Shown here: in pieces, positions 1 through 64,000 of the stretch
How positions within the stretch are numbered: position 1 is the stretch's first letter
How the letters are laid out: each line of letters begins with the position of its first letter
Notes under the pieces: generated by a model
The model's database searches: none
The model's input: only the letters and a program-made list of their open reading frames with translations
Told to the model about the DNA's origin: nothing
From: Oscillospiraceae bacterium
GTDB lineage: Bacteria > Bacillota > Clostridia > Oscillospirales > Oscillospiraceae
Direction: 5' to 3'
NCBI GenBank assembly: GCA_031261325.1
Contig: JAISKH010000077.1
Location: forward strand, 1-64,000
Length of the DNA: 64,000 nt
Made by a program: the position numbers and the translations under genes

Positions 1-147
1 TTTGTGCTACGCTTATCATGACAGGTCGCTCCCTTCGGTTCGGTTATGGTTTGCTCTTCACTCACCATTTTACCAAACTCGGCGCGGCTTGTCTTTCACT
101 TATCTATTGTACCTCTACACCGCGCGTTTTTCTTGCGCGCGGAATGT

Positions 148-816
148 TCAGCTGTTCGCGCGCAACTCGAAGTGACTGCGCGCGTAAGTCAGCAAGCCAT
201 CGCTCTGCATTTTGGACAGCTCGGCGGACATCGCGCTTCTGTCCACGGCGAGGTAATCCGCCATTTCCTGCCTGTTAAACGGTACGTCGAACGACGGGTA
301 ACCGACCTCTTTCGCGCGCGCGGACAGGTAGGAGAGCAGCTTTTCGCGCGTTGTGCGGCGCGTTACGTGCTCCATTTTGCGTATGAGCGACAGGTTCTTT
401 CGCGCCAGTATTTGCAGCAGGTTTTGCAGCATTCCCGCATGGAACGCACATGCCGACGAGCACGTCGTGACGATACGCGCGAGGTCAATCAGCAGAATTA
501 CGCTCGCCTCCGCGGCGACAACGCTGACGGGCAGCTTGGGAACTCCCGCGCAGGCGAACGCTTCGCCGAACAGTTCGCCCGTTTCGACGTGCGACAGGAT
601 TACGCGGTTGCCCCAGTAGTCCTCTTGAATGATGTTCACGCCGCCCTCAAGGACGACGCCGACCTGCGCGGCAGCGTCGTCGGCGGAGAACACGAAGTCG
701 CCCTTGGCAAACCGCCGCCGAACGGAAGACAGGCACGCGAGCAGCGACGACAAGTCCGATTCCGCAATGCCCTGAAACAGCGGACAGACGGATAGTACAC
801 CGAAAATATTTTTCAT
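148..816 (-). CDS. Crp/Fnr family transcriptional regulator
   Basis: Predicted one-component regulator with an N-terminal cyclic-nucleotide-binding-like beta barrel (about residues 10-120) and a C-terminal winged helix (about 140-222). The recognition-helix region reads NRQEMADYLAVDRSAMSAEL, typical of the Crp/Fnr superfamily. No cysteine cluster like that of E. coli FNR is evident, so the effector is unknown. I chose ATG at 816 over an in-frame GTG at 822 because GAGGTG sits 5 nt upstream of the ATG. It is divergent from a ferredoxin gene, and an inverted repeat of Crp/Fnr geometry lies between them. Regulation of the ferredoxin cluster is inferred from context, not shown. Confidence 0.88.
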   Translation of the reverse strand: MKNIFGVLSVCPLFQGIAESDLSSLLACLSSVRRRFAKGDFVFSADDAAAQVGVVLEGGVNIIQEDYWGNRVILSHVETGELFGEAFACAGVPKLPVSVVAAEASVILLIDLARIVTTCSSACAFHAGMLQNLLQILARKNLSLIRKMEHVTRRTTREKLLSYLSARAKEVGYPSFDVPFNRQEMADYLAVDRSAMSAELSKMQSDGLLTYARSHFELRANS

Positions 817-828
817 TTTCACACCTCA

Positions 829-844
829 TGTTGTAAATGCAACA
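829..844. promoter_or_regulatory. Candidate Crp/Fnr-type operator in divergent spacer
   Basis: TGTTG-N6-CAACA is a perfect 5-bp inverted repeat with the 6-nt spacer typical of Crp/Fnr sites (TTGA-N6-TCAA-like). It lies in the 84-bp spacer between the regulator and the divergent ferredoxin gene, just upstream of the regulator's ribosome-binding site. Autoregulation or control of the divergent cluster is an inference. Confidence 0.35.
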
Positions 845-900
845 GACTTACGACGTTGAGTATAGTATGCTTGCAACGGAAAGTCAAGGAGGGATTGAGT

Positions 901-1533
901 ATGGTCAGGAAAATTATTCACATCGACGAGGGAAAGTGTAACGGCTGCGGACTGTGCGCCGAGGCTTGCAATGAGGGCGCAATTGGCATCGTCGCGGGAA
1001 AGGCGCGGCTGACGCGCGAGGATTATTGCGACGGGCTGGGCAACTGCCTGCCCGCGTGCCCGACGGGTGCAATCAGCTTTGAAGAGCGCGAAGCTCCCGC
1101 CTATGACGAAGCGGCGGTTCAGCGGAACGCGGCGAGCGAGAGCGACCGAAAAGTACGCAAACCCGAAAGCGCGCTGAAGCAATGGCCTGTCCAACTGAAG
1201 CTCGCACCCGTGAACGCGCCGCACTATGACGGAGCGGAGCTGCTCGTCGCGGCGGATTGCGCGGCGTATGCCTACGGCAATTTCCACGACGACTTCATGC
1301 GGGGCAGGGTCACGCTAATCGGCTGCCCAAAGCTCGACCGTGTTGATTACAGCGAGAAGCTGACCGCGATATTTGCGGGCAACAACATCAAGTCCGTGAC
1401 GGTTGCGCGCATGGAGGTGCCATGCTGCGGCGGGATTGAACACGCGGTTAAAACGGCAATCGACAACAGCGGGAAGTTTATCCCGTGGCGCGTCGTCACG
1501 CTGTCCACCGACGGCGCGATTTTGGAGGATTGA
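901..1533 (+). CDS. 4Fe-4S ferredoxin-domain protein
   Basis: A 210-residue protein with an N-terminal two-cluster ferredoxin region (about residues 1-60): CNGCGLCAEAC, then a variant second set with CDGLGNC followed by LPACP. The remaining ~140 residues carry conserved-looking GCPKLD and CCGG motifs, as in a clostridial family of ferredoxin-like proteins often found beside Crp/Fnr regulators. The ATG at 901 is chosen because AAGGAGGG lies 7 nt upstream; the longer ORF from 856 has no such site. It probably moves electrons for an unidentified redox enzyme. It heads a three-gene cluster with tight spacing to the next two genes. Confidence 0.85.
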   Translation: MVRKIIHIDEGKCNGCGLCAEACNEGAIGIVAGKARLTREDYCDGLGNCLPACPTGAISFEEREAPAYDEAAVQRNAASESDRKVRKPESALKQWPVQLKLAPVNAPHYDGAELLVAADCAAYAYGNFHDDFMRGRVTLIGCPKLDRVDYSEKLTAIFAGNNIKSVTVARMEVPCCGGIEHAVKTAIDNSGKFIPWRVVTLSTDGAILED

Positions 1534-1535
1534 TT

Positions 1536-1775
1536 ATGGCGATTATGAGCGGTTGCCCCGGCGCGGCGAGCTTGCACGGAACGCCGACGCTGACCGAGAA
1601 AACTTGCCCCGAGTGCGGGCGGGAAATTGAGATATTCTCCGTGGACGCATATGTGCAATGCGAGTGCGGCTTCGTCGCCTATAACGACGCGCAGAGCTGC
1701 GTCAAGTGGTGCAAGCACGCGCGGGAGTGCGTCGGAGATGAGATTTACGAAAGGCTTACGGAGGTGCGAAAATGA
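1536..1775 (+). CDS. Small cysteine-rich (zinc-ribbon-like) protein
   Basis: A 79-residue protein with a CPEC pair, a CEC motif and two more C-terminal cysteine groups (SCVKWC and EC), suggesting a zinc or Fe-S binding fold. GGAGG lies 7 nt before the ATG, which is 2 nt after the ferredoxin stop. The stop overlaps the next ATG by 4 nt, so the three genes are probably translationally coupled. I do not recognise the family with certainty; a redox or metal-linked role is inferred only from the cysteines and the neighbours. Confidence 0.72.
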   Translation: MAIMSGCPGAASLHGTPTLTEKTCPECGREIEIFSVDAYVQCECGFVAYNDAQSCVKWCKHARECVGDEIYERLTEVRK

Positions 1776-2128
1776 AGATTTCGACCGATAGCATAACGCT
1801 TGCCGAGTTCGTCAACGCTGTCGCGTATCACGGCGCGGAGCTTTACCTGATGGAATGCGAGGAAGCAATCGTGTTCGACCGCACGGCGCAGATTGTGTAC
1901 ATTCCCGTGACGACGCACCAAACCGCCGCGCTGAACCCTATGGGCGACTTCAAAACGCGGCTGGGGCACGGACTGCTGTGGAGCCGCCACGTTGAGATAA
2001 ACTGCAACTCCGAGCAGCTGCGCGGAGCCGTTCTCGGCGCGGGCTATGGGCTTACGGTGAGCCAAGGGAACGGCGTGTTCACGATTTACGCGATGGAACA
2101 AGCGGGCGACGCGGCGATTGGCGCGTGA
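1772..2128 (+). CDS. Hypothetical protein in ferredoxin cluster
   Basis: A 118-residue soluble protein that overlaps the preceding gene by 4 nt (ATGA) and has GAGGTG before its ATG. No domain, signal peptide or membrane segment is recognised. Its first half is acidic and hydrophobic with a pair of cysteine-containing turns (MECEE, NCNSEQ); the C-terminal half is glycine-rich. The operon position ties it to the ferredoxin and the cysteine-rich protein. Function unknown. Confidence 0.65.
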   Translation: MKISTDSITLAEFVNAVAYHGAELYLMECEEAIVFDRTAQIVYIPVTTHQTAALNPMGDFKTRLGHGLLWSRHVEINCNSEQLRGAVLGAGYGLTVSQGNGVFTIYAMEQAGDAAIGA

Positions 2129-2134
2129 GGTGAG

Positions 2135-2163
2135 TTGAAAAAATTGCCGCAATGTGCTATGCT
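2135..2163 (+). promoter_or_regulatory. Sigma-A-like promoter for dcd
   Basis: TTGAAA at 2135-2140 and TATGCT at 2158-2163 are separated by 17 nt, 31 nt upstream of the dcd ATG. This suggests dcd has its own promoter rather than relying on readthrough from the ferredoxin cluster. Confidence 0.5.
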
Positions 2164-2194
2164 TTTTGAAAAATCGGAATAGGACGGGTATGAC

Positions 2195-2722
2195 ATGATA
2201 CTATCGGGCTTGGAGATTGAAAAGCAGATTGCGGCGGGGCGCATCGCGATTGACCCATTTGACAAAAAACGCCTGAACCCCAACAGCTACAACCTGCGGC
2301 TACATAACGAACTGCTTGTTTATACGGACGAGATTCTTGACATGAAAAAGCCGCTCGGTACGGAAAAGCTCATCATACCCGAGCGCGGTCTTGTCCTGCG
2401 ACCGGGCAGGCTGTATTTGGGCAGAACATATGAGAAAACCGCCACGGACTACTACGTCCCCATGCTTGAGGGGCGGTCGTCCGTCGGGCGGTTGGGGCTG
2501 TACATTCACGTTACTGCGGGCTTTGGCGACGTAGGCTTTTCGGGGTTTTGGACATTGGAAATACAATGCGTTCAGCCCGTGCGGGTTTACCCGATGGTGG
2601 AAATATGCCAGATTTATTACCACACTATCGACGGCGAATTTACGCGCTACGATGGCGGGAAATACCAGAACAATACGGGCATTCAGCCGAGCCTGATGCA
2701 TCGGGACTTCGACGGGGAATAG
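2195..2722 (+). CDS. dcd: dCTP deaminase (dUTPase-family trimer)
   Basis: A 175-residue enzyme of the dUTPase/dCTP deaminase superfamily, which deaminates dCTP to dUTP (some members also hydrolyse to dUMP) to feed dTMP synthesis. The N-terminal signature NPNSYNLRL and the phosphate-binding EGRSSVGRLGL motif are clear; the glutamate in FWTLEIQ matches the catalytic position of the family. The length fits the family (about 170-190). Whether it is mono- or bifunctional cannot be settled from these motifs. The start follows an AGGACGGG-type ribosome site. Confidence 0.9.
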   Translation: MILSGLEIEKQIAAGRIAIDPFDKKRLNPNSYNLRLHNELLVYTDEILDMKKPLGTEKLIIPERGLVLRPGRLYLGRTYEKTATDYYVPMLEGRSSVGRLGLYIHVTAGFGDVGFSGFWTLEIQCVQPVRVYPMVEICQIYYHTIDGEFTRYDGGKYQNNTGIQPSLMHRDFDGE

Positions 2723-2749
2723 CCCGCGACTTATCGCCGACCGCGCACA

Positions 2750-4102
2750 CTACCTTGTCAGCTGCCGCACCCACTTGTAGCGGTTGCAGCGTATGGCGTT
2801 TGGTATGCACTTCAAAATTTGGTCGGCTTTCAGGAAGCAGAACGTAACGGCGGGCGGGAAGCCGAACACGAACGCCGACAGCGCCGCCGACGGAATCGTG
2901 AACAGCCACATGAAGCTTACGTCGATAATACCGGCATACTTCGTGTCGCCGCCGCCCGCGATTATGCCGGATTCCACGGGAAATTCGTAGCACGAGCCGA
3001 CGGTTGTGACGGCGAGCACCGTCAGGAATTGCACAGCCATGCGGCGCGTCTCCTCCGACACGGCGTAGAAATTGACGATGCCGCCCTTGAAAATGAAAAT
3101 CAGCGCGCCGGAAATAACGCCGATTGTGATAAATATCGTCTGCAACGTGCGCGAATATGAGCGCACCTTATCCAATTCGCCCATGCCGACGACTTTTCCG
3201 ATTGTGACGGAAGCCGCGCTGGCGCAACACATGCCGAAGATTGCGAACAGCTCGAAGATTACGACCGCGATACTGTTCGCGGCTATCGCGACCGCGCTGA
3301 TGTGCCCGAGAATTGCGGTCTGCGCCGCCTGCGCAACGCCCCATTGCGCGCCGCTGAGAACGACTGGCAGCGACACGCGGACATAGTCGCGCAGATACGA
3401 AAAGTCGAACGCAAGGAGCGACCTTAGCTTCATTTGAAGCTTTTTGTCGATGAAAAGTATGTACACGACGACAATTATCAGCTCGGCGACGCGACTGATA
3501 AGCGTGGCGATTGCCGCGCCTGTAATGCCGAGCCGCGGCATACCGAAATTGCCGAATATCAGGCAGTAATTCAGGCTCATATTGATTACGAGCGCGGAGA
3601 GCGACATAAGCGTCCCGACAGCCGCCGTCTGCACAGATTGCAGAGAGACCATTAAAACGGTGGAAACGCTGAAGATTATGTATGTCCACGACATGACCTT
3701 TAAGTACTGCACGCCCATGGCGATGACTTCTTCATCGGTCGTCAGCAGGTGCAGGAGTTGCGCGGGGAACAGCGTCGTCGCCGCCCAGAATATCAGCCCG
3801 AACGCGAGAGCGAGCTTCACGCCGAGCGAGATTATGCGGCGAATCGGCTCCGTCTCGCCCTTGCCCCAATATTGCGCGCCGAGGACGACAACGCCCGCGC
3901 CCACGCCCGTGACGACCTGCGACAGCACGAAATGCAGCTGATTTACGAGCGCCGCGCCCGAAAGCGCGGACTCGCTGTACAGCCCGAGCATCATGTTGTC
4001 CGCGAGATTTACGGCGAGGGAAATGAGCTGCTGCGCCGTTATGACGAGCAGGAGAGGGAAGAACGTGCGGTAAAATGCGCGGTCGCGCGTGAATAAAGTC
4101 AA
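2750..4102 (-). CDS. MATE family efflux transporter
   Basis: A 450-residue, 12-helix MATE family (NorM/DinF-like) cation-coupled exporter of drugs or metabolites; the substrate cannot be read from sequence. The N-terminal segment has LLLVITAQQLISLAVNLADN and NMMLG, the typical MATE helix-1 region with the Asn-Asp pair, and the second half repeats the pattern. I chose TTG at 4102 because GGAGG lies 7 nt upstream and the resulting length is normal for the family; longer upstream extensions look non-coding. A strong minus-strand promoter precedes it, so it is probably monocistronic. Confidence 0.9.
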   Translation of the reverse strand: MTLFTRDRAFYRTFFPLLLVITAQQLISLAVNLADNMMLGLYSESALSGAALVNQLHFVLSQVVTGVGAGVVVLGAQYWGKGETEPIRRIISLGVKLALAFGLIFWAATTLFPAQLLHLLTTDEEVIAMGVQYLKVMSWTYIIFSVSTVLMVSLQSVQTAAVGTLMSLSALVINMSLNYCLIFGNFGMPRLGITGAAIATLISRVAELIIVVVYILFIDKKLQMKLRSLLAFDFSYLRDYVRVSLPVVLSGAQWGVAQAAQTAILGHISAVAIAANSIAVVIFELFAIFGMCCASAASVTIGKVVGMGELDKVRSYSRTLQTIFITIGVISGALIFIFKGGIVNFYAVSEETRRMAVQFLTVLAVTTVGSCYEFPVESGIIAGGGDTKYAGIIDVSFMWLFTIPSAALSAFVFGFPPAVTFCFLKADQILKCIPNAIRCNRYKWVRQLTR

Positions 4103-4140
4103 GGCGGAACCTCCATTTCGCGGGTGAAAAGATGTACTAA

Positions 4141-4169
4141 ATTGTACCGCGCGAGTCGGGGAAACGCAA
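4141..4169 (-). promoter_or_regulatory. Sigma-A promoter for the MATE gene
   Basis: On the minus strand TTGCGT (4169-4164) and TACAAT (4146-4141) are spaced by 17 nt, about 40 nt upstream of the TTG start. A near-consensus vegetative promoter. Confidence 0.6.
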
Positions 4170-4211
4170 GATAAAGTTGCGGGCTTACGCGCACGCGTGT
4201 TCCCGCACAGC

Positions 4212-4246
4212 AAAACGCGCGGGCGAGTAAACTCGTCCGCGCGCCG
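4212..4246 (-). terminator. Intrinsic terminator of the germinant receptor operon
   Basis: GCGCGGGCGAGT (4217-4228) and ACTCGTCCGCGC (4231-4242) pair with one G-U; read on the minus strand the hairpin is followed by GTTTTGC. It lies 10-15 nt past the stop of the germination permease gene. Confidence 0.65.
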
Positions 4247-4256
4247 TTATTCGCGA

Positions 4257-5345
4257 TTAGAGCAGCTTGCGCAGCTTCCCGATTCCGAGCAGCGCGAGCG
4301 GCACGCCGAAGCCGAACACGGTATTCAGCGTGTAGCACAGAATACTGGAGGAATACGCCTCAAGCTCGAAGCGACCGACGGCGAGGTATATGCCGCCGAT
4401 GTAGCCGAGGAACACAACGGGCGTCGCGTAATGCTTTGGCTCGGTCACGCGGAACAGGCTCTTCAGAATGTTGACGATAATCAGGGCGAACGCCACAATC
4501 AGTATAAAGTCCGCGACGACCCAAATGGCGAGCACCGCAGTCTCAAGTCTGTCGAACGATTGCAGGACGTTTACGAGCTTCATCGCGCTGAAGAACGGCA
4601 TCGGCATACGCCCCGTCGTGCGATACCCGAGCGAGCCGACAACGCAGACGACGGTCATTGTCGATATGATGAACAGGAAGATAACGAGTTTTTTGGATTT
4701 TAAGAAGAGCTTTTCCTTGTCGGAAATCTGTGCGCCGAGGAAGAAGAACGGCGTTAAATAGCCGAAAATACTGACGACGGGAAACGCCGACTTGAGCGCG
4801 GGAAACGCGTCAAGATACGTTACGGGCAGCATGTTGCGCGGCTTGATTGTCGGAATGAGGAACACGAAGAAGATAAGAAACGTGACGATGAAGATGATAA
4901 ACGCAATCTCCGCTAACCGCGCGAACGCCTCCAACCGACCGTGCGCCGCGATAAACACTAGAATCATCATCGACACGATGAAATACCTGATGTTAACGTA
5001 GGGGAAAATGGTTGACATCGGGCGTTCGGCGTAGTACCGAATGTAAAGCAGGAACAGCAGCGTCGCCCACAGGAGGTACAATGTCAGCAGGACTTTACTG
5101 ACCACCTTGCCCGTGAGCTTTTCAAACACGTCGCCCAAGTCCCGAAACTTGCCGCTTTTGAATATCGCGGTCAGCACGCAGGTCAGCAGTACGAGACAAG
5201 CGGTGGCGATTATCGGTCCGACCCAAGCGGCGGTCTTGCCGAACTGCGCGCACGACGTCGGGAACACGCGTATCGTCGGCGACAGGGTTATGACGATAAA
5301 CATGATGAATATCTGCCGCACGGATATTTTGTTGTTTTTTGTCAA
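4257..5345 (-). CDS. GerAB-type spore germination permease subunit
   Basis: A 362-residue integral membrane protein of the spore permease (GerAB/YndE) family, a branch of the APC transporter superfamily. In Bacillus the B subunit sits in the spore inner membrane and binds the germinant with the A and C subunits. About ten hydrophobic helices are visible, starting with IFIMFIVITLSP near residues 11-22. It is the last gene of the operon A-C-D-B, 12 nt after the small D gene, and is followed by a terminator. The germinant cannot be deduced. Confidence 0.88.
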   Translation of the reverse strand: MTKNNKISVRQIFIMFIVITLSPTIRVFPTSCAQFGKTAAWVGPIIATACLVLLTCVLTAIFKSGKFRDLGDVFEKLTGKVVSKVLLTLYLLWATLLFLLYIRYYAERPMSTIFPYVNIRYFIVSMMILVFIAAHGRLEAFARLAEIAFIIFIVTFLIFFVFLIPTIKPRNMLPVTYLDAFPALKSAFPVVSIFGYLTPFFFLGAQISDKEKLFLKSKKLVIFLFIISTMTVVCVVGSLGYRTTGRMPMPFFSAMKLVNVLQSFDRLETAVLAIWVVADFILIVAFALIIVNILKSLFRVTEPKHYATPVVFLGYIGGIYLAVGRFELEAYSSSILCYTLNTVFGFGVPLALLGIGKLRKLL

Positions 5346-5357
5346 AAGACCACTCCC

Positions 5358-5567
5358 TTATTCGGAAACGTGAAACACATTCAGGACGTATCTGATAATA
5401 CTCGTCTGCTCCGGATTCAGCATGTATATCGAGCCGAGCGTTATGACCGCCGCCGTTAGCAGGACATATGTCGCCAGCTCGAACATCAGCCCGCTGTCCG
5501 CGAGCTTTTTCATGTCGCGCGCGGACAGTATTATGAGCGCAAGGAAAACGATAATAAGCTCAGCCAT
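5358..5567 (-). CDS. Small two-helix membrane protein of ger operon (D-subunit-like)
   Basis: A 69-residue protein beginning MAELIIVFLALIIL and carrying two hydrophobic segments (about residues 3-16 and 28-50). The start is ATG at 5567, preceded by GGAGAAG; it overlaps the end of the GerAC gene by 8 nt, so it is a real operon member. Several Bacillus germinant receptor operons contain similar small two-helix D proteins that modulate receptor output (for example the small gene between yfkR and yfkT). Membership in that group is inferred from size, topology and position, not from a clear sequence motif. Confidence 0.72.
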   Translation of the reverse strand: MAELIIVFLALIILSARDMKKLADSGLMFELATYVLLTAAVITLGSIYMLNPEQTSIIRYVLNVFHVSE

Positions 5568-6807
5568 TGTGCTTCTCCTTTGCGGTTTTTGCCTTGTCGG
5601 CGGCTTGCTGCGGCTTGAAGCCGTTCGGCTCGCGCAGGTCATACGGGCGGCGAATACATGTCGTGACCTTGACGTTTATCGGTAACTGCGCGAAAAGCTC
5701 ACGCCAGTTGCCCTCAATCCGCTTCCATTTCACGGGATTTTTAGTGCGTATGCGTTCGGCGAGGTCGAGACTGTCAACGCCCAGCTCACGCGCGCGCTCA
5801 ACGGCTTTCTCCATGCGCGACTTCACGTCGGCGGATATGGTGTCGCACAGCTCGGCAAGCGGCGCGTCATGATAGATGTCGTTGCGCCCGTGCTGCTCCC
5901 CGACATTGGCGGACAGGACGCTCTCAATCGTCACGCTCTTCAGCTTGTCGCCGTCCCAAACGGGCGTTAAATTCAGGCTGTCGCTCATTACAATTACGCC
6001 CGTCATGAAGCCGTCGGGGTCCTTAACGTTTAAGGGTGCTGTGTGCATTTTGCCCGTAAGGGCGTTGTAGCCCAGCGAGTACTCCGGCTCAAAGTAACCC
6101 GCGAGCTTAAAGTCGCGCAGGACGGCGTAACCGGCGGGAGCGAAGTCCTTTTCGGGCATTTCGCCGCCGATAATCATCGTGTCGTCCACGTCGCGCGTTT
6201 TCAGCGCGGGCAGAACCGTCGCGCTGTCGGGCGCGTCCAGCATGTTTATCATGTCGATTACGGACACGATGCCCGTATTGCCGACGCGCCTGACAGTCTC
6301 GTCGAAATTGCCCAGCGCGTCCGCGACGAAATGCGCGTCGGAAACTGTGGATTTTAAGAAGTCGTGCGCGCTCGTGCCGCGAATGATGAACACGCGCGTT
6401 GAATACCGCGTCTCGTGGTACCGCGTGAAGTAATCGGTGTACTTGGAAATGTCGTCCGCGGCGGCGGATTCGCCAATGAGCAGGAAGTCGGTGTAACCGA
6501 GATGGTGCCGCCTGTCGGAGTAAAGATTCAGATTGGAGAGCGCGCCTATCACCGTCGGCGCGGTTGCGGACTCAATTTCCAGCATACGTTCCGTGCCCGC
6601 GCTTTCCCCGCCGCCGCCCGCGCCCTTACCGGCGATAATTGTGACCTCAACCTCGTCGGGGCTCTCGGCGGAGCGGTCAATGCCGAGCACTTGGATAATA
6701 TCGAAATCGTCAATTTCGTTCATCATCGGTAGTAGCGGCTCGCCGCTGCAACCGGAGAGCGTCGCGCAGACGAGCAGTATCGCGACGGCGAATCTGAGCT
6801 TCCGCAT
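5560..6807 (-). CDS. GerAC-type spore germination lipoprotein
   Basis: A 415-residue lipoprotein of the Ger(x)C family, the peripheral C subunit of germinant receptors. The N-terminus is a lipoprotein signal, MRKLRFAVAILLVCATLSGC, with Cys20 as the acylation site. The family-typical FDIIQVLGIDR follows at residues 34-44. In Bacillus the protein is anchored to the outer face of the spore inner membrane. It lies 3 nt after the A gene and overlaps the next gene by 8 nt. Length is slightly above the usual 370-400. Confidence 0.88.
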   Translation of the reverse strand: MRKLRFAVAILLVCATLSGCSGEPLLPMMNEIDDFDIIQVLGIDRSAESPDEVEVTIIAGKGAGGGGESAGTERMLEIESATAPTVIGALSNLNLYSDRRHHLGYTDFLLIGESAAADDISKYTDYFTRYHETRYSTRVFIIRGTSAHDFLKSTVSDAHFVADALGNFDETVRRVGNTGIVSVIDMINMLDAPDSATVLPALKTRDVDDTMIIGGEMPEKDFAPAGYAVLRDFKLAGYFEPEYSLGYNALTGKMHTAPLNVKDPDGFMTGVIVMSDSLNLTPVWDGDKLKSVTIESVLSANVGEQHGRNDIYHDAPLAELCDTISADVKSRMEKAVERARELGVDSLDLAERIRTKNPVKWKRIEGNWRELFAQLPINVKVTTCIRRPYDLREPNGFKPQQAADKAKTAKEKHNG

Positions 6808-6810
6808 GGC

Positions 6811-8289
6811 TCAACCCTTCCTTTTCTTGTCGGCGGGACGAATATTTTCGGGACGCTCGTCCAGCATCAGCCAGCTGCGGCGCACGATTGTGTCATTGAA
6901 CATCTGCCGCCCCTCCGACGCGACAAACGGCGAAAGGTAGGGCGTGCCGAAGTTATCGAGCGTGCACATATGGTAAAGCAGAAAGATAAGCCCGATTGAG
7001 GTCATGAACAATCCGCCGAGCGTTGACAGCAGGACGAGGGCGATGCGGCACAGGCGCACGGTGTTTGAGAAGTCCTGACTGGGTATGACGAAGCCCGTTA
7101 TTCCCGCCGCCGCAATGACTATGACGACGCCGGGGGAGAGCATGTTCGCGGTTATCGCCGCCTGCCCGACGACGAGCGCGCCGACGATTGAAACCGCCTG
7201 CCCGATTGATTGCGGCAGTCGCGTTCCCGCCTCAAGCAAAACCTCAAACGCGAGCAGCATGAGCAAAACCTCCATATATGTCGGAAACGGCACGCCCTGC
7301 TTGCTCGCGATTATGGAGACGGCTAGCTTTGTCGGTATCATCTCCTGATGAAATGTCGTAATCGAAACATAAAACGCGGGCAGGATTAGCGACGCGAAGC
7401 TGCAAAAATACCGCAGGATACGGAGAGCGGTGCTGATTATCTTGTTGTGCGAATAATCCTCCGGCGCTTGCAGGAAGGAGTGCAGGTCGTTGGGAGTGAT
7501 ATACGCGACGGGCAATCCGTCGGTTATAATGCCGATGCGTCCCTCAAGAATGTTGCCGCAGAACTTGTCAACGCGCTCCGTGTACAGCACGAGCGGGAAA
7601 ATTGTGCGGCGCGTCTCCTGCAATTGCAACTCAATCTGCCCCGTTGAGACGATGCCGTCCACGTCAAGCGAGCCGAGCCGCTCCTCAACGCGCGTCACCG
7701 TGTCGGGATTTGCCACGCCGTCAAGGTACACGAGCGTGATTGAGGTGTGCGTGCGCCGACCGAGCGTGATGGTGCGCATTTTCAGCGCGTCGGTTTGTAT
7801 GCGGCGGCGAACGAGCGAGGTGTTGACGCGCATCGCCTCACCGAACGACTCCTTTGAGCCTTTGAGCACGTTCTCGTTCGTCGGCTCGGAAACGCTGCGC
7901 TTCTCATAGCCCTTTGAGTCATAGGCGATTGCGGCTTGCTCGCCGTCGAATATCAGCACGAGCGCGCCGGAGAGCAGCTGCTCCATCGCGGTTTCAAGGT
8001 CGCCGCACATTTTGCGCTGCCCGTGATAGACTTCACCGTTCATCGCGAGGTCAAGCAGCTCGCGCTCGTTAAAAGCCTGCGCGAACACGCGCTTCTCGGA
8101 CAACGGCTTTAATATGAAGTCGTTAACGATTTGGGACGAAACCATGCCGTCGATAAACGCGGCGGTCAGCTTGCCGCCGAAAGCGGCTGTCAGCGCAACG
8201 TCGCAAAAAACCGCGTCGCCGCAGTCAGTAAGGCGCGCGCGAACCGCGTCCGAGGTGATTGGAACGGTGGCTGTTGAAGTATTTTGCAT
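6811..8289 (-). CDS. GerAA-type spore germination receptor A subunit
   Basis: A 492-residue member of the GerA family: a large N-terminal soluble region (about residues 1-280) followed by several transmembrane helices (about 290-450). Recognisable stretches are the LPVAYITPNDLHSF region and the LPAFYVSITTFHQEMIPTKL segment, both hallmarks of the family. The A subunit forms the oligomeric ion channel of germinant receptors in Bacillus. It is the first gene of the operon with GGAGG 6 nt before the ATG. Forespore (sigma-G) control is expected from family knowledge, but I cannot place a convincing sigma-G promoter upstream. Confidence 0.92.
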   Translation of the reverse strand: MQNTSTATVPITSDAVRARLTDCGDAVFCDVALTAAFGGKLTAAFIDGMVSSQIVNDFILKPLSEKRVFAQAFNERELLDLAMNGEVYHGQRKMCGDLETAMEQLLSGALVLIFDGEQAAIAYDSKGYEKRSVSEPTNENVLKGSKESFGEAMRVNTSLVRRRIQTDALKMRTITLGRRTHTSITLVYLDGVANPDTVTRVEERLGSLDVDGIVSTGQIELQLQETRRTIFPLVLYTERVDKFCGNILEGRIGIITDGLPVAYITPNDLHSFLQAPEDYSHNKIISTALRILRYFCSFASLILPAFYVSITTFHQEMIPTKLAVSIIASKQGVPFPTYMEVLLMLLAFEVLLEAGTRLPQSIGQAVSIVGALVVGQAAITANMLSPGVVIVIAAAGITGFVIPSQDFSNTVRLCRIALVLLSTLGGLFMTSIGLIFLLYHMCTLDNFGTPYLSPFVASEGRQMFNDTIVRRSWLMLDERPENIRPADKKRKG

Positions 8290-8381
8290 GGCAAACCTCC
8301 GAAATGTAAGTGAACCTGTAAGTTACTACCTAGTTGTTTGCAGAACGCTAAAAAATATGTTAATCAGACGGTGGTTTTTTA

Positions 8382-8410
8382 TTGTAAAATTTTGCGTAGT
8401 GTTGTAGAAT
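8382..8410 (+). promoter_or_regulatory. Sigma-A-like promoter for purine permease
   Basis: TTGTAA (8382-8387) and TAGAAT (8405-8410) are spaced by 17 nt, 60 nt upstream of the permease ATG. An inverted repeat TAACGG-N12-CCGTTA (8413-8436) overlaps the expected transcription start and may be an operator or leader hairpin. Confidence 0.45.
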
Positions 8411-8470
8411 GGTAACGGATTATTAACATTCCGTTAAAAAATCCGAAAAATATTTTCAGGGGGTTGCGAA

Positions 8471-9826
8471 ATGTTCAAGCTCAAGGAAAACGGAACCACG
8501 TTCTCGACCGAGGTCGTCGCCGGCCTCACCACGTTCTTCGCAATGGCGTATATCATCATAGTAAACCCGCGTATTCTGGCGCAGTCGGGAATGGAATGGG
8601 GAGCGGTATTCCTCGCGACTATACTCGCCGCCGTCGTCGGCACGCTCGTCATGGGGCTGTTCGCAAACGTGCCCTACGCGCAGGCGCCGGGCATGGGACT
8701 AAACGCGTTCTTCGTCTACACGGTCTGCTTCGGGCTGGGCTATTCATGGCAACAGGCGCTTTCAATGGTATTTCTCTGCGGGCTTATCAACATTCTTATC
8801 ACCGTCACCAAGATTCGCAAGTACATCATTAAGGCGATTCCGAAAGCGTTGCAGCACGCGATTTCCGGCGGCATCGGACTGTTCATCGGTTACATCGGAC
8901 TGCTCGACGCGGGAGTTGTTAACTTCGCCGCGGGCGTTCCCGCAATGAGCACGCTGAACACGCCCGCGCTTTGGCTGTTCCTAATCGGACTGTTCCTGAT
9001 AGTCATTCTGCTCGTCATGAAGGTCAAGGGCGCGATACTGATTGCGATTGTCGCAACGGCATTGATTGGTATTCCGCTGGGCGTTACAAAACCGGCGGAC
9101 GACATCGCCGTAACGTTCCTTGACGCGTGCAAGTCGCTGCCGAGCACGTTCGGCGTGATATTCACGAGCGAGGGGTTGCCCGCGCTGTTCTCAGGCGGCG
9201 GCAAGAGCTTGCTTATCGCGATTGTAACGATTTTCTCATTCTCAATCTCCGACACGTTTGACACAATCGGCACGTTTATCGGCACGGGGCGGCGCAGCGG
9301 TATCTTCAGCGAAGAGGACGAGCTTGCAATGGAGAACTCCGTCGGCTTCAAGACGAAGATGGACAAGGCATTGTTTGCGGACGCAATCGCGACCTCCGTC
9401 GGCTCGATACTCGGCACGTCGAACACCACGACATACGTTGAAAGCGCGGCGGGCATATCCGTCGGCGGGCGCACGGGACTTACGAGCGTCGTCGTCGCGC
9501 TGCTGTTCATAATCAGCGCGTTCTTCGCGCCGCTTATCAGCTCAATTCCCATGGCGGCGACGGCTCCCGCGTTGATTATCGTCGGCATAATGATGGCTTC
9601 GAGCTTCATCGACGTGAAGTGGACGGAGCTTGAGGAGGCGATTCCCGCGTTCTTCGCGGGCGCGTTTATGGCGTTCTCCTACAGTATCACATACGGTATC
9701 GCGACGTCGTTCATCTTCTACTGCTTGGTGAAGATTGTGAAGCGCGAGTCCAAGGACGTGCACCCGATTCTCTGGGTTTCCACGCTGCTGTTCATACTGA
9801 ATTTCGCCCTGCAAGCCCTGCTGTAA
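8471..9826 (+). CDS. NCS2/AzgA-type xanthine-guanine-hypoxanthine permease
   Basis: A 451-residue, about 13-helix purine permease of the AzgA branch of the NCS2 family (PbuG/PbuO/AdeQ-like). Seen directly: the N-terminal TTFFAMAYIIIVNP, the NVPYAQAPGMGLNAFF motif, the SFSISDTFDTIGTFIG segment and the SNTTTYVESAAGI motif, all family signatures. It imports hypoxanthine, guanine or adenine with protons; which base is not decidable here. GGGGG precedes the ATG by about 6 nt. It is monocistronic between its own promoter and a bidirectional terminator. No purine riboswitch was recognised in the leader. Confidence 0.92.
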   Translation: MFKLKENGTTFSTEVVAGLTTFFAMAYIIIVNPRILAQSGMEWGAVFLATILAAVVGTLVMGLFANVPYAQAPGMGLNAFFVYTVCFGLGYSWQQALSMVFLCGLINILITVTKIRKYIIKAIPKALQHAISGGIGLFIGYIGLLDAGVVNFAAGVPAMSTLNTPALWLFLIGLFLIVILLVMKVKGAILIAIVATALIGIPLGVTKPADDIAVTFLDACKSLPSTFGVIFTSEGLPALFSGGGKSLLIAIVTIFSFSISDTFDTIGTFIGTGRRSGIFSEEDELAMENSVGFKTKMDKALFADAIATSVGSILGTSNTTTYVESAAGISVGGRTGLTSVVVALLFIISAFFAPLISSIPMAATAPALIIVGIMMASSFIDVKWTELEEAIPAFFAGAFMAFSYSITYGIATSFIFYCLVKIVKRESKDVHPILWVSTLLFILNFALQALL

Positions 9827-9851
9827 AGCGCGGCAATTGCGGACATAAGTA

Positions 9852-9879
9852 AAGCCCCGCCGATTGGCGGGGCTTTTGC
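9852..9879. terminator. Bidirectional terminator
   Basis: AAGCCCCGCC-GATT-GGCGGGGCTT is a perfect 10-bp stem with a 4-nt loop and a T run on the plus strand; the A-rich left flank gives a short T run on minus. It separates the plus-strand permease from the minus-strand alaS operon. Confidence 0.85.
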
Positions 9880-9884
9880 CGTCG

Positions 9885-10580
9885 TTATTTAATCGCGCTG
9901 TACCGCAGACGCAGATACGAGTCTTGCAGCACCTCGCAGTTCTCGAGCTTCAGCGCGCCGAGACTGCCGAGTTGCCCGCGCGAGACGAGCGACGCGCCGT
10001 CAATGAGCGTCGCGGTGTCCCGTCCGCCGATGAGGACGGGCGCGACAACAATGTCAACGAAGTCAAACAGCTTCTCGCGCAGGAACAGCGCGTTCAGCGT
10101 GCCGCCCGTCTGAATGGTAATGCGCTCGCAACCGAAGTCGCTGTACAGCAGCTCAAGCATGGCGCGCGGGTTCAGCTCGGGTTGGTAAATTATGCGCAGA
10201 TTGTCGGCTTGAACCGCATAGGCGGGGTGGTTCGCGTTCGTCGTGACGAGCACGAACAGCTTGGACAATTCGCAGAAGTAGCGCACGCCGCGCTCGGTCA
10301 GGTGCGCGCTGTCGATTACGACGAACGAGACGGGCGATTTACTCGGCATGTCGCGCTCGTTCACGCCGACTTTTGCCTGAACGCGCCCGGAATTGAGCGA
10401 CCACAGGTCGGTTGTGCGCTCAATCTTGTAGTATTGGTGCAAGCCCTCTTTCACGCCGTCGAGCAGCGGGAAATCGGTATCGACGTCAAGGCTGTCGTCC
10501 GCGCCCGTGCTGATTTTACCGTCCACGCTCGACAGCATGAACAGCGTCGTGACGGGGCGGCGCAAGTCGCCGACAGCCAT
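9885..10580 (-). CDS. RibD C-terminal (dihydrofolate reductase-like) domain protein
   Basis: A 231-residue reductase with the DHFR-like RibD_C fold, which in RibD reduces the ribosylamino-pyrimidine with NADPH. The start LFMLSSVDGKIS and the distal ITIQTGGTLN plus VAPVLIGGRDT motifs are diagnostic. The deaminase domain of true RibD is absent, so it may be a stand-alone pyrimidine or unrelated NADPH reductase. The stop of the HIT gene and its ATG overlap by 1 nt (TAATG), so it is coupled to HIT and alaS as the third gene. Confidence 0.85.
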   Translation of the reverse strand: MAVGDLRRPVTTLFMLSSVDGKISTGADDSLDVDTDFPLLDGVKEGLHQYYKIERTTDLWSLNSGRVQAKVGVNERDMPSKSPVSFVVIDSAHLTERGVRYFCELSKLFVLVTTNANHPAYAVQADNLRIIYQPELNPRAMLELLYSDFGCERITIQTGGTLNALFLREKLFDFVDIVVAPVLIGGRDTATLIDGASLVSRGQLGSLGALKLENCEVLQDSYLRLRYSAIK

Positions 10581-10918
10581 TACACCAGTTGCTCGCGCAA
10601 TGGCTTGCCCGCGAGAACGTGGAAGTGCAGGTGGAATACCGTCTGTCCCGCGTCCGCGCCGATGTTCGAGATGACGCGGAAGCTCTCAAGCTTTTCGCTC
10701 GCCGCGACCTTTGCGATGACCTCAAAGCAACGCGCGACGGCGACCGAGTTCTCGGGAGTGACCTCCGCCACCGACGCTATGTGCGTTTTGGGAATGACGA
10801 GAATGTGCGTCGGAGCCTGCGGCGCAATGTCGCGGAACGCGAGAACGTCGTCGTCCTCGTACACCTTTGTGGACGGAATATCACCCGCGATAATCTTGCA
10901 GAATAAGCAGTCAGCCAT
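10580..10918 (-). CDS. HIT family nucleotide-binding protein (HINT-like)
   Basis: A 112-residue histidine-triad protein. The active-site motif HLHFH occupies residues 96-100 with His98 as the nucleophile position; the N-terminal CLFCKIIAG is typical of the HINT branch, which hydrolyses AMP-linked phosphoramidates such as aminoacyl-AMP adducts. It directly abuts the alaS stop codon (no gap). Its co-transcription with alanyl-tRNA synthetase fits the known aminoacyl-adenylate hydrolase activity of HINT proteins, though that link is inference. Confidence 0.93.
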   Translation of the reverse strand: MADCLFCKIIAGDIPSTKVYEDDDVLAFRDIAPQAPTHILVIPKTHIASVAEVTPENSVAVARCFEVIAKVAASEKLESFRVISNIGADAGQTVFHLHFHVLAGKPLREQLV

Positions 10919-13606
10919 CTATTTCACCTTGCCTTTCACAAATTCAGCCACGGACGCAAGCGCGTCGTCGAGCTTTGTAACGTCCTTGCCGCCGCCCATT
11001 GCGCTGTCGGGCTTGCCGCCGCCGGAGCCGCCGCATATTGCGGTCACATGCTTAATCACGTCGCCCGCGCGAACTCCCGCCGCAACCGCGTCTTTGCCGC
11101 ACACGGCGAGGAAACTCAATTTGCCGTCGCCCTGCCCCGTGAGCACGGCGACAACGGACGCGTCCTTGTCGCGCAACGCGTCGCCCAGCGTGCGCAAATC
11201 GTCGGCGGAGCTTGCGGCAACTTTCGCCGCGATAACGCGGACATTTCCAACCGCGACCGCGCCCGCAAGCAGAGAATCGGCTTCGCCGACAGCGGCTTTC
11301 GCGCTCGCGGCTTCAACCGCGCGGCGCAGCTCGCGCAACTCCGCGTTTAGCTGCTCAATGCGCGGCGCAAGCTCGGACGCGGAGCTGACTTTTAGCGTAG
11401 CGGTTAGCTCGCCGAGTGTTGTGCGGTCGGCGTTCGCCGCCGAAATTGCCGCATGACCCGTCACCGCTTCAATGCGGCGCACGCCGCTAGCGACGGAAAA
11501 CTCGGCATTGATGCGGAACGAGCCGACCTTTGCCGTGTTGTCAAGGTGAGTGCCGCCGCAGAACTCGATTGACAGCGGCTCCGAAATCTCGGAACCCGCG
11601 GTAAACGGCTTGCCGCTCACCGACACGACGCGCACGGTGTCCCCGTACTTCTCGCCGAACAGCGCGGTCGCGCCGAGCGTTTTCGCTTCCTCAAGCGGCA
11701 TTTCGCGAACTGTAACCGTGCTGCCGAGCAGAATCCAACCGCTCACAACGGCTTCGACTTGGCGAAGCTCCTGCGGTGAGAGTGCCTGAAAATGCGTGAA
11801 ATCGAACCGCAACGAATCAGGCTCGACGAGCGAACCCGCCTGCGTCACGTGGTCGCCGAGCACCTTGCGGAGCGCGGCGTGCAGCAAGTGCGTCGCCGAG
11901 TGCGCGCGGCGAATCGCGTTGCGGCGGTCGCCGTCGTACACAACCTCAACCTCGTCGCCGAGCTTCAGCGTGCCCGTCTCCAAAACGCCGTGGTGCAGGT
12001 ACTTGCCGCCCTTTGTCTTTTGCGTGTCGCCGACGTTGAATTGCGCGTCCTGTTTGAAATTCACGACATCGTGAATTAAAAGCGAACCCTTGTCGCCGAC
12101 CTGCCCGCCCATTTCGGCGTAGAGCGTCGTCTTGTCGAGCACGACAATGCCCTCGTCGCCCTGCTGGAGCGCATCGACAAGCTCGCCGTCAACGATTATC
12201 GCGGTAATCTTCGCGTCGGTGTAAGCCTTGTCGTACCCGACGAACTCCGTCGGCGTGTTGTCCGCGCCGAAGTCGAAGCCCTCCCAACCCAAATCGCCGA
12301 GAGCCTTGCGCGCTTCACGGGCGCGCTCGCGCTGCTGCTTCATCAGGTCATTGAACTTGTCCGTGTCAACGGTGAGGTTTTTCTCCTCCGCAAGCTCGAT
12401 TGTCAGGTCAATCGGGAACCCGTAGGTGTCGTACAGCCTGAACGCGTCCTCCCCGGGGATAACGGTTGCACCGTCAAGGCTTGCGATTACGCCGTTAAGT
12501 ATGTCCAGCCCGTTGCCGAGCGTCTTGTTGAAGTTCTCCTCTTCCGTGCGAATGACGCGCGTTATGTGCGACTCGCGCTCGCGCAATTCGGGGTACGCGC
12601 CGACGTTTTCGCCGATGACCGTCTGCGCGACCTCGTGCAGAAACGTGTCCGACGTGCCGAGCAGTCTGCCGTGCCGCGCGGCGCGGCGCAGAAGTCGGCG
12701 CAATACGTAGCCGCGCCCCTCGTTCGACGGCAGAACGCCGTCTGAGATGAGCATGACGGAAGCGCGCGTGTGGTCGGTGATTATGCGGAGCGACACGTCG
12801 TTCTTGTGGCTCTCGCCGTATTTCGCGCCCGTGAGCCGCGAAATATGGTTCGTGATGTTCATCACGGTGTCCACGTCGAACAGGCTGTCCACGCCCTGAC
12901 ACACGACGGCGAGCCGCTCAAGCCCCATGCCGGTGTCGATGTTCTTCTGCTTCAGCTCCGTGTAGTTGTTGCGCCCGTCGTTGTCGAACTGCGTGAACAC
13001 GTTGTTCCAAATCTCAATATAGCGGTCGCAGTCGCACCCGGGACCGCAATCGGGGCTGTCGCACCCGTACTCAACGCCGCGGTCATAGTAAACCTCGCTG
13101 CACGGTCCGCAGGGACCCGCGCCGTGCTCCCAGAAGTTATCGCCCTTGCCGAGCCGTGTGATTTTCTCGGCGGGAATGCCGATTTCCTTGTTCCAAATCT
13201 CAAACGCGTCGTCGTCCTGCTCGTACACGGACGGGTACAGAAGCTCCGGCTCCATGCCGACGACCTCTGTGAGAAACTCCCAGCAGAAAGCAATCGCTTC
13301 CGACTTGAAATAGTCGCCGAATGAGAAGTTGCCGAGCATTTCAAAATATGTGCCGTGCCGCGCGGTTTTGCCGATGTTCTCAATGTCGCCCGTGCGCACG
13401 CACTTTTGGCACGTCGTGACGCGCAGGCGCGGCGGCTTTTGCTCGCCCGTGAACCACGGCTTCATCGGCGCCATGCCGGAATTTATCAGCAGCAGGGACT
13501 TATCGCCCTGCGGTACGAGCGAAAAGCTCGGCAGGCGGAGATGCCCCTTGGACTCAAAGAAAGACAGAAACATTTCGCGCAGCTCGTTTAACCCGTAGTT
13601 TTTCAT
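10919..13606 (-). CDS. alaS: Alanyl-tRNA synthetase
   Basis: An 895-residue class II synthetase that charges tRNA-Ala. Domain order is as usual: catalytic core from the N-terminus (ELREMFLSFFESKGH; motif RVTTCQKCVRTGD), tRNA-recognition, the editing domain with HSATH and CGGTH zinc-binding motifs, and a C-Ala domain near the end with GGSGGGKP. I chose ATG at 13606, with GGAGG 8 nt upstream; the longer reading frame adds 14 residues with no family support. It is transcribed from a perfect-consensus promoter. I looked for a T-box leader and saw none; the leader is only about 50 nt. Confidence 0.97.
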   Translation of the reverse strand: MKNYGLNELREMFLSFFESKGHLRLPSFSLVPQGDKSLLLINSGMAPMKPWFTGEQKPPRLRVTTCQKCVRTGDIENIGKTARHGTYFEMLGNFSFGDYFKSEAIAFCWEFLTEVVGMEPELLYPSVYEQDDDAFEIWNKEIGIPAEKITRLGKGDNFWEHGAGPCGPCSEVYYDRGVEYGCDSPDCGPGCDCDRYIEIWNNVFTQFDNDGRNNYTELKQKNIDTGMGLERLAVVCQGVDSLFDVDTVMNITNHISRLTGAKYGESHKNDVSLRIITDHTRASVMLISDGVLPSNEGRGYVLRRLLRRAARHGRLLGTSDTFLHEVAQTVIGENVGAYPELRERESHITRVIRTEEENFNKTLGNGLDILNGVIASLDGATVIPGEDAFRLYDTYGFPIDLTIELAEEKNLTVDTDKFNDLMKQQRERAREARKALGDLGWEGFDFGADNTPTEFVGYDKAYTDAKITAIIVDGELVDALQQGDEGIVVLDKTTLYAEMGGQVGDKGSLLIHDVVNFKQDAQFNVGDTQKTKGGKYLHHGVLETGTLKLGDEVEVVYDGDRRNAIRRAHSATHLLHAALRKVLGDHVTQAGSLVEPDSLRFDFTHFQALSPQELRQVEAVVSGWILLGSTVTVREMPLEEAKTLGATALFGEKYGDTVRVVSVSGKPFTAGSEISEPLSIEFCGGTHLDNTAKVGSFRINAEFSVASGVRRIEAVTGHAAISAANADRTTLGELTATLKVSSASELAPRIEQLNAELRELRRAVEAASAKAAVGEADSLLAGAVAVGNVRVIAAKVAASSADDLRTLGDALRDKDASVVAVLTGQGDGKLSFLAVCGKDAVAAGVRAGDVIKHVTAICGGSGGGKPDSAMGGGKDVTKLDDALASVAEFVKGKVK

Positions 13607-13664
13607 TAGGTATTCCTCCAATAGTATTGGGCGGCGGCATATAACCACCCATCATAACCGAACA

Positions 13665-13693
13665 ATTATATAAAAAGCCCCGCGCGTTGTCAA
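13665..13693 (-). promoter_or_regulatory. Consensus sigma-A promoter of alaS operon
   Basis: On the minus strand TTGACA (13693-13688), 17-nt spacer, TATAAT (13670-13665): a perfect consensus, about 59 nt upstream of alaS. Confidence 0.8.
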
Positions 13694-13730
13694 CTTAATT
13701 AAATTTCACATGAAATTAACAACTCCGTCA

Positions 13731-13759
13731 TTGCCATTTACGCCGAATTACTATATAAT
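13731..13759 (+). promoter_or_regulatory. Sigma-A promoter of cdaA operon
   Basis: TTGCCA (13731-13736), 17-nt spacer, TATAAT (13754-13759) on the plus strand, about 87 nt upstream of cdaA. The two divergent promoters in this 239-bp spacer lie back to back with 37 nt between their -35 boxes; nothing else is recognised there. Confidence 0.7.
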
Positions 13760-13845
13760 CATTTAATAATGCCCAATTAGCGCGTGAAACGCCCGTTTGG
13801 AACATTAGAGTTAAGCTTGAACACATCTTACGTGGAGGCTCGAAC

Positions 13846-14697
13846 ATGAGCGCGATTGAATCTATCCTCCTGGATTTATGGAGCTACATCAGAACAATCA
13901 GCGTATGGGATATACTTGACATCGCCATTATCGCCTATCTCATCTACCGCATACTCATGGTTGTGCGAAAGACGAGCGCGGGCGAGGTTATCAAGGGTAT
14001 TATCCTGCTGCTCGCTGTTGTTTGGATTTCTAACCTGATGAACCTGAACGTCATCGGCTATTTGCTGCAACAGGCGATGCGCATGGGCGTGATTATCCTT
14101 ATCGTGCTGTTCCAACCGGAGCTGCGCAAGTTTTTGGAGCATTTCGGGACGAAGAATTTCAGGACGCTGTTTTCCGGGCGGGCAAAGCCGGCGGAGGACG
14201 AAATGTCCGTCGGGCACACGGTTGACGCTTGCGTTGAGCTGGCAAGGACAAAGACGGGCGCGCTGATTGTGTTCGAGCGCGACATCGGCATCGCGGACTA
14301 CATCGCGACGGGAACGGCTGTGGATTCCGTCGTGTCCGTTGAGCTGCTGAAAACGATATTCTTCCCGAATACCGCGCTGCACGACGGGGCGGTTATCATC
14401 AAAAACGGACGAATTGTCGCGGCGGGGTGTATGCTGCCCATGTCGGGCAACGCGAATCTGTCCCGCGACTTGGGTATGCGGCACAAAGCGGGTATAGGCA
14501 TGAGCGAGCGGTCGGACGCGGTTTCCGTGATAGTGTCGGAGGAGACGGGCGCGATTTCCGTCGCCGTGGACGGAATGTTAAAGCGCAACTTATCGCGCGA
14601 GACGTTCCACAAGCTGCTGCGCAACGAACTGGGATTGAGCACAGAGAGCGAGGGCGCGAAGCCGAGGCCGCGCATACTGAAAGGGAAAAAGTCATGA
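13846..14697 (+). CDS. cdaA: Diadenylate cyclase CdaA (c-di-AMP synthase)
   Basis: A 283-residue membrane enzyme that condenses two ATP to c-di-AMP. Three N-terminal helices (about residues 15-95) precede the DAC domain. The DGA catalytic motif is at 180-182; the second motif, normally RHR, reads RHK at 212-214, followed by GIGMSERSDA. c-di-AMP controls potassium and osmolyte transport and wall homeostasis in Firmicutes. GGAGG is 7 nt before the ATG. The stop overlaps the cdaR start by 4 nt, the conserved cdaA-cdaR arrangement; glmM, often next, is absent here. Confidence 0.96.
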   Translation: MSAIESILLDLWSYIRTISVWDILDIAIIAYLIYRILMVVRKTSAGEVIKGIILLLAVVWISNLMNLNVIGYLLQQAMRMGVIILIVLFQPELRKFLEHFGTKNFRTLFSGRAKPAEDEMSVGHTVDACVELARTKTGALIVFERDIGIADYIATGTAVDSVVSVELLKTIFFPNTALHDGAVIIKNGRIVAAGCMLPMSGNANLSRDLGMRHKAGIGMSERSDAVSVIVSEETGAISVAVDGMLKRNLSRETFHKLLRNELGLSTESEGAKPRPRILKGKKS

Positions 14698-15971
14698 GCG
14701 CAGGTAAGGGGAGAATGAGCCGCGTGCTTAAAAGCCGCGCGTTCTATATAGTGTTTTCAATACTCGCGTCGGTCGCGCTGTGGATGTTCGTCGAGTTCAT
14801 GGAGAACCCCGACATTGAGAGCCGCGAGGTGTCCGTTCCCGTCGAATTTGTGAACCGCGACTTGGTGGGCGACAGGCAGCTTGTGATTACGGAGCTGAGC
14901 AGCGAGTCGCTCGCGCTGAAGTTCTCGGGCAAGCGCAGTACGATTACGGAGCTGAACCGCGGGGGAGCCGTGCGCGTGACGGTGGATTTGGCGCAGATTA
15001 AAGGCTCGGGGCAGAACAAGCTGGACTACAACGTCATTTACGGTACGGAGGTTGATGTTGACGGTCTTGCAATAATCTACCGCAGCGAGAATTACATTAC
15101 CGTAACGGTTGAAGCGGTGTATAAGAAGGACGTGCCGATTAGCGGGAGCTACACGGCGGGAAATATCGCGATGGACGGCTATCAGGCGGAGCAAATGCGC
15201 TTCGCGCCGGAAATGGTTACGGTGTCGGGTCCGGAATCCGTCGTTGCGCGCGTCGAAAAAGCGATGGTTTACGTGCAACGCGAAAACCTGACAAAGACGG
15301 TCGTTGAGGATATGCCGTACACGCTGCTGGACGCGGACGGAGTGCCTGTGCCGACGGACGAGCTGGAGTTGAGCCGCGACACGGTGACGGTCACAATACC
15401 GATTAAAATGGTTAAGGACGTGCCGTTGTCCGTAAAATTCAGTTACGGCGCGGGCGCGACGGAGGAGAACGTCACTTATAAAATCACGCCCGAGACGGTA
15501 AAGCTCGCGGGTGAGCCGGACGCGCTGAACCTGAACTATGTGCTGCTCGGCACGATTGACCTGACGCGGTTCGAGACGTTCTCGACCTCAACATTCCAGA
15601 TAATCCTGCCGAACGAGACGCAAAACCTGACGGGCGAAACTTCGGCGACTGTCACGGTGTCGATTGCGGGGCTTGAAACGATGCACCTGTCGGCGACGGA
15701 TATTCAGGCGGTCAACGTGACGGAGGGCTACCGCGCGAACGTCATAACGCAGAGTCTGGACGTTACGATTCGCGGCAAGGCGGAGACGCTTGAGCTGATT
15801 CGCCCCGAAAACGTGCACATCGTCGCGGACCTGACCGACCTCGGAGATACGACGGGGACTTATGCCGTGCCCGCGCGCGTGTACGTGGACGGCGACTTTA
15901 AGGACGCGGACGTCGGCGCGATAGGCGAGTACAAGGTGACGGTTACACTAAGCGCCAACACGGAAGGCTAG
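14694..15971 (+). CDS. cdaR: CdaR (YbbR-domain) regulator of CdaA
   Basis: A 425-residue protein with one N-terminal transmembrane helix (about residues 15-35) and tandem extracytoplasmic YbbR repeats. In Bacillus CdaR binds and modulates CdaA from outside the membrane. Repeating blocks such as VPVEFVNRDL, VPISGSYTAG and VPLSVKFSYG mark the repeats. The ATG at 14694 overlaps the cdaA stop; an alternative ATG at 14715 has a better ribosome site (AAGGGGAGA), so the true start could be seven codons further in. Confidence 0.92.
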   Translation: MSAGKGRMSRVLKSRAFYIVFSILASVALWMFVEFMENPDIESREVSVPVEFVNRDLVGDRQLVITELSSESLALKFSGKRSTITELNRGGAVRVTVDLAQIKGSGQNKLDYNVIYGTEVDVDGLAIIYRSENYITVTVEAVYKKDVPISGSYTAGNIAMDGYQAEQMRFAPEMVTVSGPESVVARVEKAMVYVQRENLTKTVVEDMPYTLLDADGVPVPTDELELSRDTVTVTIPIKMVKDVPLSVKFSYGAGATEENVTYKITPETVKLAGEPDALNLNYVLLGTIDLTRFETFSTSTFQIILPNETQNLTGETSATVTVSIAGLETMHLSATDIQAVNVTEGYRANVITQSLDVTIRGKAETLELIRPENVHIVADLTDLGDTTGTYAVPARVYVDGDFKDADVGAIGEYKVTVTLSANTEG

Positions 15972-15973
15972 AC

Positions 15974-16849
15974 TTGTTCGGATATGTCAGACCGTTCACG
16001 CCGGAGCTGCGCGTGCGTGAATATGAGCGGTTCCGCGCGTGTTACTGCGGACTGTGCCGAGAGCTTGGGCGCGGGTACGGCGCGTTCTCGCGGCTGATAC
16101 TGAACTTCGACTTTGTGTTTCTCGCGATGTTGCTGTGGCGGGAGGACGAGGAGCCGAAGCTCGAGCGCAAATTCTGCGGCTTCACCTGCCGAAAACGTTT
16201 CTGCTGCAAGAGTAACGACGCTCTGAACGCGGCGGCGGGCTACAGCGTGATTCTCGCTTGGCACAAGCTGCGCGACGGGATTCGCGACGATGGGTTCGTT
16301 AAAGCGACGGGAGCGCGAGCCGCGAGCTTGGCACTTCGCGGCGCGTATAAGCGCGGAGCGCGGGAGCACCCCGAGTTTGACGCGGCGGTACGGGAGCGGC
16401 TATCGCAGCTTGCGGAGCTTGAGGACGCGCGGAGCGATTCGCTGGACGCTTGCGCCGACAGTTTCGCGCGACTGCTCGAGGGGCTTGCGCCGCATGACGG
16501 GCGCGAACGCGCGATGGGGCAGCTGCTGTACCACGTCGGGCGGTGGATTTACATTGCGGACGCGGCGGACGACCTGAAGGAAGATTGCGCCGCTGGGCGG
16601 TTCAACCCGCTCGCGACGCGGTTCGGTATTACGGACGGCGCGCTGACGCGGGAAGCGCGCGAGAGCGTTGAGACGACGCTTGCGCACTCGCTGAATCTCG
16701 CGGGTTCCGCGCTCGCGCTGCTGCCGGAAAACGCGTGGCGCGGCGAGCTTGAGAACATCATATATCTCGGAATGTCGGAAACGACTCGCGCGGTGCTGGA
16801 CGGGCGGTTCAACTCCCTGAAACGGCGGAGACAACGGTATCCCAAATAA
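15974..16849 (+). CDS. DUF5685 family protein
   Basis: A 291-residue protein beginning [20 protein letters not shown] and containing CYCGLC near residue 24, the signature of a clostridial family of unknown function (DUF5685). An internal [12 protein letters not shown] segment adds a cysteine cluster, and the DAADDLKED stretch near residue 197 resembles the Asp-rich helix of all-alpha prenyl-synthase-like folds, which I note only as similarity. TTG at 15974 is the start, since the family begins MFGYV and GGAAGG lies just upstream. It precedes a J-domain gene, a pairing that hints at a shared role. Confidence 0.75.
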
Positions 16850-16892
16850 GCCGCCGCAGTCGGCAATATTCTACGAAAAGGAACGGAATGAT

Positions 16893-17501
16893 ATGAACGA
16901 CCCATACAGCGTGCTCGGCGTGTCACCCTCGGCTACTGAAGATGAGGTTAAAAAGGCTTATCGCGAGCTTGCGCGAAAATATCACCCCGATAATTATCAC
17001 GACAACCCCCTTGCCGACCTTGCGCAAGAGAAGATGAAAGAGATAAACGAGGCTTACGACTCGATTACCAAGGGGCGAACGGGCGGCGGCGCGGGGTACA
17101 ACTCGAACGCGGGCTACAATCCCGGCGGCAGAACGTCCGGCGCGGGCGGAACGGCGGAGTTCGTTCGGGTGCGCAAGGCGATTAACGAGGGCGACCTTGA
17201 CTATGCCGAGAGCGTGCTCGAATCGTCCGAGAATCGCGGCGCGGAGTGGAACTTCCTGATGGGCAGCGTCTATTATCGCCGAGGTTGGTTGGACAAGGCG
17301 CGGCAATACTATCAAATCGCCGTGCAGATGGAGCCGGGCAACGCGGAGTACCGTCAGGCGTTGCAATACATGGCGCAGGGCGGCTCCGGGTTCCGACCGG
17401 CGGGGTTCGGCGGGTTCACGCGCGGCGGCGCGGGCGGCTGTGACGTGTGCGATATTTGCACGGCTCTGTGGTGTGCCGACGTGTGCTGTAACTGCTGCTG
17501 A
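16893..17501 (+). CDS. J-domain protein with cysteine-rich tail
   Basis: A 202-residue DnaJ-like co-chaperone. The J domain spans about residues 3-60 with HPD at 31-33. A Gly/Asn-rich linker (65-95) leads to a helical TPR-like region (about 95-165) and a Gly-rich segment. The last 20 residues carry eight cysteines, possibly a metal-binding or palmitoyl-like anchor. It is not a full DnaJ: the zinc-finger repeats CXXCXGXG and the C-terminal substrate domain are missing. It probably stimulates DnaK on a dedicated client; the adjacent DUF5685 protein is a candidate, by inference only. Confidence 0.88.
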
Positions 17502-18019
17502 TGCGGACGCGGACATTAACCTTTTCGGCGGCAATGAGCGCGCTTACGCTTGTGTTCCTGTGGCTCGCGTGCGTCATGCCGTCGGGGAAGTTCGGCTTCG
17601 TCGCGGCATCGTCGCTGTTTTGCGCGGCGGCGATTGAGGAGCGCGGCATACCCGCGGGACTCGCGGTGTTCGCGGTCAGCGCGATACTTGCGGCTCTGCT
17701 GCTCGCGGGTTACACGGCGCAGTGGCTGTATCCGCTCTTTTTCGGGTATTATCCGATAATACGCAAGGTCACGAGCCGACTGCGCAACAAGGTCGCGGCG
17801 CATGTTGCGCTGCACGCGGTATTTACGGCGGCGGCGGTCGCTGTGTGGTACACAATCGGCGCGTTCATGTTTAACTTCAGTCGCTTCGGGCTTGAGGGCG
17901 GAGCGGCACTCGCGGTACTGCTAATCGGCGGCAACTTCGTGTTCGCGGTGTTTAATTTAGGTTACGGAAAGCTGTTGGAGTTCTACCGCGTGCGAATTTC
18001 GCGGCACATAAAGCGATAA
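17501..18019 (+). CDS. Hypothetical multi-pass membrane protein
   Basis: A 172-residue hydrophobic protein with about five predicted helices (roughly residues 5-26, 30-45, 50-75, 100-125, 135-155). The ATG overlaps the J-protein stop by 1 nt (TGATG), so it is coupled to it. The Lys/Arg-rich tail RVRISRHIKR points to a cytoplasmic C-terminus. I do not recognise a family. Its place between the DUF5685/J-protein pair and yicC gives no firm function. Confidence 0.72.
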   Translation: MRTRTLTFSAAMSALTLVFLWLACVMPSGKFGFVAASSLFCAAAIEERGIPAGLAVFAVSAILAALLLAGYTAQWLYPLFFGYYPIIRKVTSRLRNKVAAHVALHAVFTAAAVAVWYTIGAFMFNFSRFGLEGGAALAVLLIGGNFVFAVFNLGYGKLLEFYRVRISRHIKR

Positions 18020-18040
18020 TATAATGGGAGGGATAACCTC

Positions 18041-18919
18041 GTGATAAAAAGTATGACGGGTTACGGCGAAGCAAAGGGAGAGTGCGGCGGGATTGACATT
18101 TCAATCGAGCTGAAGAGCGTGAACAGTCGGTATCTCGATTGCAACGTCAAGCTTCCGCGCGTGTATATCGCGGCGGAGGAGCCGATTAAGTCGGTTGTTC
18201 AGCGGCACATTTCGCGCGGTAAAGTGGACGTGTTTGTGACGCTCGACATGGCGCGAGAGGACGACGCGGTGATTCGCGTGAACAAACCGCTTGCGCGGGC
18301 GTATCTGGAAGCGTTGCGCGAGCTTTCGGGCGAGTTCGGGCTGCCCGAGGTTGTGGACGCGGTGACGCTTGCGTCCTACCCCGACGTGCTGCGCGCGGAG
18401 AAGCGCGAGACGGATTCCGAAGCGTTGTACGCCGCGATTCTCGCCGTGCTTGAGGTTGCGCTCACGCGGTTTGACACTATGCGCGAGCAGGAGGGCGCGA
18501 GACTCGGCGCGGATATTGAGGTTCGTCTCGCCGCCATCGAAAAGCTCGCCGCGCGGGCGGAGGAGCGCAGTCCCGAGACGGTTGCGGAATACCGCGAGCG
18601 GCTTGAGGCGCGAATCCGCGAGCTGTTGCAGGACAAGACGGTGAGCGACGCGCGTGTGCTGACGGAGGTCGCGATATTCGCCGACAAGGTTGCCGTGGAC
18701 GAAGAGCTTGTGCGGCTGGCGAGCCACATCGCGCAGACGCGACTGTTTCTTGACAGCGCGGAGCCGATTGGGCGGCGGCTTGATTTTCTCGTTCAGGAGC
18801 TGAACCGCGAGGTTAACACGCTGGGAACAAAGGGCAACGACTCCGAAATGACGCTGCTCGCGGTGGACATAAAGGCGGAGATTGAGAAGATTCGCGAGCA
18901 GGCGCAGAACATAGAATAG
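18041..18919 (+). CDS. yicC: YicC family endoribonuclease
   Basis: A 292-residue YicC/YloC family protein, an RNase in E. coli that helps degrade regulatory RNA. It begins IKSMTGYGEAKGE and has the diagnostic ELKSVNSRYLD near residue 25 and the C-terminal RRLDFLVQELNREVNTLGTK motif. A GTG start at 18041 follows GGAGGG by about 10 nt and gives the family-typical MIKSMTGYG beginning. It opens the conserved clostridial run yicC-remA-gmk-rpoZ. Confidence 0.95.
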   Translation: MIKSMTGYGEAKGECGGIDISIELKSVNSRYLDCNVKLPRVYIAAEEPIKSVVQRHISRGKVDVFVTLDMAREDDAVIRVNKPLARAYLEALRELSGEFGLPEVVDAVTLASYPDVLRAEKRETDSEALYAAILAVLEVALTRFDTMREQEGARLGADIEVRLAAIEKLAARAEERSPETVAEYRERLEARIRELLQDKTVSDARVLTEVAIFADKVAVDEELVRLASHIAQTRLFLDSAEPIGRRLDFLVQELNREVNTLGTKGNDSEMTLLAVDIKAEIEKIREQAQNIE

Positions 18920-18943
18920 AGTAAGACGGAGGGTGGAGGACGC

Positions 18944-19210
18944 GTGAAGCTTATAAACGTCGGGTTCGGGAGCATGGTTTCGGAGGGGCGCATAGTCGCC
19001 GTTGTGGGACCCGAGTCCGCGCCGATGAAGCGGCTGATTGGAGAAGCGCGCGAGCGCGGGCAGCTAATCGACGCGACATACGGCAGGCGGACGAGGGCGA
19101 TATTGGTTACGGATTGCGGCTATATTATATTGTCCGCGATTCAGCCGGAGACGGTCGCGGGGCGCATGGCGCAAAAACAGGATTCGGAGGACTCGGAAAA
19201 TGACGACTGA
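18944..19210 (+). CDS. remA: RemA/DUF370 family DNA-binding regulator
   Basis: An 88-residue RemA protein. In Bacillus RemA forms a ring that wraps DNA and activates matrix and osmoprotection genes. It begins [11 protein letters not shown], with [10 protein letters not shown] at 43-52 as the conserved DNA-contact loop. GTG at 18944 follows GGAGG. The C-terminal acidic tail (residues 80-88) is an extension with little conservation. The gene overlaps gmk by 11 nt, the usual neighbour. Confidence 0.93.
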
Positions 19211-19805
19211 GCAAGGCGGCAAAAAGGGGAACTTGTTCGTAATCTCGGCGCCTTCCGGCACGGGGAAAACAACAATTATTGACGCGCTGCTGAAAGAACG
19301 ACCCGAGCTGGTGTTCTCAATATCCGCGACGACGCGCGAGCCGCGCCCGCTGGAGCACCACGGCGTTGAGTACTATTTCATCGACCGAGACGAGTTTGAG
19401 CGCATGATTGCGGACGGCGAGTTTTTGGAGCACGCGCAGTACGTCGGAAACCTATACGGCACGCCGCGCAAGCCGATTGAGGCGCACATGGACGCGGGGC
19501 GCGACGTGGTGCTCGACATCGAGGTTCAGGGCGCGAAGCAGGTGCGCGAATCCGCGCCGAACGCAAAGCTGATTTTCATTGCGCCGCCCAATCTCGACGA
19601 GCTGGAGCGGAGACTGCGCAACAGGAGCGAGACGGACAAGTTGGACGAGGAGACTATTCAGGAGCGTCTTAACGCGGGCGCGGCGGAGATTCGAGAGTCC
19701 GATTTTTATGATATAACCGTCACGAACGATGAGGTTGACCGCACCGTTCGCGAGATACTGAACATTATGGACAACAATAAATTGACAGGAGATAACTTAT
19801 TATGA
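19200..19805 (+). CDS. gmk: Guanylate kinase
   Basis: A 201-residue cytoplasmic enzyme phosphorylating GMP to GDP. The P-loop [10 protein letters not shown] is at about 16-25, the GMP-binding [17 protein letters not shown] stretch at 45-61, and the lid [11 protein letters not shown] around 100-110. Length is typical. It overlaps remA by 11 nt and rpoZ by 4 nt. The C-terminal end reaches past the usual length by only a few residues. Confidence 0.97.
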
Positions 19806-19999
19806 TGCTTTATCCTTCGCTTACCTCCCTTATGGAGAATGTAAACAGCAGGTACCTGCTTGTAAACGTAATCGCAAAGCGCGCGCGCTCGATTTGCGAA
19901 ATCAGCGAGTCGAAGAACGAGCCGCTGGACAAAAAGGCGGTTTCCTCCGCGATTGAAGAAATTGCGGCGGGGAAAATTAAGGTTGAGTTAGAGGACTGA
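19802..19999 (+). CDS. rpoZ: RNA polymerase omega subunit
   Basis: A 65-residue omega subunit, which helps assemble RNA polymerase beta-prime. The conserved core SRYLLVNVIAKRAR spans residues 16-29, and the KKAVSSAIEEIAAGKI stretch at 43-58 is the second conserved block. ATG at 19802 overlaps the gmk stop (ATGA) with AGGAG 10 nt upstream; a second ATG follows directly. coaBC, which often separates rpoZ and priA in Clostridia, is missing here. Confidence 0.93.
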   Translation: MMLYPSLTSLMENVNSRYLLVNVIAKRARSICEISESKNEPLDKKAVSSAIEEIAAGKIKVELED

Positions 20000-20018
20000 A
20001 CGGGGTGAGGTCGCAATT

Positions 20019-22262
20019 ATGCTGATTGCAAAGGTTGCGGTCGCCGCCGCGACGGTCGCAATCGACAGACCGTATGATTACGCGGTGCCGGACAATTTGA
20101 GCGTCGCGGTCGGCTCGCGCGTGACCGTGCCGTTCGGGCGCGGGAATCGGCGGTGCGAGGGCGTTGTGCTCGCGCTCGGTGAGGACGACGGGACGAAAGC
20201 GCGCCGCGCGCAGCTGAAAAACATCGACGTGTCGCTCGATAAATCGCCTGTGCTGGACGCGGACAACGTGCGGCTCGCGGTTTGGATAAGCGACAGGTTC
20301 TTTTGCACCGTGTACGAGGCGCTCCGCGCTATGCTGCCCGCCGGCATGTGGTTTAAGGACGGCGTGCAACGCGCGCGGGATAAGACGGTTAAAACCGTAA
20401 TGCTCGCGATTCCCGCGGAGGAAGCCGTGTCGCTCGCGGCGCGTGTTCGCGCCCGTTCGCCGAAGCAGGCGGACGTACTGGAAACGCTCGCGCGGACGGG
20501 CGAGGTGTCCCAAGCGGAGCTGACGTACTTTACGGGCGCGAGCGGCGTTACGATTAAGACGCTTGAAAAGCGCGGCGCGGTTCGGACGGTGGAGCGCGAG
20601 ACGTTCCGCAGACCGCAGACGCGCGTAACTCCGCAGAATGGTGAGCTTACGCTGAACGACGAGCAGACGCGCGCATACGAGCGGCTGACGCGATTGCTGC
20701 ACGGCGAGAGGGCGGAAGCCGCGCTGCTGTACGGCGTTACGGGGAGCGGCAAGACCTCCGTTTACATCAAGCTGATTCAGGACGCGCTGGATATGGGCAA
20801 ATCCGCCGTCGTGCTCGTGCCCGAAATCGCGCTCACGCCGCAGCTTGTGGGGATATTCGCCTCGCGCTTCGGCGACAATGTTGCCGTGTTGCACAGCGCG
20901 CTGAGCGTCGGCGAGCGGTATGACGAGTGGAAGCGGATTCGCAGCGGAGCGGTTCGCGTCGCGGTCGGGACGCGCTCGGCGGTGTTCGCGCCGGTGCGTG
21001 ACTTGGGGCTGATTATCCTCGACGAAGAGCAGGAGCACACATACAAGTCGGAAAACGCGCCGCGATACCACGCGCGTGAGGTCGCGAAGTTTCGGTGTGT
21101 GCACGCGGGGGCGATGCTCGTGCTAGGCTCGGCAACGCCGTCAATTGAGAGCATGTACGCGGCGCGCAGCGGGAAATACGAGCTTGTGCGGCTGGACACG
21201 CGGTATAACGAGAAGTCGAACCCGGGCGTTATTATCGCGGACATGAAGCGCGAGTTGCGCGGCGGAAACGGCGGCTCGATAAGCGAGGAATTGGAGCGCG
21301 AGCTGCACCTGAACATTGAGCGCGGTGAGCAGAGCATCTTGTTCATCAACAGGCGCGGCACGTCTTCACTCATCGCGTGCGGCGAGTGCGGGCACACGTT
21401 CGGGTGCGAGCGGTGCAGCGTGTCGCTGACATACCACTCGGCGAACGGGCGGCTGATGTGTCACTACTGCGGGTTTTCAATGCCGCGCCCCGACAGCTGC
21501 CCCGAATGCGGCGGCAAGCTCCGCGACGTCGGCACGGGTACGCAACGCGTTGAGGTCGAGCTTAAGGCGAAGTTCCCCGGCGTGAAGATTGTGCGCATGG
21601 ACGCGGACACCGTGTCGCTCGCGCACTCGCACGAAAAGCTGCTGTCGTCATTTCGTGACGGAAAAGCGCCGATTCTGCTCGGCACGCAGATGGTTGCAAA
21701 GGGACTGGACTTTGAAAACGTGACGCTAGTCGGCGTATTGCTCGCGGACATGTCGCTGTATGTGAACGACTATCGCGCGAATGAGCGGACGTTTTCGCTG
21801 ATTGCGCAGGTCGTCGGGCGGTGCGGGCGCGGCGTTAAGCCCGGGCGCGCGGTGATTCAGACGTACACGCCCGAAAACGAGGTCATACAGCTCGCCTCAA
21901 GGCAGGATTATGACGCGTTTTATGAGCGGGAGATTACGCTCCGCGCGGTTGCGAACGCGCCGCCGACGCGCGATTTGCTGACGCTCACGGCTTCGGGCTT
22001 GGACGAGACGGCGGTACTCGCGGCGTGCGTGCGACTGCGTGCGACGCTGGACGGTTACTTTAAGGGCACGGATACGCGGATTCTCGGTCCCGCGCCCGCG
22101 GCGGTCGCGAAGATAAACAACAGGTTTCGGTACCGCGTATCGCTGATGTGCGAGAACAACAGGCGCGCGCGGGATATAATATCGCATACGGTGCGCGAAT
22201 TTGCGAAGGACGCGAAGAATCGCGGCGTGTCCGCTTTCGCGGATGTTGACCCGTTTGAATAG
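20019..22262 (+). CDS. priA: Primosomal helicase PriA
   Basis: A 747-residue superfamily 2 helicase that restarts stalled replication forks. Order: N-terminal DNA-binding domain (1-100), winged helix, helicase domain with Walker A GVTGSGKTS near 240 and motif II LDEEQEH, then a zinc-binding insert with four CXXC-type pairs (CGEC, CERC, CHYC, CPEC), and helicase C lobe with GTQMVAKGLDF. The length fits family norms. GGGGTGAGG precedes the ATG. Confidence 0.97.
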   Translation: MLIAKVAVAAATVAIDRPYDYAVPDNLSVAVGSRVTVPFGRGNRRCEGVVLALGEDDGTKARRAQLKNIDVSLDKSPVLDADNVRLAVWISDRFFCTVYEALRAMLPAGMWFKDGVQRARDKTVKTVMLAIPAEEAVSLAARVRARSPKQADVLETLARTGEVSQAELTYFTGASGVTIKTLEKRGAVRTVERETFRRPQTRVTPQNGELTLNDEQTRAYERLTRLLHGERAEAALLYGVTGSGKTSVYIKLIQDALDMGKSAVVLVPEIALTPQLVGIFASRFGDNVAVLHSALSVGERYDEWKRIRSGAVRVAVGTRSAVFAPVRDLGLIILDEEQEHTYKSENAPRYHAREVAKFRCVHAGAMLVLGSATPSIESMYAARSGKYELVRLDTRYNEKSNPGVIIADMKRELRGGNGGSISEELERELHLNIERGEQSILFINRRGTSSLIACGECGHTFGCERCSVSLTYHSANGRLMCHYCGFSMPRPDSCPECGGKLRDVGTGTQRVEVELKAKFPGVKIVRMDADTVSLAHSHEKLLSSFRDGKAPILLGTQMVAKGLDFENVTLVGVLLADMSLYVNDYRANERTFSLIAQVVGRCGRGVKPGRAVIQTYTPENEVIQLASRQDYDAFYEREITLRAVANAPPTRDLLTLTASGLDETAVLAACVRLRATLDGYFKGTDTRILGPAPAAVAKINNRFRYRVSLMCENNRRARDIISHTVREFAKDAKNRGVSAFADVDPFE

Positions 22263-22307
22263 CGGTTAGAGTTGATTAAACAGGATTTCAGGGAGGAGAA
22301 TAAAACA

Positions 22308-23012
22308 ATGGCATTACGAAACATTTTACCGGACAGCGAACCGACGCTCCGCAAGAGGAGCCGCGCGGTTACGGAATTTAACCCGCACCTGCACGAGCTG
22401 CTGGACGACATGCGCGAGACGCTTTTGCGCGCGAACGGCGTCGGGCTTGCCGCGCCGCAGGTCGGCGTATTGCGCCGCGCGGCTATCGTTGTGGACACAA
22501 ATTTGGAGGACAAGACCGTTGAGGAGCAGATTATCGAGCTGATTAACCCCGAGATAATCGCGTCCTCCGGCGAGCAAATAGGACCCGAGGGCTGCCTGTC
22601 GCTGCCGAACGTGTTCGGTTTGGTGACGCGCCCCGACCTCGTTAAAATCAAGGCGCAGGACCGCAACGGCGAGTGGTTTGAGGTGTTGGGCAAGGACCTC
22701 ACCGCGCGCGCGTTCTGCCACGAGGTTGACCACCTGAACGGCATTATATTCACCGACATCGCCGAGCGGATTCTGACGGAGGAAGAGCTTGAGGAGCTGC
22801 AACACGGCGACGACTGCGATTGTGACGATTGCGACGGCTGTGACGGGTGCGACGACGAGGACTGCGATGACGAGGACTGCGACGAGCATGAGCATGTACA
22901 CGAGCATGAACATGAGCACACGCATGACCATAACCATGACCACACACATGACCATGACCACCATGACCACCATGACCATGACCACCATGACCACGGGCAC
23001 ACGCACGGTTGA
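22308..23012 (+). CDS. def: Peptide deformylase with Cys/Asp/His-rich metal-binding tail
   Basis: A 234-residue peptide deformylase, which removes the N-formyl group from nascent proteins using Fe2+ or another divalent metal. The three catalytic motifs are intact: GVGLAAPQ (44-51), EGCLS (94-98) and HEVDH (138-142), so Cys96, His138 and His142 should bind the metal and Glu139 act as base. The catalytic domain ends near residue 165. It is followed by a tail of 69 residues with seven Cys among Asp (168-193), then 22 His alternating with Asp/Glu/Thr (194-234). The tail is far longer than normal family members carry and looks like a metal-storage or metal-capture module. ATG at 22308 has GGGAGGAG upstream. 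It overlaps fmt by 1 nt. Confidence 0.95.
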   Translation: MALRNILPDSEPTLRKRSRAVTEFNPHLHELLDDMRETLLRANGVGLAAPQVGVLRRAAIVVDTNLEDKTVEEQIIELINPEIIASSGEQIGPEGCLSLPNVFGLVTRPDLVKIKAQDRNGEWFEVLGKDLTARAFCHEVDHLNGIIFTDIAERILTEEELEELQHGDDCDCDDCDGCDGCDDEDCDDEDCDEHEHVHEHEHEHTHDHNHDHTHDHDHHDHHDHDHHDHGHTHG

Positions 23013-23914
23013 TGAGGGTTGTTTTCATGGGAACGCCCGACTTCGCGGTTCCGTCGCTTGAGCGTTTGTTTGCGGACGGGCACGAGGTTGTCGGGGTATT
23101 TACGAAAGCGGACAAACCCGTCGGGCGGGGAATGAAGCTCGCGCAATCGGCGGTCAAGGTCGCGCTCAACGGGCGTTCGCCGCTGTTCCAACCGGAGACG
23201 TTTAAGGACGGCGAAGCATTGAAGCTGTTGCGGGAGCTTGCGCCCGAGGTTATTGTCGTCGTGGCTTACGGCAAACTGCTGCCGCGCGAGGTTTTGGAAT
23301 TGCCGCCGTATGGCTGCGTGAATATCCACGGCTCGTTGCTGCCGCACTATCGCGGAGCCGCGCCGATACAGCGCGCCGTGCTGAACGGAGAAACGGTTAC
23401 GGGTGTTACGAGCATGTACATGTCCGAGGAATTGGACGCGGGAGACACGATTTTCACCGCCATCACGGCGATTGACGAGAACGAGACGGCGGGCGAGCTG
23501 TTTGACAGACTTGCGCCGCTCGGTGCGGAGCTGCTGTCAGAGACGCTGGCGGCGATTGAAGCGGACATCGCTGTCGGAATGCCGCAGGACGTGGAGCAGG
23601 CGACATACGCGCCGCCGCTGACGCGCGACATGGCGGTTATCGACTGGACAAAACCCGCGCGAGAGGTGCACAATCTGGTGCGCGGACTGAACCCGTGGCC
23701 GATTGCACGGGCGACGTTCGGCGGCACGGAATTTAAGGTATTTGCCACGGCGGTTGTCGAAGCGAGCGGCGCGGCGGGAACGATATTGGAAGCGGGCGAC
23801 GGGGGATTAACCGTCGCTTGCGGTGAGGGAGCGGTTATTATTAAAGAACTACAGGTACCCGGCGGGCGGCGCATGGCGGCGGGGGACTACTTGCGCGGTC
23901 ACGCAGTACTGTGA
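23012..23914 (+). CDS. fmt: Methionyl-tRNA formyltransferase
   Basis: A 300-residue enzyme that formylates initiator Met-tRNA with 10-formyl-THF. The N-terminal domain begins MRVVFMGTPDFAVP, with the catalytic HGSLLPHYRGAAPI motif near residues 107-120 and the downstream ELDAGD. The C-terminal tRNA-binding domain starts around 205. The start is the ATG at 23012 overlapping the def stop (TGATG); the TTG one codon earlier is less likely. Its pairing with def puts addition and removal of the formyl group in one transcript. Confidence 0.97.
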   Translation: MRVVFMGTPDFAVPSLERLFADGHEVVGVFTKADKPVGRGMKLAQSAVKVALNGRSPLFQPETFKDGEALKLLRELAPEVIVVVAYGKLLPREVLELPPYGCVNIHGSLLPHYRGAAPIQRAVLNGETVTGVTSMYMSEELDAGDTIFTAITAIDENETAGELFDRLAPLGAELLSETLAAIEADIAVGMPQDVEQATYAPPLTRDMAVIDWTKPAREVHNLVRGLNPWPIARATFGGTEFKVFATAVVEASGAAGTILEAGDGGLTVACGEGAVIIKELQVPGGRRMAAGDYLRGHAVL

Positions 23915-25248
23915 CGGCGCGTCAGGCGGCGGCGAAGGCGTTACGCGTCTATCGCCGCAGCGGGGTTTATCCCGCGGACGCGCTCGCGAAATTCTCCGAA
24001 ACGGCGGACGCGCGCGACGTTGCGCTGGCTTCACGACTCGTCGCGGGCGTATTGCAGAACGCGGCGCTGTGCGACTACGTGATTGCAAAATACTCGTCGA
24101 TACCGCCGACAAAGCTTGAGCCGCTTGTGCTGGACACGTTGCGGCTGTCGGTTTACACGCTGCTGTTTCTGACGCGCATACCCGCGCACGCGGCTGTGGA
24201 CGAGGGCGTGGAGCTGATTAAAAACGTGAACCAAAAGGCGGCTCCGCTTGTCAACGCCGTTCTGCGGCGCGTTGCGGAGCAGGTCGCGAGGAGCAACGGC
24301 GAGCCTGTTAAGGTCGAGCTTGACGACGAGCGCGAGCGGCTTTCCGTGCAATACAGTCACCCGCGTGAGCTTGTGGACGCGTTTTGCCGCAGATTCGGGA
24401 TTCGCGACACGGAGTTGCTACTGCGGGCGGATAACGACATCGCACCCGTAACGCTGCGGGTGAACACGCTGCTGTCGGACGCGGAAACCGCTCTCGCGGA
24501 GCTTATCGCGGACGGCGTGGAGGTCACGCCGCACCCGTGGATGCCGGGCTTTATCGACATGGCGGGCGGAAACGTCGAGCGGTTACGCGCGTTCCAAGAT
24601 GGGCACGTGTTCGCGCAGGACGCGGGGGCTTATCTCGCAGTTCGCGCGGCGGGAGTGCAGGCGGGGCAGACCGTTATCGACGGTTGCGCCGCACCGGGCG
24701 GAAAGTCGTTTTCCGCCGCGATTGATATGGAGAATCGGGGCAGAATACTGTCGTGCGACCTGCCGAAAAAGGCGGAGACGATTGCCGACGGCGCAAAGCG
24801 GCTCGGTATTCGCATTATTCAGGCGGTTCCGACGGATTCGCGCGAGTTTAACGCGGAATACGAGTCGCTTGCCGACGTTGTGCTTGTGGACGCGCCGTGC
24901 TCGGGGTTCGGCGTGATACGCAAAAAGCCCGAAATTCGGTACAAATCCGACGCGGAAACCGCGCCGTTGCCCGAAAAGCAGCTCGCGCTGCTCGGCAACC
25001 TGTCGCGCTACTGCAAGGTCGGCGGAACGCTGCTTTACTCAACCTGCACATTGGCGGAGCGGGAGAATGAGGACGTTGCGCGGGAGTTTCTGGCGCGGCA
25101 CGCCGAGTTTGAGGCGGAGGAATTCATCTTGCCGAACGTCGGTAAGCAGTCGCGCGGCGTACCGTCACGCGGCGGCATGGTGACGCTGCTGCCGCACGAG
25201 CACGGAACGGACGGGTTTTTTATCTGCAAGATGAGGCGGAAAGCATGA
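23911..25248 (+). CDS. rsmB: 16S rRNA m5C967 methyltransferase RsmB
   Basis: A 445-residue SAM-dependent enzyme that methylates a cytosine of 16S rRNA. A NusB-like N-terminal domain (1-145) precedes the Rossmann methyltransferase domain with the SAM motif CAAPGGKSF near 255 and the two catalytic cysteine motifs DAPCSGFG and YSTCTL. GTG at 23911 overlaps the fmt stop (GTGA). The position after fmt is the standard order. Confidence 0.96.
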   Translation: MTARQAAAKALRVYRRSGVYPADALAKFSETADARDVALASRLVAGVLQNAALCDYVIAKYSSIPPTKLEPLVLDTLRLSVYTLLFLTRIPAHAAVDEGVELIKNVNQKAAPLVNAVLRRVAEQVARSNGEPVKVELDDERERLSVQYSHPRELVDAFCRRFGIRDTELLLRADNDIAPVTLRVNTLLSDAETALAELIADGVEVTPHPWMPGFIDMAGGNVERLRAFQDGHVFAQDAGAYLAVRAAGVQAGQTVIDGCAAPGGKSFSAAIDMENRGRILSCDLPKKAETIADGAKRLGIRIIQAVPTDSREFNAEYESLADVVLVDAPCSGFGVIRKKPEIRYKSDAETAPLPEKQLALLGNLSRYCKVGGTLLYSTCTLAERENEDVAREFLARHAEFEAEEFILPNVGKQSRGVPSRGGMVTLLPHEHGTDGFFICKMRRKA

Positions 25249-26282
25249 GCGAGGAACGAAAAGACATAAAGTCGCGCAATTTGGACGAACTGACGGCGAT
25301 ATTCGCGGAGCTTGGCGAGCCGAAATTCCGCGCGGAGCAGGTGTTTCAATGGCTGCATCGCGGGGTCAGGTCGTTCGGTGAGATGACGAACCTGCCGCGC
25401 GCCCTGCGGGAAAAGCTCGCGGAGCGGTTCGAGCTGACCGCGCCGACGGTTGAGCGCAAGCAGGTTTCGCAAAAGGACGGCACGATTAAGTACCTGTGGC
25501 GGCTTGCGGACGGCAACTGCGTCGAAACGGTCGTGATGGAGTACGAACACGGCGTGTCGCTGTGCGTGTCCACGCAGGTTGGGTGCCGCATGGGTTGCCT
25601 GTTCTGCGCGTCGTCAATCGGCGGGCTTGTGCGCAACTTGGAGCCTTCGGAGATTCTGGACCAAGTGATATTTTCGGGCGTTGAGTCGGGCAAGCGCATT
25701 TCCAATATTGTGCTGATGGGTATCGGCGAGCCGCTGGACAATTTTGAGAACGTAATGCGGTTCTTGGAATTGGTTACGGCACCGCAGGGATTAAACATCG
25801 GAATGCGTCACATATCACTCTCAACGTGCGGGATAATAGAAAAAGTTGACAAACTGTGCCGTTATCATTTACAATTAACTCTGTCGGTGTCTCTTCACGC
25901 GGCGGACGACGAGACGCGGACGAAAATCATGCCGATAAACAAAAACGTCGGGGTGGACAGACTTTTTTCGGCTTGCGGCGAATACTTTAATAAGACGGGC
26001 AGACGCGTGTCCTACGAGTACGCGCTTATCCGCGACGTTAACGACACGGCGGAGCACGCGCGCGAGTTGGCGCGGAGATTGCGAGGAACGGGGAGCCACG
26101 TAAACCTCATTCTGCTGAATCCCGTCGTGGAGCGCGGACTGGACGCGAGCACGCCCGCGCGAGTGCGCGAGTTTACGGGACTGCTCGAGTCGGGCGGCGT
26201 GAACTTCACGATTAGGCGCAGACTGGGAACGGACATCGACGCGGCTTGCGGACAGTTGAGGCGGCTTGCGGCGAAAACGTAA
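25245..26282 (+). CDS. rlmN: 23S rRNA/tRNA adenine C2-methyltransferase RlmN
   Basis: A 345-residue radical-SAM methyltransferase that forms m2A2503 in 23S rRNA (and m2A37 in some tRNAs). The iron-sulfur motif CRMGCLFC occurs near residue 118, GIGEPLDN is the SAM-contact motif around 160, and the mechanistic C-terminal cysteine lies in the DAACGQLR stretch. The N-terminal helical domain (about 1-95) is typical. It overlaps rsmB by 4 nt. Confidence 0.97.
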   Translation: MSEERKDIKSRNLDELTAIFAELGEPKFRAEQVFQWLHRGVRSFGEMTNLPRALREKLAERFELTAPTVERKQVSQKDGTIKYLWRLADGNCVETVVMEYEHGVSLCVSTQVGCRMGCLFCASSIGGLVRNLEPSEILDQVIFSGVESGKRISNIVLMGIGEPLDNFENVMRFLELVTAPQGLNIGMRHISLSTCGIIEKVDKLCRYHLQLTLSVSLHAADDETRTKIMPINKNVGVDRLFSACGEYFNKTGRRVSYEYALIRDVNDTAEHARELARRLRGTGSHVNLILLNPVVERGLDASTPARVREFTGLLESGGVNFTIRRRLGTDIDAACGQLRRLAAKT

Positions 26283-26357
26283 CGAATGGTGGAAACGTAA
26301 AAAACGGCAAATATGATAATATGGATTCCATTTACCACGGTTAGGGGATAACATTGT

Positions 26358-27092
26358 ATGGAAATCTGGGGTGTAACCGACAAGGGCAAGGTACGTGCGA
26401 TGAATCAGGACGTATTTATGACCATGCGGTGCGAGGAACGGGAGGTCGCCGTGCTCGTCGTTTGTGACGGCATGGGCGGCGCGCGCAGCGGCGACGTGGC
26501 TAGCTTCGTCGCGACCGAGCGGTTCATGGCGGTGGTGCGCGAGTATATCGACATGGATTACGGGTTGGACGAGATAGCCGAGCGACTGCCGGACGCGGCT
26601 TTGCAGGCGAATACAGCCGTGTATGAGCGCAGTCTGCGCGACCCCGGCTGCGCGGGCATGGGCACGACGCTCGTCGCGGCGGCGGTCATGGAAAACGGCG
26701 AGGCGATAGTCAACATCGGCGACAGCCGCGCCTACCATATTGCGGACGGCTCAATTCGCCGCGTCACGCGGGACCATTCGGTCGTTGAGGAAATGGTTGA
26801 GCGCGGCGACATTACGCGCGAACAGGCGCGAACGCATTCAAGCCGCAATCTTATCACGCGGTCGCTCGGTTCGCCGAGCGGGGACGCAGCCGACGTGTTT
26901 TTGCTTGCCTTAAAGCAAGGCGAGTACATACTCCTGTGCTCGGACGGATTGTCAAACGTCGTGACCGACGAGGAGATTCAGCGCGAGGTTACGAGCGGAA
27001 GCGACGTTAAGGCGATATGCGACAGTCTGCTTGAGCTTGCCCTGTTGCGCGGCGCGCCCGACAACGTGACGGTTGTGCTGCTTAAGAAGTAA
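26358..27092 (+). CDS. prpC: PP2C-type serine/threonine phosphatase PrpC/Stp
   Basis: A 244-residue metal-dependent PPM phosphatase, partner of the PASTA kinase next door. Metal-binding Asp residues are seen in NQD (18) and CDGMGG (37), with GDSRAY further on and the C-terminal CSDGLSN and GAPDNVTVV motifs. It reverses PrkC phosphorylation of translation and wall targets. It is 75 nt after rlmN and 59 nt before prkC, a standard pair. Confidence 0.95.
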   Translation: MEIWGVTDKGKVRAMNQDVFMTMRCEEREVAVLVVCDGMGGARSGDVASFVATERFMAVVREYIDMDYGLDEIAERLPDAALQANTAVYERSLRDPGCAGMGTTLVAAAVMENGEAIVNIGDSRAYHIADGSIRRVTRDHSVVEEMVERGDITREQARTHSSRNLITRSLGSPSGDAADVFLLALKQGEYILLCSDGLSNVVTDEEIQREVTSGSDVKAICDSLLELALLRGAPDNVTVVLLKK

Positions 27093-27151
27093 ACGATAAC
27101 TAACTTGCCCGGATTGACAGAACACAATTGAACCCCGGGGGGAGGATATAT

Positions 27152-29185
27152 ATGGACAGCTCCGATAAATATATTGGCATGATACTCGACAACAGGTACG
27201 AAATACTCGAAAAAATCGGCACGGGCGGCATGGCATACGTCTATAAGGCGCGGTGCCACAGGCTGAACCGTCTTGTCGCCGTGAAGATTCTCAAGGAGGA
27301 TTTCACGGGCGACGAGGAGTTCCGCCGCAGGTTCCACGCCGAGTCGCAGGCGGTTGCGATGCTGTCGCACCCGAATATCGTTGCGGTGTACGACGTGTCG
27401 CGCACGAACAACATCGAGTATATCGTCATGGAACTGATTGAGGGCATAACCCTCAAGCAATACATTAACCGCAAGGGTCTGCTGAACTGGAAGGAAACCC
27501 TGCACTTTGCGACGCAAATAACCAAGGGGTTGCAGCACGCGCACTCAAAGGGTATCATTCACCGCGACATTAAGCCGCACAATATCATGATATTGAAGGA
27601 CGGCAGCGTTAAGGTCGCGGATTTCGGTATCGCCCGCGTCGTCAACGCTTCCAACACGCAGACGCGTGATTCGTTCGGCTCCGTGCACTATATTTCGCCC
27701 GAGCAGGCAAAGGGCGGTTACATTGACGCGCGGAGCGACCTTTACTCCGTCGGCGTTGTGATGTACGAGATGCTGACAAGTCAGCTGCCGTTCGTGGGCG
27801 ATTCGCCCGTTTCCATTGCGTTGCAGCACATTAACGCCGTGCCGCTCATGCCGCGCGATATTATATCCGACATTCCCGAGGGGCTTGAGGACATCACGAT
27901 GCACGCGATGGAGCCGGACGTTAACCTGCGCTACGCGACGGCGGACAAAATGCTCGCGGACCTCGATAAATTCCGCAAGAACCCCGCCGTGACGTTTGAC
28001 TATAACAGCTCAACGCCGACGGTCGTCTCCGCGGACGACACAAAGCCCGTGCCCGTCTCGCCCGCGATTAAGGAAGCGGAGCCGCCCAAGAAGCCGCGCG
28101 CGGTCAAACGCGCCGACGCGCCGAGCCGCAATACGAGCAGCCGCGCTTCAAGCTCCGAGCGCGCGGAAACGCGCAGTAACCGCCAGCGCGTAAGCCGAAC
28201 GGTGTTCCTTGTCGGACTTGCGCTCGCGGGAGTATTCGCGGTTATCGCGCTCGTATTCCTGCTGCAAAAGGTGGGCGATATTATCATTCCGCCCGAGGAA
28301 ACGACGCTAACGGTGCCGAAATTCGTGGGAATGCAGTACACGAGAGTGCGAGACGACGCGGAATTTGCGATTTATTATGACTTCAGGGTGACGGAGACGT
28401 ATAACGCGACAGTGCCTGAGGGCGAGATTATTACGCAGTCGCCGCCCGCGAACAAGCCCGTCAAGATTCCGCCGACGAATGAGTCGATTATCGTTGACCT
28501 TACTGTGTCGCTCGGCAAGCAACCGCCCCTGCGAATGCCCGACGTTATAAACCTCGATTATCGCGAGGCGCGGCGCATTATCGAATCGCTTGACCCGACG
28601 CTGCATATTGACATGGAGGGCGTCGCGGACGCGAATGTGACGCAGGACTATGTTATCGAGACAATCCCCTCCGAAAACAAGGATTTGATACCGGGCACGA
28701 CTGTCTACATCAAGTACTCGAAAGGACCGGAGATTAAGCTTGTCGAGGTGCCCGACGTTACGGGACTGCTGCTGTCACAGGCGCAGCTTGAGCTTGAGAG
28801 CCGCAACCTGACGTTCCTGCCCGAGTACGTGGACGATGAAGCGCCGAAGGATACTGTCGTATTCCAGACGCTGAAAAACGAGATGATGCCCGAGCACACG
28901 GAAATAAAGCTCCAGGTGTCCAACGGACCGAAGGAGTCCCCGTCGCCGGAGCCTACGCCGTCCCCGTCCCCGACTCCGACCCCGACTGCAACGCCGTATC
29001 CGTCGCCGTCGCCCATAGCGTCGCCGTCATACGCGCCGCCGGAGCCGAGCGATTATCCGCAATATCCCCAATATCCGCAGTACCCGCAATACCCGCAGTA
29101 CCCGTCATACGCGCCGCCGGAGCCGTCCGAGCCGCCGCCAAGCGCGGACCCCGACGACTGGTGGAGCGCGGGAGCCACGGATTGA
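27152..29185 (+). CDS. prkC: PASTA-domain serine/threonine kinase PrkC with repeat-rich tail
   Basis: A 677-residue membrane kinase. The cytoplasmic kinase domain (about 16-280) has the glycine loop GTGGMAYV, Lys45, HRDIKPHN around 137-144 and DFG at 157-159. A juxtamembrane linker leads to a transmembrane helix (about 349-371), then three extracellular PASTA domains (roughly 385-455, 456-530, 531-595) that bind muropeptide or lipid II. The rest is unusual: Pro/Ser/Thr repeats, then PQY units in tandem, ending Asp-Asp-Trp-Trp. In Bacillus PrkC triggers germination by peptidoglycan fragments. ATG at 27152 follows GGGGGGAGG. The stop overlaps rsgA by 4 nt. Confidence 0.95.
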   Translation: MDSSDKYIGMILDNRYEILEKIGTGGMAYVYKARCHRLNRLVAVKILKEDFTGDEEFRRRFHAESQAVAMLSHPNIVAVYDVSRTNNIEYIVMELIEGITLKQYINRKGLLNWKETLHFATQITKGLQHAHSKGIIHRDIKPHNIMILKDGSVKVADFGIARVVNASNTQTRDSFGSVHYISPEQAKGGYIDARSDLYSVGVVMYEMLTSQLPFVGDSPVSIALQHINAVPLMPRDIISDIPEGLEDITMHAMEPDVNLRYATADKMLADLDKFRKNPAVTFDYNSSTPTVVSADDTKPVPVSPAIKEAEPPKKPRAVKRADAPSRNTSSRASSSERAETRSNRQRVSRTVFLVGLALAGVFAVIALVFLLQKVGDIIIPPEETTLTVPKFVGMQYTRVRDDAEFAIYYDFRVTETYNATVPEGEIITQSPPANKPVKIPPTNESIIVDLTVSLGKQPPLRMPDVINLDYREARRIIESLDPTLHIDMEGVADANVTQDYVIETIPSENKDLIPGTTVYIKYSKGPEIKLVEVPDVTGLLLSQAQLELESRNLTFLPEYVDDEAPKDTVVFQTLKNEMMPEHTEIKLQVSNGPKESPSPEPTPSPSPTPTPTATPYPSPSPIASPSYAPPEPSDYPQYPQYPQYPQYPQYPSYAPPEPSEPPPSADPDDWWSAGATD

Positions 29186-30105
29186 GCGCGGAGGGCATAA
29201 TCTTCAAAGCACTCGGCGGTTTCTACTACGTCGAAACAGGCGAGGGGCTTGTTGAGTGCCGCGCGCGCGGTAGATTCCGCAAGGCGGGCGAGCTTACGCC
29301 GCTTGTGGGCGACCGCGTGGCGATTGACCTGCAAACGGACGGGAGCGGCTATGTGGTCGAGATTCGTCCGCGCCGCAACGCGTTTGTCCGCCCGCAAATA
29401 GCGAATATTGACGCAATGGTGATTGTAATTTCGGCGGCTATCCCCGTCTGCGACCCGTATCTCGTTGACCGCATGACGGCTATTGCCGCGCGCAACGACT
29501 GCGAGCCGATAATTTGCATCAACAAGTGCGACATGGACGCGGCTGATGAGCTGTTTGAGATTTACACGACGGCGGGCTTCGTAACTCTGCGTGTCAGCGC
29601 GGAGACGGGCGAGGGCATAGCCGAGCTGTCGGACGCGTTGCGCGGCAGGTTGTGCGCATTCACGGGCAACACAGGCGTCGGCAAGTCCAGCGTGCTGAAC
29701 GCGCTCGGCAGCGACATCGACGCGCAGGAGCCGGGAGAGGACGCGCATGACTTCGCGATACCCGTCGGCGAGGTGAGCGAAAAGCTCGGGCGCGGGCGGC
29801 ATACGACGCGCCATGTCGAGCTGTTCAAGCTGCCTTTCGGAACGGTGATTGCGGATACGCCCGGGTTCTCGTCGTTTGACACGGCGATGATGGAGCGCAT
29901 CGCGCCCGAGGAGGTGCAACTCGCGTTCCCGGACTTTGCGCCGTACCGTGAGCTGTGCCGATTTCAGGACTGTATCCACGTCAAGGAACCGGGGTGCGCC
30001 GTGCTTGACGCGGTGGCGGAGGGGCAAGTGCACCCGTCGCGGCACGCGAGCTATGCGCTGATGGTGGAAGCAGCCAAACGCGCCAAAGCTCGGGAATATA
30101 AGTAA
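29182..30105 (+). CDS. rsgA: Ribosome small-subunit GTPase RsgA
   Basis: A 307-residue circularly permuted GTPase that assists 30S maturation. The OB fold (about 1-70) is followed by the permuted G domain: NKCD first, then GNTGVGKSSVLNAL, then DTPGFSSF. A C-terminal zinc site includes CRFQDCIHVKEPGC. The TTG at 29182 is taken as start because the family begins near this AEGIIFKALGGFYYV block, and GGGAG lies 8 nt upstream; the coding overlap with prkC supports coupling. Confidence 0.95.
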   Translation: MSAEGIIFKALGGFYYVETGEGLVECRARGRFRKAGELTPLVGDRVAIDLQTDGSGYVVEIRPRRNAFVRPQIANIDAMVIVISAAIPVCDPYLVDRMTAIAARNDCEPIICINKCDMDAADELFEIYTTAGFVTLRVSAETGEGIAELSDALRGRLCAFTGNTGVGKSSVLNALGSDIDAQEPGEDAHDFAIPVGEVSEKLGRGRHTTRHVELFKLPFGTVIADTPGFSSFDTAMMERIAPEEVQLAFPDFAPYRELCRFQDCIHVKEPGCAVLDAVAEGQVHPSRHASYALMVEAAKRAKAREYK

Positions 30106-30107
30106 AT

Positions 30108-30134
30108 ACCCTGCCGATTGGCAGGGTTTTCCTT
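30108..30134 (+). terminator. Intrinsic terminator after rsgA
   Basis: ACCCTGCC-GATT-GGCAGGGT is a perfect 8-bp stem with a 4-nt loop followed by TTTCCTT, 2 nt past the rsgA stop. It closes the long plus-strand operon. Confidence 0.85.
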
Positions 30135-30269
30135 ATTCCCCTGCGTCTTGCCGCTCATTATTCTCCCGTCCCGCCGCGCGGTACCTCTTGCGCGTAACGC
30201 CGCGCTTGCTGTTTTAGTCGTTTGACTATTTTTCAATCTCAAAGGAGATTCGCTTGTCCTACGCGGACG

Positions 30270-30345
30270 GCGCCCCCTTTCCAACGCGGGAAAGGGGGGA
30301 AAGCGCGCTTAAGAGGGGCTGCCGCCCCTCTTAAGAATTACCCCG
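30270..30345. repeat. Palindromic repeat, left copy
   Basis: Two stacked hairpins: CCCCCTTTCC...GGAAAGGGGGG (30272-30299 region) and CTTAAGAGGGG-CTGCCG-CCCCTCTTAAG (30308-30335 region), joined by AAAGCGCG. The reverse complement of the right copy (30538-30617) matches it closely across both hairpins. This is an extragenic palindrome or one arm of a MITE-like element. Confidence 0.75.
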
Positions 30346-30537
30346 CTCTCAGAGCACTCCAGTCTCCAGTCGCTATCGCAAATCAGGTCACTCATTACGC
30401 GGCACAAGACAACACTCTAGTGCAAGCTCGCTTCGCGAAGCTGACAGCGTTGCAACGCACATGTCCTTGCCAAGTGGCAGCTTGCAACCCGAGCGTTAAC
30501 TTCTAGCCCGTAACGCCGCAATCGGTTTGCGCCTAGC

Positions 30538-30617
30538 TGTGGGGGTGATTTTTAAGAGGGGGTTTACCCCCTCTTAAATGCGCTTTCCCCCCTTTCTCGC
30601 ATAAGAAAGGGGGCCCC
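30538..30617. repeat. Palindromic repeat, right inverted copy
   Basis: Again two hairpins, TTTAAGAGGGGG-TTTA-CCCCCTCTTAAA (30551-30578) and CCCCCCTTTCT...AGAAAGGGGG (30587-30613), in the opposite order and orientation to the left copy. The two arms enclose about 190 bp. The copies differ at several positions and in loop sequence, so neither is a recent exact duplicate. Confidence 0.75.
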
Positions 30618-30750
30618 GCGCGGGTAGCGCAAGGAATTAGGTAAACTAATTTATAGATGATAACAGATATGGAACGGCAGAGCGCGACGCATGACGAAGG
30701 ACGAAAGCGTTGCTGCGGCAAGACGCGGAGAATAAGGAGAAAATGTCTGA

Positions 30751-30780
30751 TTGCACTTTTCGCCAAGTATTGCATATAGT
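30751..30780 (+). promoter_or_regulatory. Candidate promoter of small-protein/spoVM unit
   Basis: TTGCAC (30751-30756) and TATAGT (30775-30780), 18-nt spacer, could serve sigma-A. The same place also reads CATATAGT (30773-30780), like a sigma-E -10 element, which would fit spoVM control in Bacillus; the matching -35 is not clear. Neither reading is decisive. Confidence 0.3.
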
Positions 30781-30814
30781 GTAATAAGAAAGAGTGCGAG
30801 GAGTGATATGGCTT

Positions 30815-30967
30815 ATGCGGCGTTACCGCAAATGCGGCGGGACTGCCATGGTGATAATCGGAATCCTGATACTGGCTTCGCTGATATTGCCGGCGGTGTG
30901 CTGGTGGCTGGTTCTGGGTCTCGCGCTGATTATCGGCGGCATTTCGCTTAAAAACAAGAAATATTAG
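30815..30967 (+). CDS. Small membrane protein upstream of spoVM
   Basis: A 50-residue protein beginning MRRYRKCGGTAMVIIGILIL with two hydrophobic segments (about 11-25 and 27-44) separated by a short PAVCWW turn and ending in Lys/Tyr. AGGAG lies 11 nt upstream of this ATG, slightly long; an in-frame GTG at 30803 and ATG at 30848 are alternatives. A second ORF in another frame (ATG 30808) encodes a polar peptide with no feature and is less likely. It ends 13 nt before spoVM. Similar tiny membrane proteins are known beside spoVM in Clostridia, from general recollection; function unknown. Confidence 0.6.
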   Translation: MRRYRKCGGTAMVIIGILILASLILPAVCWWLVLGLALIIGGISLKNKKY

Positions 30968-30980
30968 GCAGGTGAAGCAT

Positions 30981-31049
30981 ATGAAAGTTATCGTCGTCCG
31001 ACCACCGAAATTCATCAGACGCTTTTTGCGCGCGCTTTTCAGGCGGTAG
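30981..31049 (+). CDS. spoVM: SpoVM-like spore coat anchoring peptide
   Basis: A 22-residue ORF encoding MKVIVVRPPKFIRRFLRALF plus two Arg. Bacillus SpoVM is a 26-residue amphipathic helix that senses the convex forespore membrane and anchors SpoIVA at the coat base; its Pro9-Lys10-Phe11 are matched here at identical positions, and the short hydrophobic start and basic amphipathic C-terminal half agree. GGTGA lies 5 nt before the ATG. The location, after the prpC-prkC-rsgA run, is where spoVM sits in Bacillus and many Clostridia. It is too short for ordinary gene callers. The next gene is a SipL-like coat protein, which supports the call. Confidence 0.82.
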   Translation: MKVIVVRPPKFIRRFLRALFRR

Positions 31050-31073
31050 CCGAGAATACAGCGAATCGGCGGC

Positions 31074-31100
31074 ATAACCCGTCCGCTCTTAACATATATT
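31074..31100 (+). promoter_or_regulatory. Candidate sigma-E promoter of sipL-like gene
   Basis: ATA (31074-31076), 16-nt spacer, CATATATT (31093-31100) agrees with the mother-cell sigma-E pattern ATA-N16-CATAnAnT. It lies 34 nt upstream of the ATG. Clostridial sipL is under sigma-E, so the match is plausible, but the -35 element is short and could be chance. Confidence 0.4.
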
Positions 31101-31134
31101 TCGGTTAGGAATATATAAAGGAGTGGACTTTTTT

Positions 31135-32673
31135 ATGGACATAAATCTTGAACACGATAAGGTCAGGTTCGCCAAAAACGTGCTCGCCGCACGCGTGCCG
31201 CGAGAGGAAACCGCGGACGTAATTGTGCCGGACTCGCTGCCGGACATCGCGCGAATTATCGACACGGACGCGAACGTGCTCGTGCGCGGCAAGGACAGCG
31301 AAAACGGGCGAGTCACCGTCTCGGGCATCGTATCCGCGACGGTCGTTTACGTGCCTGACGGTTCGGAGACGCTGCGGCGCGTCGCCGTCGAGCTGCCGTT
31401 TGAGGTCGCGGCGGCGGGGACGGAGGTTGCGCAGGCGACGCGCGTCGTCGCGCGGGTCAACCTGTCGTCGGCGGACGCGATTGTGGTCAACCCGCGCAAA
31501 ATCTCCGTCCGCGCGGAGCTTATCGCGGATATTACGGGCTATAACGACGCGGAGCTTGCGTTGCCCGTCGGGTTCAAGGACGGCGCGGAGCCGACGGAGA
31601 GCGGAACGCAGCTGCTGAAAGACACGTTTTCGTTCCACGCGGCGACAGACGTGCGCGAAAAGACGTTCTCGGTCACGGACGAATACGCAATCCCGAACAC
31701 GTCGCCCGCGGCGGCGGAGCTGCTTCGCGCGAACGTGACGCTCACCCCCGACGAGAGCAAGCTCGTCGGCAACAAGCTCATTTTCAAGGGCGCGGCGAAC
31801 GTGCGCGCGCTTTACGCGAGGGTGGATAATAACGAGCCGATGGAGACGGAGTTCAAGTTAGATTTTTCGCAGATTATGGAGCTTGAAAACGCCGCCGCTG
31901 ACGACACGTTTGAGCTTGTACCGCAGCTCACGGGCGCGTACTTCGACCTCGGCGGGGAGAACGAGACGGGGCGCGTGATTACGGCGGAGCTGCACGCGGT
32001 TGCGCAATGCGTCGCGACTGGGAAAAAGACCGTGCCGTTCCTGACGGACGCTTACAGCACGAGGTTTGAGCTTGCGCCACGGCGTGACTTCGTTTCGGTT
32101 GAGGACAACGCGCCCGCTGGACGGTTCGGCGCGGTGCTGCGGGCGAATCTTGTAACGCCGCCGGGCGTTGCGCGCGTAGTATCCGTGACCGCGCGTGCGG
32201 GCAACGTGACGAACGCATACGAGGACAATACCGCGACTCTGCGCTGCCCCGTGAACGTCTCCGCCGTGTACGTTAACAGCGACGGGCAAGTGCAGTCCGC
32301 GAACGGACGGTTCGAGGCGGAGCTGAACGCGAACGGCGCGAATGTCAACGCGCGCGCCGAGTGCGGCGGCGAGGTCTATGCCGTTGCGGCGGAGGGCGGT
32401 ATTGAGGTGCGCGTACCCGTTGAGTTTACGGCGCATGAGGTAAGCAGGCTTGAGGTCTCGCCGATTTCGGGGCTGTCGTATGACGAGGAAACGCCGACCG
32501 ACACGAAAGCTCTGCCGTCGCTCGTGCTCGCGCGCGCGAATGAGGGCGAGACGTTGTGGCAGCTCGCGAAAAAGCACCGCTCCACAACGGAGCTAATCCG
32601 CGAAGCAAACGACATGGAAGAGAACGACGCGCCCGCAAGCGGGAAGTTCCTTGTGATACCGAAGAAACGATAA
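31135..32673 (+). CDS. sipL: SipL-like spore morphogenetic protein (DUF3794 + LysM)
   Basis: A 512-residue protein with repeated DUF3794 domains (N-terminal about 20-140, further copies about 170-300 and 320-430) and a C-terminal LysM domain (about 465-512, with GETLWQLAKKHRST). This architecture and length match SipL of Clostridioides difficile, which binds SpoIVA through LysM and is needed for coat attachment. The protein has no signal peptide, as expected for a mother-cell cytoplasmic protein. ATG at 31135 is used, with AAGGAG 11 nt upstream. Its position 86 nt after spoVM groups coat-base proteins. Other DUF3794-LysM paralogues exist in Clostridia, so orthology is likely, not certain. Confidence 0.8.
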   Translation: MDINLEHDKVRFAKNVLAARVPREETADVIVPDSLPDIARIIDTDANVLVRGKDSENGRVTVSGIVSATVVYVPDGSETLRRVAVELPFEVAAAGTEVAQATRVVARVNLSSADAIVVNPRKISVRAELIADITGYNDAELALPVGFKDGAEPTESGTQLLKDTFSFHAATDVREKTFSVTDEYAIPNTSPAAAELLRANVTLTPDESKLVGNKLIFKGAANVRALYARVDNNEPMETEFKLDFSQIMELENAAADDTFELVPQLTGAYFDLGGENETGRVITAELHAVAQCVATGKKTVPFLTDAYSTRFELAPRRDFVSVEDNAPAGRFGAVLRANLVTPPGVARVVSVTARAGNVTNAYEDNTATLRCPVNVSAVYVNSDGQVQSANGRFEAELNANGANVNARAECGGEVYAVAAEGGIEVRVPVEFTAHEVSRLEVSPISGLSYDEETPTDTKALPSLVLARANEGETLWQLAKKHRSTTELIREANDMEENDAPASGKFLVIPKKR

Positions 32674-32677
32674 CACA

Positions 32678-32704
32678 AACGCCCGCCGAAAGGCGGGCGT
32701 TTTG
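32678..32704. terminator. Bidirectional terminator between sipL and cobalamin operon
   Basis: AACGCCCGCC-GAAA-GGCGGGCGTT is a perfect 10-bp stem with a GAAA loop. The plus-strand side continues TTGAACC; the minus side GTTTGTG. It sits 5 nt past the sipL stop and 11 nt past the cbiK stop, so it serves both converging transcripts. Confidence 0.85.
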
Positions 32705-32714
32705 AACCGCGTAA

Positions 32715-33503
32715 TTACAAACAATGAGCCGCCGCGTGCTTGGCGAACAGCTCGGCGATTGCGTCCAACTCGCCAAGCCCCGTCGTATCGACCTCCACCG
32801 CGTAGCCCGCCGAGCGGAGCTGTGAAGCCCAGCTGTCGGGAGACGCGCCGTTGAGGTCGTTTTTCACGTGCTCGCCCGCCGTTATCATCAGCGGCGCGAG
32901 ACGCACTCGGCGCACACTGTGCCGCGCAAGGCGGCTTACGATGTACGACAGCGCGGGGAAGCCCTCAACCGTGCCGATATACGCGCGCTCGCGGCCCATG
33001 GCGCGCAACGTGTTTTCGAGCTGTGAGTAAGCGGCGTTCATCGGGTGCTCGGAACCGTGTCCCATAAAGACGACCGCTTCGCTTTCTCGCGGCGGCATAC
33101 GCTCAGTCAGAGCGCGCGCGACCTCGGCGTAGTCCTCCGCGTCCCACAGGAGCGGCTTTCCGACGGCGAGCGACGCGAACTCCGCGCGGTACGGCGCGAG
33201 TTGTTCCGTCAGCTTGTCGAACTCGCTGCCCGCGATAACGTGCAGGCTTTGGAAAATCACGTCCTTGTAACCGCGCGCGAGTAATTGCTCCGCAAGCTCG
33301 GCGGGGTTCGGTATCGCAAGTCCCTCTTCGCGCAGAATACGACGCGCGACCATGCCGGAGGTGAAAGCGCGGTAAAAATCCCGCTCGGGAAACGCCGCCG
33401 TCAGAGCGCGCTCGACGTTCTCAATCGCGCGGCGCGCGTCCCTGTGCGTGGTGCCGAAGCTAACGGCGACAATCGCTTTTTTGGTAATCACATCACCGCT
33501 CAT
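32715..33503 (-). CDS. cbiK: Sirohydrochlorin cobaltochelatase CbiK
   Basis: A 262-residue class II chelatase that inserts Co2+ into sirohydrochlorin, the entry step of the anaerobic B12 route. The beginning AIVAVSFGTTHRDAR and the metal-site motifs GHGSEHP (about 146-152) and ITAGEHVKNDL near residue 210 are typical of CbiK. It is the last gene of the 22-gene operon. The ATG overlaps the cbiC stop by 4 nt. Confidence 0.93.
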   Translation of the reverse strand: MSGDVITKKAIVAVSFGTTHRDARRAIENVERALTAAFPERDFYRAFTSGMVARRILREEGLAIPNPAELAEQLLARGYKDVIFQSLHVIAGSEFDKLTEQLAPYRAEFASLAVGKPLLWDAEDYAEVARALTERMPPRESEAVVFMGHGSEHPMNAAYSQLENTLRAMGRERAYIGTVEGFPALSYIVSRLARHSVRRVRLAPLMITAGEHVKNDLNGASPDSWASQLRSAGYAVEVDTTGLGELDAIAELFAKHAAAHCL

Positions 33504-34129
33504 GCCCGCGCCACCAGTTGGTACAGCAGCGCGTTGACTATCGCGGCGGCGACGTTGCTGCCGCCCTTGCGCCCGCGCGCAATGATGTATGGCGTTGCGC
33601 CGCCGATAAACAGCTCTTTCGCCTCAACGACGTTAACGAACCCGACGGGTACGCCGACGACGAGAGACGGCGCGGCTTTGCCCTCCGCAATCAGGCGGTG
33701 CAGGGCGATTAGCGCGGTGGGCGCGTTTCCGACGACGTAAATCGTCGCGCCGTCCTCCGCCGCGCGCCGCATGGACACGTCGGCGCGCGTCGTGCCGTCA
33801 AGCTTCGCCGTCTCGGCAACGTCCGCGTCAGCGATGTAACAGCGAACCTCGCAATTAAGCTCACGCAGCGCGGGCTTCGATATGCCCGACAGAGCCATTG
33901 TCGTGTCGGTCACAATTCGCGCGCCGCCGCGCAACGCGTCCAGTCCACGTGCCACGGCATTTGGCGAGAACGCGAGGTTGTCGGCGTAGTCAAAGTCCGC
34001 CGTCGTGTGTATTACGCGCTTAATAACCGCCGCGTTCTCGGGCGCAAGCTCGCGGCTACCCAGCTCGCGCGTTATAATTTCAAGACTGCGCCGCTCAATT
34101 TCCATCGGCGCGAGTTTTTCAATCGCCAT
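33500..34129 (-). CDS. cbiC: Cobalt-precorrin-8 methylmutase CbiC
   Basis: A 209-residue mutase that shifts a methyl from C11 to C12 to give cobyrinate. The N-terminus has the IERRSLEII segment and VIKRVIHTTADFDYA with the catalytic histidine; the C-terminal GVPVGFVNVVEAKE block is another hallmark. It stands 2 nt after cobQ and overlaps cbiK by 4 nt. Confidence 0.94.
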   Translation of the reverse strand: MAIEKLAPMEIERRSLEIITRELGSRELAPENAAVIKRVIHTTADFDYADNLAFSPNAVARGLDALRGGARIVTDTTMALSGISKPALRELNCEVRCYIADADVAETAKLDGTTRADVSMRRAAEDGATIYVVGNAPTALIALHRLIAEGKAAPSLVVGVPVGFVNVVEAKELFIGGATPYIIARGRKGGSNVAAAIVNALLYQLVARA

Positions 34130-34131
34130 GT

Positions 34132-35631
34132 CTAGCCCTCCAAGCCCTTTTCAACGATTTCATACACCGCGTTCATGTCGAGCGCGCCGCGTACCGTGTC
34201 CGCCAGCAGGTCGTACTGCTGCTCCTTATACGCGCGACTGTCCACGGCTTCCGCCGCCGTGTCAATCCCGCGGCGACGCGCGAGTATCGACACAAGCGCG
34301 GAGGCAACGCGACCGCTGTCGAACAGTCCGTGGACGTAAGTACCCGCGCAGTTGCCATGCCACGCGCCGTCGCTTACTTCCGCACCGCCGCGAGTTATGC
34401 GCGTGAGTGCGTTGTTGTCAACCTCGCTGTCGCCCATGTGAATCTCGTAACCCTCGAATTCAAGCCCCGACAGCGGCGCGAACACGCCGTCAATCCGCTC
34501 AAACCTGCCGCGCACTTGCACGGTCGTCTTTTCCTCACGGAACACCGTGTCAATCGGCAGCAAGCCCATGCCGGGCATGTTGCCGCCGTGCTCCGTGCCG
34601 TGCGGGTCGGATATGCCGCGCCCCATCATTTGATACCCGCCGCACACGCCGAAAACAAGCCCGCCGCCCTCGGCGTATTTCTTAATCGCGTCCTCAATCC
34701 CGCCCGTGCGCAGCCAGAACAGGTCGTCCATCGTGTTCTTGCTGCCGGGAATGATTATCATGTCAGGCTCGCCAAGCTCGCGGTTGTGGCGCACATACCG
34801 CACGGAAACGCCCTCAATGCGCTCAAGCGGGTTGAAGTCCGTGAAGTTCGATATGCGCGGCAGACGGATTACCGCGATGTCAAGCGCGCCGCCGCCGATG
34901 TGCGCTTCAACGCGCGCGGACACGCTGTCCTCGTCCTCAATGTCGAACCGCGCGAACGGCACAACGCCGATAATCGGCTTTTTCACCAAGTCCTCGAGCA
35001 TTTTCAGTCCCGGGCGCAGAATCTCAATGTCGCCGCGAAACTTGTTGATGATAAGCCCCTTAATCATGTCGCGCTCGTCCGGTTCAAGCAGCTCCACCGT
35101 GCCGTAAAGCGACGCGAACACGCCGCCCCTGTCAATATCGCCCGCGAGCAGGACGGGCGCGCGCGCAATTTTCGCCATGCCCATGTTCACGAAGTCGTCC
35201 TTGCGCAGGTTAATCTCGGCGGGACTGCCCGCGCCCTCGATGACGATTATGTCGTTCTCGGCGGCGAGACTCGCGTAAACCTCGCGCACCTTCGGGATAA
35301 TGTCGCTCTTCGACGCGTAGTACTCACGCGCCGTCAGGTTGCCGACAGGCTTGCCCATGATTATAACCTGCGAACCCGTGTCGCCCGTCGGCTTCAGCAA
35401 TATCGGGTTCATGCGCACGTCGGGAGGCACTCCCGCCGCTTCCGCCTGAACCGCTTGCGCGCGCCCAAGCTCAAGTCCGTCCGCCGTCACGAACGAGTTC
35501 AGCGCCATGTTCTGCGACTTGAACGGCGCGACGCGGTACCCGTCCTGCCGAAATATGCGGCACAGCGCCGCCGTCAGTATGCTCTTGCCCGCGTTGGAAG
35601 CGGTGCCCTGAACCATTATCGCCTTTGCCAT
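34132..35631 (-). CDS. cobQ: Cobyric acid synthase
   Basis: A 499-residue glutamine-dependent amidotransferase (CobQ/CbiP) that amidates carboxylates b, d, e and g. The N-terminal dethiobiotin-synthetase-like domain has GTASNAGKS as P-loop (8-17); the C-terminal class I glutaminase domain has the nucleophile in GVCGGYQMMG near residue 334. GGAGGGC precedes the ATG. Stop and start with neighbours are within a few bases. Confidence 0.95.
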   Translation of the reverse strand: MAKAIMVQGTASNAGKSILTAALCRIFRQDGYRVAPFKSQNMALNSFVTADGLELGRAQAVQAEAAGVPPDVRMNPILLKPTGDTGSQVIIMGKPVGNLTAREYYASKSDIIPKVREVYASLAAENDIIVIEGAGSPAEINLRKDDFVNMGMAKIARAPVLLAGDIDRGGVFASLYGTVELLEPDERDMIKGLIINKFRGDIEILRPGLKMLEDLVKKPIIGVVPFARFDIEDEDSVSARVEAHIGGGALDIAVIRLPRISNFTDFNPLERIEGVSVRYVRHNRELGEPDMIIIPGSKNTMDDLFWLRTGGIEDAIKKYAEGGGLVFGVCGGYQMMGRGISDPHGTEHGGNMPGMGLLPIDTVFREEKTTVQVRGRFERIDGVFAPLSGLEFEGYEIHMGDSEVDNNALTRITRGGAEVSDGAWHGNCAGTYVHGLFDSGRVASALVSILARRRGIDTAAEAVDSRAYKEQQYDLLADTVRGALDMNAVYEIVEKGLEG

Positions 35632-36714
35632 TTATTTGCCCTCCGTTATGTCTTTCAGCGCTTTCAGCAGCGCGTCGTTATCCTCCGTACTCCGCACAGC
35701 CGCGCGGTAAAACGTGCCGTCAAGCCCCGCGTAATTGCCGCAGGTGCGTATCAATATCCCACGCGCGGCAAGCTCCGCCGCGAGGTCGGTTTTGAGCGCG
35801 CTTATAATCAGCAGATAGTTCGCCGCGCCGTCAAACACCGTGAAGCCCAAGGCTTTCAGCCCGTCCGACAGGCGTGAACGCTCCCGCGCGACGTACTCGC
35901 GGCTCTCCCGCGCGAACTCCCGCTCACCGAGCGCGGCAATGCCGCACGCCTGCGCGATGCCGGACACAGCCCACGGCGGACCCGCGTCGTACAGCCGCCG
36001 CATCAGCCCCGCGTCGGCGCACGCGCAGTAACCGAGCCGCACGCCCGGCATCGCGTAAAGCTTCGTAAACGAGCGCAGAATCACGATATTCGAGTGCGCC
36101 GCAAGGTGCCGCCGCACGGAATATTCCTCCGGCGCGTCAATGAAGTCGTTGAAGCACTCGTCAACAATCAGATACGCGCCCGACTTTGCGCACCGCTCCG
36201 CGAGCCTAAGAAGCAGCTCGGGCGGCGTTAAAACCCCCGTTGGGTTGTTCGGGTTGCAGACGTAAACCGCGTCCGCGCCGTCCGCCGCGCCGAGAATCGC
36301 GTCAGTCACGCGGAACCCGTCGCGCTCAAGCAGCGCGTGCCGCCGAACCTCACAGCCGACGGCGTTCAGCGAACCCTCATACTCCGAAAACGTCGGAGCC
36401 GTAACGAGCGCGGCTCGCGGCTTGAGCGCGACAGCAAGGCGAAAGATAACGTCCGCCGCGCCGTTGCCGCAGAAGAACCACTCGCGGGGTAAGCCCTCGG
36501 CGCGTGACAGCGCGTCGCGCAGCATGCGGCAATGCGGGTCGGGGTAAGCCGCGCAATCGTCCACCGCCGCAATTGCCGCGGCTTTCACGGACGCGGGCAT
36601 ACCCAGCGGGTTGATGTTCGCGGAGAAGTCGAGCGGCGTTTTCCCGCCGTGCGCCAGCGCGTAGGTCAGAATGTCGCCGCCATGAGCGGTTACAGGCGTG
36701 ATATTTCCCGTCAT
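35632..36714 (-). CDS. cobD: Threonine-phosphate decarboxylase CobD
   Basis: A 360-residue PLP-dependent class I/II aminotransferase-fold enzyme that makes (R)-1-amino-2-propanol phosphate for the cobalamin arm. Features: DFSANINPLGMP near 30-41, CNPNNPTGVL around 162, DECFNDF, and the PLP lysine in SFTKLYAMPG. HisC-like aminotransferases are close relatives, but the SANINPLG start and operon place favour CobD. I chose ATG at 36714, with GGAGG 7 nt upstream and a 4-nt overlap with cbiB; the longer ORF upstream overlaps cbiB and is not supported. Confidence 0.92.
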   Translation of the reverse strand: MTGNITPVTAHGGDILTYALAHGGKTPLDFSANINPLGMPASVKAAAIAAVDDCAAYPDPHCRMLRDALSRAEGLPREWFFCGNGAADVIFRLAVALKPRAALVTAPTFSEYEGSLNAVGCEVRRHALLERDGFRVTDAILGAADGADAVYVCNPNNPTGVLTPPELLLRLAERCAKSGAYLIVDECFNDFIDAPEEYSVRRHLAAHSNIVILRSFTKLYAMPGVRLGYCACADAGLMRRLYDAGPPWAVSGIAQACGIAALGEREFARESREYVARERSRLSDGLKALGFTVFDGAANYLLIISALKTDLAAELAARGILIRTCGNYAGLDGTFYRAAVRSTEDNDALLKALKDITEGK

Positions 36715-37670
36715 AAAAGCACCTCCCAAGCCGCGCGAGCGGCACAGCACAGCGCGAGCGCGATGACTGCGGTTGCGTACATAAGCCTGTTCACGCGGCG
36801 AATGTCGCCCGCCGTCGGTTGTCTCGCGTCGTCGCCGATTGTCGGTTTTTCCTTGAAAACGCCCGAATATCGCGCGCCGCCGCCGAGTTGAATGCCGAGC
36901 GCGCCCGCGCAAGCCGCTTCCGTGTGCGCAGAGTTCGGGCTTGGGTGATTGCGCCTGTCGCGGCGCAGAATCCGCGCGGAGCCGCCGCCGTCCATGCCAA
37001 TAAGCCATGCGGCGAGAACCATGAGAACGCCCGAAATTCGCGCGGGAATAAAGTTCAGCGCGTCGTCCGCCCGCGCGGAAAACCGCCCGAAAAACATGTA
37101 ACGCTCGTTTTTGTAACCGACCATCGAGTCAAGCGTGCTCGCCGCCTTGAACAGAAAACACAGCGGCGCGCCGCCGAGCGCGAGGCAGAGCAGCGGCGAC
37201 ACAACGCCGTCTGTCGTGTTCTCCGCGACCGTCTCAATCGCGGCGCGCGCGACGGCGGCTTCGTCCAAGTCCTCCGTGTCGCGCCCGACAATCCACGACA
37301 GCTTATGCCGCGCCGTCTCAAGGTCGCCCGCCTCAAGCGCGCGGCACACGTCCATGCTCTGCGCTTTCAGCGAACGCGCGGCGAGCAGTCGGTAGGCGAA
37401 CCACGCTTCCAGCGCGAGCCACAGCCAATAGCCGACGCGCAGCGCGAGCAGCAGAATCGCCGCCGACACGCCGAATGACAGCCCGCAGGTCAGAACCCAC
37501 AATATCGCGCCGCCGATGAACTCGCCGCGCGGCGTTTTCGGCAAAATTCCGCGCAGAAAACGCTCCAAAAGCGTAATGAGTTTGCCGATTATGACGACGG
37601 GGTGCGGTATGCGTCTCGGGTCGCCGAGCGCGAAGTCGAGCAAGAACCCGAGCGCGATTGCAACAGCCAT
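36711..37670 (-). CDS. cbiB: Adenosylcobinamide-phosphate synthase CbiB
   Basis: A 319-residue membrane protein that joins the aminopropanol (phosphate) arm to (adenosyl)cobyric acid. The start LGFLLDFALGDPRRIPHPV, the ETVAENTTDGVVSPLL motif and the SMVGYKNERY motif are conserved signatures, as is NSAHTEAACAGALG. About five hydrophobic helices. GGGGAGGG precedes the ATG. It acts with the product of the next gene, cobD. Confidence 0.94.
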   Translation of the reverse strand: MAVAIALGFLLDFALGDPRRIPHPVVIIGKLITLLERFLRGILPKTPRGEFIGGAILWVLTCGLSFGVSAAILLLALRVGYWLWLALEAWFAYRLLAARSLKAQSMDVCRALEAGDLETARHKLSWIVGRDTEDLDEAAVARAAIETVAENTTDGVVSPLLCLALGGAPLCFLFKAASTLDSMVGYKNERYMFFGRFSARADDALNFIPARISGVLMVLAAWLIGMDGGGSARILRRDRRNHPSPNSAHTEAACAGALGIQLGGGARYSGVFKEKPTIGDDARQPTAGDIRRVNRLMYATAVIALALCCAARAAWEVLL

Positions 37671-37673
37671 GCC

Positions 37674-39038
37674 CTAAACCCTCCCCGTTTGCGAATATTC
37701 CGAGCACGCGAGCACAAACCGCGCCGCCGCTGCGCTTTCGCCCGCGAAATTCAGGTGCGGATAACCGGCGTACAGCGTCGTGTTCGCGTGGACGGAGGTT
37801 GCCGACGCGGGCTTATTCGGCTTTGCGAGACTGAAGTCCGCGCCCTCATCGTCACTCTCCGAATAGTGAAATTCGTGCGCGCGAATAGTTTCCCCCTTGC
37901 GGCAGAGCAGGTTGTCGCGTTCCGCCGTCATCGTGAAGTAGCCGAACCGCCGCAGTCGCGCCGTCATGCGCACCTCACCGCGCAGCGCGCCGACCATCGG
38001 GTAGCCGTCAATCCGCTCGTGCAGGTACATGAACCCGCCGCACTCCGCGACAGTCGGCATTCCGCATGTGACCGCGCGCCGAATCGCGTCAAGCATGGGT
38101 TTGTTTGCCGCGAGTTGCTCCAAATAAAGCTCGGGGTACCCGCCGCACAGGTACAGCCCCGAACAGCCCGCGGGCAGCGACGCGTCGCGTATCGGCGAGA
38201 ACTCAACAAGCTCCGCTCCGTGCCGCCGCAGCTCGTCCATGCCGTCCTCATATCGGAAGCAGAAAGCCGCGTCACTCGCGACGGCGATTCGCGCTTTTGC
38301 GGGTAAGTGCGGCGCAATTGTCGGCGCGGCGAGTGGGGGAGCGGCGCCCGCGAGCGAAAGCAGCGCGTCGAGGTCGAGGTTATCCTCCGCCGCACGCGCC
38401 AGAAGCTGCAGCTTCGCGCGTAAATCCTCAATTTCGCCCGCCGTTACAAGTCCGAGGTGGCGGCTCTCAAGCTCCGCCCCGCGCACACGCGGCAGCCCGC
38501 CGAGGACGGAAAGCCCTGTCTCGCCCTCAATAATATCCCTGTAATACGCGGTCGAACCGGCGGAAACGCCGTTCAGAATCACGGCTTTCAGCGTGTTCTC
38601 GCGAAAACCCGAATACCCGCGAACCATCGCCGCGACGGACAGCGACATGCCGCTCGGGTCAACGACGAGAATCGACGGCGTGTCCGTCAGCCGCGCTATG
38701 TCCGCCGCGGAACCTTCATCGGTGCGCGGCGACAACCCGTCGTAAAACCCCATCACGCCCTCTATAACCGCAATGTCGCCGTCCGCGCCGTTCCGCGCGA
38801 GCAGTCGCGGTATGCTCTCGCGCCCCGTGAGGAACGCGTCCAAATTCCGCGCGGGCGCGCCTGTGACGCGGCTGTGGAACATCGGGTCGATGTAGTCGGG
38901 ACCGCTCTTGAACGCTCGCGGGCGCATGCCGCGCTCAATCAGCGCGCGCAATACGGCGCAGACGACGGTCGTCTTGCCGCAACCGCTGTGCGTTCCCGCA
39001 ATCATGACGCGCGGCAAATTCACAGTTTTCATATTCAT
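37674..39038 (-). CDS. cbiA: Cobyrinate a,c-diamide synthase CbiA
   Basis: A 454-residue ATP- and glutamine-dependent amidotransferase for carboxylates a and c. The P-loop GTHSGCGKTT is at about 15-24; the glutaminase domain has the nucleophile in VAECGGFMYLHE near residue 330. The start overlaps the CbiET stop by 4 nt (ATGA). An in-frame ATG two codons later is possible. Length is typical. Confidence 0.95.
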   Translation of the reverse strand: MNMKTVNLPRVMIAGTHSGCGKTTVVCAVLRALIERGMRPRAFKSGPDYIDPMFHSRVTGAPARNLDAFLTGRESIPRLLARNGADGDIAVIEGVMGFYDGLSPRTDEGSAADIARLTDTPSILVVDPSGMSLSVAAMVRGYSGFRENTLKAVILNGVSAGSTAYYRDIIEGETGLSVLGGLPRVRGAELESRHLGLVTAGEIEDLRAKLQLLARAAEDNLDLDALLSLAGAAPPLAAPTIAPHLPAKARIAVASDAAFCFRYEDGMDELRRHGAELVEFSPIRDASLPAGCSGLYLCGGYPELYLEQLAANKPMLDAIRRAVTCGMPTVAECGGFMYLHERIDGYPMVGALRGEVRMTARLRRFGYFTMTAERDNLLCRKGETIRAHEFHYSESDDEGADFSLAKPNKPASATSVHANTTLYAGYPHLNFAGESAAAARFVLACSEYSQTGRV

Positions 39039-40225
39039 TCGCCACCGCCCGATATGATGAACACGGGGTTCATGCCTGTCAGCATTCGGTATCCGCCGAC
39101 CTGCCGCGTCCGCGCGGCGGACACCTGCGTGACCTCAACCGTCAGCCCCAAATCCTCAAGCGTCGTCACAGCTTCGTGCAGCGTCTCAAGCGTTATCGCC
39201 GTCACGACGACGCGCAGCTTGGGGTTGCGGGCGAACAGCGGCGCGAGAATGTCGCGCAGTCGCCCGCCGCTCCCGCCGACGAACACGCGGTCGGGCGTGG
39301 GCAACTCGTCAAGCCCGTCGGGCGCGTTCGCGGCGACAATTTCGACGTTGTACGCGCCCGTTTTCTCGCGATTTTCCGCTAGCAGCCGCAAGGCTTCCGC
39401 GTCGCGCTCGACGGCGATTACACGCCCGCGACAGGCGCGCCGCGCGAACTCCATAGAGCACGAACCCGTTCCCGCGCCGATGTCAAGCACCGTGTCCCCG
39501 CGCGAGATGCGCAGCTTCGCCGCCGCGAGCCAACGTACTTCCTCTTTCGTCATCGGTGCGTCGCCGCGAGCGAAATCCGCGTCGCGCAGCGGCATGTCGG
39601 GGCTTACAAACGCGGGGTTTTCGAGCAGCATGACGGACATTTCGGCGGTCGCGATACCCGCTAGCTCCGCCGCCGTGCCGCATATTATCCGCTCGCCGTC
39701 CATCGAGAGGTTTTCCCCGATTCGCACGCTGACAAAGCCGAGACCCGCGTCCGTCAGCCGCGAGCAGACCTCGCCCGCGCCGTTTTGATGCCCGCCCGTG
39801 AGCGCAAGCACCTTGGGGCAGTACGAAACCGCGCCGAGAATCGGTGTGTCGCGCCCGTGCAGGCTGATAAGCTCCGCGTCGTCCCACCGAGTTTGCAGCT
39901 TCGCGCAAAAGTATTGCAGACTGCCGACGCCCGTCAGGACGCGCACCTCGCCATGCTCCGATAGTTGCGGAATCAGCGTCCGCGCGGCGGAGAAAAACCC
40001 CGTGTCGCCCGATACGAGCACCGCCACGTCGCCGTTCGAGCTAATTGCGCGCGCCGCCGTGTCGGAGTAAGCCGCGACCTCAATGTCCGCGCGCAATGTG
40101 CCGAGTTCCCGCGCAATCCGCGCCGTGGCAATGACCGCGCCGCAACGCGCGATTGCGTCCTCCGCTTCGCGCGTCAGGCATTGCGCCGAGCCGGGACCCG
40201 CGCCGATAATGTAAAAAGTTCTCAC
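39035..40225 (-). CDS. cbiET: Fused cobalt-precorrin-7 C5/C15 methyltransferase CbiE-CbiT
   Basis: A 396-residue bifunctional enzyme. The N-terminal CbiE half (about 1-195) is a tetrapyrrole methylase with IIGAGPGSAQCLT; the C-terminal CbiT half (about 205-396) is a Rossmann methyltransferase with VLDIGAGTGSCSMEFAR and decarboxylates the C12 side chain while methylating C15. The same fusion is CobL in the aerobic route. GTG at 40225 has GGAGG 4 nt upstream and overlaps hemL by 4 nt. Confidence 0.94.
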   Translation of the reverse strand: MRTFYIIGAGPGSAQCLTREAEDAIARCGAVIATARIARELGTLRADIEVAAYSDTAARAISSNGDVAVLVSGDTGFFSAARTLIPQLSEHGEVRVLTGVGSLQYFCAKLQTRWDDAELISLHGRDTPILGAVSYCPKVLALTGGHQNGAGEVCSRLTDAGLGFVSVRIGENLSMDGERIICGTAAELAGIATAEMSVMLLENPAFVSPDMPLRDADFARGDAPMTKEEVRWLAAAKLRISRGDTVLDIGAGTGSCSMEFARRACRGRVIAVERDAEALRLLAENREKTGAYNVEIVAANAPDGLDELPTPDRVFVGGSGGRLRDILAPLFARNPKLRVVVTAITLETLHEAVTTLEDLGLTVEVTQVSAARTRQVGGYRMLTGMNPVFIISGGGE

Positions 40226-41505
40226 AATACCTCCGCAAACGCCGCGCGAGCCGCGCGAATCGTCCGTGCAATATCCGCGCCCGAGTGCGCGCTTGAGACG
40301 AACATCGCCTCATAACGCGAGGGCGGCAGATAAACCCCGCGCCGCAGCATCGCGTGGAACCACGCGGCGTACAGCTCGCCGTTACTGCGCGAAGCCGCGT
40401 CGAAGTCACGGATTTGCTCGCCCGTAAAAAATACCGTCATGAGCGAGCCGACGCGGTTCACCGTCACAGGTACGCCGACCTTTGAGGCGGCAGCCGCAAG
40501 TCCGTCCGCAAGCAGGGCACACGCGCCGTCAATCGTGTCATAAACCTCGCGGTGCTCATTGAGGTGCCGCAATTGCGCAAGTCCCGCCGCCATCGCGACG
40601 GGGTTGCCCGACAGCGTTCCAGCCTGATACACATCGCCGAGCGGCGCGACATGCGCCATAAGCTCGCGCCGACCGCCGAACGCACCGACAGGCATTCCGC
40701 CGCCGATAATCTTCCCGAACGTCACAAGGTCGGCGGCTACGCCGTACTTCTCCTGCGCACCGCCGGGCGCGAGCCGAAAGCCCGTTATCACCTCGTCAAA
40801 GAGCAGCAGCGCGCCGTTTTTGTCGCACAGCGCGCGCAATCCCGCAAGGAAACCGTCCGCGGGCGCGACGACGCCCATGTTAGCCGCGACGGGTTCGACA
40901 ATCACTGCCGCGACCTCGCTCGGGTTCGCGTCAAACAGCGCGGCGACACTCGCCAAATCGTTATAGCGCGCCGTCAACGTCAGCGACGCGGTGCCGTCTG
41001 GCACGCCGCCCGAATCGGGCTTGCCGAATGTCAGCGCGCCGGAGCCGGCTTTTACGAGCATCGCGTCGCTGTGCCCGTGATAGCAGCCCTCAAACTTAAT
41101 CAGCTTTTCGCGACCCGTCGCCCGACGAGCGACGCGCACCGCGCTCATAACAGCTTCCGTACCGCTGGAGGTCATGCGCACCGTTTCCAATCCGTGAACC
41201 ATGGCGCACATCAGCTCCGCGACGTTAACCTCGTCCTCACACGGCGCGCCGAAGCTCAGTCCGTGCCGCGCCGCACGCTCCACCGCCGCGCGAATGTCGG
41301 GGTGATTGTGCCCGAGAATCAGCGGTCCCCACGAGCATACATAGTCAATGTAGCTCGCGCCGTCCGCGTCGGTTATGCGGCTGCCGCGCCCCGACGACAT
41401 GAATTTCGGCGTTCCGCCCACCGCGCCGAACGCGCGCACGGGGCTGTTTACCCCACCGGGCAGAACGCACTTTGCCCGCTCAAAAAGCTCCTCTGATACG
41501 CTCAA
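40222..41505 (-). CDS. hemL: Glutamate-1-semialdehyde 2,1-aminomutase
   Basis: A 427-residue PLP enzyme that converts glutamate-1-semialdehyde to 5-aminolevulinate, second step of the C5 pathway. PGGVNSPVRAF near residue 15, LLFDEVITGFR and the PLP-lysine motif TFGKIIGGGMPVGA identify it. I chose TTG at 41505: it gives the usual length, overlaps the hemB stop (TTGA), and has AAAGGG upstream. The 33 extra residues of the longer frame lie inside hemB and are not supported. Confidence 0.95.
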   Translation of the reverse strand: MSVSEELFERAKCVLPGGVNSPVRAFGAVGGTPKFMSSGRGSRITDADGASYIDYVCSWGPLILGHNHPDIRAAVERAARHGLSFGAPCEDEVNVAELMCAMVHGLETVRMTSSGTEAVMSAVRVARRATGREKLIKFEGCYHGHSDAMLVKAGSGALTFGKPDSGGVPDGTASLTLTARYNDLASVAALFDANPSEVAAVIVEPVAANMGVVAPADGFLAGLRALCDKNGALLLFDEVITGFRLAPGGAQEKYGVAADLVTFGKIIGGGMPVGAFGGRRELMAHVAPLGDVYQAGTLSGNPVAMAAGLAQLRHLNEHREVYDTIDGACALLADGLAAAASKVGVPVTVNRVGSLMTVFFTGEQIRDFDAASRSNGELYAAWFHAMLRRGVYLPPSRYEAMFVSSAHSGADIARTIRAARAAFAEVL

Positions 41506-42485
41506 CCTATATCGCCCTTTCTTATCGCCCGCGCAATTTCGGGCGCGAAATATGAAATCAGCATGTCCGCGCCCGCGCGGTAAACGCCGATTGCCGTCTC
41601 GCACATGACGGCGTACTCGTCAATCAGCCCCGCCGCCGCCGCCGACTTAATCATCGCGTACTCGCCGCTTACGGAATACGCCGCCAGCGGCAGGTTCGTC
41701 CGCGCGCGCACGGCGGCAATCACGTCGAGATAGCTCATCGCGGGCTTGACCATCAGCATGTCCGCACCCTCGTCCTCGTCCAATGCCGCCTCGCGCAGAG
41801 CCTCCCGCGCGTTGTGGTAATCCATCTGATACGCACGCCTGTCGCCAAAGGCGGGAGCGGACTGCGCCGCCTCGCGGAACGGTCCGTAAAAGCCCGACGC
41901 GTACTTGACGGCGTAGGAGAGTATCAGCGTGTCGGTTAACCCCGTCGCGTCAAGCCCCGCGCGAATCGCGCCGACGCGGAAGTCCATCATGTCACTCGGC
42001 GCGACAATGTCCGCGCCCGCCAGAGCGTGCGAGATTGCCGTTTTAGTCAGCAGCTCCAGCGTTTTGTCGTTTTTGACCGCGCCGTTTTCGACGACGCCGC
42101 AATGCCCGTGCGACGTATATTCGCACAGGCACACGTCGGAAATGAGCAGCGCGTCGGGGAAGTCGCGACGCAGCGCGCGCAAAGCGAGTTGCACCGCGCC
42201 GTCCTCCGCCCACGCGCCGGAGCCAAGCTCGTCCTTGCGCTCGGGCAATCCGAACAGCAGGAACTTACCGACGCCCGCGTCAACGCAGTCCGCGACCGCC
42301 GCGCCAACCGTGTCCGCCGAATAGTGGTACTGCCCCGGCATGGAGGAAATTTCGCGCCGAACGCCGCTGCCCTCCGTGATGAACAGCGGGAAAATCAGGC
42401 TTTTTTCCGACACGCGCGTCTCTCGCGCAAGCTCGCGCACGGGTGCGCTGACGCGCAGTCTGCGCGGTCTTTTCGTAATGTCCAT
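41502..42485 (-). CDS. hemB: Porphobilinogen synthase (ALA dehydratase)
   Basis: A 327-residue enzyme joining two ALA molecules to porphobilinogen. The zinc-binding motif DVCLCEYTSHGHCG lies at about 116-129; the Schiff-base lysines are in ALRYAVKYAS-like SYAVKYAS (~195) and MVKPAMSYLD (~248). It starts 2 nt after the cobA-hemD stop with GGAGGG as ribosome site. Confidence 0.96.
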   Translation of the reverse strand: MDITKRPRRLRVSAPVRELARETRVSEKSLIFPLFITEGSGVRREISSMPGQYHYSADTVGAAVADCVDAGVGKFLLFGLPERKDELGSGAWAEDGAVQLALRALRRDFPDALLISDVCLCEYTSHGHCGVVENGAVKNDKTLELLTKTAISHALAGADIVAPSDMMDFRVGAIRAGLDATGLTDTLILSYAVKYASGFYGPFREAAQSAPAFGDRRAYQMDYHNAREALREAALDEDEGADMLMVKPAMSYLDVIAAVRARTNLPLAAYSVSGEYAMIKSAAAAGLIDEYAVMCETAIGVYRAGADMLISYFAPEIARAIRKGDIG

Positions 42486-42486
42486 A

Positions 42487-43983
42487 TCATTTGCCCTCCA
42501 AAATCACATTAACAAGCTCGTCAATCGTCGCGTTCCGCGCGGTGAGTGTCCGAAATCCGCGCCCGCGAGCCGCCGCCGCCGTCGCGGAGCCGATACACGC
42601 CGCCGTCACGGACGAAAAATCCTCGCCAGCGAGCGACTCGGCGAAGCCGCGCACGGTTGACGCGCTCGTAAAGCACACGTAATCGAGCGATTTATCGCGC
42701 AGAGCCGCCGCCATAACGTCGCGCTTTGCGGAGACGCAGCGCGTCCGATAAACGGCAATGTCGTCGTGCGCAACGCCCGATTTGCCCAGAACGTCGCGCA
42801 GCTCCTCCGTGCCGTCCTCGGCGCGGAAGATTAGCGCGCGTTCGTCGCGCCCAATTCGTTTCGCCAGACCCTCCGCAAGTGCCGCCGCGCTGTACCGCTC
42901 GGGCACGAAGTCAGCCGTAAGTCCGAGCTTTTCCAGCTCCGCCGCGGTTGCGGCGCCAACCGCCGCAAGCTTTACAGGCGCGAGTTTGCGCGAGTCCGCG
43001 CCAAGCTCACGTAACAGCGCGGCGAGTGAGCGCACGCCCTCGGGGCTTGTCAGCGCGAGCCACTTATAACTCGAAATGCGGTTCAGCGCACCCGTTGCCG
43101 CCGCGTTGTCCGCGATGTGCTCCGTCTCAATGCACGGGTACGCAATCACCTCCGCGCCCAGCGCGCGCAGCTTGTCCGTAAGCGTTCCCGCACTACCGCG
43201 CGGGCGAGTGACGGCGATTCGCTTGCCCCTCAGCGGCAACGCGCCGAACCAATCAAATCTTTTGCCCAGCGCGCAGACCTTGCCGACAACGAGTAGCGCG
43301 GGGCTTACGACTTCACGTTCTTTCGCGAGTGCGTAAATGTCCGAAACTGCGCCGAGCGTAACGCGTTGATTCGGGCGTGTGCCGTTTTCGATAATCGCGG
43401 ACGGCGTGTCTCCCGCAATTCCCGCCGCGACAAGCCCGCCCGTAATCTCGCCCATTGTCGCGACGCCCATGAGAAAAACGAGCGTCCCGCCGGTTTTAAC
43501 GAGCGCGGAGTAGTCAATAGACAGCTCGCCGCCAGCCCGCGCGTGACCTGTCACGACGTGCACCGACGAGCAAAAGTCGCGGTGCGTCACGGGTATGCCC
43601 GCGTATGCGGGTACGGCGAAAGCCGACGTTATACCGGGCACGACCTCAAATTCAACGCCGTTCTGCTGCGGCAGCTCCAATTCCTCGCCGCCGCGCCCGA
43701 ACAGAAACGGGTCCCCGCCCTTTAGCCGCACGACGAGCTTGCCGTCCAACGCGTATCGCAACAGCAGTTCGTTAATCTGCTCCTGCGGAACGGAGTGCTC
43801 ACCGCTCCGTTTGCCGACGAAAACGCGCTCCGCGTTTGGCGGCACCATGTCCAGAATTTCGTCCGACACAAGTCGGTCGTACACCACGACCTCGGCGGAG
43901 CGAATCGCCTCCGCGCCGCGCAATGTGAGCAATCCGGGGTCGCCGGGACCCGCGCCGACGAGAATAACCTTTCCTTTACCCAT
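42487..43983 (-). CDS. cobA-hemD: Fused uroporphyrinogen-III methyltransferase / synthase (CobA-HemD)
   Basis: A 498-residue two-domain protein. The N-terminal SUMT domain (about 1-245, with VGAGPGDPGLLTLRG, VVRLKGGDPFLFGRG and VPGITSA) methylates uroporphyrinogen III at C2 and C7 to precorrin-2. The C-terminal HemD domain (about 250-498, with IAVTRPRG and LTSPEGV) cyclises hydroxymethylbilane. The fusion channels product to the siroheme/B12 branch and is known in Clostridia. ATG at 43983 has GAGGGGG upstream and overlaps hemC by 8 nt; the longer ORF start is unsupported. Confidence 0.95.
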   Translation of the reverse strand: MGKGKVILVGAGPGDPGLLTLRGAEAIRSAEVVVYDRLVSDEILDMVPPNAERVFVGKRSGEHSVPQEQINELLLRYALDGKLVVRLKGGDPFLFGRGGEELELPQQNGVEFEVVPGITSAFAVPAYAGIPVTHRDFCSSVHVVTGHARAGGELSIDYSALVKTGGTLVFLMGVATMGEITGGLVAAGIAGDTPSAIIENGTRPNQRVTLGAVSDIYALAKEREVVSPALLVVGKVCALGKRFDWFGALPLRGKRIAVTRPRGSAGTLTDKLRALGAEVIAYPCIETEHIADNAAATGALNRISSYKWLALTSPEGVRSLAALLRELGADSRKLAPVKLAAVGAATAAELEKLGLTADFVPERYSAAALAEGLAKRIGRDERALIFRAEDGTEELRDVLGKSGVAHDDIAVYRTRCVSAKRDVMAAALRDKSLDYVCFTSASTVRGFAESLAGEDFSSVTAACIGSATAAAARGRGFRTLTARNATIDELVNVILEGK

Positions 43984-44848
43984 TGAGAAACCCCCTCGCC
44001 AATTCGACGGCGGCGGCTGTAAGCTCGTCCGCGCCCGCCGATACGCCGTTAAAGCGCGGAACGCCGTCCGCGCCGACGAACATGCCGCTGATTTTGTATT
44101 CGTCGCCATCGCGCCGCGCATATGCCGCAACGGGTGCGGAGCAATCCGCGCCGAGAGCCGCCGTGAAGGCGCGCTCCGCACGGGCGCACAGCTCCGATTC
44201 CGCGCTGCGGAACAGGCGCAGAAACTCCGTGTCGGCGTTCGCCCGCGCCTGAACCGCGATAATGCCCTGACACGCGGCGGGCAGCATTTCCTCCGCCGTG
44301 AACACGCGGCTGATTCGCGCTTCCAGTCCGAGCCGCTTCAGCCCCGCCGCCGCGAGCACGAGCGCGGAATACTCGCCGCCGTCAAGCTTGCGCAAGCGCG
44401 TCGGAACATTGCCGCGCACGGGCGCGACGCGCATGTTCGGGTACAGCAGCTTCAATTGCGCCGCACGGCGCGCGGAGGAACAGCCGATAGGCTTCGCCGC
44501 GTCAAGCTCCGAAACGCCGAACGGCAGAACGAGCGCGTCCCGCGCGTCCTCCCTTTCGGAAAACGCCACGAGCGGCAATTCGGGATTCTCACCGAGCGGC
44601 AAGTCCTTGCAGCTGTGGACGCTTATATCGCCCGCGCCCGCGAGCAACGCCGCGTCCAGCTCCTTGACGAACAACCCCTTGCCGCCTATTTCGTCGAGCG
44701 AGCGGTCAAGGATAATGTCGCCCGTTGTTTTCATCGTAATGAGCTCCGTTTGGAGCGCCGCGTCATATCGGTGTATCGCGTCGATTACAAGCTCCGCCTG
44801 ACGCACGGCGAGCGCGCTGTCGCGGCTTAACACGCGTATCGTTTTCAT
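43976..44848 (-). CDS. hemC: Porphobilinogen deaminase (hydroxymethylbilane synthase)
   Basis: A 290-residue enzyme polymerising four porphobilinogens. The start IRVLSRDSALAVRQAELV, the KDLPLG motif and the dipyrromethane-cofactor cysteine in GADCSAPVAAYA (~234) are visible. Slightly short at the C-terminus compared with the E. coli enzyme. Overlaps with both neighbours (4 nt upstream, 8 nt downstream) indicate coupling. Confidence 0.95.
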   Translation of the reverse strand: MKTIRVLSRDSALAVRQAELVIDAIHRYDAALQTELITMKTTGDIILDRSLDEIGGKGLFVKELDAALLAGAGDISVHSCKDLPLGENPELPLVAFSEREDARDALVLPFGVSELDAAKPIGCSSARRAAQLKLLYPNMRVAPVRGNVPTRLRKLDGGEYSALVLAAAGLKRLGLEARISRVFTAEEMLPAACQGIIAVQARANADTEFLRLFRSAESELCARAERAFTAALGADCSAPVAAYARRDGDEYKISGMFVGADGVPRFNGVSAGADELTAAAVELARGFLNG

Positions 44849-46044
44849 ATGTCCGCAAGCACCTCCCGAATCCGTCTCGCCGCTTCCGCGGCAAGCTTGT
44901 GGTTCCCGTCACGCGATACGACCCCCGCGCTTACTGTCGCGCCGACGCAGGACGCGGGGAACCAGAACGTGCAGTCCTCCGACGCGTCCGATACCGAGAG
45001 CGGTATACCAAATTCCCGAGCCGCGCGCGTAACCTCGGCGTTCACCGCCCGAGAATCCGTCGCCGCGACGACAAGCTCCGCGCCGCCGAGGTCGCCCGCA
45101 CGATATTCGCGCTCAATATAGCGCACGCCGTCAAGCTTTTCGCGAATCGTCGGCGCGATAACCGTGACAGCCGCGCTGTATTCGCGCAGAACAGCCGCGC
45201 GGCGACACGCGACGGTTCCGCCGCCGACAATGACGCACGACTTTCCCAAAAGCGACACGAACAGCGGGAACCTCGGCGCGTCTTTCGGCGTATCCACCGC
45301 TATTTCCGCGCCAGTCAGCAGCTGCGCAAGCTCCGCGAGAGTGTAGCCCGTCTCAACGCGCGGTCGCGAAATGAGTATCACGCGCGCACCCGTGTCAGTC
45401 GCCGCCGCAAGCTTTTCGGGCAGACCGCCCGCGCCGCCCGTGTTCTTTGTGACAAGAAATTCGGCGTTTGCCGCGCGGAGTGTCGCGGCGTTCATCTCCC
45501 GCGAGAAAGGTCCCTGCATACAAATCAGCCGCTTGCCCGAAAATCCAAGCTCATTCGCGCGTCTAACGCCGTCCGCGTCGGGCAAAATCCGCGCGTAAAG
45601 CCGCGTCTCATAGTCGCGCACGGCGGTAAATTCATGCAGCTCCTTGCTTCCCGTCGTGATAAGTGCGTTGCCGCCGTGAGCGTTCAGCAGCTCCGCCGCT
45701 TCCCGCGTTGTGCCGACGCGCAGAACGGCTTCGCCCGCGCTGTCAGTCGGGCGCACGAGCCGCAGGTAACGCAAGCCCAGCTCGCCGCAGACCTCACGCA
45801 GATTGTCCGACACGAGCGCGGCATATGGGTGTGTCGCGTCCGCAACCGTGTCGTAATCGCGCAGGAACGCCGCCATTGCGTCCCTGTCCAGCCGTCCCTC
45901 GCGAACCGTTATCCCGTCCAGCAAGGGCATAACCGCGCCGCCGTAACCCGTCGCGACGCACACCGTCGCGGTTACGCCGCGCGCGGACAGGTGCTCGCAC
46001 AGTCGCCGCCCGTCACTCGTGCCGGAAAACACCGCAAGCTTCAT
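44845..46044 (-). CDS. Fused cobalt-precorrin-6A reductase (CbiJ) and precorrin-2 dehydrogenase (SirC) domains
   Basis: A 399-residue protein of two NAD(P)-binding modules. Residues about 1-245 match CbiJ/CobK: MKLAVFSGTSDGRRLCEHL, ADATHPYAA and the C-terminal TKNTGGAGG motif. Residues about 255-399 match the SirC/CysG-B dehydrogenase: VIVGGGTVACRRAAVL, then VAATDSRAVN and the SASEDCTFWFPA-like ending, without the helical C-terminal domain. The second module would oxidise precorrin-2 to sirohydrochlorin, the substrate of CbiK, and the first reduces the macrocycle later. ATG at 46044 follows GGAGGTGG. I cannot say how common the fusion is. Confidence 0.88.
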   Translation of the reverse strand: MKLAVFSGTSDGRRLCEHLSARGVTATVCVATGYGGAVMPLLDGITVREGRLDRDAMAAFLRDYDTVADATHPYAALVSDNLREVCGELGLRYLRLVRPTDSAGEAVLRVGTTREAAELLNAHGGNALITTGSKELHEFTAVRDYETRLYARILPDADGVRRANELGFSGKRLICMQGPFSREMNAATLRAANAEFLVTKNTGGAGGLPEKLAAATDTGARVILISRPRVETGYTLAELAQLLTGAEIAVDTPKDAPRFPLFVSLLGKSCVIVGGGTVACRRAAVLREYSAAVTVIAPTIREKLDGVRYIEREYRAGDLGGAELVVAATDSRAVNAEVTRAAREFGIPLSVSDASEDCTFWFPASCVGATVSAGVVSRDGNHKLAAEAARRIREVLADI

Positions 46045-46081
46045 CGCCGTTCCACCTCCGAAACTAAATTCGCAAATCTCG

Positions 46082-46810
46082 TCACTTGTTCTCGTATCCG
46101 CGCGGCGTGACAAGCTTGCCGTTTATCACGCGCGTGCGGTTGTTGCCGACAATCACCGTCGTGAACATGTCAACCTTAGTGTCGGCAAGCTCCGCGAGCG
46201 TTAGTACATTCGCTTCCTCCCCGTCGCGCCCGATATTGCGGACTGTGCCGCACGGCGTGTCGGGGCTTTTCGATTGCAACATTATATCACACGCGCGGCG
46301 CAGATGTCCCGCGCGTTTGACGCTGCCGGGATTATAAACGCACAACACAAAATCCGCTTCGGCGGCGAGCCGCACGCGCTTTTCAATCGTTTCCCACGGC
46401 GTGAGCAAGTCGCTGAGGCTGATAACCGCGAAGTCGTGCATGAGCGGCGCGCCGAGGACGGCAGCCGCGCCCGTCGCCGCCGTCACGCCGGGTATAACCT
46501 CAAGCTCAAGCTCGGGGTGTTCGCGGCAGACCTCAAGCGCAAGCCCAGCCATGCCGTAAACCCCCGCGTCGCCCGACGAGACGATTGAGACGGTTTCGCC
46601 CGCGAGTGCGCGGTCCCGCGCGGCTTCGCACCGCTCGCGCTCCCGCGTCATGGGCGAGCTGATTAGCTCCTTGCCCGCCGTTAATTGCGTTATCAGGTCG
46701 AGATACACGCCGTAACCCGCGACGACGGAGCTGTCTGCAATCGCGCGCGCGGCGCGCGGGGTCATCGTGTCCGTCCCGCCGGGACCTATGCTGACAATAT
46801 AAAGTTTCAT
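46082..46810 (-). CDS. cbiH: Cobalt-precorrin-3 C17-methyltransferase CbiH
   Basis: A 242-residue tetrapyrrole methylase that methylates C17 and contracts the ring. KLYIVSIGPGGTDTMTPRA and VSSGDAGVYGMAG are characteristic, as is the VVAGYGVYLDLI segment. It overlaps hemA by 4 nt at its start. A 37-nt gap follows before the CbiJ-SirC gene, one of the few gaps in this operon. Confidence 0.94.
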   Translation of the reverse strand: MKLYIVSIGPGGTDTMTPRAARAIADSSVVAGYGVYLDLITQLTAGKELISSPMTRERERCEAARDRALAGETVSIVSSGDAGVYGMAGLALEVCREHPELELEVIPGVTAATGAAAVLGAPLMHDFAVISLSDLLTPWETIEKRVRLAAEADFVLCVYNPGSVKRAGHLRRACDIMLQSKSPDTPCGTVRNIGRDGEEANVLTLAELADTKVDMFTTVIVGNNRTRVINGKLVTPRGYENK

Positions 46811-47847
46811 GCGTTACTCCTTGAAGTTGATTCCGCCGAGCGTTCCGAATTTCTTTCGCGATACGCCGCCCAGCGGTAAAATTCGTTGCTGTGCTTTTCG
46901 ATTATCTCATCGGTCACGCGCAGAGCTTCGACATTGTGCAGCGACATTTGCTCGCCGCCGCCTATCCCGTCCATGTCGAGCAGCGACACGCCCGCGACAT
47001 TCGCGACCTCCGGCTCAACGTCGCGCGGCACGGCGAGGTCGATAATCACGCGCGGGGGACGCGCAAGCGCGGAGATTTGCCGCGCCGTCAGCGTGTGGTG
47101 TGGGCTTGTCGTCGCGCTGCAAACGAGGTCGCAGCCGTCAATCGCGCGCTCGCGCTCGTCGTAGTTCACGGTTTCGCAGCCTTGCGGCACAATGGTTTCG
47201 CCGTGCCGATAGCTGCGCAGCGTGACCGTCACGCGGCAACCCGCGCGATTCAGCAGCTCGGCGGCGAGCCGCCCCATTTCGCCGTTGCCAATCACGACGG
47301 CGCGCTTGCCGTCAAGTCCGCCGAGCCGCCGAGCCGCCGTCAGCACCGCCATTTCAGCGACAGAGGTCGGCACGCCCGTCAGCCGAACGCGCGTCCGCGC
47401 TTCCTTGCCCGCCGTTATCGCTAGTCGGAACAGCGTTTGCAACGCTCCGTCGGCGGCGCGAGTCTCCCGCGCGGCGGTCATCGCACCGCGCAATTGCGTG
47501 AGTATCTGCTCCTCGCCGATAATTTGCGAGCGCAAGCCGCAGGCGATTTCAAACAGCCGCCGTGACGACGCTTCGCCGCTAAACGTTCGGAAATACGGCG
47601 CGAACAGCTCCGCGTCAAGTCCCGCGGCGGAGCACAATAACGCAGTGGGGTCGCACTCCGCGTCACCGTCAACGGACAAAAAAACCTCGCAACGGTTGCA
47701 GGTTGAAAGTATCGCGCAGCCGAGAACGCCGCTTGCGCCCGAGAGCGACACGAGCAGCTCCCGCACGCGCGAATCCGTGAAGCCGAATTTCTCCCGCACC
47801 ACGACATTCGCGCTCTCCCAGTCCACGCCGCATGATATAAGCTTCAA
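46807..47847 (-). CDS. hemA: Glutamyl-tRNA reductase
   Basis: A 346-residue NADPH enzyme reducing glutamyl-tRNA to glutamate-1-semialdehyde, the committed step of C5 tetrapyrrole synthesis. The nucleophile cysteine is in LSTCNRCEVF (~49); EEQILTQLRGA and the NADPH loop VVIGNGEMGRLAAELL are clear, as is the IDLAVPRDVEP motif. Shorter than the usual 400-430 residues, mainly at the C-terminal dimerisation helix. TTG at 47847 is used, with GGGAGG 7 nt upstream and a TTGA overlap with cbiG. Confidence 0.93.
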   Translation of the reverse strand: MKLISCGVDWESANVVVREKFGFTDSRVRELLVSLSGASGVLGCAILSTCNRCEVFLSVDGDAECDPTALLCSAAGLDAELFAPYFRTFSGEASSRRLFEIACGLRSQIIGEEQILTQLRGAMTAARETRAADGALQTLFRLAITAGKEARTRVRLTGVPTSVAEMAVLTAARRLGGLDGKRAVVIGNGEMGRLAAELLNRAGCRVTVTLRSYRHGETIVPQGCETVNYDERERAIDGCDLVCSATTSPHHTLTARQISALARPPRVIIDLAVPRDVEPEVANVAGVSLLDMDGIGGGEQMSLHNVEALRVTDEIIEKHSNEFYRWAAYRERNSERSAESTSRSNA

Positions 47848-48833
47848 AAAACCGCCTCCCAATCACGCGCGGCGACCGCGACAGTCGCGCCGTTCCGCGC
47901 CGTTTTACGCACAATAAGACCGCCGCCGCTTGATAACACCACCGCGCGCTCACACACGTTGCCCACGCCGACGGTACTCCTGACAAATTCCGAGTCCGTA
48001 AAGTCGCCCGCCGCCGACGAAAGCTCCGCCGCCGTGTACAGCTTGAGCGGTGCCGCAAACTCCGCCGCGAGCCGCGCAATCGCGGGCTCGTCCGCCTTGA
48101 GGTCGATGCTCGCCACAGACGCGACCGCAAGCGGGTGAATGTCCGCGCCGTCCATAATCGACCGCGCCAACTCAATAATGTCTGCCGCACCGCGACGGCA
48201 CCCCGCGCCGATGTGCGCCACGCGCGGCACCAAATGCAGCGTGTGCGTAAAATCACGACGCTCGCGGCTTGTCGAAATCACAACGCCGCAGTCAAAATTT
48301 CCTGAAGCCGCAAGCCCGTGCGGCAATTCGCCCGTCACGCGGAAGTCGCTGCGAAAACCGACGCTCTCGCCGCGCAGGAAAGCCGCCGATATATGCTTAA
48401 TCTCGCGCGTGTCCGCAACGGCGCAATTGTGCTCCGCCGCCCAAGCGTCCGCGGCGAACACGCCGTTAATATCCGTCGCAGTCGTTATAACGACCTGCGC
48501 GCCAAGGCTTTCGGCAATTCTCACGGCGAGCCTGTTCGCGCCGCCGATATGCCCCGAGAGAATCGGGATTACGAACAGCCCGCGCTCGTCAATGACGATA
48601 ACGGCGGGGTCAATGTCCTTACGCGCGACGAACGGCGCGATGCCGCGCACGGCAATCCCCGCCGCGCCGATGAACACGAGCGCGTCAAAGCCGCTCCAAA
48701 TTTCTTGGACAAGCCCCGCGAGTGAAGCGTGCGCGCCCAAGCCCGCAAACAGCGTTACTCCCGTCGTCAGCGGCGCGAGCCGTTGCCCGCGCGCGTGCCC
48801 GCGCTCGGTGAACGATACGACGGCGATTTTCAT
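47844..48833 (-). CDS. cbiG: Cobalt-precorrin-5A hydrolase CbiG
   Basis: A 329-residue enzyme opening the delta-lactone of cobalt-precorrin-5A and releasing acetaldehyde. The start KIAVVSFTERGH, the GAAGIAVRGIAPFV motif and LSGHIGGANRLAVRIA belong to the CbiG N-terminal and middle domains; the C-terminal part begins about residue 205 with HIGAGCRRGA. ATG at 48833 overlaps the cbiF stop (ATGA). Confidence 0.94.
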   Translation of the reverse strand: MKIAVVSFTERGHARGQRLAPLTTGVTLFAGLGAHASLAGLVQEIWSGFDALVFIGAAGIAVRGIAPFVARKDIDPAVIVIDERGLFVIPILSGHIGGANRLAVRIAESLGAQVVITTATDINGVFAADAWAAEHNCAVADTREIKHISAAFLRGESVGFRSDFRVTGELPHGLAASGNFDCGVVISTSRERRDFTHTLHLVPRVAHIGAGCRRGAADIIELARSIMDGADIHPLAVASVASIDLKADEPAIARLAAEFAAPLKLYTAAELSSAAGDFTDSEFVRSTVGVGNVCERAVVLSSGGGLIVRKTARNGATVAVAARDWEAVF

Positions 48834-49603
48834 TCCGTGATTTGCTCCGTTGCCGTGCCTTGCCGAAATTCCGTCGTGAACGCGGGGTCGTACAGCTTTG
48901 AGCGGTCGTGAACGCCGCCGAGAAAGTTGCCGACGGTGACGAGCGCGGTTTTGGATATGCCCGCATCCCGCGCCGCCGCCGCCATTTCGCCGACTGTCGT
49001 GCGCAGAATCCGCTCGTCGGGCCACGTCGCCTTGTAGACAATTGCGGCGGGCGTGTCGTCCGCGTAACCGCCGAGGAGCAACCGCCGAGAAAGCTCGTCC
49101 AGCATACCCGTTGACAGGAATATGACCATCGTCGCGCCGTGCGCCGCGAGGGACGAAATTTCCTCCCGCTCCGGCACGGGCGTTCTGCCCTCCATGCGCG
49201 TTAGAATCACCGTCTGGCTAACGCCCGGCAGAGTGTACTCCGCGCGGAGCGACGACGCCGCGCCGCAAAAGGAGCTAACGCCCGGGCACACGTCGTAGTC
49301 AATGCCCGCCGCGTCCAGCAGCTCCATCTGCTCGCGCACCGCGCCGTAAATGCTCGAATCCCCGGTGTGCAGGCGCACAATCTCGCGGCTTGCGCGCTCG
49401 GGCGCGGTGATAACCGCGATTACCTGCTCAAGCGTCATCTCCGCGCTGTTGAAAATTTCGCAGTCCGTGCGTGCACGAGACAGCAACGCGGGGTTAACGA
49501 GCGAGCCTGCGTAAATAATCGCGTCGGCAGTCTCAATAAGCCGCGCGCCGCGCAGCGTGATTAAGTCCTCCGCACCGGGTCCCGCACCAACAAAATGTAC
49601 CAT
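48830..49603 (-). CDS. cbiF: Cobalt-precorrin-4 C11-methyltransferase CbiF
   Basis: A 257-residue tetrapyrrole methylase acting at C11. MVHFVGAGPGAEDLITLRG is the N-terminal signature, followed by RLHTGDSSIYGA and the CPGVSSFCGAAS loop. I prefer the ATG at 49603, which overlaps the cbiL stop by 1 nt (TGATG) and follows GGAG by 8 nt, over the TTG one codon earlier. Confidence 0.95.
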   Translation of the reverse strand: MVHFVGAGPGAEDLITLRGARLIETADAIIYAGSLVNPALLSRARTDCEIFNSAEMTLEQVIAVITAPERASREIVRLHTGDSSIYGAVREQMELLDAAGIDYDVCPGVSSFCGAASSLRAEYTLPGVSQTVILTRMEGRTPVPEREEISSLAAHGATMVIFLSTGMLDELSRRLLLGGYADDTPAAIVYKATWPDERILRTTVGEMAAAARDAGISKTALVTVGNFLGGVHDRSKLYDPAFTTEFRQGTATEQITE

Positions 49604-50286
49604 CAATGACGCTCCTTTACAATTATAACAGAAAAATACCCCGCCGTCGCGTCCAACGCGTCAACCCCGCGCGAAACTTGCTCGCCGTCCATGCCGCAGT
49701 TCGACACGGCGGAAATGTCCGCGTCCAATCGCGCGAGCGCGGAGGTCAGCGCGGGCATTTTGCCGCCAGCTTTCATAAGTACCTTGTTGCCCGGCAGGTT
49801 TATCCAAGCTTCGGGCTCCATCGACGACGCGGGCACTATCACAAGCGGCTCCGCACCCTCGCACAAGCTTTCGCCGAGCCGCGCGGCGGCGGCGCAGAAC
49901 GACGTAATCCCCGGCACGGTTCGCGTCTCATATCCCATAGCCGCGACGCGCTTTTGCACGTAACAGTAAGTGGAGTAAACCGACGGGTCGCCGAGCGTTA
50001 TGAACGCGAGATTTTCGCCGCGCTCAAGTCGCTCCGCGAGTAGCCGCGCCGTCTCGTCATAGCTCGCGTCCGCCGCGCGTCTGTCGCGCGACATCGGCGA
50101 CGGGCATAAGATAAGCTCCTTGCCCTCTATGTAGCTCTGCGCGATTGTCAGCGCGGCTTTGTCCCCGCGTCCCGTGTCCGGCACGGCGACGGCGGCGACT
50201 TCGCGCAGCACGCGCACAGCCTTTACCGTCAGCAATTCGGGGTCGCCGGGACCCACGCCCACGCCGTACAGTATTCCCTTTTGCAT
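49603..50286 (-). CDS. cbiL: Cobalt-precorrin-2 C20-methyltransferase CbiL
   Basis: A 227-residue tetrapyrrole methylase that makes the first corrin-specific methylation at C20. GILYGVGVGPGDPELLTVKA at the start, LCPSPMSRDR and the FITLGDPSVYSTY motif are diagnostic. It follows cbiD by 4 nt with a GGAGAG ribosome site. Confidence 0.95.
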   Translation of the reverse strand: MQKGILYGVGVGPGDPELLTVKAVRVLREVAAVAVPDTGRGDKAALTIAQSYIEGKELILCPSPMSRDRRAADASYDETARLLAERLERGENLAFITLGDPSVYSTYCYVQKRVAAMGYETRTVPGITSFCAAAARLGESLCEGAEPLVIVPASSMEPEAWINLPGNKVLMKAGGKMPALTSALARLDADISAVSNCGMDGEQVSRGVDALDATAGYFSVIIVKERH

Positions 50287-50290
50287 ATTG

Positions 50291-51436
50291 TCACTCTCCG
50301 ATTAGTTTTGAAATCACAGCCTGCGCACCGTTTGAGCGCGCAAGCTCGCCGTATTCGTTTGAGAACATGATGAATTCCGCGCCCGCCGCGCGCCGTTTCA
50401 GGTGATAGTCAATCCTGCCCGCAATTGACGCGATTACCGCCGCATCCAACCCGACGGCGCGCAATACCGCGACAGCCGCGTCCGCCGTGACGCAGCCGAA
50501 CACGGCGCGTACCGTCTCCGTCTCCGCTCCGCACAGCGCGGCGTGAGCGGCGAAAACCTCCGCACGCCCGTCCGCAACACGCGAGTGCGTGTAAAACACG
50601 CCCGCCGCCGTTTTGACGAGCTTGCCCGCGTGGGCAATGACGAGAATGTCCGAGAAGCCCTTATAGGTTGCGTAATCCAACGCCTCGCCGAGAAAATTCG
50701 AGTATTTTACGCTACGCGCGTCCGCAAACCCGAGCGTTTCCGCGAAGTCGCGCCCGTAGTTGCCGGGCGTGAGCAGTATTGCGCGCGCGACCGTCGCGCG
50801 GAGCGCGTCAATCTCAAGGCGCGTCGTGTCGATAATCGCGCGCTCGCTCATCGGCTCGACAATGCCGCTCGTGCCGAGAATTGATATGCCGCCGACTATG
50901 CCGAGCGAGGGGTTAAACGTCCGTGCCGCAACGGTTTCGCCGTTTGGCACCGATATGACCGCCCGCAGTCCGCCGCCGTGTCCGACCTCGGCGCAGACGG
51001 AGCGCAGTGCGTCCTCAATCATGCGGCGCGGCACGGGGTTAATCGCCGCCATGCCGACGGGTACGGACAACCCCGAGCGCGTCACGCGCCCCACGCCCTC
51101 GCCGCCGTCAACCTCAAACGCGGCGGAATGTGTCACTTCGGCGTGAATCAGCAGCCCGTGCGTCGCGTCGGGGTCGTCTCCGCCGTCCTTGCGCACGGCG
51201 CACCGCGCGGAGGTAGAAGTCAACGCGCTGTCCGCAACCTCCAGCAAAAGCTCGATACCCTTTGGCGTTGTGAGCCGAACCGCGTCGCTCCGCTGACCCG
51301 TCAGCAGCAGGAGGGCGGCGGCTTTCGCGGCGGCGGCGGCACAGCTGCCCGTCGTCCACCCGCGCCGCAGCTCGCGCCCGTCCTGCACAATCACCGCGTT
51401 CGACTGCAAGCCGAACGGTTCCCGCGTCTCACCCAT
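50291..51436 (-). CDS. cbiD: Cobalt-precorrin-5B C1-methyltransferase CbiD
   Basis: A 381-residue enzyme methylating C1 in the anaerobic route. The beginning LRRGWTTGSCAAAAAKAA, the GEGVGRVTRSGL segment, INPVPRRMI and the GTSGIVEPMSE motif identify it. I chose ATG at 51436, 8 nt inside cbiO, giving the usual length. CbiD has no counterpart in the aerobic pathway, so it marks the oxygen-independent route. Confidence 0.95.
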   Translation of the reverse strand: MGETREPFGLQSNAVIVQDGRELRRGWTTGSCAAAAAKAAALLLLTGQRSDAVRLTTPKGIELLLEVADSALTSTSARCAVRKDGGDDPDATHGLLIHAEVTHSAAFEVDGGEGVGRVTRSGLSVPVGMAAINPVPRRMIEDALRSVCAEVGHGGGLRAVISVPNGETVAARTFNPSLGIVGGISILGTSGIVEPMSERAIIDTTRLEIDALRATVARAILLTPGNYGRDFAETLGFADARSVKYSNFLGEALDYATYKGFSDILVIAHAGKLVKTAAGVFYTHSRVADGRAEVFAAHAALCGAETETVRAVFGCVTADAAVAVLRAVGLDAAVIASIAGRIDYHLKRRAAGAEFIMFSNEYGELARSNGAQAVISKLIGE

Positions 51437-52268
51437 CGCCGAGCACCCGCTTAAGCTCGCGCCGCGCGCCCGATATTGTCGCCGCGTCCGCGCCCACGTC
51501 AACGCCGTCCTCACGGCGAAGTATCTCCATCAGGTGCGCAATGCGCGGCAGGCGCAACCCGTTCTCCCGCAACAGTTCGGCACGCGCGAGAAGCTCCGCG
51601 ACTTCGCCCGAGAATACGGTTTGCCCGCGCCGCATCAGGTACGCGTGCTTGCAGTAAAGCGGCACAATGTCAATGTCGTGCGTCGCGAGAATCACCGTCA
51701 TGCCCAGCTTGTCCCGCAGCTCCGGCAGGAGGCGCATTATTTCTGCCGTTCCCTGCGGGTCAAGTCCCGCCGTCGGTTCGTCGAGTATCATAAGCTCCGC
51801 CTCCATTGCGAGCACGCCCGCAATCGCGACGCGCTTCTTCTGCCCGTGACTGAGCGCGTGCGTCGGGCGGTCGCGCAACTCCGTTACGCCCGTCTGCGCC
51901 ATCGCGCGCTCCACGCGTCGCGCCACCTCGTCGGGCGGCAAACCGAGGTTCACGGCTCCGAATGACACGTCGCTGTAAACGTCGGCAGAGAACAACTGGT
52001 CGTCGGGGTCTTGGAACACGATTCCGACGCGGCGGCGCAGCTCAAGCAGGCTCTTGCGGTCGTGTTTCAGCGCCGCGCCGTCAAGCAGCACCGCGCCCGA
52101 CTTTGGGCGCAGAATCCCGTTAAGGTGCAGGAACAGCGTTGACTTACCCGCGCCGTTCGCGCCGAGAAGCGCGGTTATCTCGCCGCGTTTGGGCGCGAAG
52201 TCCACGCCGTCAAGCGCGCGCTCGCCGCCCTCATATTCGTAAACCAATCCGCGCGTTTCAATAACCAT
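51429..52268 (-). CDS. cbiO: ECF cobalt transporter ATPase CbiO
   Basis: A 279-residue ABC ATPase energising cobalt uptake. Walker A GANGAGKST is at about 34-42, the Q-loop in FQDPDDQLF, the signature LSHGQKKRVA and Walker B LMILDEPTAGLDP follow. It is cytoplasmic and pairs with CbiQ. It overlaps cbiQ by 11 nt and cbiD by 8 nt. Confidence 0.95.
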   Translation of the reverse strand: MVIETRGLVYEYEGGERALDGVDFAPKRGEITALLGANGAGKSTLFLHLNGILRPKSGAVLLDGAALKHDRKSLLELRRRVGIVFQDPDDQLFSADVYSDVSFGAVNLGLPPDEVARRVERAMAQTGVTELRDRPTHALSHGQKKRVAIAGVLAMEAELMILDEPTAGLDPQGTAEIMRLLPELRDKLGMTVILATHDIDIVPLYCKHAYLMRRGQTVFSGEVAELLARAELLRENGLRLPRIAHLMEILRREDGVDVGADAATISGARRELKRVLGDG

Positions 52269-53034
52269 ACTTCACCCCGAATAGTAATGCCGCAACCTGT
52301 CCGCACAACACAAGCGCGCCGAACGCGAGTACGTGCCGTCCGCTCTCATAGCTCTGCGCCGCCGTGACAATCGCGCCGTCATACCCGCGCGCCTCAAGCG
52401 CCGTATACACGCGGTCGGACTTGCGGTAGGCGCGGACGAACACCATGGACGCGAGCGTCCCCGTTGAACGCATGGACGTGCGCGCGTCGCGATAACCGAG
52501 CCGCGCGGACTGCGCCGTTTTAATCCGCGCCGACGTGTCCGACAGGACGAATATAAAGCGGTAAATCATGTCCATAAGCTCGATAAACAGCCGCGGGACG
52601 CGCAGACGCGCAAGCGCGCGGGAAAAGTCCGTCATCGGCGTCGTCATCGTGAAAAAGTACACGCACGCGACGATGGACACAGCCTTCGCGAACACGGCGA
52701 GACTTTGCAGCAGCGACTGCGCGGTGACGCCGTACCACGCGCCGCCGACGCGCAATCCGAGCAGCAATTCGCCACGCGCGTTCGCGCCGACCGCCATTGT
52801 CAGAACGGCAATCAGCAGGAAGCCCGTCGGCACGCGCAACATACGCGTGAGCGCGCGCGGTCGTGTCCCGCCAAGCGCGACGTTCAGCGCGCACATCACG
52901 GCGAACGTGAACACGCTCACGGCGACGCTCCCCGCCGCAAGGCTCACGGCGGCGGAAACCGCCATGACCGCAAGCTTTGCGAGCGGGTTAACGCGCCGCA
53001 GACGCGAGGAATAGGCGTAGCGGTCAGTTCCCAA
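52258..53034 (-). CDS. cbiQ: ECF cobalt transporter transmembrane subunit CbiQ
   Basis: A 258-residue energy-coupling membrane protein with about five helices. The family motif is in the RVNPLAKLAVM start, and the two Ala-Arg-Gly coupling helices appear as RALARLRVPR (~122) and ALEARGYDG (~215). The start is a TTG at 53034 overlapping cbiN by 11 nt, with GGGAG upstream; no better start lies downstream. Confidence 0.93.
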   Translation of the reverse strand: MGTDRYAYSSRLRRVNPLAKLAVMAVSAAVSLAAGSVAVSVFTFAVMCALNVALGGTRPRALTRMLRVPTGFLLIAVLTMAVGANARGELLLGLRVGGAWYGVTAQSLLQSLAVFAKAVSIVACVYFFTMTTPMTDFSRALARLRVPRLFIELMDMIYRFIFVLSDTSARIKTAQSARLGYRDARTSMRSTGTLASMVFVRAYRKSDRVYTALEARGYDGAIVTAAQSYESGRHVLAFGALVLCGQVAALLFGVKYGY

Positions 53035-53344
53035 GCGCGCCGCTCCCGACGGTCGTCTCCGCCGCTTTTGGCTTCGCCGTCATTCTGCCGAGAATGAAAA
53101 ACACGATGCCGGAGCCTGTTGCGGCTTGCAATGAGAACAGCAGGGACGCGATTTCGCCGCTCGCGGGTTCGATAATCGGCTCAAACCACGGCTCATACTC
53201 GGGGGCAATCTCGACGATTACCGCGCCCGCTTGGTCGTCCGCGCCGCCAAATTCCGAGCCGCGCGCGTAGTACAGCGGGAACACCGCGAGCGCGATTACG
53301 ATAAGTACAAGGATTACGTTTTTCTTCCATATGTTCTTCTTCAT
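53024..53344 (-). CDS. cbiN: Cobalt transport protein CbiN
   Basis: A 106-residue two-helix protein needed with CbiM for cobalt binding. Helix one is at about residues 9-27, then an extracytoplasmic loop with GGADDQAGAVIVEIAPEYEPWF, and helix two at about 72-88. GGAGG precedes the ATG by 5 nt. The C-terminal tail after the second helix is longer than usual. Confidence 0.93.
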   Translation of the reverse strand: MKKNIWKKNVILVLIVIALAVFPLYYARGSEFGGADDQAGAVIVEIAPEYEPWFEPIIEPASGEIASLLFSLQAATGSGIVFFILGRMTAKPKAAETTVGSGALGN

Positions 53345-53353
53345 GCTATCCTC

Positions 53354-54076
53354 CTATATGACCTTTAATGCCTGCAACTGCTCGCCGTTGTACTTCTCCA
53401 GCACGTTAAAGACGACGACCGTGAGAATGCCCTCCGCCACAGCGAGCGGCAGCTGCGTCAGCGCGAAAATCGACATGAACTTGCCGAGCGAGAACAGGAA
53501 GCTCTCCCCGGGGAACGCCGCGCTCAATTGAAACGATGTGGTGACATACGTCATCAGGTCGCCCAGAAACGCCGCGACGAACACGGAAACCGCCGCCGGA
53601 GCCTTTGCGCGCTTTAGCAGTCTGTAAGCGAAGTACGAGACGAACGGACCGACAATCGCCATCGAGAACACGTTTGCGCCCAGCGTCGTCAGCCCGCCGT
53701 GAGCCAAGAGCAACGCTTGGAACAGCAGGACAATCGTGCCGAGCACAGCCATAGGCGCGGCTCCGAACAGTATCGCGCCCAGCCCGACGCCGGTCGGGTG
53801 CGAGCACGAACCTGTCACCGACGGGATTTTCAGCGCGGACAGCACGAAAGCGAACGCGCCCGCCATTGCGAGCAGAACCTTGACTTTGGGGTCCAGCTCG
53901 ACCTTTTTGCGTATCGCGAGCAGTCCCGCCGCAATGAACGGCAGGGCGACCGCGCCCCACGCGACAGCCCATCTTCCGGGCAGGAAGCCCTCCGCAATAT
54001 GCATCGCGGACGCGGAAGAGGTTGCAAGCCACAGCGCGAGGGGGAGGAACGACAGGGTAATCAGGGTCTTTTTCAC
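53354..54076 (-). CDS. cbiM: Cobalt-binding ECF component CbiM
   Basis: A 240-residue substrate-binding membrane subunit. A cleavable-type N-terminus ends in SASA just before MHIAEGFLP; the new N-terminal Met-His binds cobalt in the family. [14 protein letters not shown] carries further conserved His/Cys. I chose GTG at 54076, since AAGGAG lies 8 nt upstream; the GTG at 54085 falls on top of that site and is unlikely. First gene of the 22-gene operon. Confidence 0.94.
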
Positions 54077-54140
54077 AGCGCACACTCCTTAAAAATAATT
54101 CGGAAAATTGTGTTTCATTGCACGCTAAAGACCCGACGAA

Positions 54141-54158
54141 TTTGCATAAATATGCAAA
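54141..54158. repeat. Perfect dyad in cbiM leader
   Basis: TTTGCATA-AA-TATGCAAA, an 8-bp perfect inverted repeat with 2-nt spacer, lies between the terminator and cbiM. It could be an operator or a short hairpin. I do not recognise a regulator for it. Confidence 0.4.
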
Positions 54159-54173
54159 CAGGTATGCTCACAG

Positions 54174-54208
54174 CACAAAAAATACGACTGCGGCACAAAA
54201 TGCCGCAG
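54174..54208 (-). terminator. Riboswitch-linked intrinsic terminator
   Basis: On the minus strand CTGCGGCA-TTTTG-TGCCGCAG is followed by TCGTATTTTTTG. It stands between the cobalamin riboswitch and cbiM, where termination upon B12 binding would shut the operon. I could not define the alternative antiterminator. Confidence 0.75.
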
Positions 54209-54295
54209 CCGATTTCCTGCGCAGTAACACACTCCCGCATACAGCGAGAGCGCAAGAACCCCATATCGTCAAAATCCGTGGCGTGAGGTCAATGT

Positions 54296-54490
54296 CTAAA
54301 GCAGGTATTCCGGCTTGCGTGACCGAAGATAATCCCGGGTATTATCTCCTTGCGCGCTGTTCACCTTCCCAATAATAATCAGTGGCGTAACGAACAGCGC
54401 CTCGCGCTTACGGCGGCGGGACCGCGCGGGCATTTCACCCGCTTCCCTCTTAGCCGCCGCATATATACGCAACCGTACACACGCGGCGGA
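54296..54490 (-). promoter_or_regulatory. Cobalamin riboswitch
   Basis: Read on the minus strand, the leader contains the conserved B12-element blocks in order: GGTT near the 5' side, GGGAAGCGGGTGAAA, then CCCGCCGCCGTAAG, the B12-box GCCACTG, TTGGGAAGGTG, and the closing GCCGGAATACCTGC. The layout fits an adenosylcobalamin-type aptamer. It lies between a sigma-A promoter and a terminator that precedes cbiM, so corrinoid should repress the whole operon by attenuation. Confidence 0.95.
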
Positions 54491-54532
54491 ACTCCGACAT
54501 TTATTCAATTATTTGCAATTTTCTCGAGGGTT

Positions 54533-54561
54533 ATTGTATATGCTTCGACAGGGTTTGTCAA
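54533..54561 (-). promoter_or_regulatory. Sigma-A promoter of the cobalamin operon
   Basis: On the minus strand TTGACA (54561-54556), 17-nt spacer, TACAAT (54538-54533), directly upstream of the riboswitch. It is the only strong promoter seen for the 22 downstream genes. Confidence 0.8.
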
Positions 54562-54629
54562 CAGGAAATTATTCCCCGATACGCGCTTTCGCGCGCCGCC
54601 TATCGCGCGCCGCAGGTAAACGCGAACGC

Positions 54630-54664
54630 AAAAAAACGCCGCCCTGCCGAAAGGCAAGGCGGCG
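54630..54664 (-). terminator. Intrinsic terminator after glycoside hydrolase
   Basis: A 12-bp stem (54637-54648 with 54653-54664, one mismatch, GAAA-type loop) followed on the minus strand by six T. It ends the minus-strand hydrolase transcript before the cobalamin promoter. Confidence 0.85.
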
Positions 54665-54677
54665 TTTAAGGCGGCGT

Positions 54678-56441
54678 TTATTCGCCGTAACGATTCGCGA
54701 GGTAGATGTACGCGCCGCTCGACCACGCGGACCAGAATAGTCCCTTTTCGCCGAACGCGGTGAGACTGCGGTCCTCCTTACCCGTAAGCGCGTTGTGAAT
54801 GTGGAAGAAGCCCGTGTCGCGCTGCATCGCGCAGTACGCGCGGGAGACTTTTTTCGCGAGGTCGGCGCGCCCGCTCGCCTCAAGCGCGAGAGCCATCCAG
54901 AAGCTCGACGGCGTGATAACGCTGCCCTGCGTGAACCCGTGGAAAAAGTAATCGCTGTCAAGCGTCTCCGTCGCGAGTCCGTAAGGCGTGTCAAAGTGAT
55001 TCGGCGCGAAGATGTACTCAATCGACTTATCAACGACCTCTTTCGGCAAACGGTCGCCGAGGAGGAGCGGGAAATACAGAGAAATGGTGTGCGAATCGGA
55101 CTTCTGCCCCGTTTTCGCGTTGAACGAGAACCACTCCGTGCCGTTCCAGAACTTCTCGACGATTTTCTTCGTCAGCTCTTTCGCGTCCGCTTCCCACTTG
55201 GCGCAGACCGCTTCGTCCTTGCCGATGTCGCGTCCGAGCCGCGCGAGAGCCTCCATTTGCAGGGCGACGAGCGCGTTAAGGTCGGGGCTTGCGCACGGGA
55301 ACCCGACGTTGAAGTACGGCGCGTCCTCCCACCCTGTTTCGAGCAGACCCGCGAACTCAACAACTCCGTCGCCGTCCACGTCGTGCGTGTTCGTCCAGAA
55401 TTCCGTCCACTTCTTCAGACCTTCCCACACCCACGCTTTTTCGTCGGCGGGTATTTTCGAGAAGTCGATATTGTCCATCAGCCACAGCAGCGCGGTGCCG
55501 TGCACGGGCGGCTTCAAGCCGAAGCTCGGCACGTCCTCATACGTAAGGCTGTCCGTCATTTTGCCGTCCGCTCCCATATGCTCAAAGCCGGAGCAGAATA
55601 TGTCCCACGCAATCGCGGGGTTGCGCGCGTGGACAATCGCCTGAAGCGGTTGCTGCCACACAAACGCGCCCTCAAATATGCTGTGAATCATCTTGACCAT
55701 GCGGCGTTTATACGCGCTCTCACCGTCAGGCTCAACGGTCATCGACCAGTTCTGCCACAACGCCTGCAACCGTCCCGACTCAAACTCCGCCGGCAAAACG
55801 GGGCAAATCTGCTCGCAGTACTCGTCGAAGTCGGCTTTAACGTTCGCCAAGCCCTCTTCGTAGCTCGGGTAAGCGTCGCGGACTTTCGGCTCCTGCTTGA
55901 AAAAGTCCTCAAACGCGACGAAAACCTTGCCGTCGGGACCGTCGGGACGCGCTTCAATGTAGTCGCTGTTCTGCCACAGACTGTCGGAATAAACCTGCAG
56001 CTTTGACGCGCGGAAGTCAAGCACCGCGCCGTCAACCTTTACGAGCGGCGTCGCGGGTTCGGGGTCAACGAACCACGAAACCGTTTTTTGCAGCGTCAGG
56101 CGGAGCGAAACGTCCGGGCTGTCCGCGCGCGCGAGAACGAGCTTGCGCTCCGCAAACGTGAAGTGGATACTACCATAGCGCGATTCGAGAATGACCTCAT
56201 ACGGCGTGGTGGAAATGACCGACGGCACGGGGTTGCCGTCCTTGACAATCTGCAATTTCAGGATACGGAAGCCGTTGTTAACGTTGAAATCCGTGATGCC
56301 GGTGATGCGGCTGCTGCACAGCCAGAGGTTGCATTTGCCGTACAAATCCTCCCCGTAATTGTCGTTGGCAAAAGCGAGGAAGGAGCCGCGGCGGGAAAAC
56401 GGCGCGTCGAGCAAATTGACAAACAGCTTGCTTTTTAACAT
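54678..56441 (-). CDS. MGH1/GH63-like glycoside hydrolase
   Basis: A 587-residue (alpha/alpha)6-barrel hydrolase related to mannosylglycerate hydrolase MGH1 and GH63 enzymes. The N-terminal beta domain (about 1-200) precedes the barrel (about 210-587) with FEGAFVWQQPLQA, ETGWEDAPYF (probable general acid region) and the C-terminal GFTQGSVITPSSFWMALALE. No signal peptide, so cytoplasmic. The substrate could be glucosyl- or mannosylglycerate or a short alpha-glycoside. ATG at 56441 follows AGGGTGG. It is divergent from a GH2 gene. Confidence 0.78.
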   Translation of the reverse strand: MLKSKLFVNLLDAPFSRRGSFLAFANDNYGEDLYGKCNLWLCSSRITGITDFNVNNGFRILKLQIVKDGNPVPSVISTTPYEVILESRYGSIHFTFAERKLVLARADSPDVSLRLTLQKTVSWFVDPEPATPLVKVDGAVLDFRASKLQVYSDSLWQNSDYIEARPDGPDGKVFVAFEDFFKQEPKVRDAYPSYEEGLANVKADFDEYCEQICPVLPAEFESGRLQALWQNWSMTVEPDGESAYKRRMVKMIHSIFEGAFVWQQPLQAIVHARNPAIAWDIFCSGFEHMGADGKMTDSLTYEDVPSFGLKPPVHGTALLWLMDNIDFSKIPADEKAWVWEGLKKWTEFWTNTHDVDGDGVVEFAGLLETGWEDAPYFNVGFPCASPDLNALVALQMEALARLGRDIGKDEAVCAKWEADAKELTKKIVEKFWNGTEWFSFNAKTGQKSDSHTISLYFPLLLGDRLPKEVVDKSIEYIFAPNHFDTPYGLATETLDSDYFFHGFTQGSVITPSSFWMALALEASGRADLAKKVSRAYCAMQRDTGFFHIHNALTGKEDRSLTAFGEKGLFWSAWSSGAYIYLANRYGE

Positions 56442-56485
56442 GGAACCACCCTTTCTCGCGGCGTTGCCGCGAATATAATGTTGGT

Positions 56486-56514
56486 AGTATATCACATAAA
56501 TTCGCTTGTGAAAA
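56486..56514 (-). promoter_or_regulatory. Promoter of MGH1/GH63-like gene
   Basis: On the minus strand TTTTCA (56514-56509), 17-nt spacer, TATACT (56491-56486), 45 nt before the ATG. The -35 is weak, so an activator might be needed. Confidence 0.4.
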
Positions 56515-56570
56515 GAGTGGAATTAAAGAGAATTTGCGGAAAGATTTTTAGGGAATATAGCTAACCGCGC

Positions 56571-56598
56571 TTGCGTTTTCGCGTGCGGGTGGTACAAT
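56571..56598 (+). promoter_or_regulatory. Promoter of GH2 gene
   Basis: TTGCGT (56571-56576), 16-nt spacer, TACAAT (56593-56598), 30 nt before the TTG start. The divergent promoters lie about 57 nt apart between their -35 boxes. Confidence 0.55.
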
Positions 56599-56628
56599 AG
56601 TGGAAATGACAGAATCGGAGGGGATATT

Positions 56629-59600
56629 TTGGAGCGTAACTTGGCTTTTCGCCGCGCGGCATGGCACTCAAGCGCGGCAAATTATGACAATACGGCGCAT
56701 CTTGTAACGAGCGGCGTAACGGGTGAGCTTGCGGCGGGGCTTGCGAGCGAGTGGGTAAGCGCGGGCGGCGGTACCGAATGGGTCGTTATCGACCTCGGCG
56801 CGGCGAGCACAATCAGCCGCGTTGCCGTGACTTGGGGCGAAGAGCGCGCAAGCGAGTACTCGGTGCAAATATCGGGCGACGCAAAGGCGTGGACGGACGC
56901 GGACGAGAACGCGGTCAACGCAACGGCGCGATATGTGCGCGTGCTGTGCCTGAAGCCCGCGCGTGACCGCTACAGCATACAAGCGATTGAGGTTTTCGGC
57001 GAGAACGACTTGCAACCCGCGCGAACCAATTGGCGCGTTGCACGCGTGAGTGAAGTCGCCGAGAGCGGAGCCGCGCTGTCGCAGGTCGGGTATGACGACG
57101 CGAGCTGGCTGGGCGCGACGGTGCCGGGCACGGTGCTGTCGTCGTACTTGGACGCGGGAGCCGTGCCGAACCCGAACTATGACGATTGGCAGTTCCAAAT
57201 ATCGGAGGCGTTCTTCACCGCCGATTTTTGGTATCGCGGAAAGCTCGACATTAAAACCAAGTACGCGGAGCGCGTTTTCCTGAATTTCGACGCAATCAAC
57301 TGGAAAGCGGACGTGTGGTTCAACGGGCATTTGCTGAAAAACGCGCTGCCGCACCGCGAGCACTCGATTGAGGGCGCGTTTACCCGCGCGAAATTCGACG
57401 TGACGGATTACACGGGCGACGAGAACGTAGTCGCGGTGTACATCTATAAGAACGACACGCCGGGAGAGGTTACGACGCAGGGACTTGCCGAGGGACCGGG
57501 ACCGAACGGCGGCTTACTCGGCGCGGACAACCCGACGATGCACGCCGCCGTCGGTTGGGACTGGTTGCCGACGATTCGCGGGCGCGACATCGGCATTTAC
57601 GGCGACGTGCGCGTTACCTACGGCGGCGACGTTGAACTGCTGAACCCGTGGGTTGAGACGAAGCTGAACCTAACGGAAACGGGCGTGACGCTCGCGGCGG
57701 AGAATTTGGTGCGCGACTTCTCGCCGTGGCGCGGCGCGGATGCGGACGGCGAAGGGTTTACGGTTGACTTCGGCGAGCCGAAAACGGTCGGCTCCGTGTC
57801 AATCATCTGGGGCACGGAAGCGGGCGGCGCGGCGGCTGAATTTGAGTCGCGCCACGCGGCGAAGTTCCGCCTTGAAACCTCGCTCGACGGTGAGACTTGG
57901 ACGAATTTCGACGCGTACCCCGGCGGCGAGGTCAGCACGGGCTGGTTCGGTGTGCGCGCGGCGGAAGCACATGGCGGAACCGACGCGCTCGAGGGGCACT
58001 CAATTTCCGACACAATTCAGGGCGCGACGGCGCGACCCGTAATCGATATGGGCAGTTGGGGACCGGGCGAGCCCGTGCCGTTCCCCGTGTTCGCCCCGCA
58101 AAAGGCGCGGTTCGTGCGCTTCACAAGTCTGGAGCGGCGCGAGCTTAACGGCAAACGCTACGCGACGCGCGTCAGCGAGCTGCGCGCCTACGCCGAGTCG
58201 CCGCAACAGGTGGAGCAAAGTCTCAAGCGCAACTACACGCTGGACGATTCAAAAGCTGAAATTATCTTCCGCGCGGAGGTTCGCAATCGCTCGGACGAGC
58301 CTGTTATGGCGGAGGTGTCCGCGAACGTGAGCGGAGAGGGTCCAACATGCGGCTTTCAACTGCCCGTTACGCTCGCGCCGGGTGAGACGCGCTCAATTGC
58401 GGTGCCGAGCAGTATGATAAATCCGCGCTTGTGGTGGCCGAACACCTACGGCGAGCAGTACCTGTACACGGCGAAGTTCGCGGTCAGAATCTTCGGCGAG
58501 GAGAGCGACAGCAAAGCCGTAAAGTTCGGCGTGCGCGAGTTCGCGTACCCGATAGACGGCGGACTGCTGACGCTGTACTGCAACGGCGTGCGCATAGTGT
58601 GCAAGGGCGGCAACTGGGGCATGGACGACGGACTGAAGCGCGACACGCCGATTGTGTACGACCACAAGGTGCGCCTGCACGCGGAAGCGAATATGACGAT
58701 GATTCGCAACTGGATTGGCATGACGAACCACGACGCGTTTTACGAGGCGTGCGACAAGTACGGCGTGCTCGTGTGGGACGACTTCTGGCTTGCGAACCCC
58801 GTTGACGGACCGCACCCGAACGACGTACCGCTGTTCCTTGAAAACGCGGAGGACAAGATTTTGCGTTATCGAAGTCACGCCGCCCTCGCGCTCTATTGCG
58901 GGCGCAACGAGGGCGACCCGCCGCCGGAGATTAACGAGCCGCTGCGTGAGCTGTGCGAGCGGCTTGACGGCTCGCGCACGTACTTCCCGTGCTCGGCAAT
59001 GCCGCCCGTGGGCAGCGGCGGCGGTTACTCGCTCGCGACGCCGGGCGGTTCACGCGGCGTGAAGCAGTACTTTGACGACGTGTCGTCGCCAGTATTGCGC
59101 AGCGAGCGTGGTATTCCGAACGTGCCGGAGCTGCAATCTCTGCGCAAATTCGTCGCGCCCGAAAACCTTTGGCCTATCAGCGAGGTTTGGGCGCTGCACG
59201 ACTGGACATACCACATGAACGGTCCCGCGAACAGTTACATGTACGCCGTGCAGTCGTATCTCGGCGGCGACTTTGAGATACCCGCCGACAACGTTCAGGG
59301 GCAGAAGCCCGACGTTAGCGACCCCGTGTTCGCGGCATACAAATCGGCGGTTTACAAGATGAACGCCGACGCTGCCGCCGCGTGGACGGTTGTGGACTTT
59401 TCGCGCGCGGCGCAGCTCATCAACTTCGAGAATCACCGCGGGCTTTACGACGCGCTCGCCGTGCGGCGCAGCAACGGGCTGCTGATGTGGATGTCGCAGT
59501 CGTCTTGGCCGAGCTTCATGTGGCAGACGTATGACTATTACCTCGACGTTAACGGCGGGTACTTCGGCGTTAAGTCGGGCAACCAACCGACGCGCGCCGT

Positions 59601-60117
59601 GTGGGACCCGCGCGACGACGGCATCTCGCTCGCGAACGCGACGCCGCGCCGCTATGAGCGCGTCACGACGACGATTGAGGTGTTCGACCTGACGGGCGCG
59701 CTCGCGTCCCGCGTTGAGGTCGCGACGGAGACGCTTGAACCCGACGCGTATGGCGTAACCATCGGCAAAGCCGACTTTGCGGCGGCGGCGACGGACACGG
59801 TGTTCCTGCGGCTGACGCTTCGCGACGCGAACGGCGCGGTGTTGGGCGAGAACACATACTGGCACAATCGGCGCGAGTATCAGGACTACCGCGCGCTCGG
59901 CGCGTTGCCCGCGCCGATGCTCGATGTGACAGTCGTCGCGGAGGAGCGCGCGGACGGCGAGACGAGAAAGACTGTGCGCGTGGCGAACGTCGGGCAGACG
60001 GTTGCCGTCGGCGCGCGCGTGCGAGTGGGGGAAACGCTGCCCGTGTTCTACAGCGACAATTATTTGACGCTTATGCCGGGCGAGACGCGGACGATTACCG
60101 CCGCGATACCCGACTGA
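56629..60117 (+). CDS. GH2 family glycoside hydrolase with two discoidin-like modules
   Basis: A 1162-residue enzyme. Order: N-terminal F5/8-type C (discoidin) module (about 1-125), GH2 sugar-binding domain (about 130-330), a second discoidin-like module inserted in the next beta domain (about 350-525), GH2 immunoglobulin-like domain, then the TIM barrel (about 630-950) with MIRNWIGM, VWDDFWLANP, the acid/base Asn-Glu in YCGRNEGDPP and a candidate nucleophile in PISEVWALHDW; Ig-like domains follow. These motifs resemble beta-mannosidase or exo-beta-glucosaminidase members. No signal peptide is seen. TTG at 56629 is the start with GGAGGGG 5 nt upstream. Substrate unknown. Confidence 0.85.
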   Translation: MERNLAFRRAAWHSSAANYDNTAHLVTSGVTGELAAGLASEWVSAGGGTEWVVIDLGAASTISRVAVTWGEERASEYSVQISGDAKAWTDADENAVNATARYVRVLCLKPARDRYSIQAIEVFGENDLQPARTNWRVARVSEVAESGAALSQVGYDDASWLGATVPGTVLSSYLDAGAVPNPNYDDWQFQISEAFFTADFWYRGKLDIKTKYAERVFLNFDAINWKADVWFNGHLLKNALPHREHSIEGAFTRAKFDVTDYTGDENVVAVYIYKNDTPGEVTTQGLAEGPGPNGGLLGADNPTMHAAVGWDWLPTIRGRDIGIYGDVRVTYGGDVELLNPWVETKLNLTETGVTLAAENLVRDFSPWRGADADGEGFTVDFGEPKTVGSVSIIWGTEAGGAAAEFESRHAAKFRLETSLDGETWTNFDAYPGGEVSTGWFGVRAAEAHGGTDALEGHSISDTIQGATARPVIDMGSWGPGEPVPFPVFAPQKARFVRFTSLERRELNGKRYATRVSELRAYAESPQQVEQSLKRNYTLDDSKAEIIFRAEVRNRSDEPVMAEVSANVSGEGPTCGFQLPVTLAPGETRSIAVPSSMINPRLWWPNTYGEQYLYTAKFAVRIFGEESDSKAVKFGVREFAYPIDGGLLTLYCNGVRIVCKGGNWGMDDGLKRDTPIVYDHKVRLHAEANMTMIRNWIGMTNHDAFYEACDKYGVLVWDDFWLANPVDGPHPNDVPLFLENAEDKILRYRSHAALALYCGRNEGDPPPEINEPLRELCERLDGSRTYFPCSAMPPVGSGGGYSLATPGGSRGVKQYFDDVSSPVLRSERGIPNVPELQSLRKFVAPENLWPISEVWALHDWTYHMNGPANSYMYAVQSYLGGDFEIPADNVQGQKPDVSDPVFAAYKSAVYKMNADAAAAWTVVDFSRAAQLINFENHRGLYDALAVRRSNGLLMWMSQSSWPSFMWQTYDYYLDVNGGYFGVKSGNQPTRAVWDPRDDGISLANATPRRYERVTTTIEVFDLTGALASRVEVATETLEPDAYGVTIGKADFAAAATDTVFLRLTLRDANGAVLGENTYWHNRREYQDYRALGALPAPMLDVTVVAEERADGETRKTVRVANVGQTVAVGARVRVGETLPVFYSDNYLTLMPGETRTITAAIPD

Positions 60118-60126
60118 CGAAGTATT

Positions 60127-60167
60127 CGCACGGCAAAACGGGTGATGTCAACCCGTTTTGCCGTGCG
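60127..60167 (+). terminator. Perfect 17-bp hairpin after GH2 gene
   Basis: 60127-60143 pairs exactly with 60151-60167 around a 7-nt loop. The plus-strand side continues GAAAAATTTTGCG, so the T run is delayed; likely a factor-independent terminator for GH2. Confidence 0.7.
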
Positions 60168-60189
60168 GAAAAATTTTGCGATTTTGCTA

Positions 60190-60218
60190 TTGCAATTTTA
60201 GCGGGCTTGTGCTATTAT
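60190..60218 (+). promoter_or_regulatory. Promoter of tRNA-Arg
   Basis: TTGCAA (60190-60195), 17-nt spacer, TATTAT (60213-60218), 35 nt upstream of the tRNA. Confidence 0.65.
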
Positions 60219-60253
60219 ACTTTAGCGTCACGCGATAAGCGTTGCGCGGATAC

Positions 60254-60330
60254 GCGCCCGTAGCTCAGCTGGATAGAGTACTTGGCTACGAACCAAGGGG
60301 TCGGGGGTTCAAATCCCTCCGGGCGTACCA
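60254..60330 (+). tRNA. tRNA-Arg (anticodon ACG)
   Basis: A 77-nt cloverleaf with encoded CCA. The acceptor GCGCCCG pairs with CGGGCGT (one G-U), the D-arm GCTC pairs with GAGT, and the anticodon stem CTTGG/CCAAG encloses loop CTACGAA with ACG at 34-36. The T-arm GGGGG-TTCAAAT-CCCTC closes it. ACG would be edited to ICG to read CGN codons, which suit this GC-rich genome. Confidence 0.96.
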
Positions 60331-60343
60331 CAGCCGAAAAGCG

Positions 60344-60377
60344 ACAGCTCACCATTAGGTGGGCTGTTTCTTTTTAT
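60344..60377 (+). terminator. Terminator of tRNA-Arg
   Basis: ACAGCTCACC-ATTA-GGTGGGCTGT (one T-G wobble) followed by TTCTTTTTATT, 14 nt after the tRNA. Confidence 0.85.
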
Positions 60378-60512
60378 TCGCAAGTAATGCCGCAATAAAC
60401 CACCGCGCATTGCGAGAACTCGCCGTTCGGCACAACTTTCGCTCACGCGGCATATAATGCAGTATCCGAAGGGGCGGGGAAGTCCTTGTCCCACAATTAT
60501 TGGAGGGGTACT

Positions 60513-62372
60513 ATGTGCGGAATCGCGGGGCAAATCGGGCGGAACGAGGAAATAGTTACGGGCATGATGCCGGTCTACGAGAAGATGCAGAACGCGCTCA
60601 GGCGGCGCGGACCCGACCAACGAGGCATTACGATTGAGGGCGGCGCGGCGCTGATACACACGCGGCTTGCGGTTATAGACATCGAAAACGGCTTGCAGCC
60701 CATGGAAATTCGCCGCGGCGAGGACAGGTATATCCTCACATACAACGGCGAGCTTTATAACACCGACGAGCTTCGCGGCGAGCTTCGCGCGCTCGGGCAC
60801 GAATTTAAGACGCGCTCCGACACGGAGGTGCTTGGGCGAGCATACGCCGAGTGGGGCGCGGCGTGCGTGCCGAAATTCAACGGGATATTCGCGTTCGCGG
60901 TATGGGACACGGCGCGGCGGCACCTGTTTCTCGCGCGGGACAGAATCGGCGTAAAGCCGCTGTTTTACGCGCTGAGGAGCAAAGCCGATTCAGGCGATAC
61001 GCTCATTTTCGCGTCGGAGCTGAAGGCTCTGCTGTGTCACCCGGAGGTGAAGCCGGAGATTGACCGCGGCGGCATAGCGGAGCTGCTGTTTATCGGACCC
61101 GGGCGCACGCCGGGTTGCGGCGTTTTCAAGGGCGTTGAAGAGCTTGAGCCTGCGCATTGCGCGCTGTTCACGCCGAGAAATGACGGGCGTTCAAGCTTCC
61201 GCAAGTGGGCTTACTGGTCGCTGACTGACAGAGACAACAATGACACCTTTGAGCAGGCGGCGGAAAAGACGCGCTTCCTTGTAACGGACGCGATTGAGCG
61301 GCAGCTCGTCAGCGACGTGCCGATTTGCACATTTCTGTCGGGCGGACTGGATTCAAGCATCATCTCGTCCGTCGCGGACAGGTACCTGACGGCAAAGGGC
61401 GAGCGATTGCAGACGTTTACGGTCAGCTATCGCGACAACGACAAGCACTTTCGCGCGGGCAAGTTCCAGCCGAACAGCGACGACGAGTTTGTCCACTACA
61501 TGAACGAGCACCTGAATGCCGAGCATCACCGCGTGACGCTCGACACCGAGGAGCTTGCGGACGCGCTGTACGAAGCGGTGCTAGCGCGCGACCTGCCGGG
61601 CATGGCGGACGTTGATTCGTCGCTCCTGCTGTTCTGCCGCGAGATTAAAAAGCACGCGACTGTCGCGCTTTCGGGTGAGTGCGCCGACGAGATTTTCGGC
61701 GGATACCCGTGGTATCGCGACCCCGAGGTGCGCGCGCGGGAGGGCTTCCCGTGGGCGCAATCGACGCGCTGGCGCAAGACATTTCTGCGCGACGAATACG
61801 AAATCGACGCCGAGGAATACATAGCTTCGCGTTACCGCGCAACGGTTGAAGCGTCGCACGTGCTTCCCGACGCGGACGCGGAGAACCGCCGCACGCGCGA
61901 AATGGTGAACCTGAATTTCAAGTGGTTTATGCAAACGCTGTTGGACCGCAAGGACCGCATGAGCATGTACTCGGGGCTTGAGGTTCGCGTCCCGTTCTGC
62001 GACTGGCGCATTGCGGAGTACCTGTACACCGTGCCGTGGGCGTTCAAGGACCGCAACAACACGGAAAAGGGATTGCTCCGCGCGGCAATGGGCGACTTTT
62101 TGCCAGAACCCGTGCGCAACCGCAAGAAAAGCCCTTACCCGAAAACGCACAATCCCGCGTACTTGAACGAGGTTACAAAGCGGCTGAACGCGGCATTGGA
62201 CGACGACTCGCCGCTCCTGCAAATCGTGAAGCGCGAGGCGCTTGACACGCTGCTGTCGCGCACCGACAATACGCCGTGGTACGGGCAGCTCATGACCGCG
62301 CCGCAAACCGTTGCGTACTTCCTGCAAACGGACTATTGGCTGCGCGAATACAACGTCAGCGTGGTGCTGTAA
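60513..62372 (+). CDS. asnB: Asparagine synthase (glutamine-hydrolysing)
   Basis: A 619-residue AsnB-type enzyme that amidates aspartate with ATP and glutamine. The N-terminal class II glutaminase requires Cys2, supplied by ATG-TGC at 60513; RLAVIDIENGLQP and YNGELYN are glutaminase motifs. The synthetase half has the ATP loop SGGLDSS near residue 280 and SGECADEIFGGYPWY. I reject the upstream start because it would bury Cys2. TGGAGGGG is 4 nt before the ATG. Monocistronic. Confidence 0.95.
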   Translation: MCGIAGQIGRNEEIVTGMMPVYEKMQNALRRRGPDQRGITIEGGAALIHTRLAVIDIENGLQPMEIRRGEDRYILTYNGELYNTDELRGELRALGHEFKTRSDTEVLGRAYAEWGAACVPKFNGIFAFAVWDTARRHLFLARDRIGVKPLFYALRSKADSGDTLIFASELKALLCHPEVKPEIDRGGIAELLFIGPGRTPGCGVFKGVEELEPAHCALFTPRNDGRSSFRKWAYWSLTDRDNNDTFEQAAEKTRFLVTDAIERQLVSDVPICTFLSGGLDSSIISSVADRYLTAKGERLQTFTVSYRDNDKHFRAGKFQPNSDDEFVHYMNEHLNAEHHRVTLDTEELADALYEAVLARDLPGMADVDSSLLLFCREIKKHATVALSGECADEIFGGYPWYRDPEVRAREGFPWAQSTRWRKTFLRDEYEIDAEEYIASRYRATVEASHVLPDADAENRRTREMVNLNFKWFMQTLLDRKDRMSMYSGLEVRVPFCDWRIAEYLYTVPWAFKDRNNTEKGLLRAAMGDFLPEPVRNRKKSPYPKTHNPAYLNEVTKRLNAALDDDSPLLQIVKREALDTLLSRTDNTPWYGQLMTAPQTVAYFLQTDYWLREYNVSVVL

Positions 62373-62443
62373 AAATATGTTGCAATTCCGCCCCGCGCGT
62401 TGTAATCTATTTGGGTAAAAAACAAACGGGGCGGAGGTTGAAT

Positions 62444-63376
62444 ATGAGAGAAATTGAGCGCGTATCCATCATCGGACTGGGCGCAATCGGCGCGGCGTTC
62501 GCGGCGGAAGCCCGCGTGCCCGAGGGGACGCTGCGCGTTATCGCGGGTGGTGCGCGCGGCGAGAAACTGCGGCGCGACGGCATGGAGATTAACGGGCGAC
62601 GGCGACGCTTCACGGTGGTTGACCCGTCAGAGACGGTCGAACCCGCCGATTTGCTTATAATCGCGGTGAAATTCGGGCAGCTCGCGCAAGCGATTGAGGA
62701 TTCGCGCAACCACGTGGGAGACGACACCGTGATTCTGTCCGTGCTGAACGGCATTTCAAGCGAGGAGGTCGTCGGGCGCGCGTTCGGGCGAGAAAAGCTG
62801 CTGTACTCCTACTGCGTCGGCACCGACGCGATGAACAACGGCGACAGCCGAACGTACTCCGCGGTATACACAATACCTTTCGGCGAAGCGAAGAACACGC
62901 CGGGCGCGTACTCCGAAAACGTACTGCGCGTGCAGCGATTCTTTGAGCGCGCGAATATTAAGCACGAAATTCCCGAGGACATGCTGAAGAGCATGTGGTG
63001 GAAGTTTATGATGAATATGGGCGTGAACCAGTCGCTCGCCGTGACGCGCCAGCCTTACCGCGCGTTGCAGCACAAGGGGCGCGTCTACGCGCTCGCGCGT
63101 GACACGATGCTGGAAGCCGTCGCCGTCGCGCAGCGCGAGGGAATCGCGCTTGAGCCTGAGGACGCGGAGCGAGCGTTTGCCGTTATCGGCACGATTAGCC
63201 CCGACGGTAAGCCCTCAACGTTGCAGGACATTGAGGCAAAACGCCCGACGGAGATTGAAATTTTCTCCGGCGACCTGCTGCGTCTCGCGGAAAAGCACGG
63301 TATGAGCTTGCCCGTCAACGAAGTGCTGTACCGCGCGATTAAGGGCATAGAGCAGGAGTACACGGCTACCGAATGA
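62444..63376 (+). CDS. 2-Dehydropantoate 2-reductase family protein
   Basis: A 310-residue NADPH-dependent reductase of the PanE/ApbA family, which converts ketopantoate to pantoate for CoA synthesis. The N-terminal dinucleotide fold begins VSIIGLGAIGAAFA; LSVLNGISSEEVVG is the conserved substrate/NADP segment, and KSMWWKFMMNMGVNQ holds the catalytic lysine. Paralogues of this family act on other 2-oxoacids, so the pathway is not certain. ATG at 62444 follows GGAGG by 6 nt. A CCGCCCC (62388-62394)/GGGGCGG (62428-62434) pairing reaches into the ribosome site. Confidence 0.88.
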   Translation: MREIERVSIIGLGAIGAAFAAEARVPEGTLRVIAGGARGEKLRRDGMEINGRRRRFTVVDPSETVEPADLLIIAVKFGQLAQAIEDSRNHVGDDTVILSVLNGISSEEVVGRAFGREKLLYSYCVGTDAMNNGDSRTYSAVYTIPFGEAKNTPGAYSENVLRVQRFFERANIKHEIPEDMLKSMWWKFMMNMGVNQSLAVTRQPYRALQHKGRVYALARDTMLEAVAVAQREGIALEPEDAERAFAVIGTISPDGKPSTLQDIEAKRPTEIEIFSGDLLRLAEKHGMSLPVNEVLYRAIKGIEQEYTATE

Positions 63377-63635
63377 ATAACCAAGCGATTGCGCCTAGAA
63401 GCGCGGTCATGAACGCACCCGCTCCCGCGGCGAGCGGCGCGGATATGCGCGGGAAACGGCGCGGCGTGAAGTGACTTCGGACATAGTGGTTCGCAACCTC
63501 ACGCGCTTGCTTGATAATATCCTCACTCGATACGCCCGCCATCGCGCTCTCGCGCACGATAAATATCGCCTCGTCGAACAGCTTTTTGTCGGGGGATTTA
63601 ATGACAATCACCCGCTTTGTAACACCTTTAACCAT
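63366..63635 (-). CDS. Small membrane-anchored protein of unknown function
   Basis: An 89-residue protein: N-terminal KRVIVIKSPDKKLFDEAIFI, a helical middle with EDIIKQAREVANHYV, and one hydrophobic segment near the C-terminus (about 66-88). I recall similar short clostridial proteins of unknown function, but cannot name the family. GGAG lies 8 nt before the ATG. The 3' end overlaps the end of the plus-strand reductase gene by 11 nt. Confidence 0.7.
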   Translation of the reverse strand: MVKGVTKRVIVIKSPDKKLFDEAIFIVRESAMAGVSSEDIIKQAREVANHYVRSHFTPRRFPRISAPLAAGAGAFMTALLGAIAWLFIR

Positions 63636-63678
63636 GCTTCACACTCCATTATTATGCTGAATGAGTGAAGTTTAGCCG

Positions 63679-63710
63679 AACGCGCGCCCGTGTATACACA
63701 GGCGCGCGTT
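63679..63710. terminator. Hairpin, probable terminator of the last minus-strand gene
   Basis: AACGCGCGCC (63679-63688) pairs with GGCGCGCGTT (63701-63710); the loop contains the palindrome GTGTATACAC. T runs are weak on both sides. It sits 20 nt past the stop of the partial gene. Confidence 0.5.
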
Positions 63711-63729
63711 ATTTGCGGCTATTTATCGG

Positions 63730-64000
63730 TTAAACCCGCCGATTTTCCCGCCGCGAGAAGCGCAATAAAGCGACGCCGCCCGTGAGAATCGACGCGCAGC
63801 ACAGCGCGAACAGCCATACAAAATGGAAGTGGGTCAAAAACGCGAGCAAGTCGCCGCGCACCTCGATTGTGGTGTACGTGTTCATAGGGTATTCGGTTCC
63901 CTCCGCTTCGGGATACGGGGTTGCGAATGTGTGCACCTCCGCCACCGCTGTCGGCGGACCGTTCGACAAGCGCCTGACCGTTTTCCGCGCGGGGATTACG
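63730..64000 (-). CDS. C-terminal part of a membrane protein, truncated by the window edge
   Basis: The reading frame stays open to the window end, so the 5' part lies outside. The visible 89 residues contain a polar extracytoplasmic-type stretch (TFATPYPEAEGTEYPMN) and one transmembrane segment (about the last 40-18 residues, FVWLFALCCASILTGGVALL) followed by a short basic tail, RFSRRENRRV. Orientation suggests a cytoplasmic C-terminus. No family recognised. Confidence 0.6.
   Translation of the reverse strand, partial: VIPARKTVRRLSNGPPTAVAEVHTFATPYPEAEGTEYPMNTYTTIEVRGDLLAFLTHFHFVWLFALCCASILTGGVALLRFSRRENRRV

Follow-up and report, generated by a model that had tools for sequence, protein, structure and literature searches.

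A peptide deformylase with a putative metal-binding cysteine- and histidine-rich tail in an Oscillospiraceae bacterium

The peptide deformylase gene (def) of an Oscillospiraceae bacterium (GCA_031261325.1, contig JAISKH010000077.1) encodes a protein of 234 residues, in which a complete deformylase core is continued in frame by a tail rich in Cys, His and Asp/Glu. Judged from composition alone, this tail very probably binds metal. Our preferred reading, to which we give a probability of roughly 0.45, is that the tail acts as an in-cis metal buffer (for Ni, Zn or Co) on a zinc-sensitive iron enzyme.

Deformylase core and reading frame of the tail

In the 64,000-nucleotide stretch of DNA analysed here (the window), def starts with an ATG preceded by a GGAGG-type ribosome site and lies in an ordinary gene run, gmk-priA-def-fmt-rsmB-rlmN (Table 1). 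By every sequence feature checked, its product is a member of the peptide deformylase family. The Pfam profile PF01327 matched residues 3-152 (numbered without the Met) with an E value of 1.9e-42 and 145 bits (cut-off 22.8), and the NCBIfam profile TIGR00079 scored 141.5 (cut-off 103.95). Motif consensus and metal ligands were taken as given in PMC5591237, and 53 aligned sequences were used to judge invariance. Motif I (GxGxAAxQ) reads GVGLAAPQ at residues 44-51, with its positions invariant; motif II (EGCxS, containing the metal-binding Cys) reads EGCLS at residues 94-98, with C96 invariant; and motif III (HExDHxxG, containing the two metal-binding His) reads HEVDHLNG at residues 138-145, with H138, E139, H142 and G145 invariant. 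The C-terminal helix follows at residues 158-167. The closest solved structure by sequence, 1ws0, is also a deformylase, and the core reached a pLDDT of 97-99 in the AlphaFold model. These features predict that the encoded deformylase is probably a working one. Furthermore, the genome search returned a single deformylase match, and def was thus detected as single-copy in an assembly of 97 contigs rated 89 percent complete, an incompleteness that leaves room for a second copy.

Table 1 Features of the def region and of the cobalt-related genes in the window
Feature	Position	Strand	Basis
def, whole gene	22308..23012	+	
Deformylase core of def, residues 1-166	22308..22805	+	PF01327, TIGR00079, invariant columns, model
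Tail Cys/Asp block, residues 167-193, 7 Cys at 170-191	22806..22886	+	codon table
Tail His/Asp/Glu block, residues 194-234, 22 His	22887..23009	+	codon table; tandem repeats
def stop codon TGA, one-base overlap with the fmt ATG	23010..23012	+	sequence
fmt, methionyl-tRNA formyltransferase, next gene in the same run	23012..23914	+	TIGR00460 above cut-off
CbiK cobaltochelatase	32715..33503	-	
CbiMNQO cobalt uptake genes	51429..54085	-	

The tail comprises residues 167-234 (68 residues, or 69 if H166 is counted) and contains 7 Cys (170-191), 22 His (194-233) and 29 Asp/Glu (22 Asp and 7 Glu). Given 5 His per 166 residues in the core, chance alone would put about 2 in the tail, as against the 22 that are there. 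The first-pass annotation had described a complete deformylase domain with an in-frame tail, and its coordinates and residue counts agree with ours; its count of seven Cys was also right, but it placed the start of the Cys block at residue 168, while the cysteines begin at 170. According to the AlphaFold model the tail is disordered, having no secondary structure and a pLDDT of 51-61 (about 51-54 in the Cys block). In composition and model, therefore, it is a Cys/His-rich disordered segment of the kind looked for in a metal-buffering tail.

Across the tail, stops are numerous in both other same-strand frames, and the def frame stays open for 68 codons before closing in the junction TGATG (23010-23014), where it overlaps fmt by one base. 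Short-tailed relatives mostly have a def/fmt junction with a 1- or 4-base overlap, and because their junction is of the same type, the tail is bounded by the helix on one side and by a conserved gene junction on the other. The in-frame position and the kept fmt overlap led us to reject a run-through of the spacer and a separate ORF. A frameshift before the tail was likewise rejected, given the closed alternative frames, the strongly non-random choice of residues and the kept overlap; both a frameshift and relatives with the tail as a separate ORF had been raised at first pass, and neither was found. The assembly is fragmented and the tract is of low complexity, which could suggest that an assembly or frameshift error created the tail. 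The same frame, residue and junction evidence makes such an artefact highly improbable, and as the longest exact DNA repeat within the tract is 24 nt, within reach of ordinary reads, its collapse or false joining is unlikely.

Distribution and growth of the tail

The tail appears, from sequence comparison, to be restricted to one species. The genus includes 11 sister species, of which 10 gave a deformylase match; one of these matches is a contig-end fragment without its C-terminus, and none of the ten aligned past roughly residue 176 of the def product. Where the tails of sisters and other relatives could be read, they mostly measured 15-50 residues and were acidic, with no more than one Cys and no more than three His; a few were longer, but these were not His/Cys-rich. 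In the family, 383 genomes gave a match, and among the matches listed none apart from the genome's own extended past residue 194; the match that reached this residue (G257) proved on reading to have an acidic tail. Among those listed for 283 class genomes, none went past residue 182. Both results rest on best matches, and a His-rich tail should have lifted the score of weaker ones. A species-wide contig scan also found no such tail in the readable C-termini among the matches listed. The conservation looked for in a metal-buffering tail was thus absent from the sisters with a readable def and from the listed family and class matches. The tail looks like a recent species-specific addition. Our search of open-licence papers found no description of a deformylase with a His-rich tail, in line with the earlier impression that this architecture is undescribed for Def.

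To ask whether the DNA is more repetitive than the protein requires, codons were permuted among positions that encode the same residue. The His block showed an excess of internal DNA repeats (p 0.0005-0.0035), with tandem repeats of 6, 9 and 24 nt, whereas repeats in the Cys block were not above the requirement of the protein sequence; the His tract of the CooJ-like gene described below gave a weak excess (p 0.07-0.14). The earlier proposal of growth by slippage is accordingly upheld for the His block and not for the Cys block. In addition, the tail uses 13 CAT and 9 CAC codons for His, compared with 7 CAT and 44 CAC in neighbouring genes (Fisher p 1.5e-4). Because of the excess repeats and the shifted His codons, the His block likely grew by recent tandem expansion or duplication.

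These observations raise the possibility that a disordered acidic tail was simply lengthened by replication slippage into a low-complexity arm that does no harm and binds metal only by coincidence. The repeats and codon counts of the His block fit such neutral expansion, as do the mostly acidic and variable tails that follow the helix in relatives. Nevertheless, recent slippage alone leaves the alternating Cys-Asp of the Cys block unexplained, and the reading frame and the fmt overlap have been kept. The His loops of CobW proteins in the family also mix CAT and CAC, so the codon bias is not specific to neutral growth and is by itself no argument against function. We regard neutral expansion as unlikely, though a real rival; together with a general store of metal, discussed below, it is a close competitor of the in-cis buffer.

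Candidate roles of the tail

Short His-Asp/Glu tract patterns were present in 267 of 400 family genomes. Among the carriers sampled, from which some antisense or chance-frame matches were left out, those with a known domain were mostly metal-handling proteins, namely CobW GTPases (7 of the 10 proteins in one sample), LarC (nickel insertion), a CsoR-type metal repressor and a P-type ATPase, in keeping with the initial remark that similar stretches are found in nickel and cobalt chaperones; the others were one methyltransferase and several proteins without a Pfam family. The genome itself has few other clear His tracts. One is the HDHEH tract at the N-terminus of a protein of 109 residues that has no Pfam or NCBIfam family (L211:1380-1706, G000 C16). 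Its gene belongs to the CODH/ACS operon, where it is directly followed by those for CooT, a CooC-like ATPase and acetyl-CoA synthase. In position and make-up, this is probably a nickel protein of the CooJ-like kind (cf. PMC6006190).

Further tracts were noted in passing. In this genome, a short CobW-type GTPase adjoins a protein that has a His-rich N-terminus and no Pfam family (L212:3444-4575, G000 C40, about 106.4-107.6 kb of the contig), and the same pairing occurs in three sisters, G002, G007 and G010 (L105, L108 and L109). A predicted membrane protein of the same genome, with no Pfam match, has an HDHDH loop between hydrophobic segments (L176:982-1689, G000 C1). In a methyltransferase-domain protein (L148:736-1755), a long His-rich tract is followed by a short end without a Pfam family, which by eye resembles the end of the CooJ-like protein.

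A link between def and the cobalt operon, suggested at first pass, was dropped, since the CbiMNQO genes (51.4-54.1 kb) are about 28 kb away on the opposite strand and def belongs to an ordinary gene run. Probable cobalamin synthesis genes lie between CbiK and CbiMNQO.

Deformylase is a mononuclear iron enzyme to which zinc binds more tightly, lowering its rate, and it is mismetallated in zinc-stressed cells (PMC7683392). If the tail is an in-cis buffer, the disordered Cys/His/Asp arm would most likely hold several ions of divalent transition metals (Ni, Zn or Co). As a local sink, it would capture excess zinc or nickel before these could take the place of iron at the Cys96/His138/His142 site; it may also keep metal ready for reloading that site. 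We infer all three elements of this proposal, i.e., metal binding, the identity of the metal and the benefit to the enzyme. It is favoured by an in-frame tail with the def/fmt overlap kept, a confidently modelled core and a single detected def, as well as by the tracts on metal-handling proteins in the family and the CooJ-like tract in the same genome. Several points argue against it. In Salmonella, over-expression of PDF eased zinc stress through restored activity and not through sequestration (PMC7683392). The tail is confined to one species, so selection is not visible as conservation, and the sisters live without it; furthermore, the repeats fit slippage with no need of a function. A His arm might instead draw off iron or supply the wrong metal.

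Similar arms were found on another protein. Trigger factor, a chaperone, docks at the exit tunnel of the ribosome. In the sister species G001 the whole protein is available (L137), and a His-Asp rich tract (HDHDHSGHDHSDHDHGDHEHEE) follows its folded domain. A similar His tract occurs in trigger factor of G009 (L107), a contig-end fragment with 64 percent identity to the end of the G001 protein over 42 residues, and trigger factor of G044, from the same order, has a His-rich tract too (L134/L103). The window species' own trigger factor (L128) has no His tract. E. coli deformylase uses its C-terminal helix to bind beside the ribosomal exit tunnel (PMC5591237), and the def tail begins just past the helix that matches this ribosome-binding helix, a position that would place the tail near the exit tunnel. 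The parallel between the two proteins is suggestive and is no proof. One might go further and propose that exit-tunnel proteins of this genus repeatedly gain His arms, which would buffer metal at the point where newly made metalloproteins appear and would protect deformylation or aid early metal loading, but we consider this a long shot.

Alternatively, the tail could be a general store or sink of metal that does nothing in particular for the deformylase site and is carried by an essential protein associated with the ribosome. HspA offers a precedent, its tail being used in the maturation of hydrogenase and in resistance to nickel (PMC4671568). With like tracts on trigger factor in G001, G009 and G044, the carrier seems interchangeable, and the genome has both nickel users (the acetyl-CoA synthase operon) and cobalt uptake genes. 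On the other hand, deformylase is usually a low-abundance protein, which would keep the storage capacity small, and a His tract is missing from the trigger factor of the species that has the tail. We find such a store doubtful.

Deformylase, which trims newly made proteins, is an essential enzyme and a target for drugs, and its mismetallation by zinc is documented. With a built-in metal arm, this natural variant would show directly whether a mononuclear iron enzyme can be protected by a buffer tethered to it, and it also bears on whether factors near the ribosomal exit serve as metal carriers.

Comparison with known metal-binding tails

In its core and C-terminal helix the def product resembles other bacterial deformylases (PF01327/TIGR00079), whereas the related deformylases compared stop soon after the helix or have a short, mostly acidic tail, with no Cys/His arm. 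Stand-alone nickel proteins provide a likeness for the arm itself. CooJ has a His-rich terminal tract, and the Rhodospirillum protein, with 16 His in its C-terminal domain, binds four nickel (PMC6006190); CooJ is an accessory protein standing alone, while the def tract is fused to an essential enzyme.

Closer in principle are housekeeping proteins with added tails. Helicobacter pylori HspA has a lineage-specific His/Cys-rich C-terminal extension that sequesters nickel (PMC4671568), but its carrier is a GroES co-chaperonin and not a metalloenzyme. The HspA tail is also a conserved feature of H. pylori that is missing outside Helicobacter, whereas the def tail, a putative binder, was found in a single species. 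SlyD likewise has a His-rich C-terminal nickel-binding domain that is present in some lineages and missing from others (PMC11198818), on an FKBP prolyl isomerase chaperone instead of a deformylase. PF01327 was the sole domain found in the def protein, with neither the GroES/Cpn10 fold nor the FKBP/insert-in-flap arrangement. If our reading is right, the def tail may act as the tails of HspA and SlyD do without belonging to either family, and the principle that they embody would extend to the very metalloenzyme that is at risk.

Follow-up and report, generated by a model that had tools for sequence, protein, structure and literature searches.

Evidence for a 22-codon spoVM gene paired with a membrane mini-protein gene upstream of sipL in an Oscillospiraceae genome

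SpoVM is the textbook example of a peptide that locates itself by membrane curvature, and it is hard to find in many clostridia. The window analyzed here, i.e., the whole 64,000-nucleotide stretch of DNA from an Oscillospiraceae bacterium, carries a 22-codon open reading frame (ORF) ahead of sipL, and the question is whether this ORF is the genome's spoVM and what its peptide would still contribute to the spore coat. The available parts of two studies describe SpoVM as embedding in the mother-cell-derived forespore membrane, where it binds and recruits SpoIVA, and Pro9 as required for its recognition of positive curvature (PMC5607322, PMC4307972). In C. difficile, according to the available part of the former study, spoVM, spoIVA, and sipL are sigma-E genes, SipL binds SpoIVA through its LysM domain, and SpoVM is largely dispensable, the authors considering a redundant factor (PMC5607322). 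Galperin et al. (2012), in the portion available, asked whether distant versions of SpoVM exist where searches failed, Thermoanaerobacter and Clostridium phytofermentans being examples of clostridia listed there with no SpoVM detected (PMC3533761).

To establish the identity of the ORF, its product was compared with profiles and relatives. NCBIfam SpoVM_broad matched it with E = 0.011 and 15.7 bits, residues 1-21 falling on model positions 1-21 of 26; this lies under the NCBI naming cut-off of 31 bits, which is an annotation threshold and not a biological feature. A Pfam search of the peptide gave no match. Among 60 genomes (own included), the SpoVM model found matches at E ≤ 10 in 42 and matches above the cut-off in only 8. 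Since the cut-off misses most members of the group, we filed the peptide as SpoVM despite its low score; routine annotation may overlook the gene, since it scores below that threshold, and its description as unannotated is plausible. With the window peptide as query, 30 of the 60 genomes gave matches. From the hits of both searches, together with ORFs adjoining sipL, we gathered 35 SpoVM-like peptides, of which the NCBIfam model matches 30 at E ≤ 10. In the alignment with relatives that the sequence-only reading of this DNA had proposed, the 35 peptides align almost gap-free over the first 20 positions, and M1, P9, L16, and F20, each kept in at least 90% of them, are all present in the window peptide.

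A position matrix built from 34 relatives, the window peptide left out, gave that peptide 48.8 bits; of the 3492 starts in the window, the runner-up had 7.1 bits, and the best of 25,267 Markov-random starts had 7.6 bits. Some of the 35 relatives had been found via the window peptide itself, and a matrix from the 24 relatives found by the SpoVM model itself gave 43.5 vs. 6.9 bits, and one from the 8 relatives above the NCBIfam cut-off 39.7 vs. 11.3 bits. When the whole genome was searched, a profile made without the window peptide returned it at E = 9.4e-8, and a broader profile (A7), whose model included it, at E = 7.5e-8, the second-best place reaching only E = 0.08. The sequence-only reading had named a broken ORF with another spoVM elsewhere as the case that would tell against it; searches of the genome, of which ~10% is missing, with the peptide, the SpoVM model, and A7 showed no second convincing copy. 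The match to the SpoVM profile is ungapped and includes Met1-Lys2 and Pro9, and the translation bears out the claimed positions of Met1, Lys2, Pro9, Lys10, and Phe11. The predicted ribosome-binding site is likewise in place, starting 2 nt past the stop of the preceding gene (Table 1). Profile, ribosome site, and gene order lend strong support to the proposed identity as spoVM, and by its sequence the peptide is a further member of the SpoVM family.

Table 1. Features of the spoVM neighborhood (window coordinates).
Feature	Position	Strand	Evidence or remarks
prpC, Stp1-family PP2C phosphatase	26358..27092	+	NF033484 250.3 bits, cut-off 230
prkC, Stk1-family PASTA kinase	27128..29185	+	NF033483 530.7 bits, cut-off 450
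rsgA, ribosome small subunit-dependent GTPase A	29161..30105	+	TIGR00157 190.6 bits, cut-off 100
Intergenic stretch with dispersed ~590-bp repeat, rsgA to mini-protein gene	30106..30793	.	
Gene for 50-residue hydrophobic membrane mini-protein, MRRYRKCGG...SLKNKKY	30815..30967	+	Profile A2 E = 4.6e-14 (model included the window sequence)
AGGTGA ribosome-binding site of spoVM	30970..30975	+	Direct reading; 5 nt before ATG
spoVM, 22 codons + TAG	30981..31049	+	Encodes MKVIVVRPPKFIRRFLRALFRR; NCBIfam, matrix, and profile matches
Candidate sigma-E-like promoter of sipL: GCATAAC, 14 nt, CATATATT	31072..31100	+	12/15 consensus positions
sipL, coat morphogenetic protein	31135..32673	+	Two SPOCS stretches (PF12673) + C-terminal LysM

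The ORF had been placed in the conserved slot after prpC-prkC-rsgA. These three genes do lie upstream, each above its NCBIfam cut-off, but the immediate neighbors are a mini-protein gene and sipL. Indeed, rsgA and spoVM are separated by a ~690-bp repeat-bearing stretch and the mini-protein gene, which ends 13 nt ahead of the spoVM start, and sipL follows spoVM after a gap of 88 bp. The sipL product matches PF12673 at E = 7.9e-18, above the cut-off, and LysM with 27.4 bits (cut-off 20.9). Of the 43 genomes that carry spoVM and sipL (own included), 22 have spoVM immediately upstream of sipL, and in the others the two are apart. The genome's spoIVA (G000:C40:120270-121730) lies beyond the window on the contig that carries spoVM, 88 kb away; sipL and spoIVA lie within 150 bp of each other in 12 of 17 genomes compared, which is no rate, the 17 having been picked partly for looking close. 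The sigma-E promoter consensus is KMATATT, 13-16 nt, CATACAHT. Sites with at least 13 of the 15 positions preceded sipL in 24 of 55 loci vs. 13 of 2200 shuffles, and sites with at least 12 preceded the mini-protein gene in 18 of 63 loci vs. 149 of 2520 shuffles; the window's own site before the mini-protein gene has 11/15, a score reached by 683 of 2520 shuffles (27%).

The peptide had been described as shorter and more basic than its Bacillus counterpart. Compared with B. subtilis SpoVM, a coat basement-layer anchor, it has Met1, Lys2, Pro9, Lys10, Phe11, Arg17, and Ala18 in place and shares the amphipathic helix after Pro9; it differs in having 22 residues instead of 26, Arg13-Arg14 in place of Gly-Gly, a net charge of +8 vs. 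+5, a helix moment of 0.72 vs. 0.52, and SipL as partner where B. subtilis has SpoVID. The shorter length and higher charge thus stood, but the implication that a peptide ending early is unusual was rejected, since 14 of the 37 relatives outside the genus that served for comparing length, charge, arginines, and moment have 23 residues or fewer. The count of six arginines in the last 16 residues was accurate (Arg7, 13, 14, 17, 21, and 22); six or more occur in 2 of the 37 relatives, and the net charge is equaled or exceeded in 6. A length of 22 is therefore ordinary, and the arginine content is high, not unique; replacement of lysine by arginine in a G+C-rich genome could be a partial source of it. 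The computed helix moment over residues 10-22 compares with a median of 0.62, being higher than in 31 of the 37 relatives and equaled or surpassed in 6. Since it tops those 31, the amphipathic design looks kept, and the suggestion that the shorter, more basic peptide could sense curvature differently needs qualifying.

The gene upstream of spoVM encodes a small hydrophobic protein for which no convincing Pfam or NCBIfam family was found. SdpI, LiaF-TM, and LAXTG_small_WW show a weak hydrophobic likeness to such mini-proteins (window's best E = 0.0012), with matches that are far under the cut-off and vary between members. A hydrophobic small ORF lies upstream of spoVM in 36 of 38 loci examined, G045 and G057 being the exceptions. 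Profile A2 was built from 35 mini-protein sequences, including those of the genomes G022 and G031, in which no spoVM was detected; M1, P26, and G42 are nearly invariant in it. For the mini-protein, AlphaFold2 predicts with moderate confidence a single long helix spanning residues 8-49 (mean pLDDT 76.6, pTM 0.36), and a firm two-helix topology was accordingly not upheld; the protein may form one tilted span or a hairpin.

How fixed is the pairing? Among the 60 genomes (own included), 44 have both genes, 8 the mini-protein only, 2 spoVM only, and 6 neither. In 44 of the 44 with both, the two genes share a strand and the mini-protein gene lies upstream of spoVM, 5-121 bp away, a linkage that is partly by construction, since A2 was built mostly from ORFs upstream of spoVM. 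Outside the A2 set, A2 found mini-protein genes followed by a SpoVM-like ORF in G005, G006, G007, G008, G011, G048, G054, and G056 (the G006 SpoVM with only E = 1.98, read by eye, and the G056 mini-protein with only E = 0.011), and mini-protein genes without detectable spoVM in G010, G017, G023, G028, G047, and G052. Across 398 genomes of the phylum, A2 had matches in 42 at E ≤ 0.001. In the best 30 loci, a SpoVM-like ORF comes next in 23 and is absent in 7; the 23 include 4 already seen (the window and members of the order) and 4 in which SpoVM, by eye, has a short N-terminal extension (two seen in full), and 13 further matches fall outside the count. Since paired loci also occur across the phylum, the pairing is older than the order. 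At two loci of family f94 (L187, L195; about 1650-1790 of the locus on the gene's strand), the SpoVM-like ORF is extended by MSKKKEP before the Lys-x-aromatic start, and by eye it follows the mini-protein gene and precedes a convergent rpmB-like gene. G036 has two mini-protein/SpoVM pairs (contigs C255, C30); with ~5% contamination, a second organism is possible. A set of 54 named SipL loci, mostly from Oscillospiraceae, has the mini-protein upstream of sipL in at least 34, a SpoVM-like ORF of at least 17 bits in at least 22, and both genes in at least 17, these counts being lower bounds since some loci have only a few hundred bases upstream. We found no account of a spoVM and membrane mini-protein pair in the open-access literature. 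The fixed pairing, with the erosion series that follows, is a new form of a known module.

Seven further species of the genus have a SpoVM whose hydrophobic helix is eroded, in several to a polybasic tail. The peptides encoded after the mini-protein are MIVIALPKRLSALFGRKKRGKRKK in G007, MIVIALPKGIARLLVNKKKRKKRKK in G008, MIVIVLPRRLREILQGLKRLRRAA in G011, MRFVVIRLPHFGKKKRSKRSKK in G005, MRLIVIRLPGFGKKKRTKRGKK in G006, MKIIVIFPPRPIRNALRRLRRKRK in G001, and, with a GTG start, MKVYVIMPPRAVRRFLGLFGNKHFRRG in G009. Mean hydrophobicity of residues 10-22 is -0.47 to 0.30 in these seven, 0.37 in the window peptide, and 0.69 (median) in the 37 relatives outside the genus. By this measure, no peptide of the genus is less eroded than that of the window, an intact, arginine-rich, and still strongly amphipathic SpoVM. 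The pair sits after rsgA in G007, G008, and G011, and in G001 and G009 it is separate from rsgA as well as from sipL; plain loss as the explanation for an absent sipL-linked copy in the genus was therefore rejected. G010 has the mini-protein gene with no visible spoVM, and neither gene was found in G002, G003, and G004, which are 63-80% complete.

The series extends beyond the genus. In G017, G022, G023, G028, and G031, 69-167 bp separate the mini-protein gene from the sipL that follows it, with no intervening spoVM, and the whole genome of G031 (100% complete) has no spoVM match at E ≤ 2. All eight genomes with a mini-protein and no detectable spoVM have spoIVA and sipL matches, so that SpoVM is not essential in the group; in five of the eight, the mini-protein gene is directly before sipL. 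Sporobacter termitidis DSM 10068 (L207, about 4899-4947) has a 15-codon SpoVM stub, MKILVCRRPPANKLS, after the mini-protein, its ATG overlapping the stop of the mini-protein gene. At 13 'Lapin' MAG loci, the mini-protein stands before sipL, and no SpoVM-like ORF above 15 bits was found at the locus. Summed pairwise dN/dS, a crude Nei-Gojobori sum over non-independent pairs, is 0.15 for these 'Lapin' mini-proteins, which are thus under constraint, and is 0.16 for the mini-protein and 0.08 for SpoVM in one distant genus.

Given this series, the window ORF might itself be a decaying remnant, i.e., open and no longer of consequence, an intermediate towards the eroded or lost spoVM of the genus. 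Its intermediate hydrophobicity, the bare mini-protein gene of G010, and the stub of Sporobacter fit such decay, but the near-invariant positions are all kept, the ribosome site is clean, and the strong helix moment comes with a six-residue hydrophobic face, making a remnant improbable. It is still less probable that the main target of the peptide lies elsewhere, e.g., that it is a substrate of the FtsH protease or inhibits it, instead of anchoring the coat. SpoVM has a known link to FtsH, and the polybasic variants of the genus seem ill-suited to membrane insertion; however, the peptide is linked by gene order with sipL and also, in several of the relatives, with spoIVA. A chance ORF, conceivable for 22 codons under the NCBIfam cut-off, was rejected as extremely improbable, since none of the random-sequence starts scored near the window peptide and relatives, too, have it flanked by a conserved partner and sipL.

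It is thus highly probable, as an explanation of the whole, that the ORF is the genome's spoVM with an inferred role as coat anchor, that the mini-protein probably belongs to the same layer, and that the contribution of SpoVM may be minor. By analogy with work in B. subtilis and C. difficile, the mother cell would make the peptide during sporulation, and it would lie on the outer forespore membrane, its Phe11-Ile12-Phe15-Leu16-Leu19-Phe20 face in the lipid and its arginines directed to the lipid heads. Pro9 would give it a preference for the convex forespore surface, and it would anchor SpoIVA, which in turn would carry SipL. The setting resembles that of C. difficile, in which, as far as the available part of that study goes, SpoVM occurs with SipL and SpoIVA and conserves Pro9, and SipL has the SPOCS and LysM domains also encoded downstream of the window spoVM (PMC5607322). 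As in C. difficile, the contribution of SpoVM may be minor, since its helix is eroding in several species of the genus. The linkage to spoVM and the survival beside sipL without detectable spoVM suggest that the mini-protein is probably active in the basement layer as well. On the best reading, the SpoVM encoded here works, the lineage is one that is coming to dispense with SpoVM, and an uncharacterized membrane partner may share the anchoring.

A stronger proposal, for which we consider the chances distinctly below even, is that the mini-protein is a further membrane anchor of the basement layer, as yet undescribed, made with SpoVM and able to replace it. If so, this would explain why some Oscillospiraceae retain the mini-protein and sipL while their SpoVM erodes or is lost, and the mini-protein would be a redundant factor of the type considered in the available part of the C. 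difficile SpoVM study (PMC5607322). It offers a concrete candidate for a redundant SpoIVA anchor, and the erosion series of a single genus provides a natural experiment for telling the important parts of SpoVM from the rest. The mini-protein gene could also serve as a signpost to distant versions of SpoVM, since it led to eroded forms that searches with the SpoVM model and the peptide missed or scored weakly.

The stretch between rsgA and the mini-protein gene holds a dispersed repeat with a core of ~590 bp (about 30153-30741) and inner inverted arms of 92 nt. The repeat matched no Rfam family and no phage record and has no further full copy in the window; in the whole genome it has 129 matches at E ≤ 1e-5, ~40 of them long ones at 80-90% identity. 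Since the gap between rsgA and the mini-protein gene is 60-65 bp in four relatives of the genus, the repeat was probably inserted here. An Rfam scan of the window found no RNA at the spoVM locus; a cobalamin riboswitch (85.3 bits) lies at 54283-54492 on the minus strand. From just past sipL, a long run of minus-strand ORFs, mostly end to end, occupies 32715-53034.
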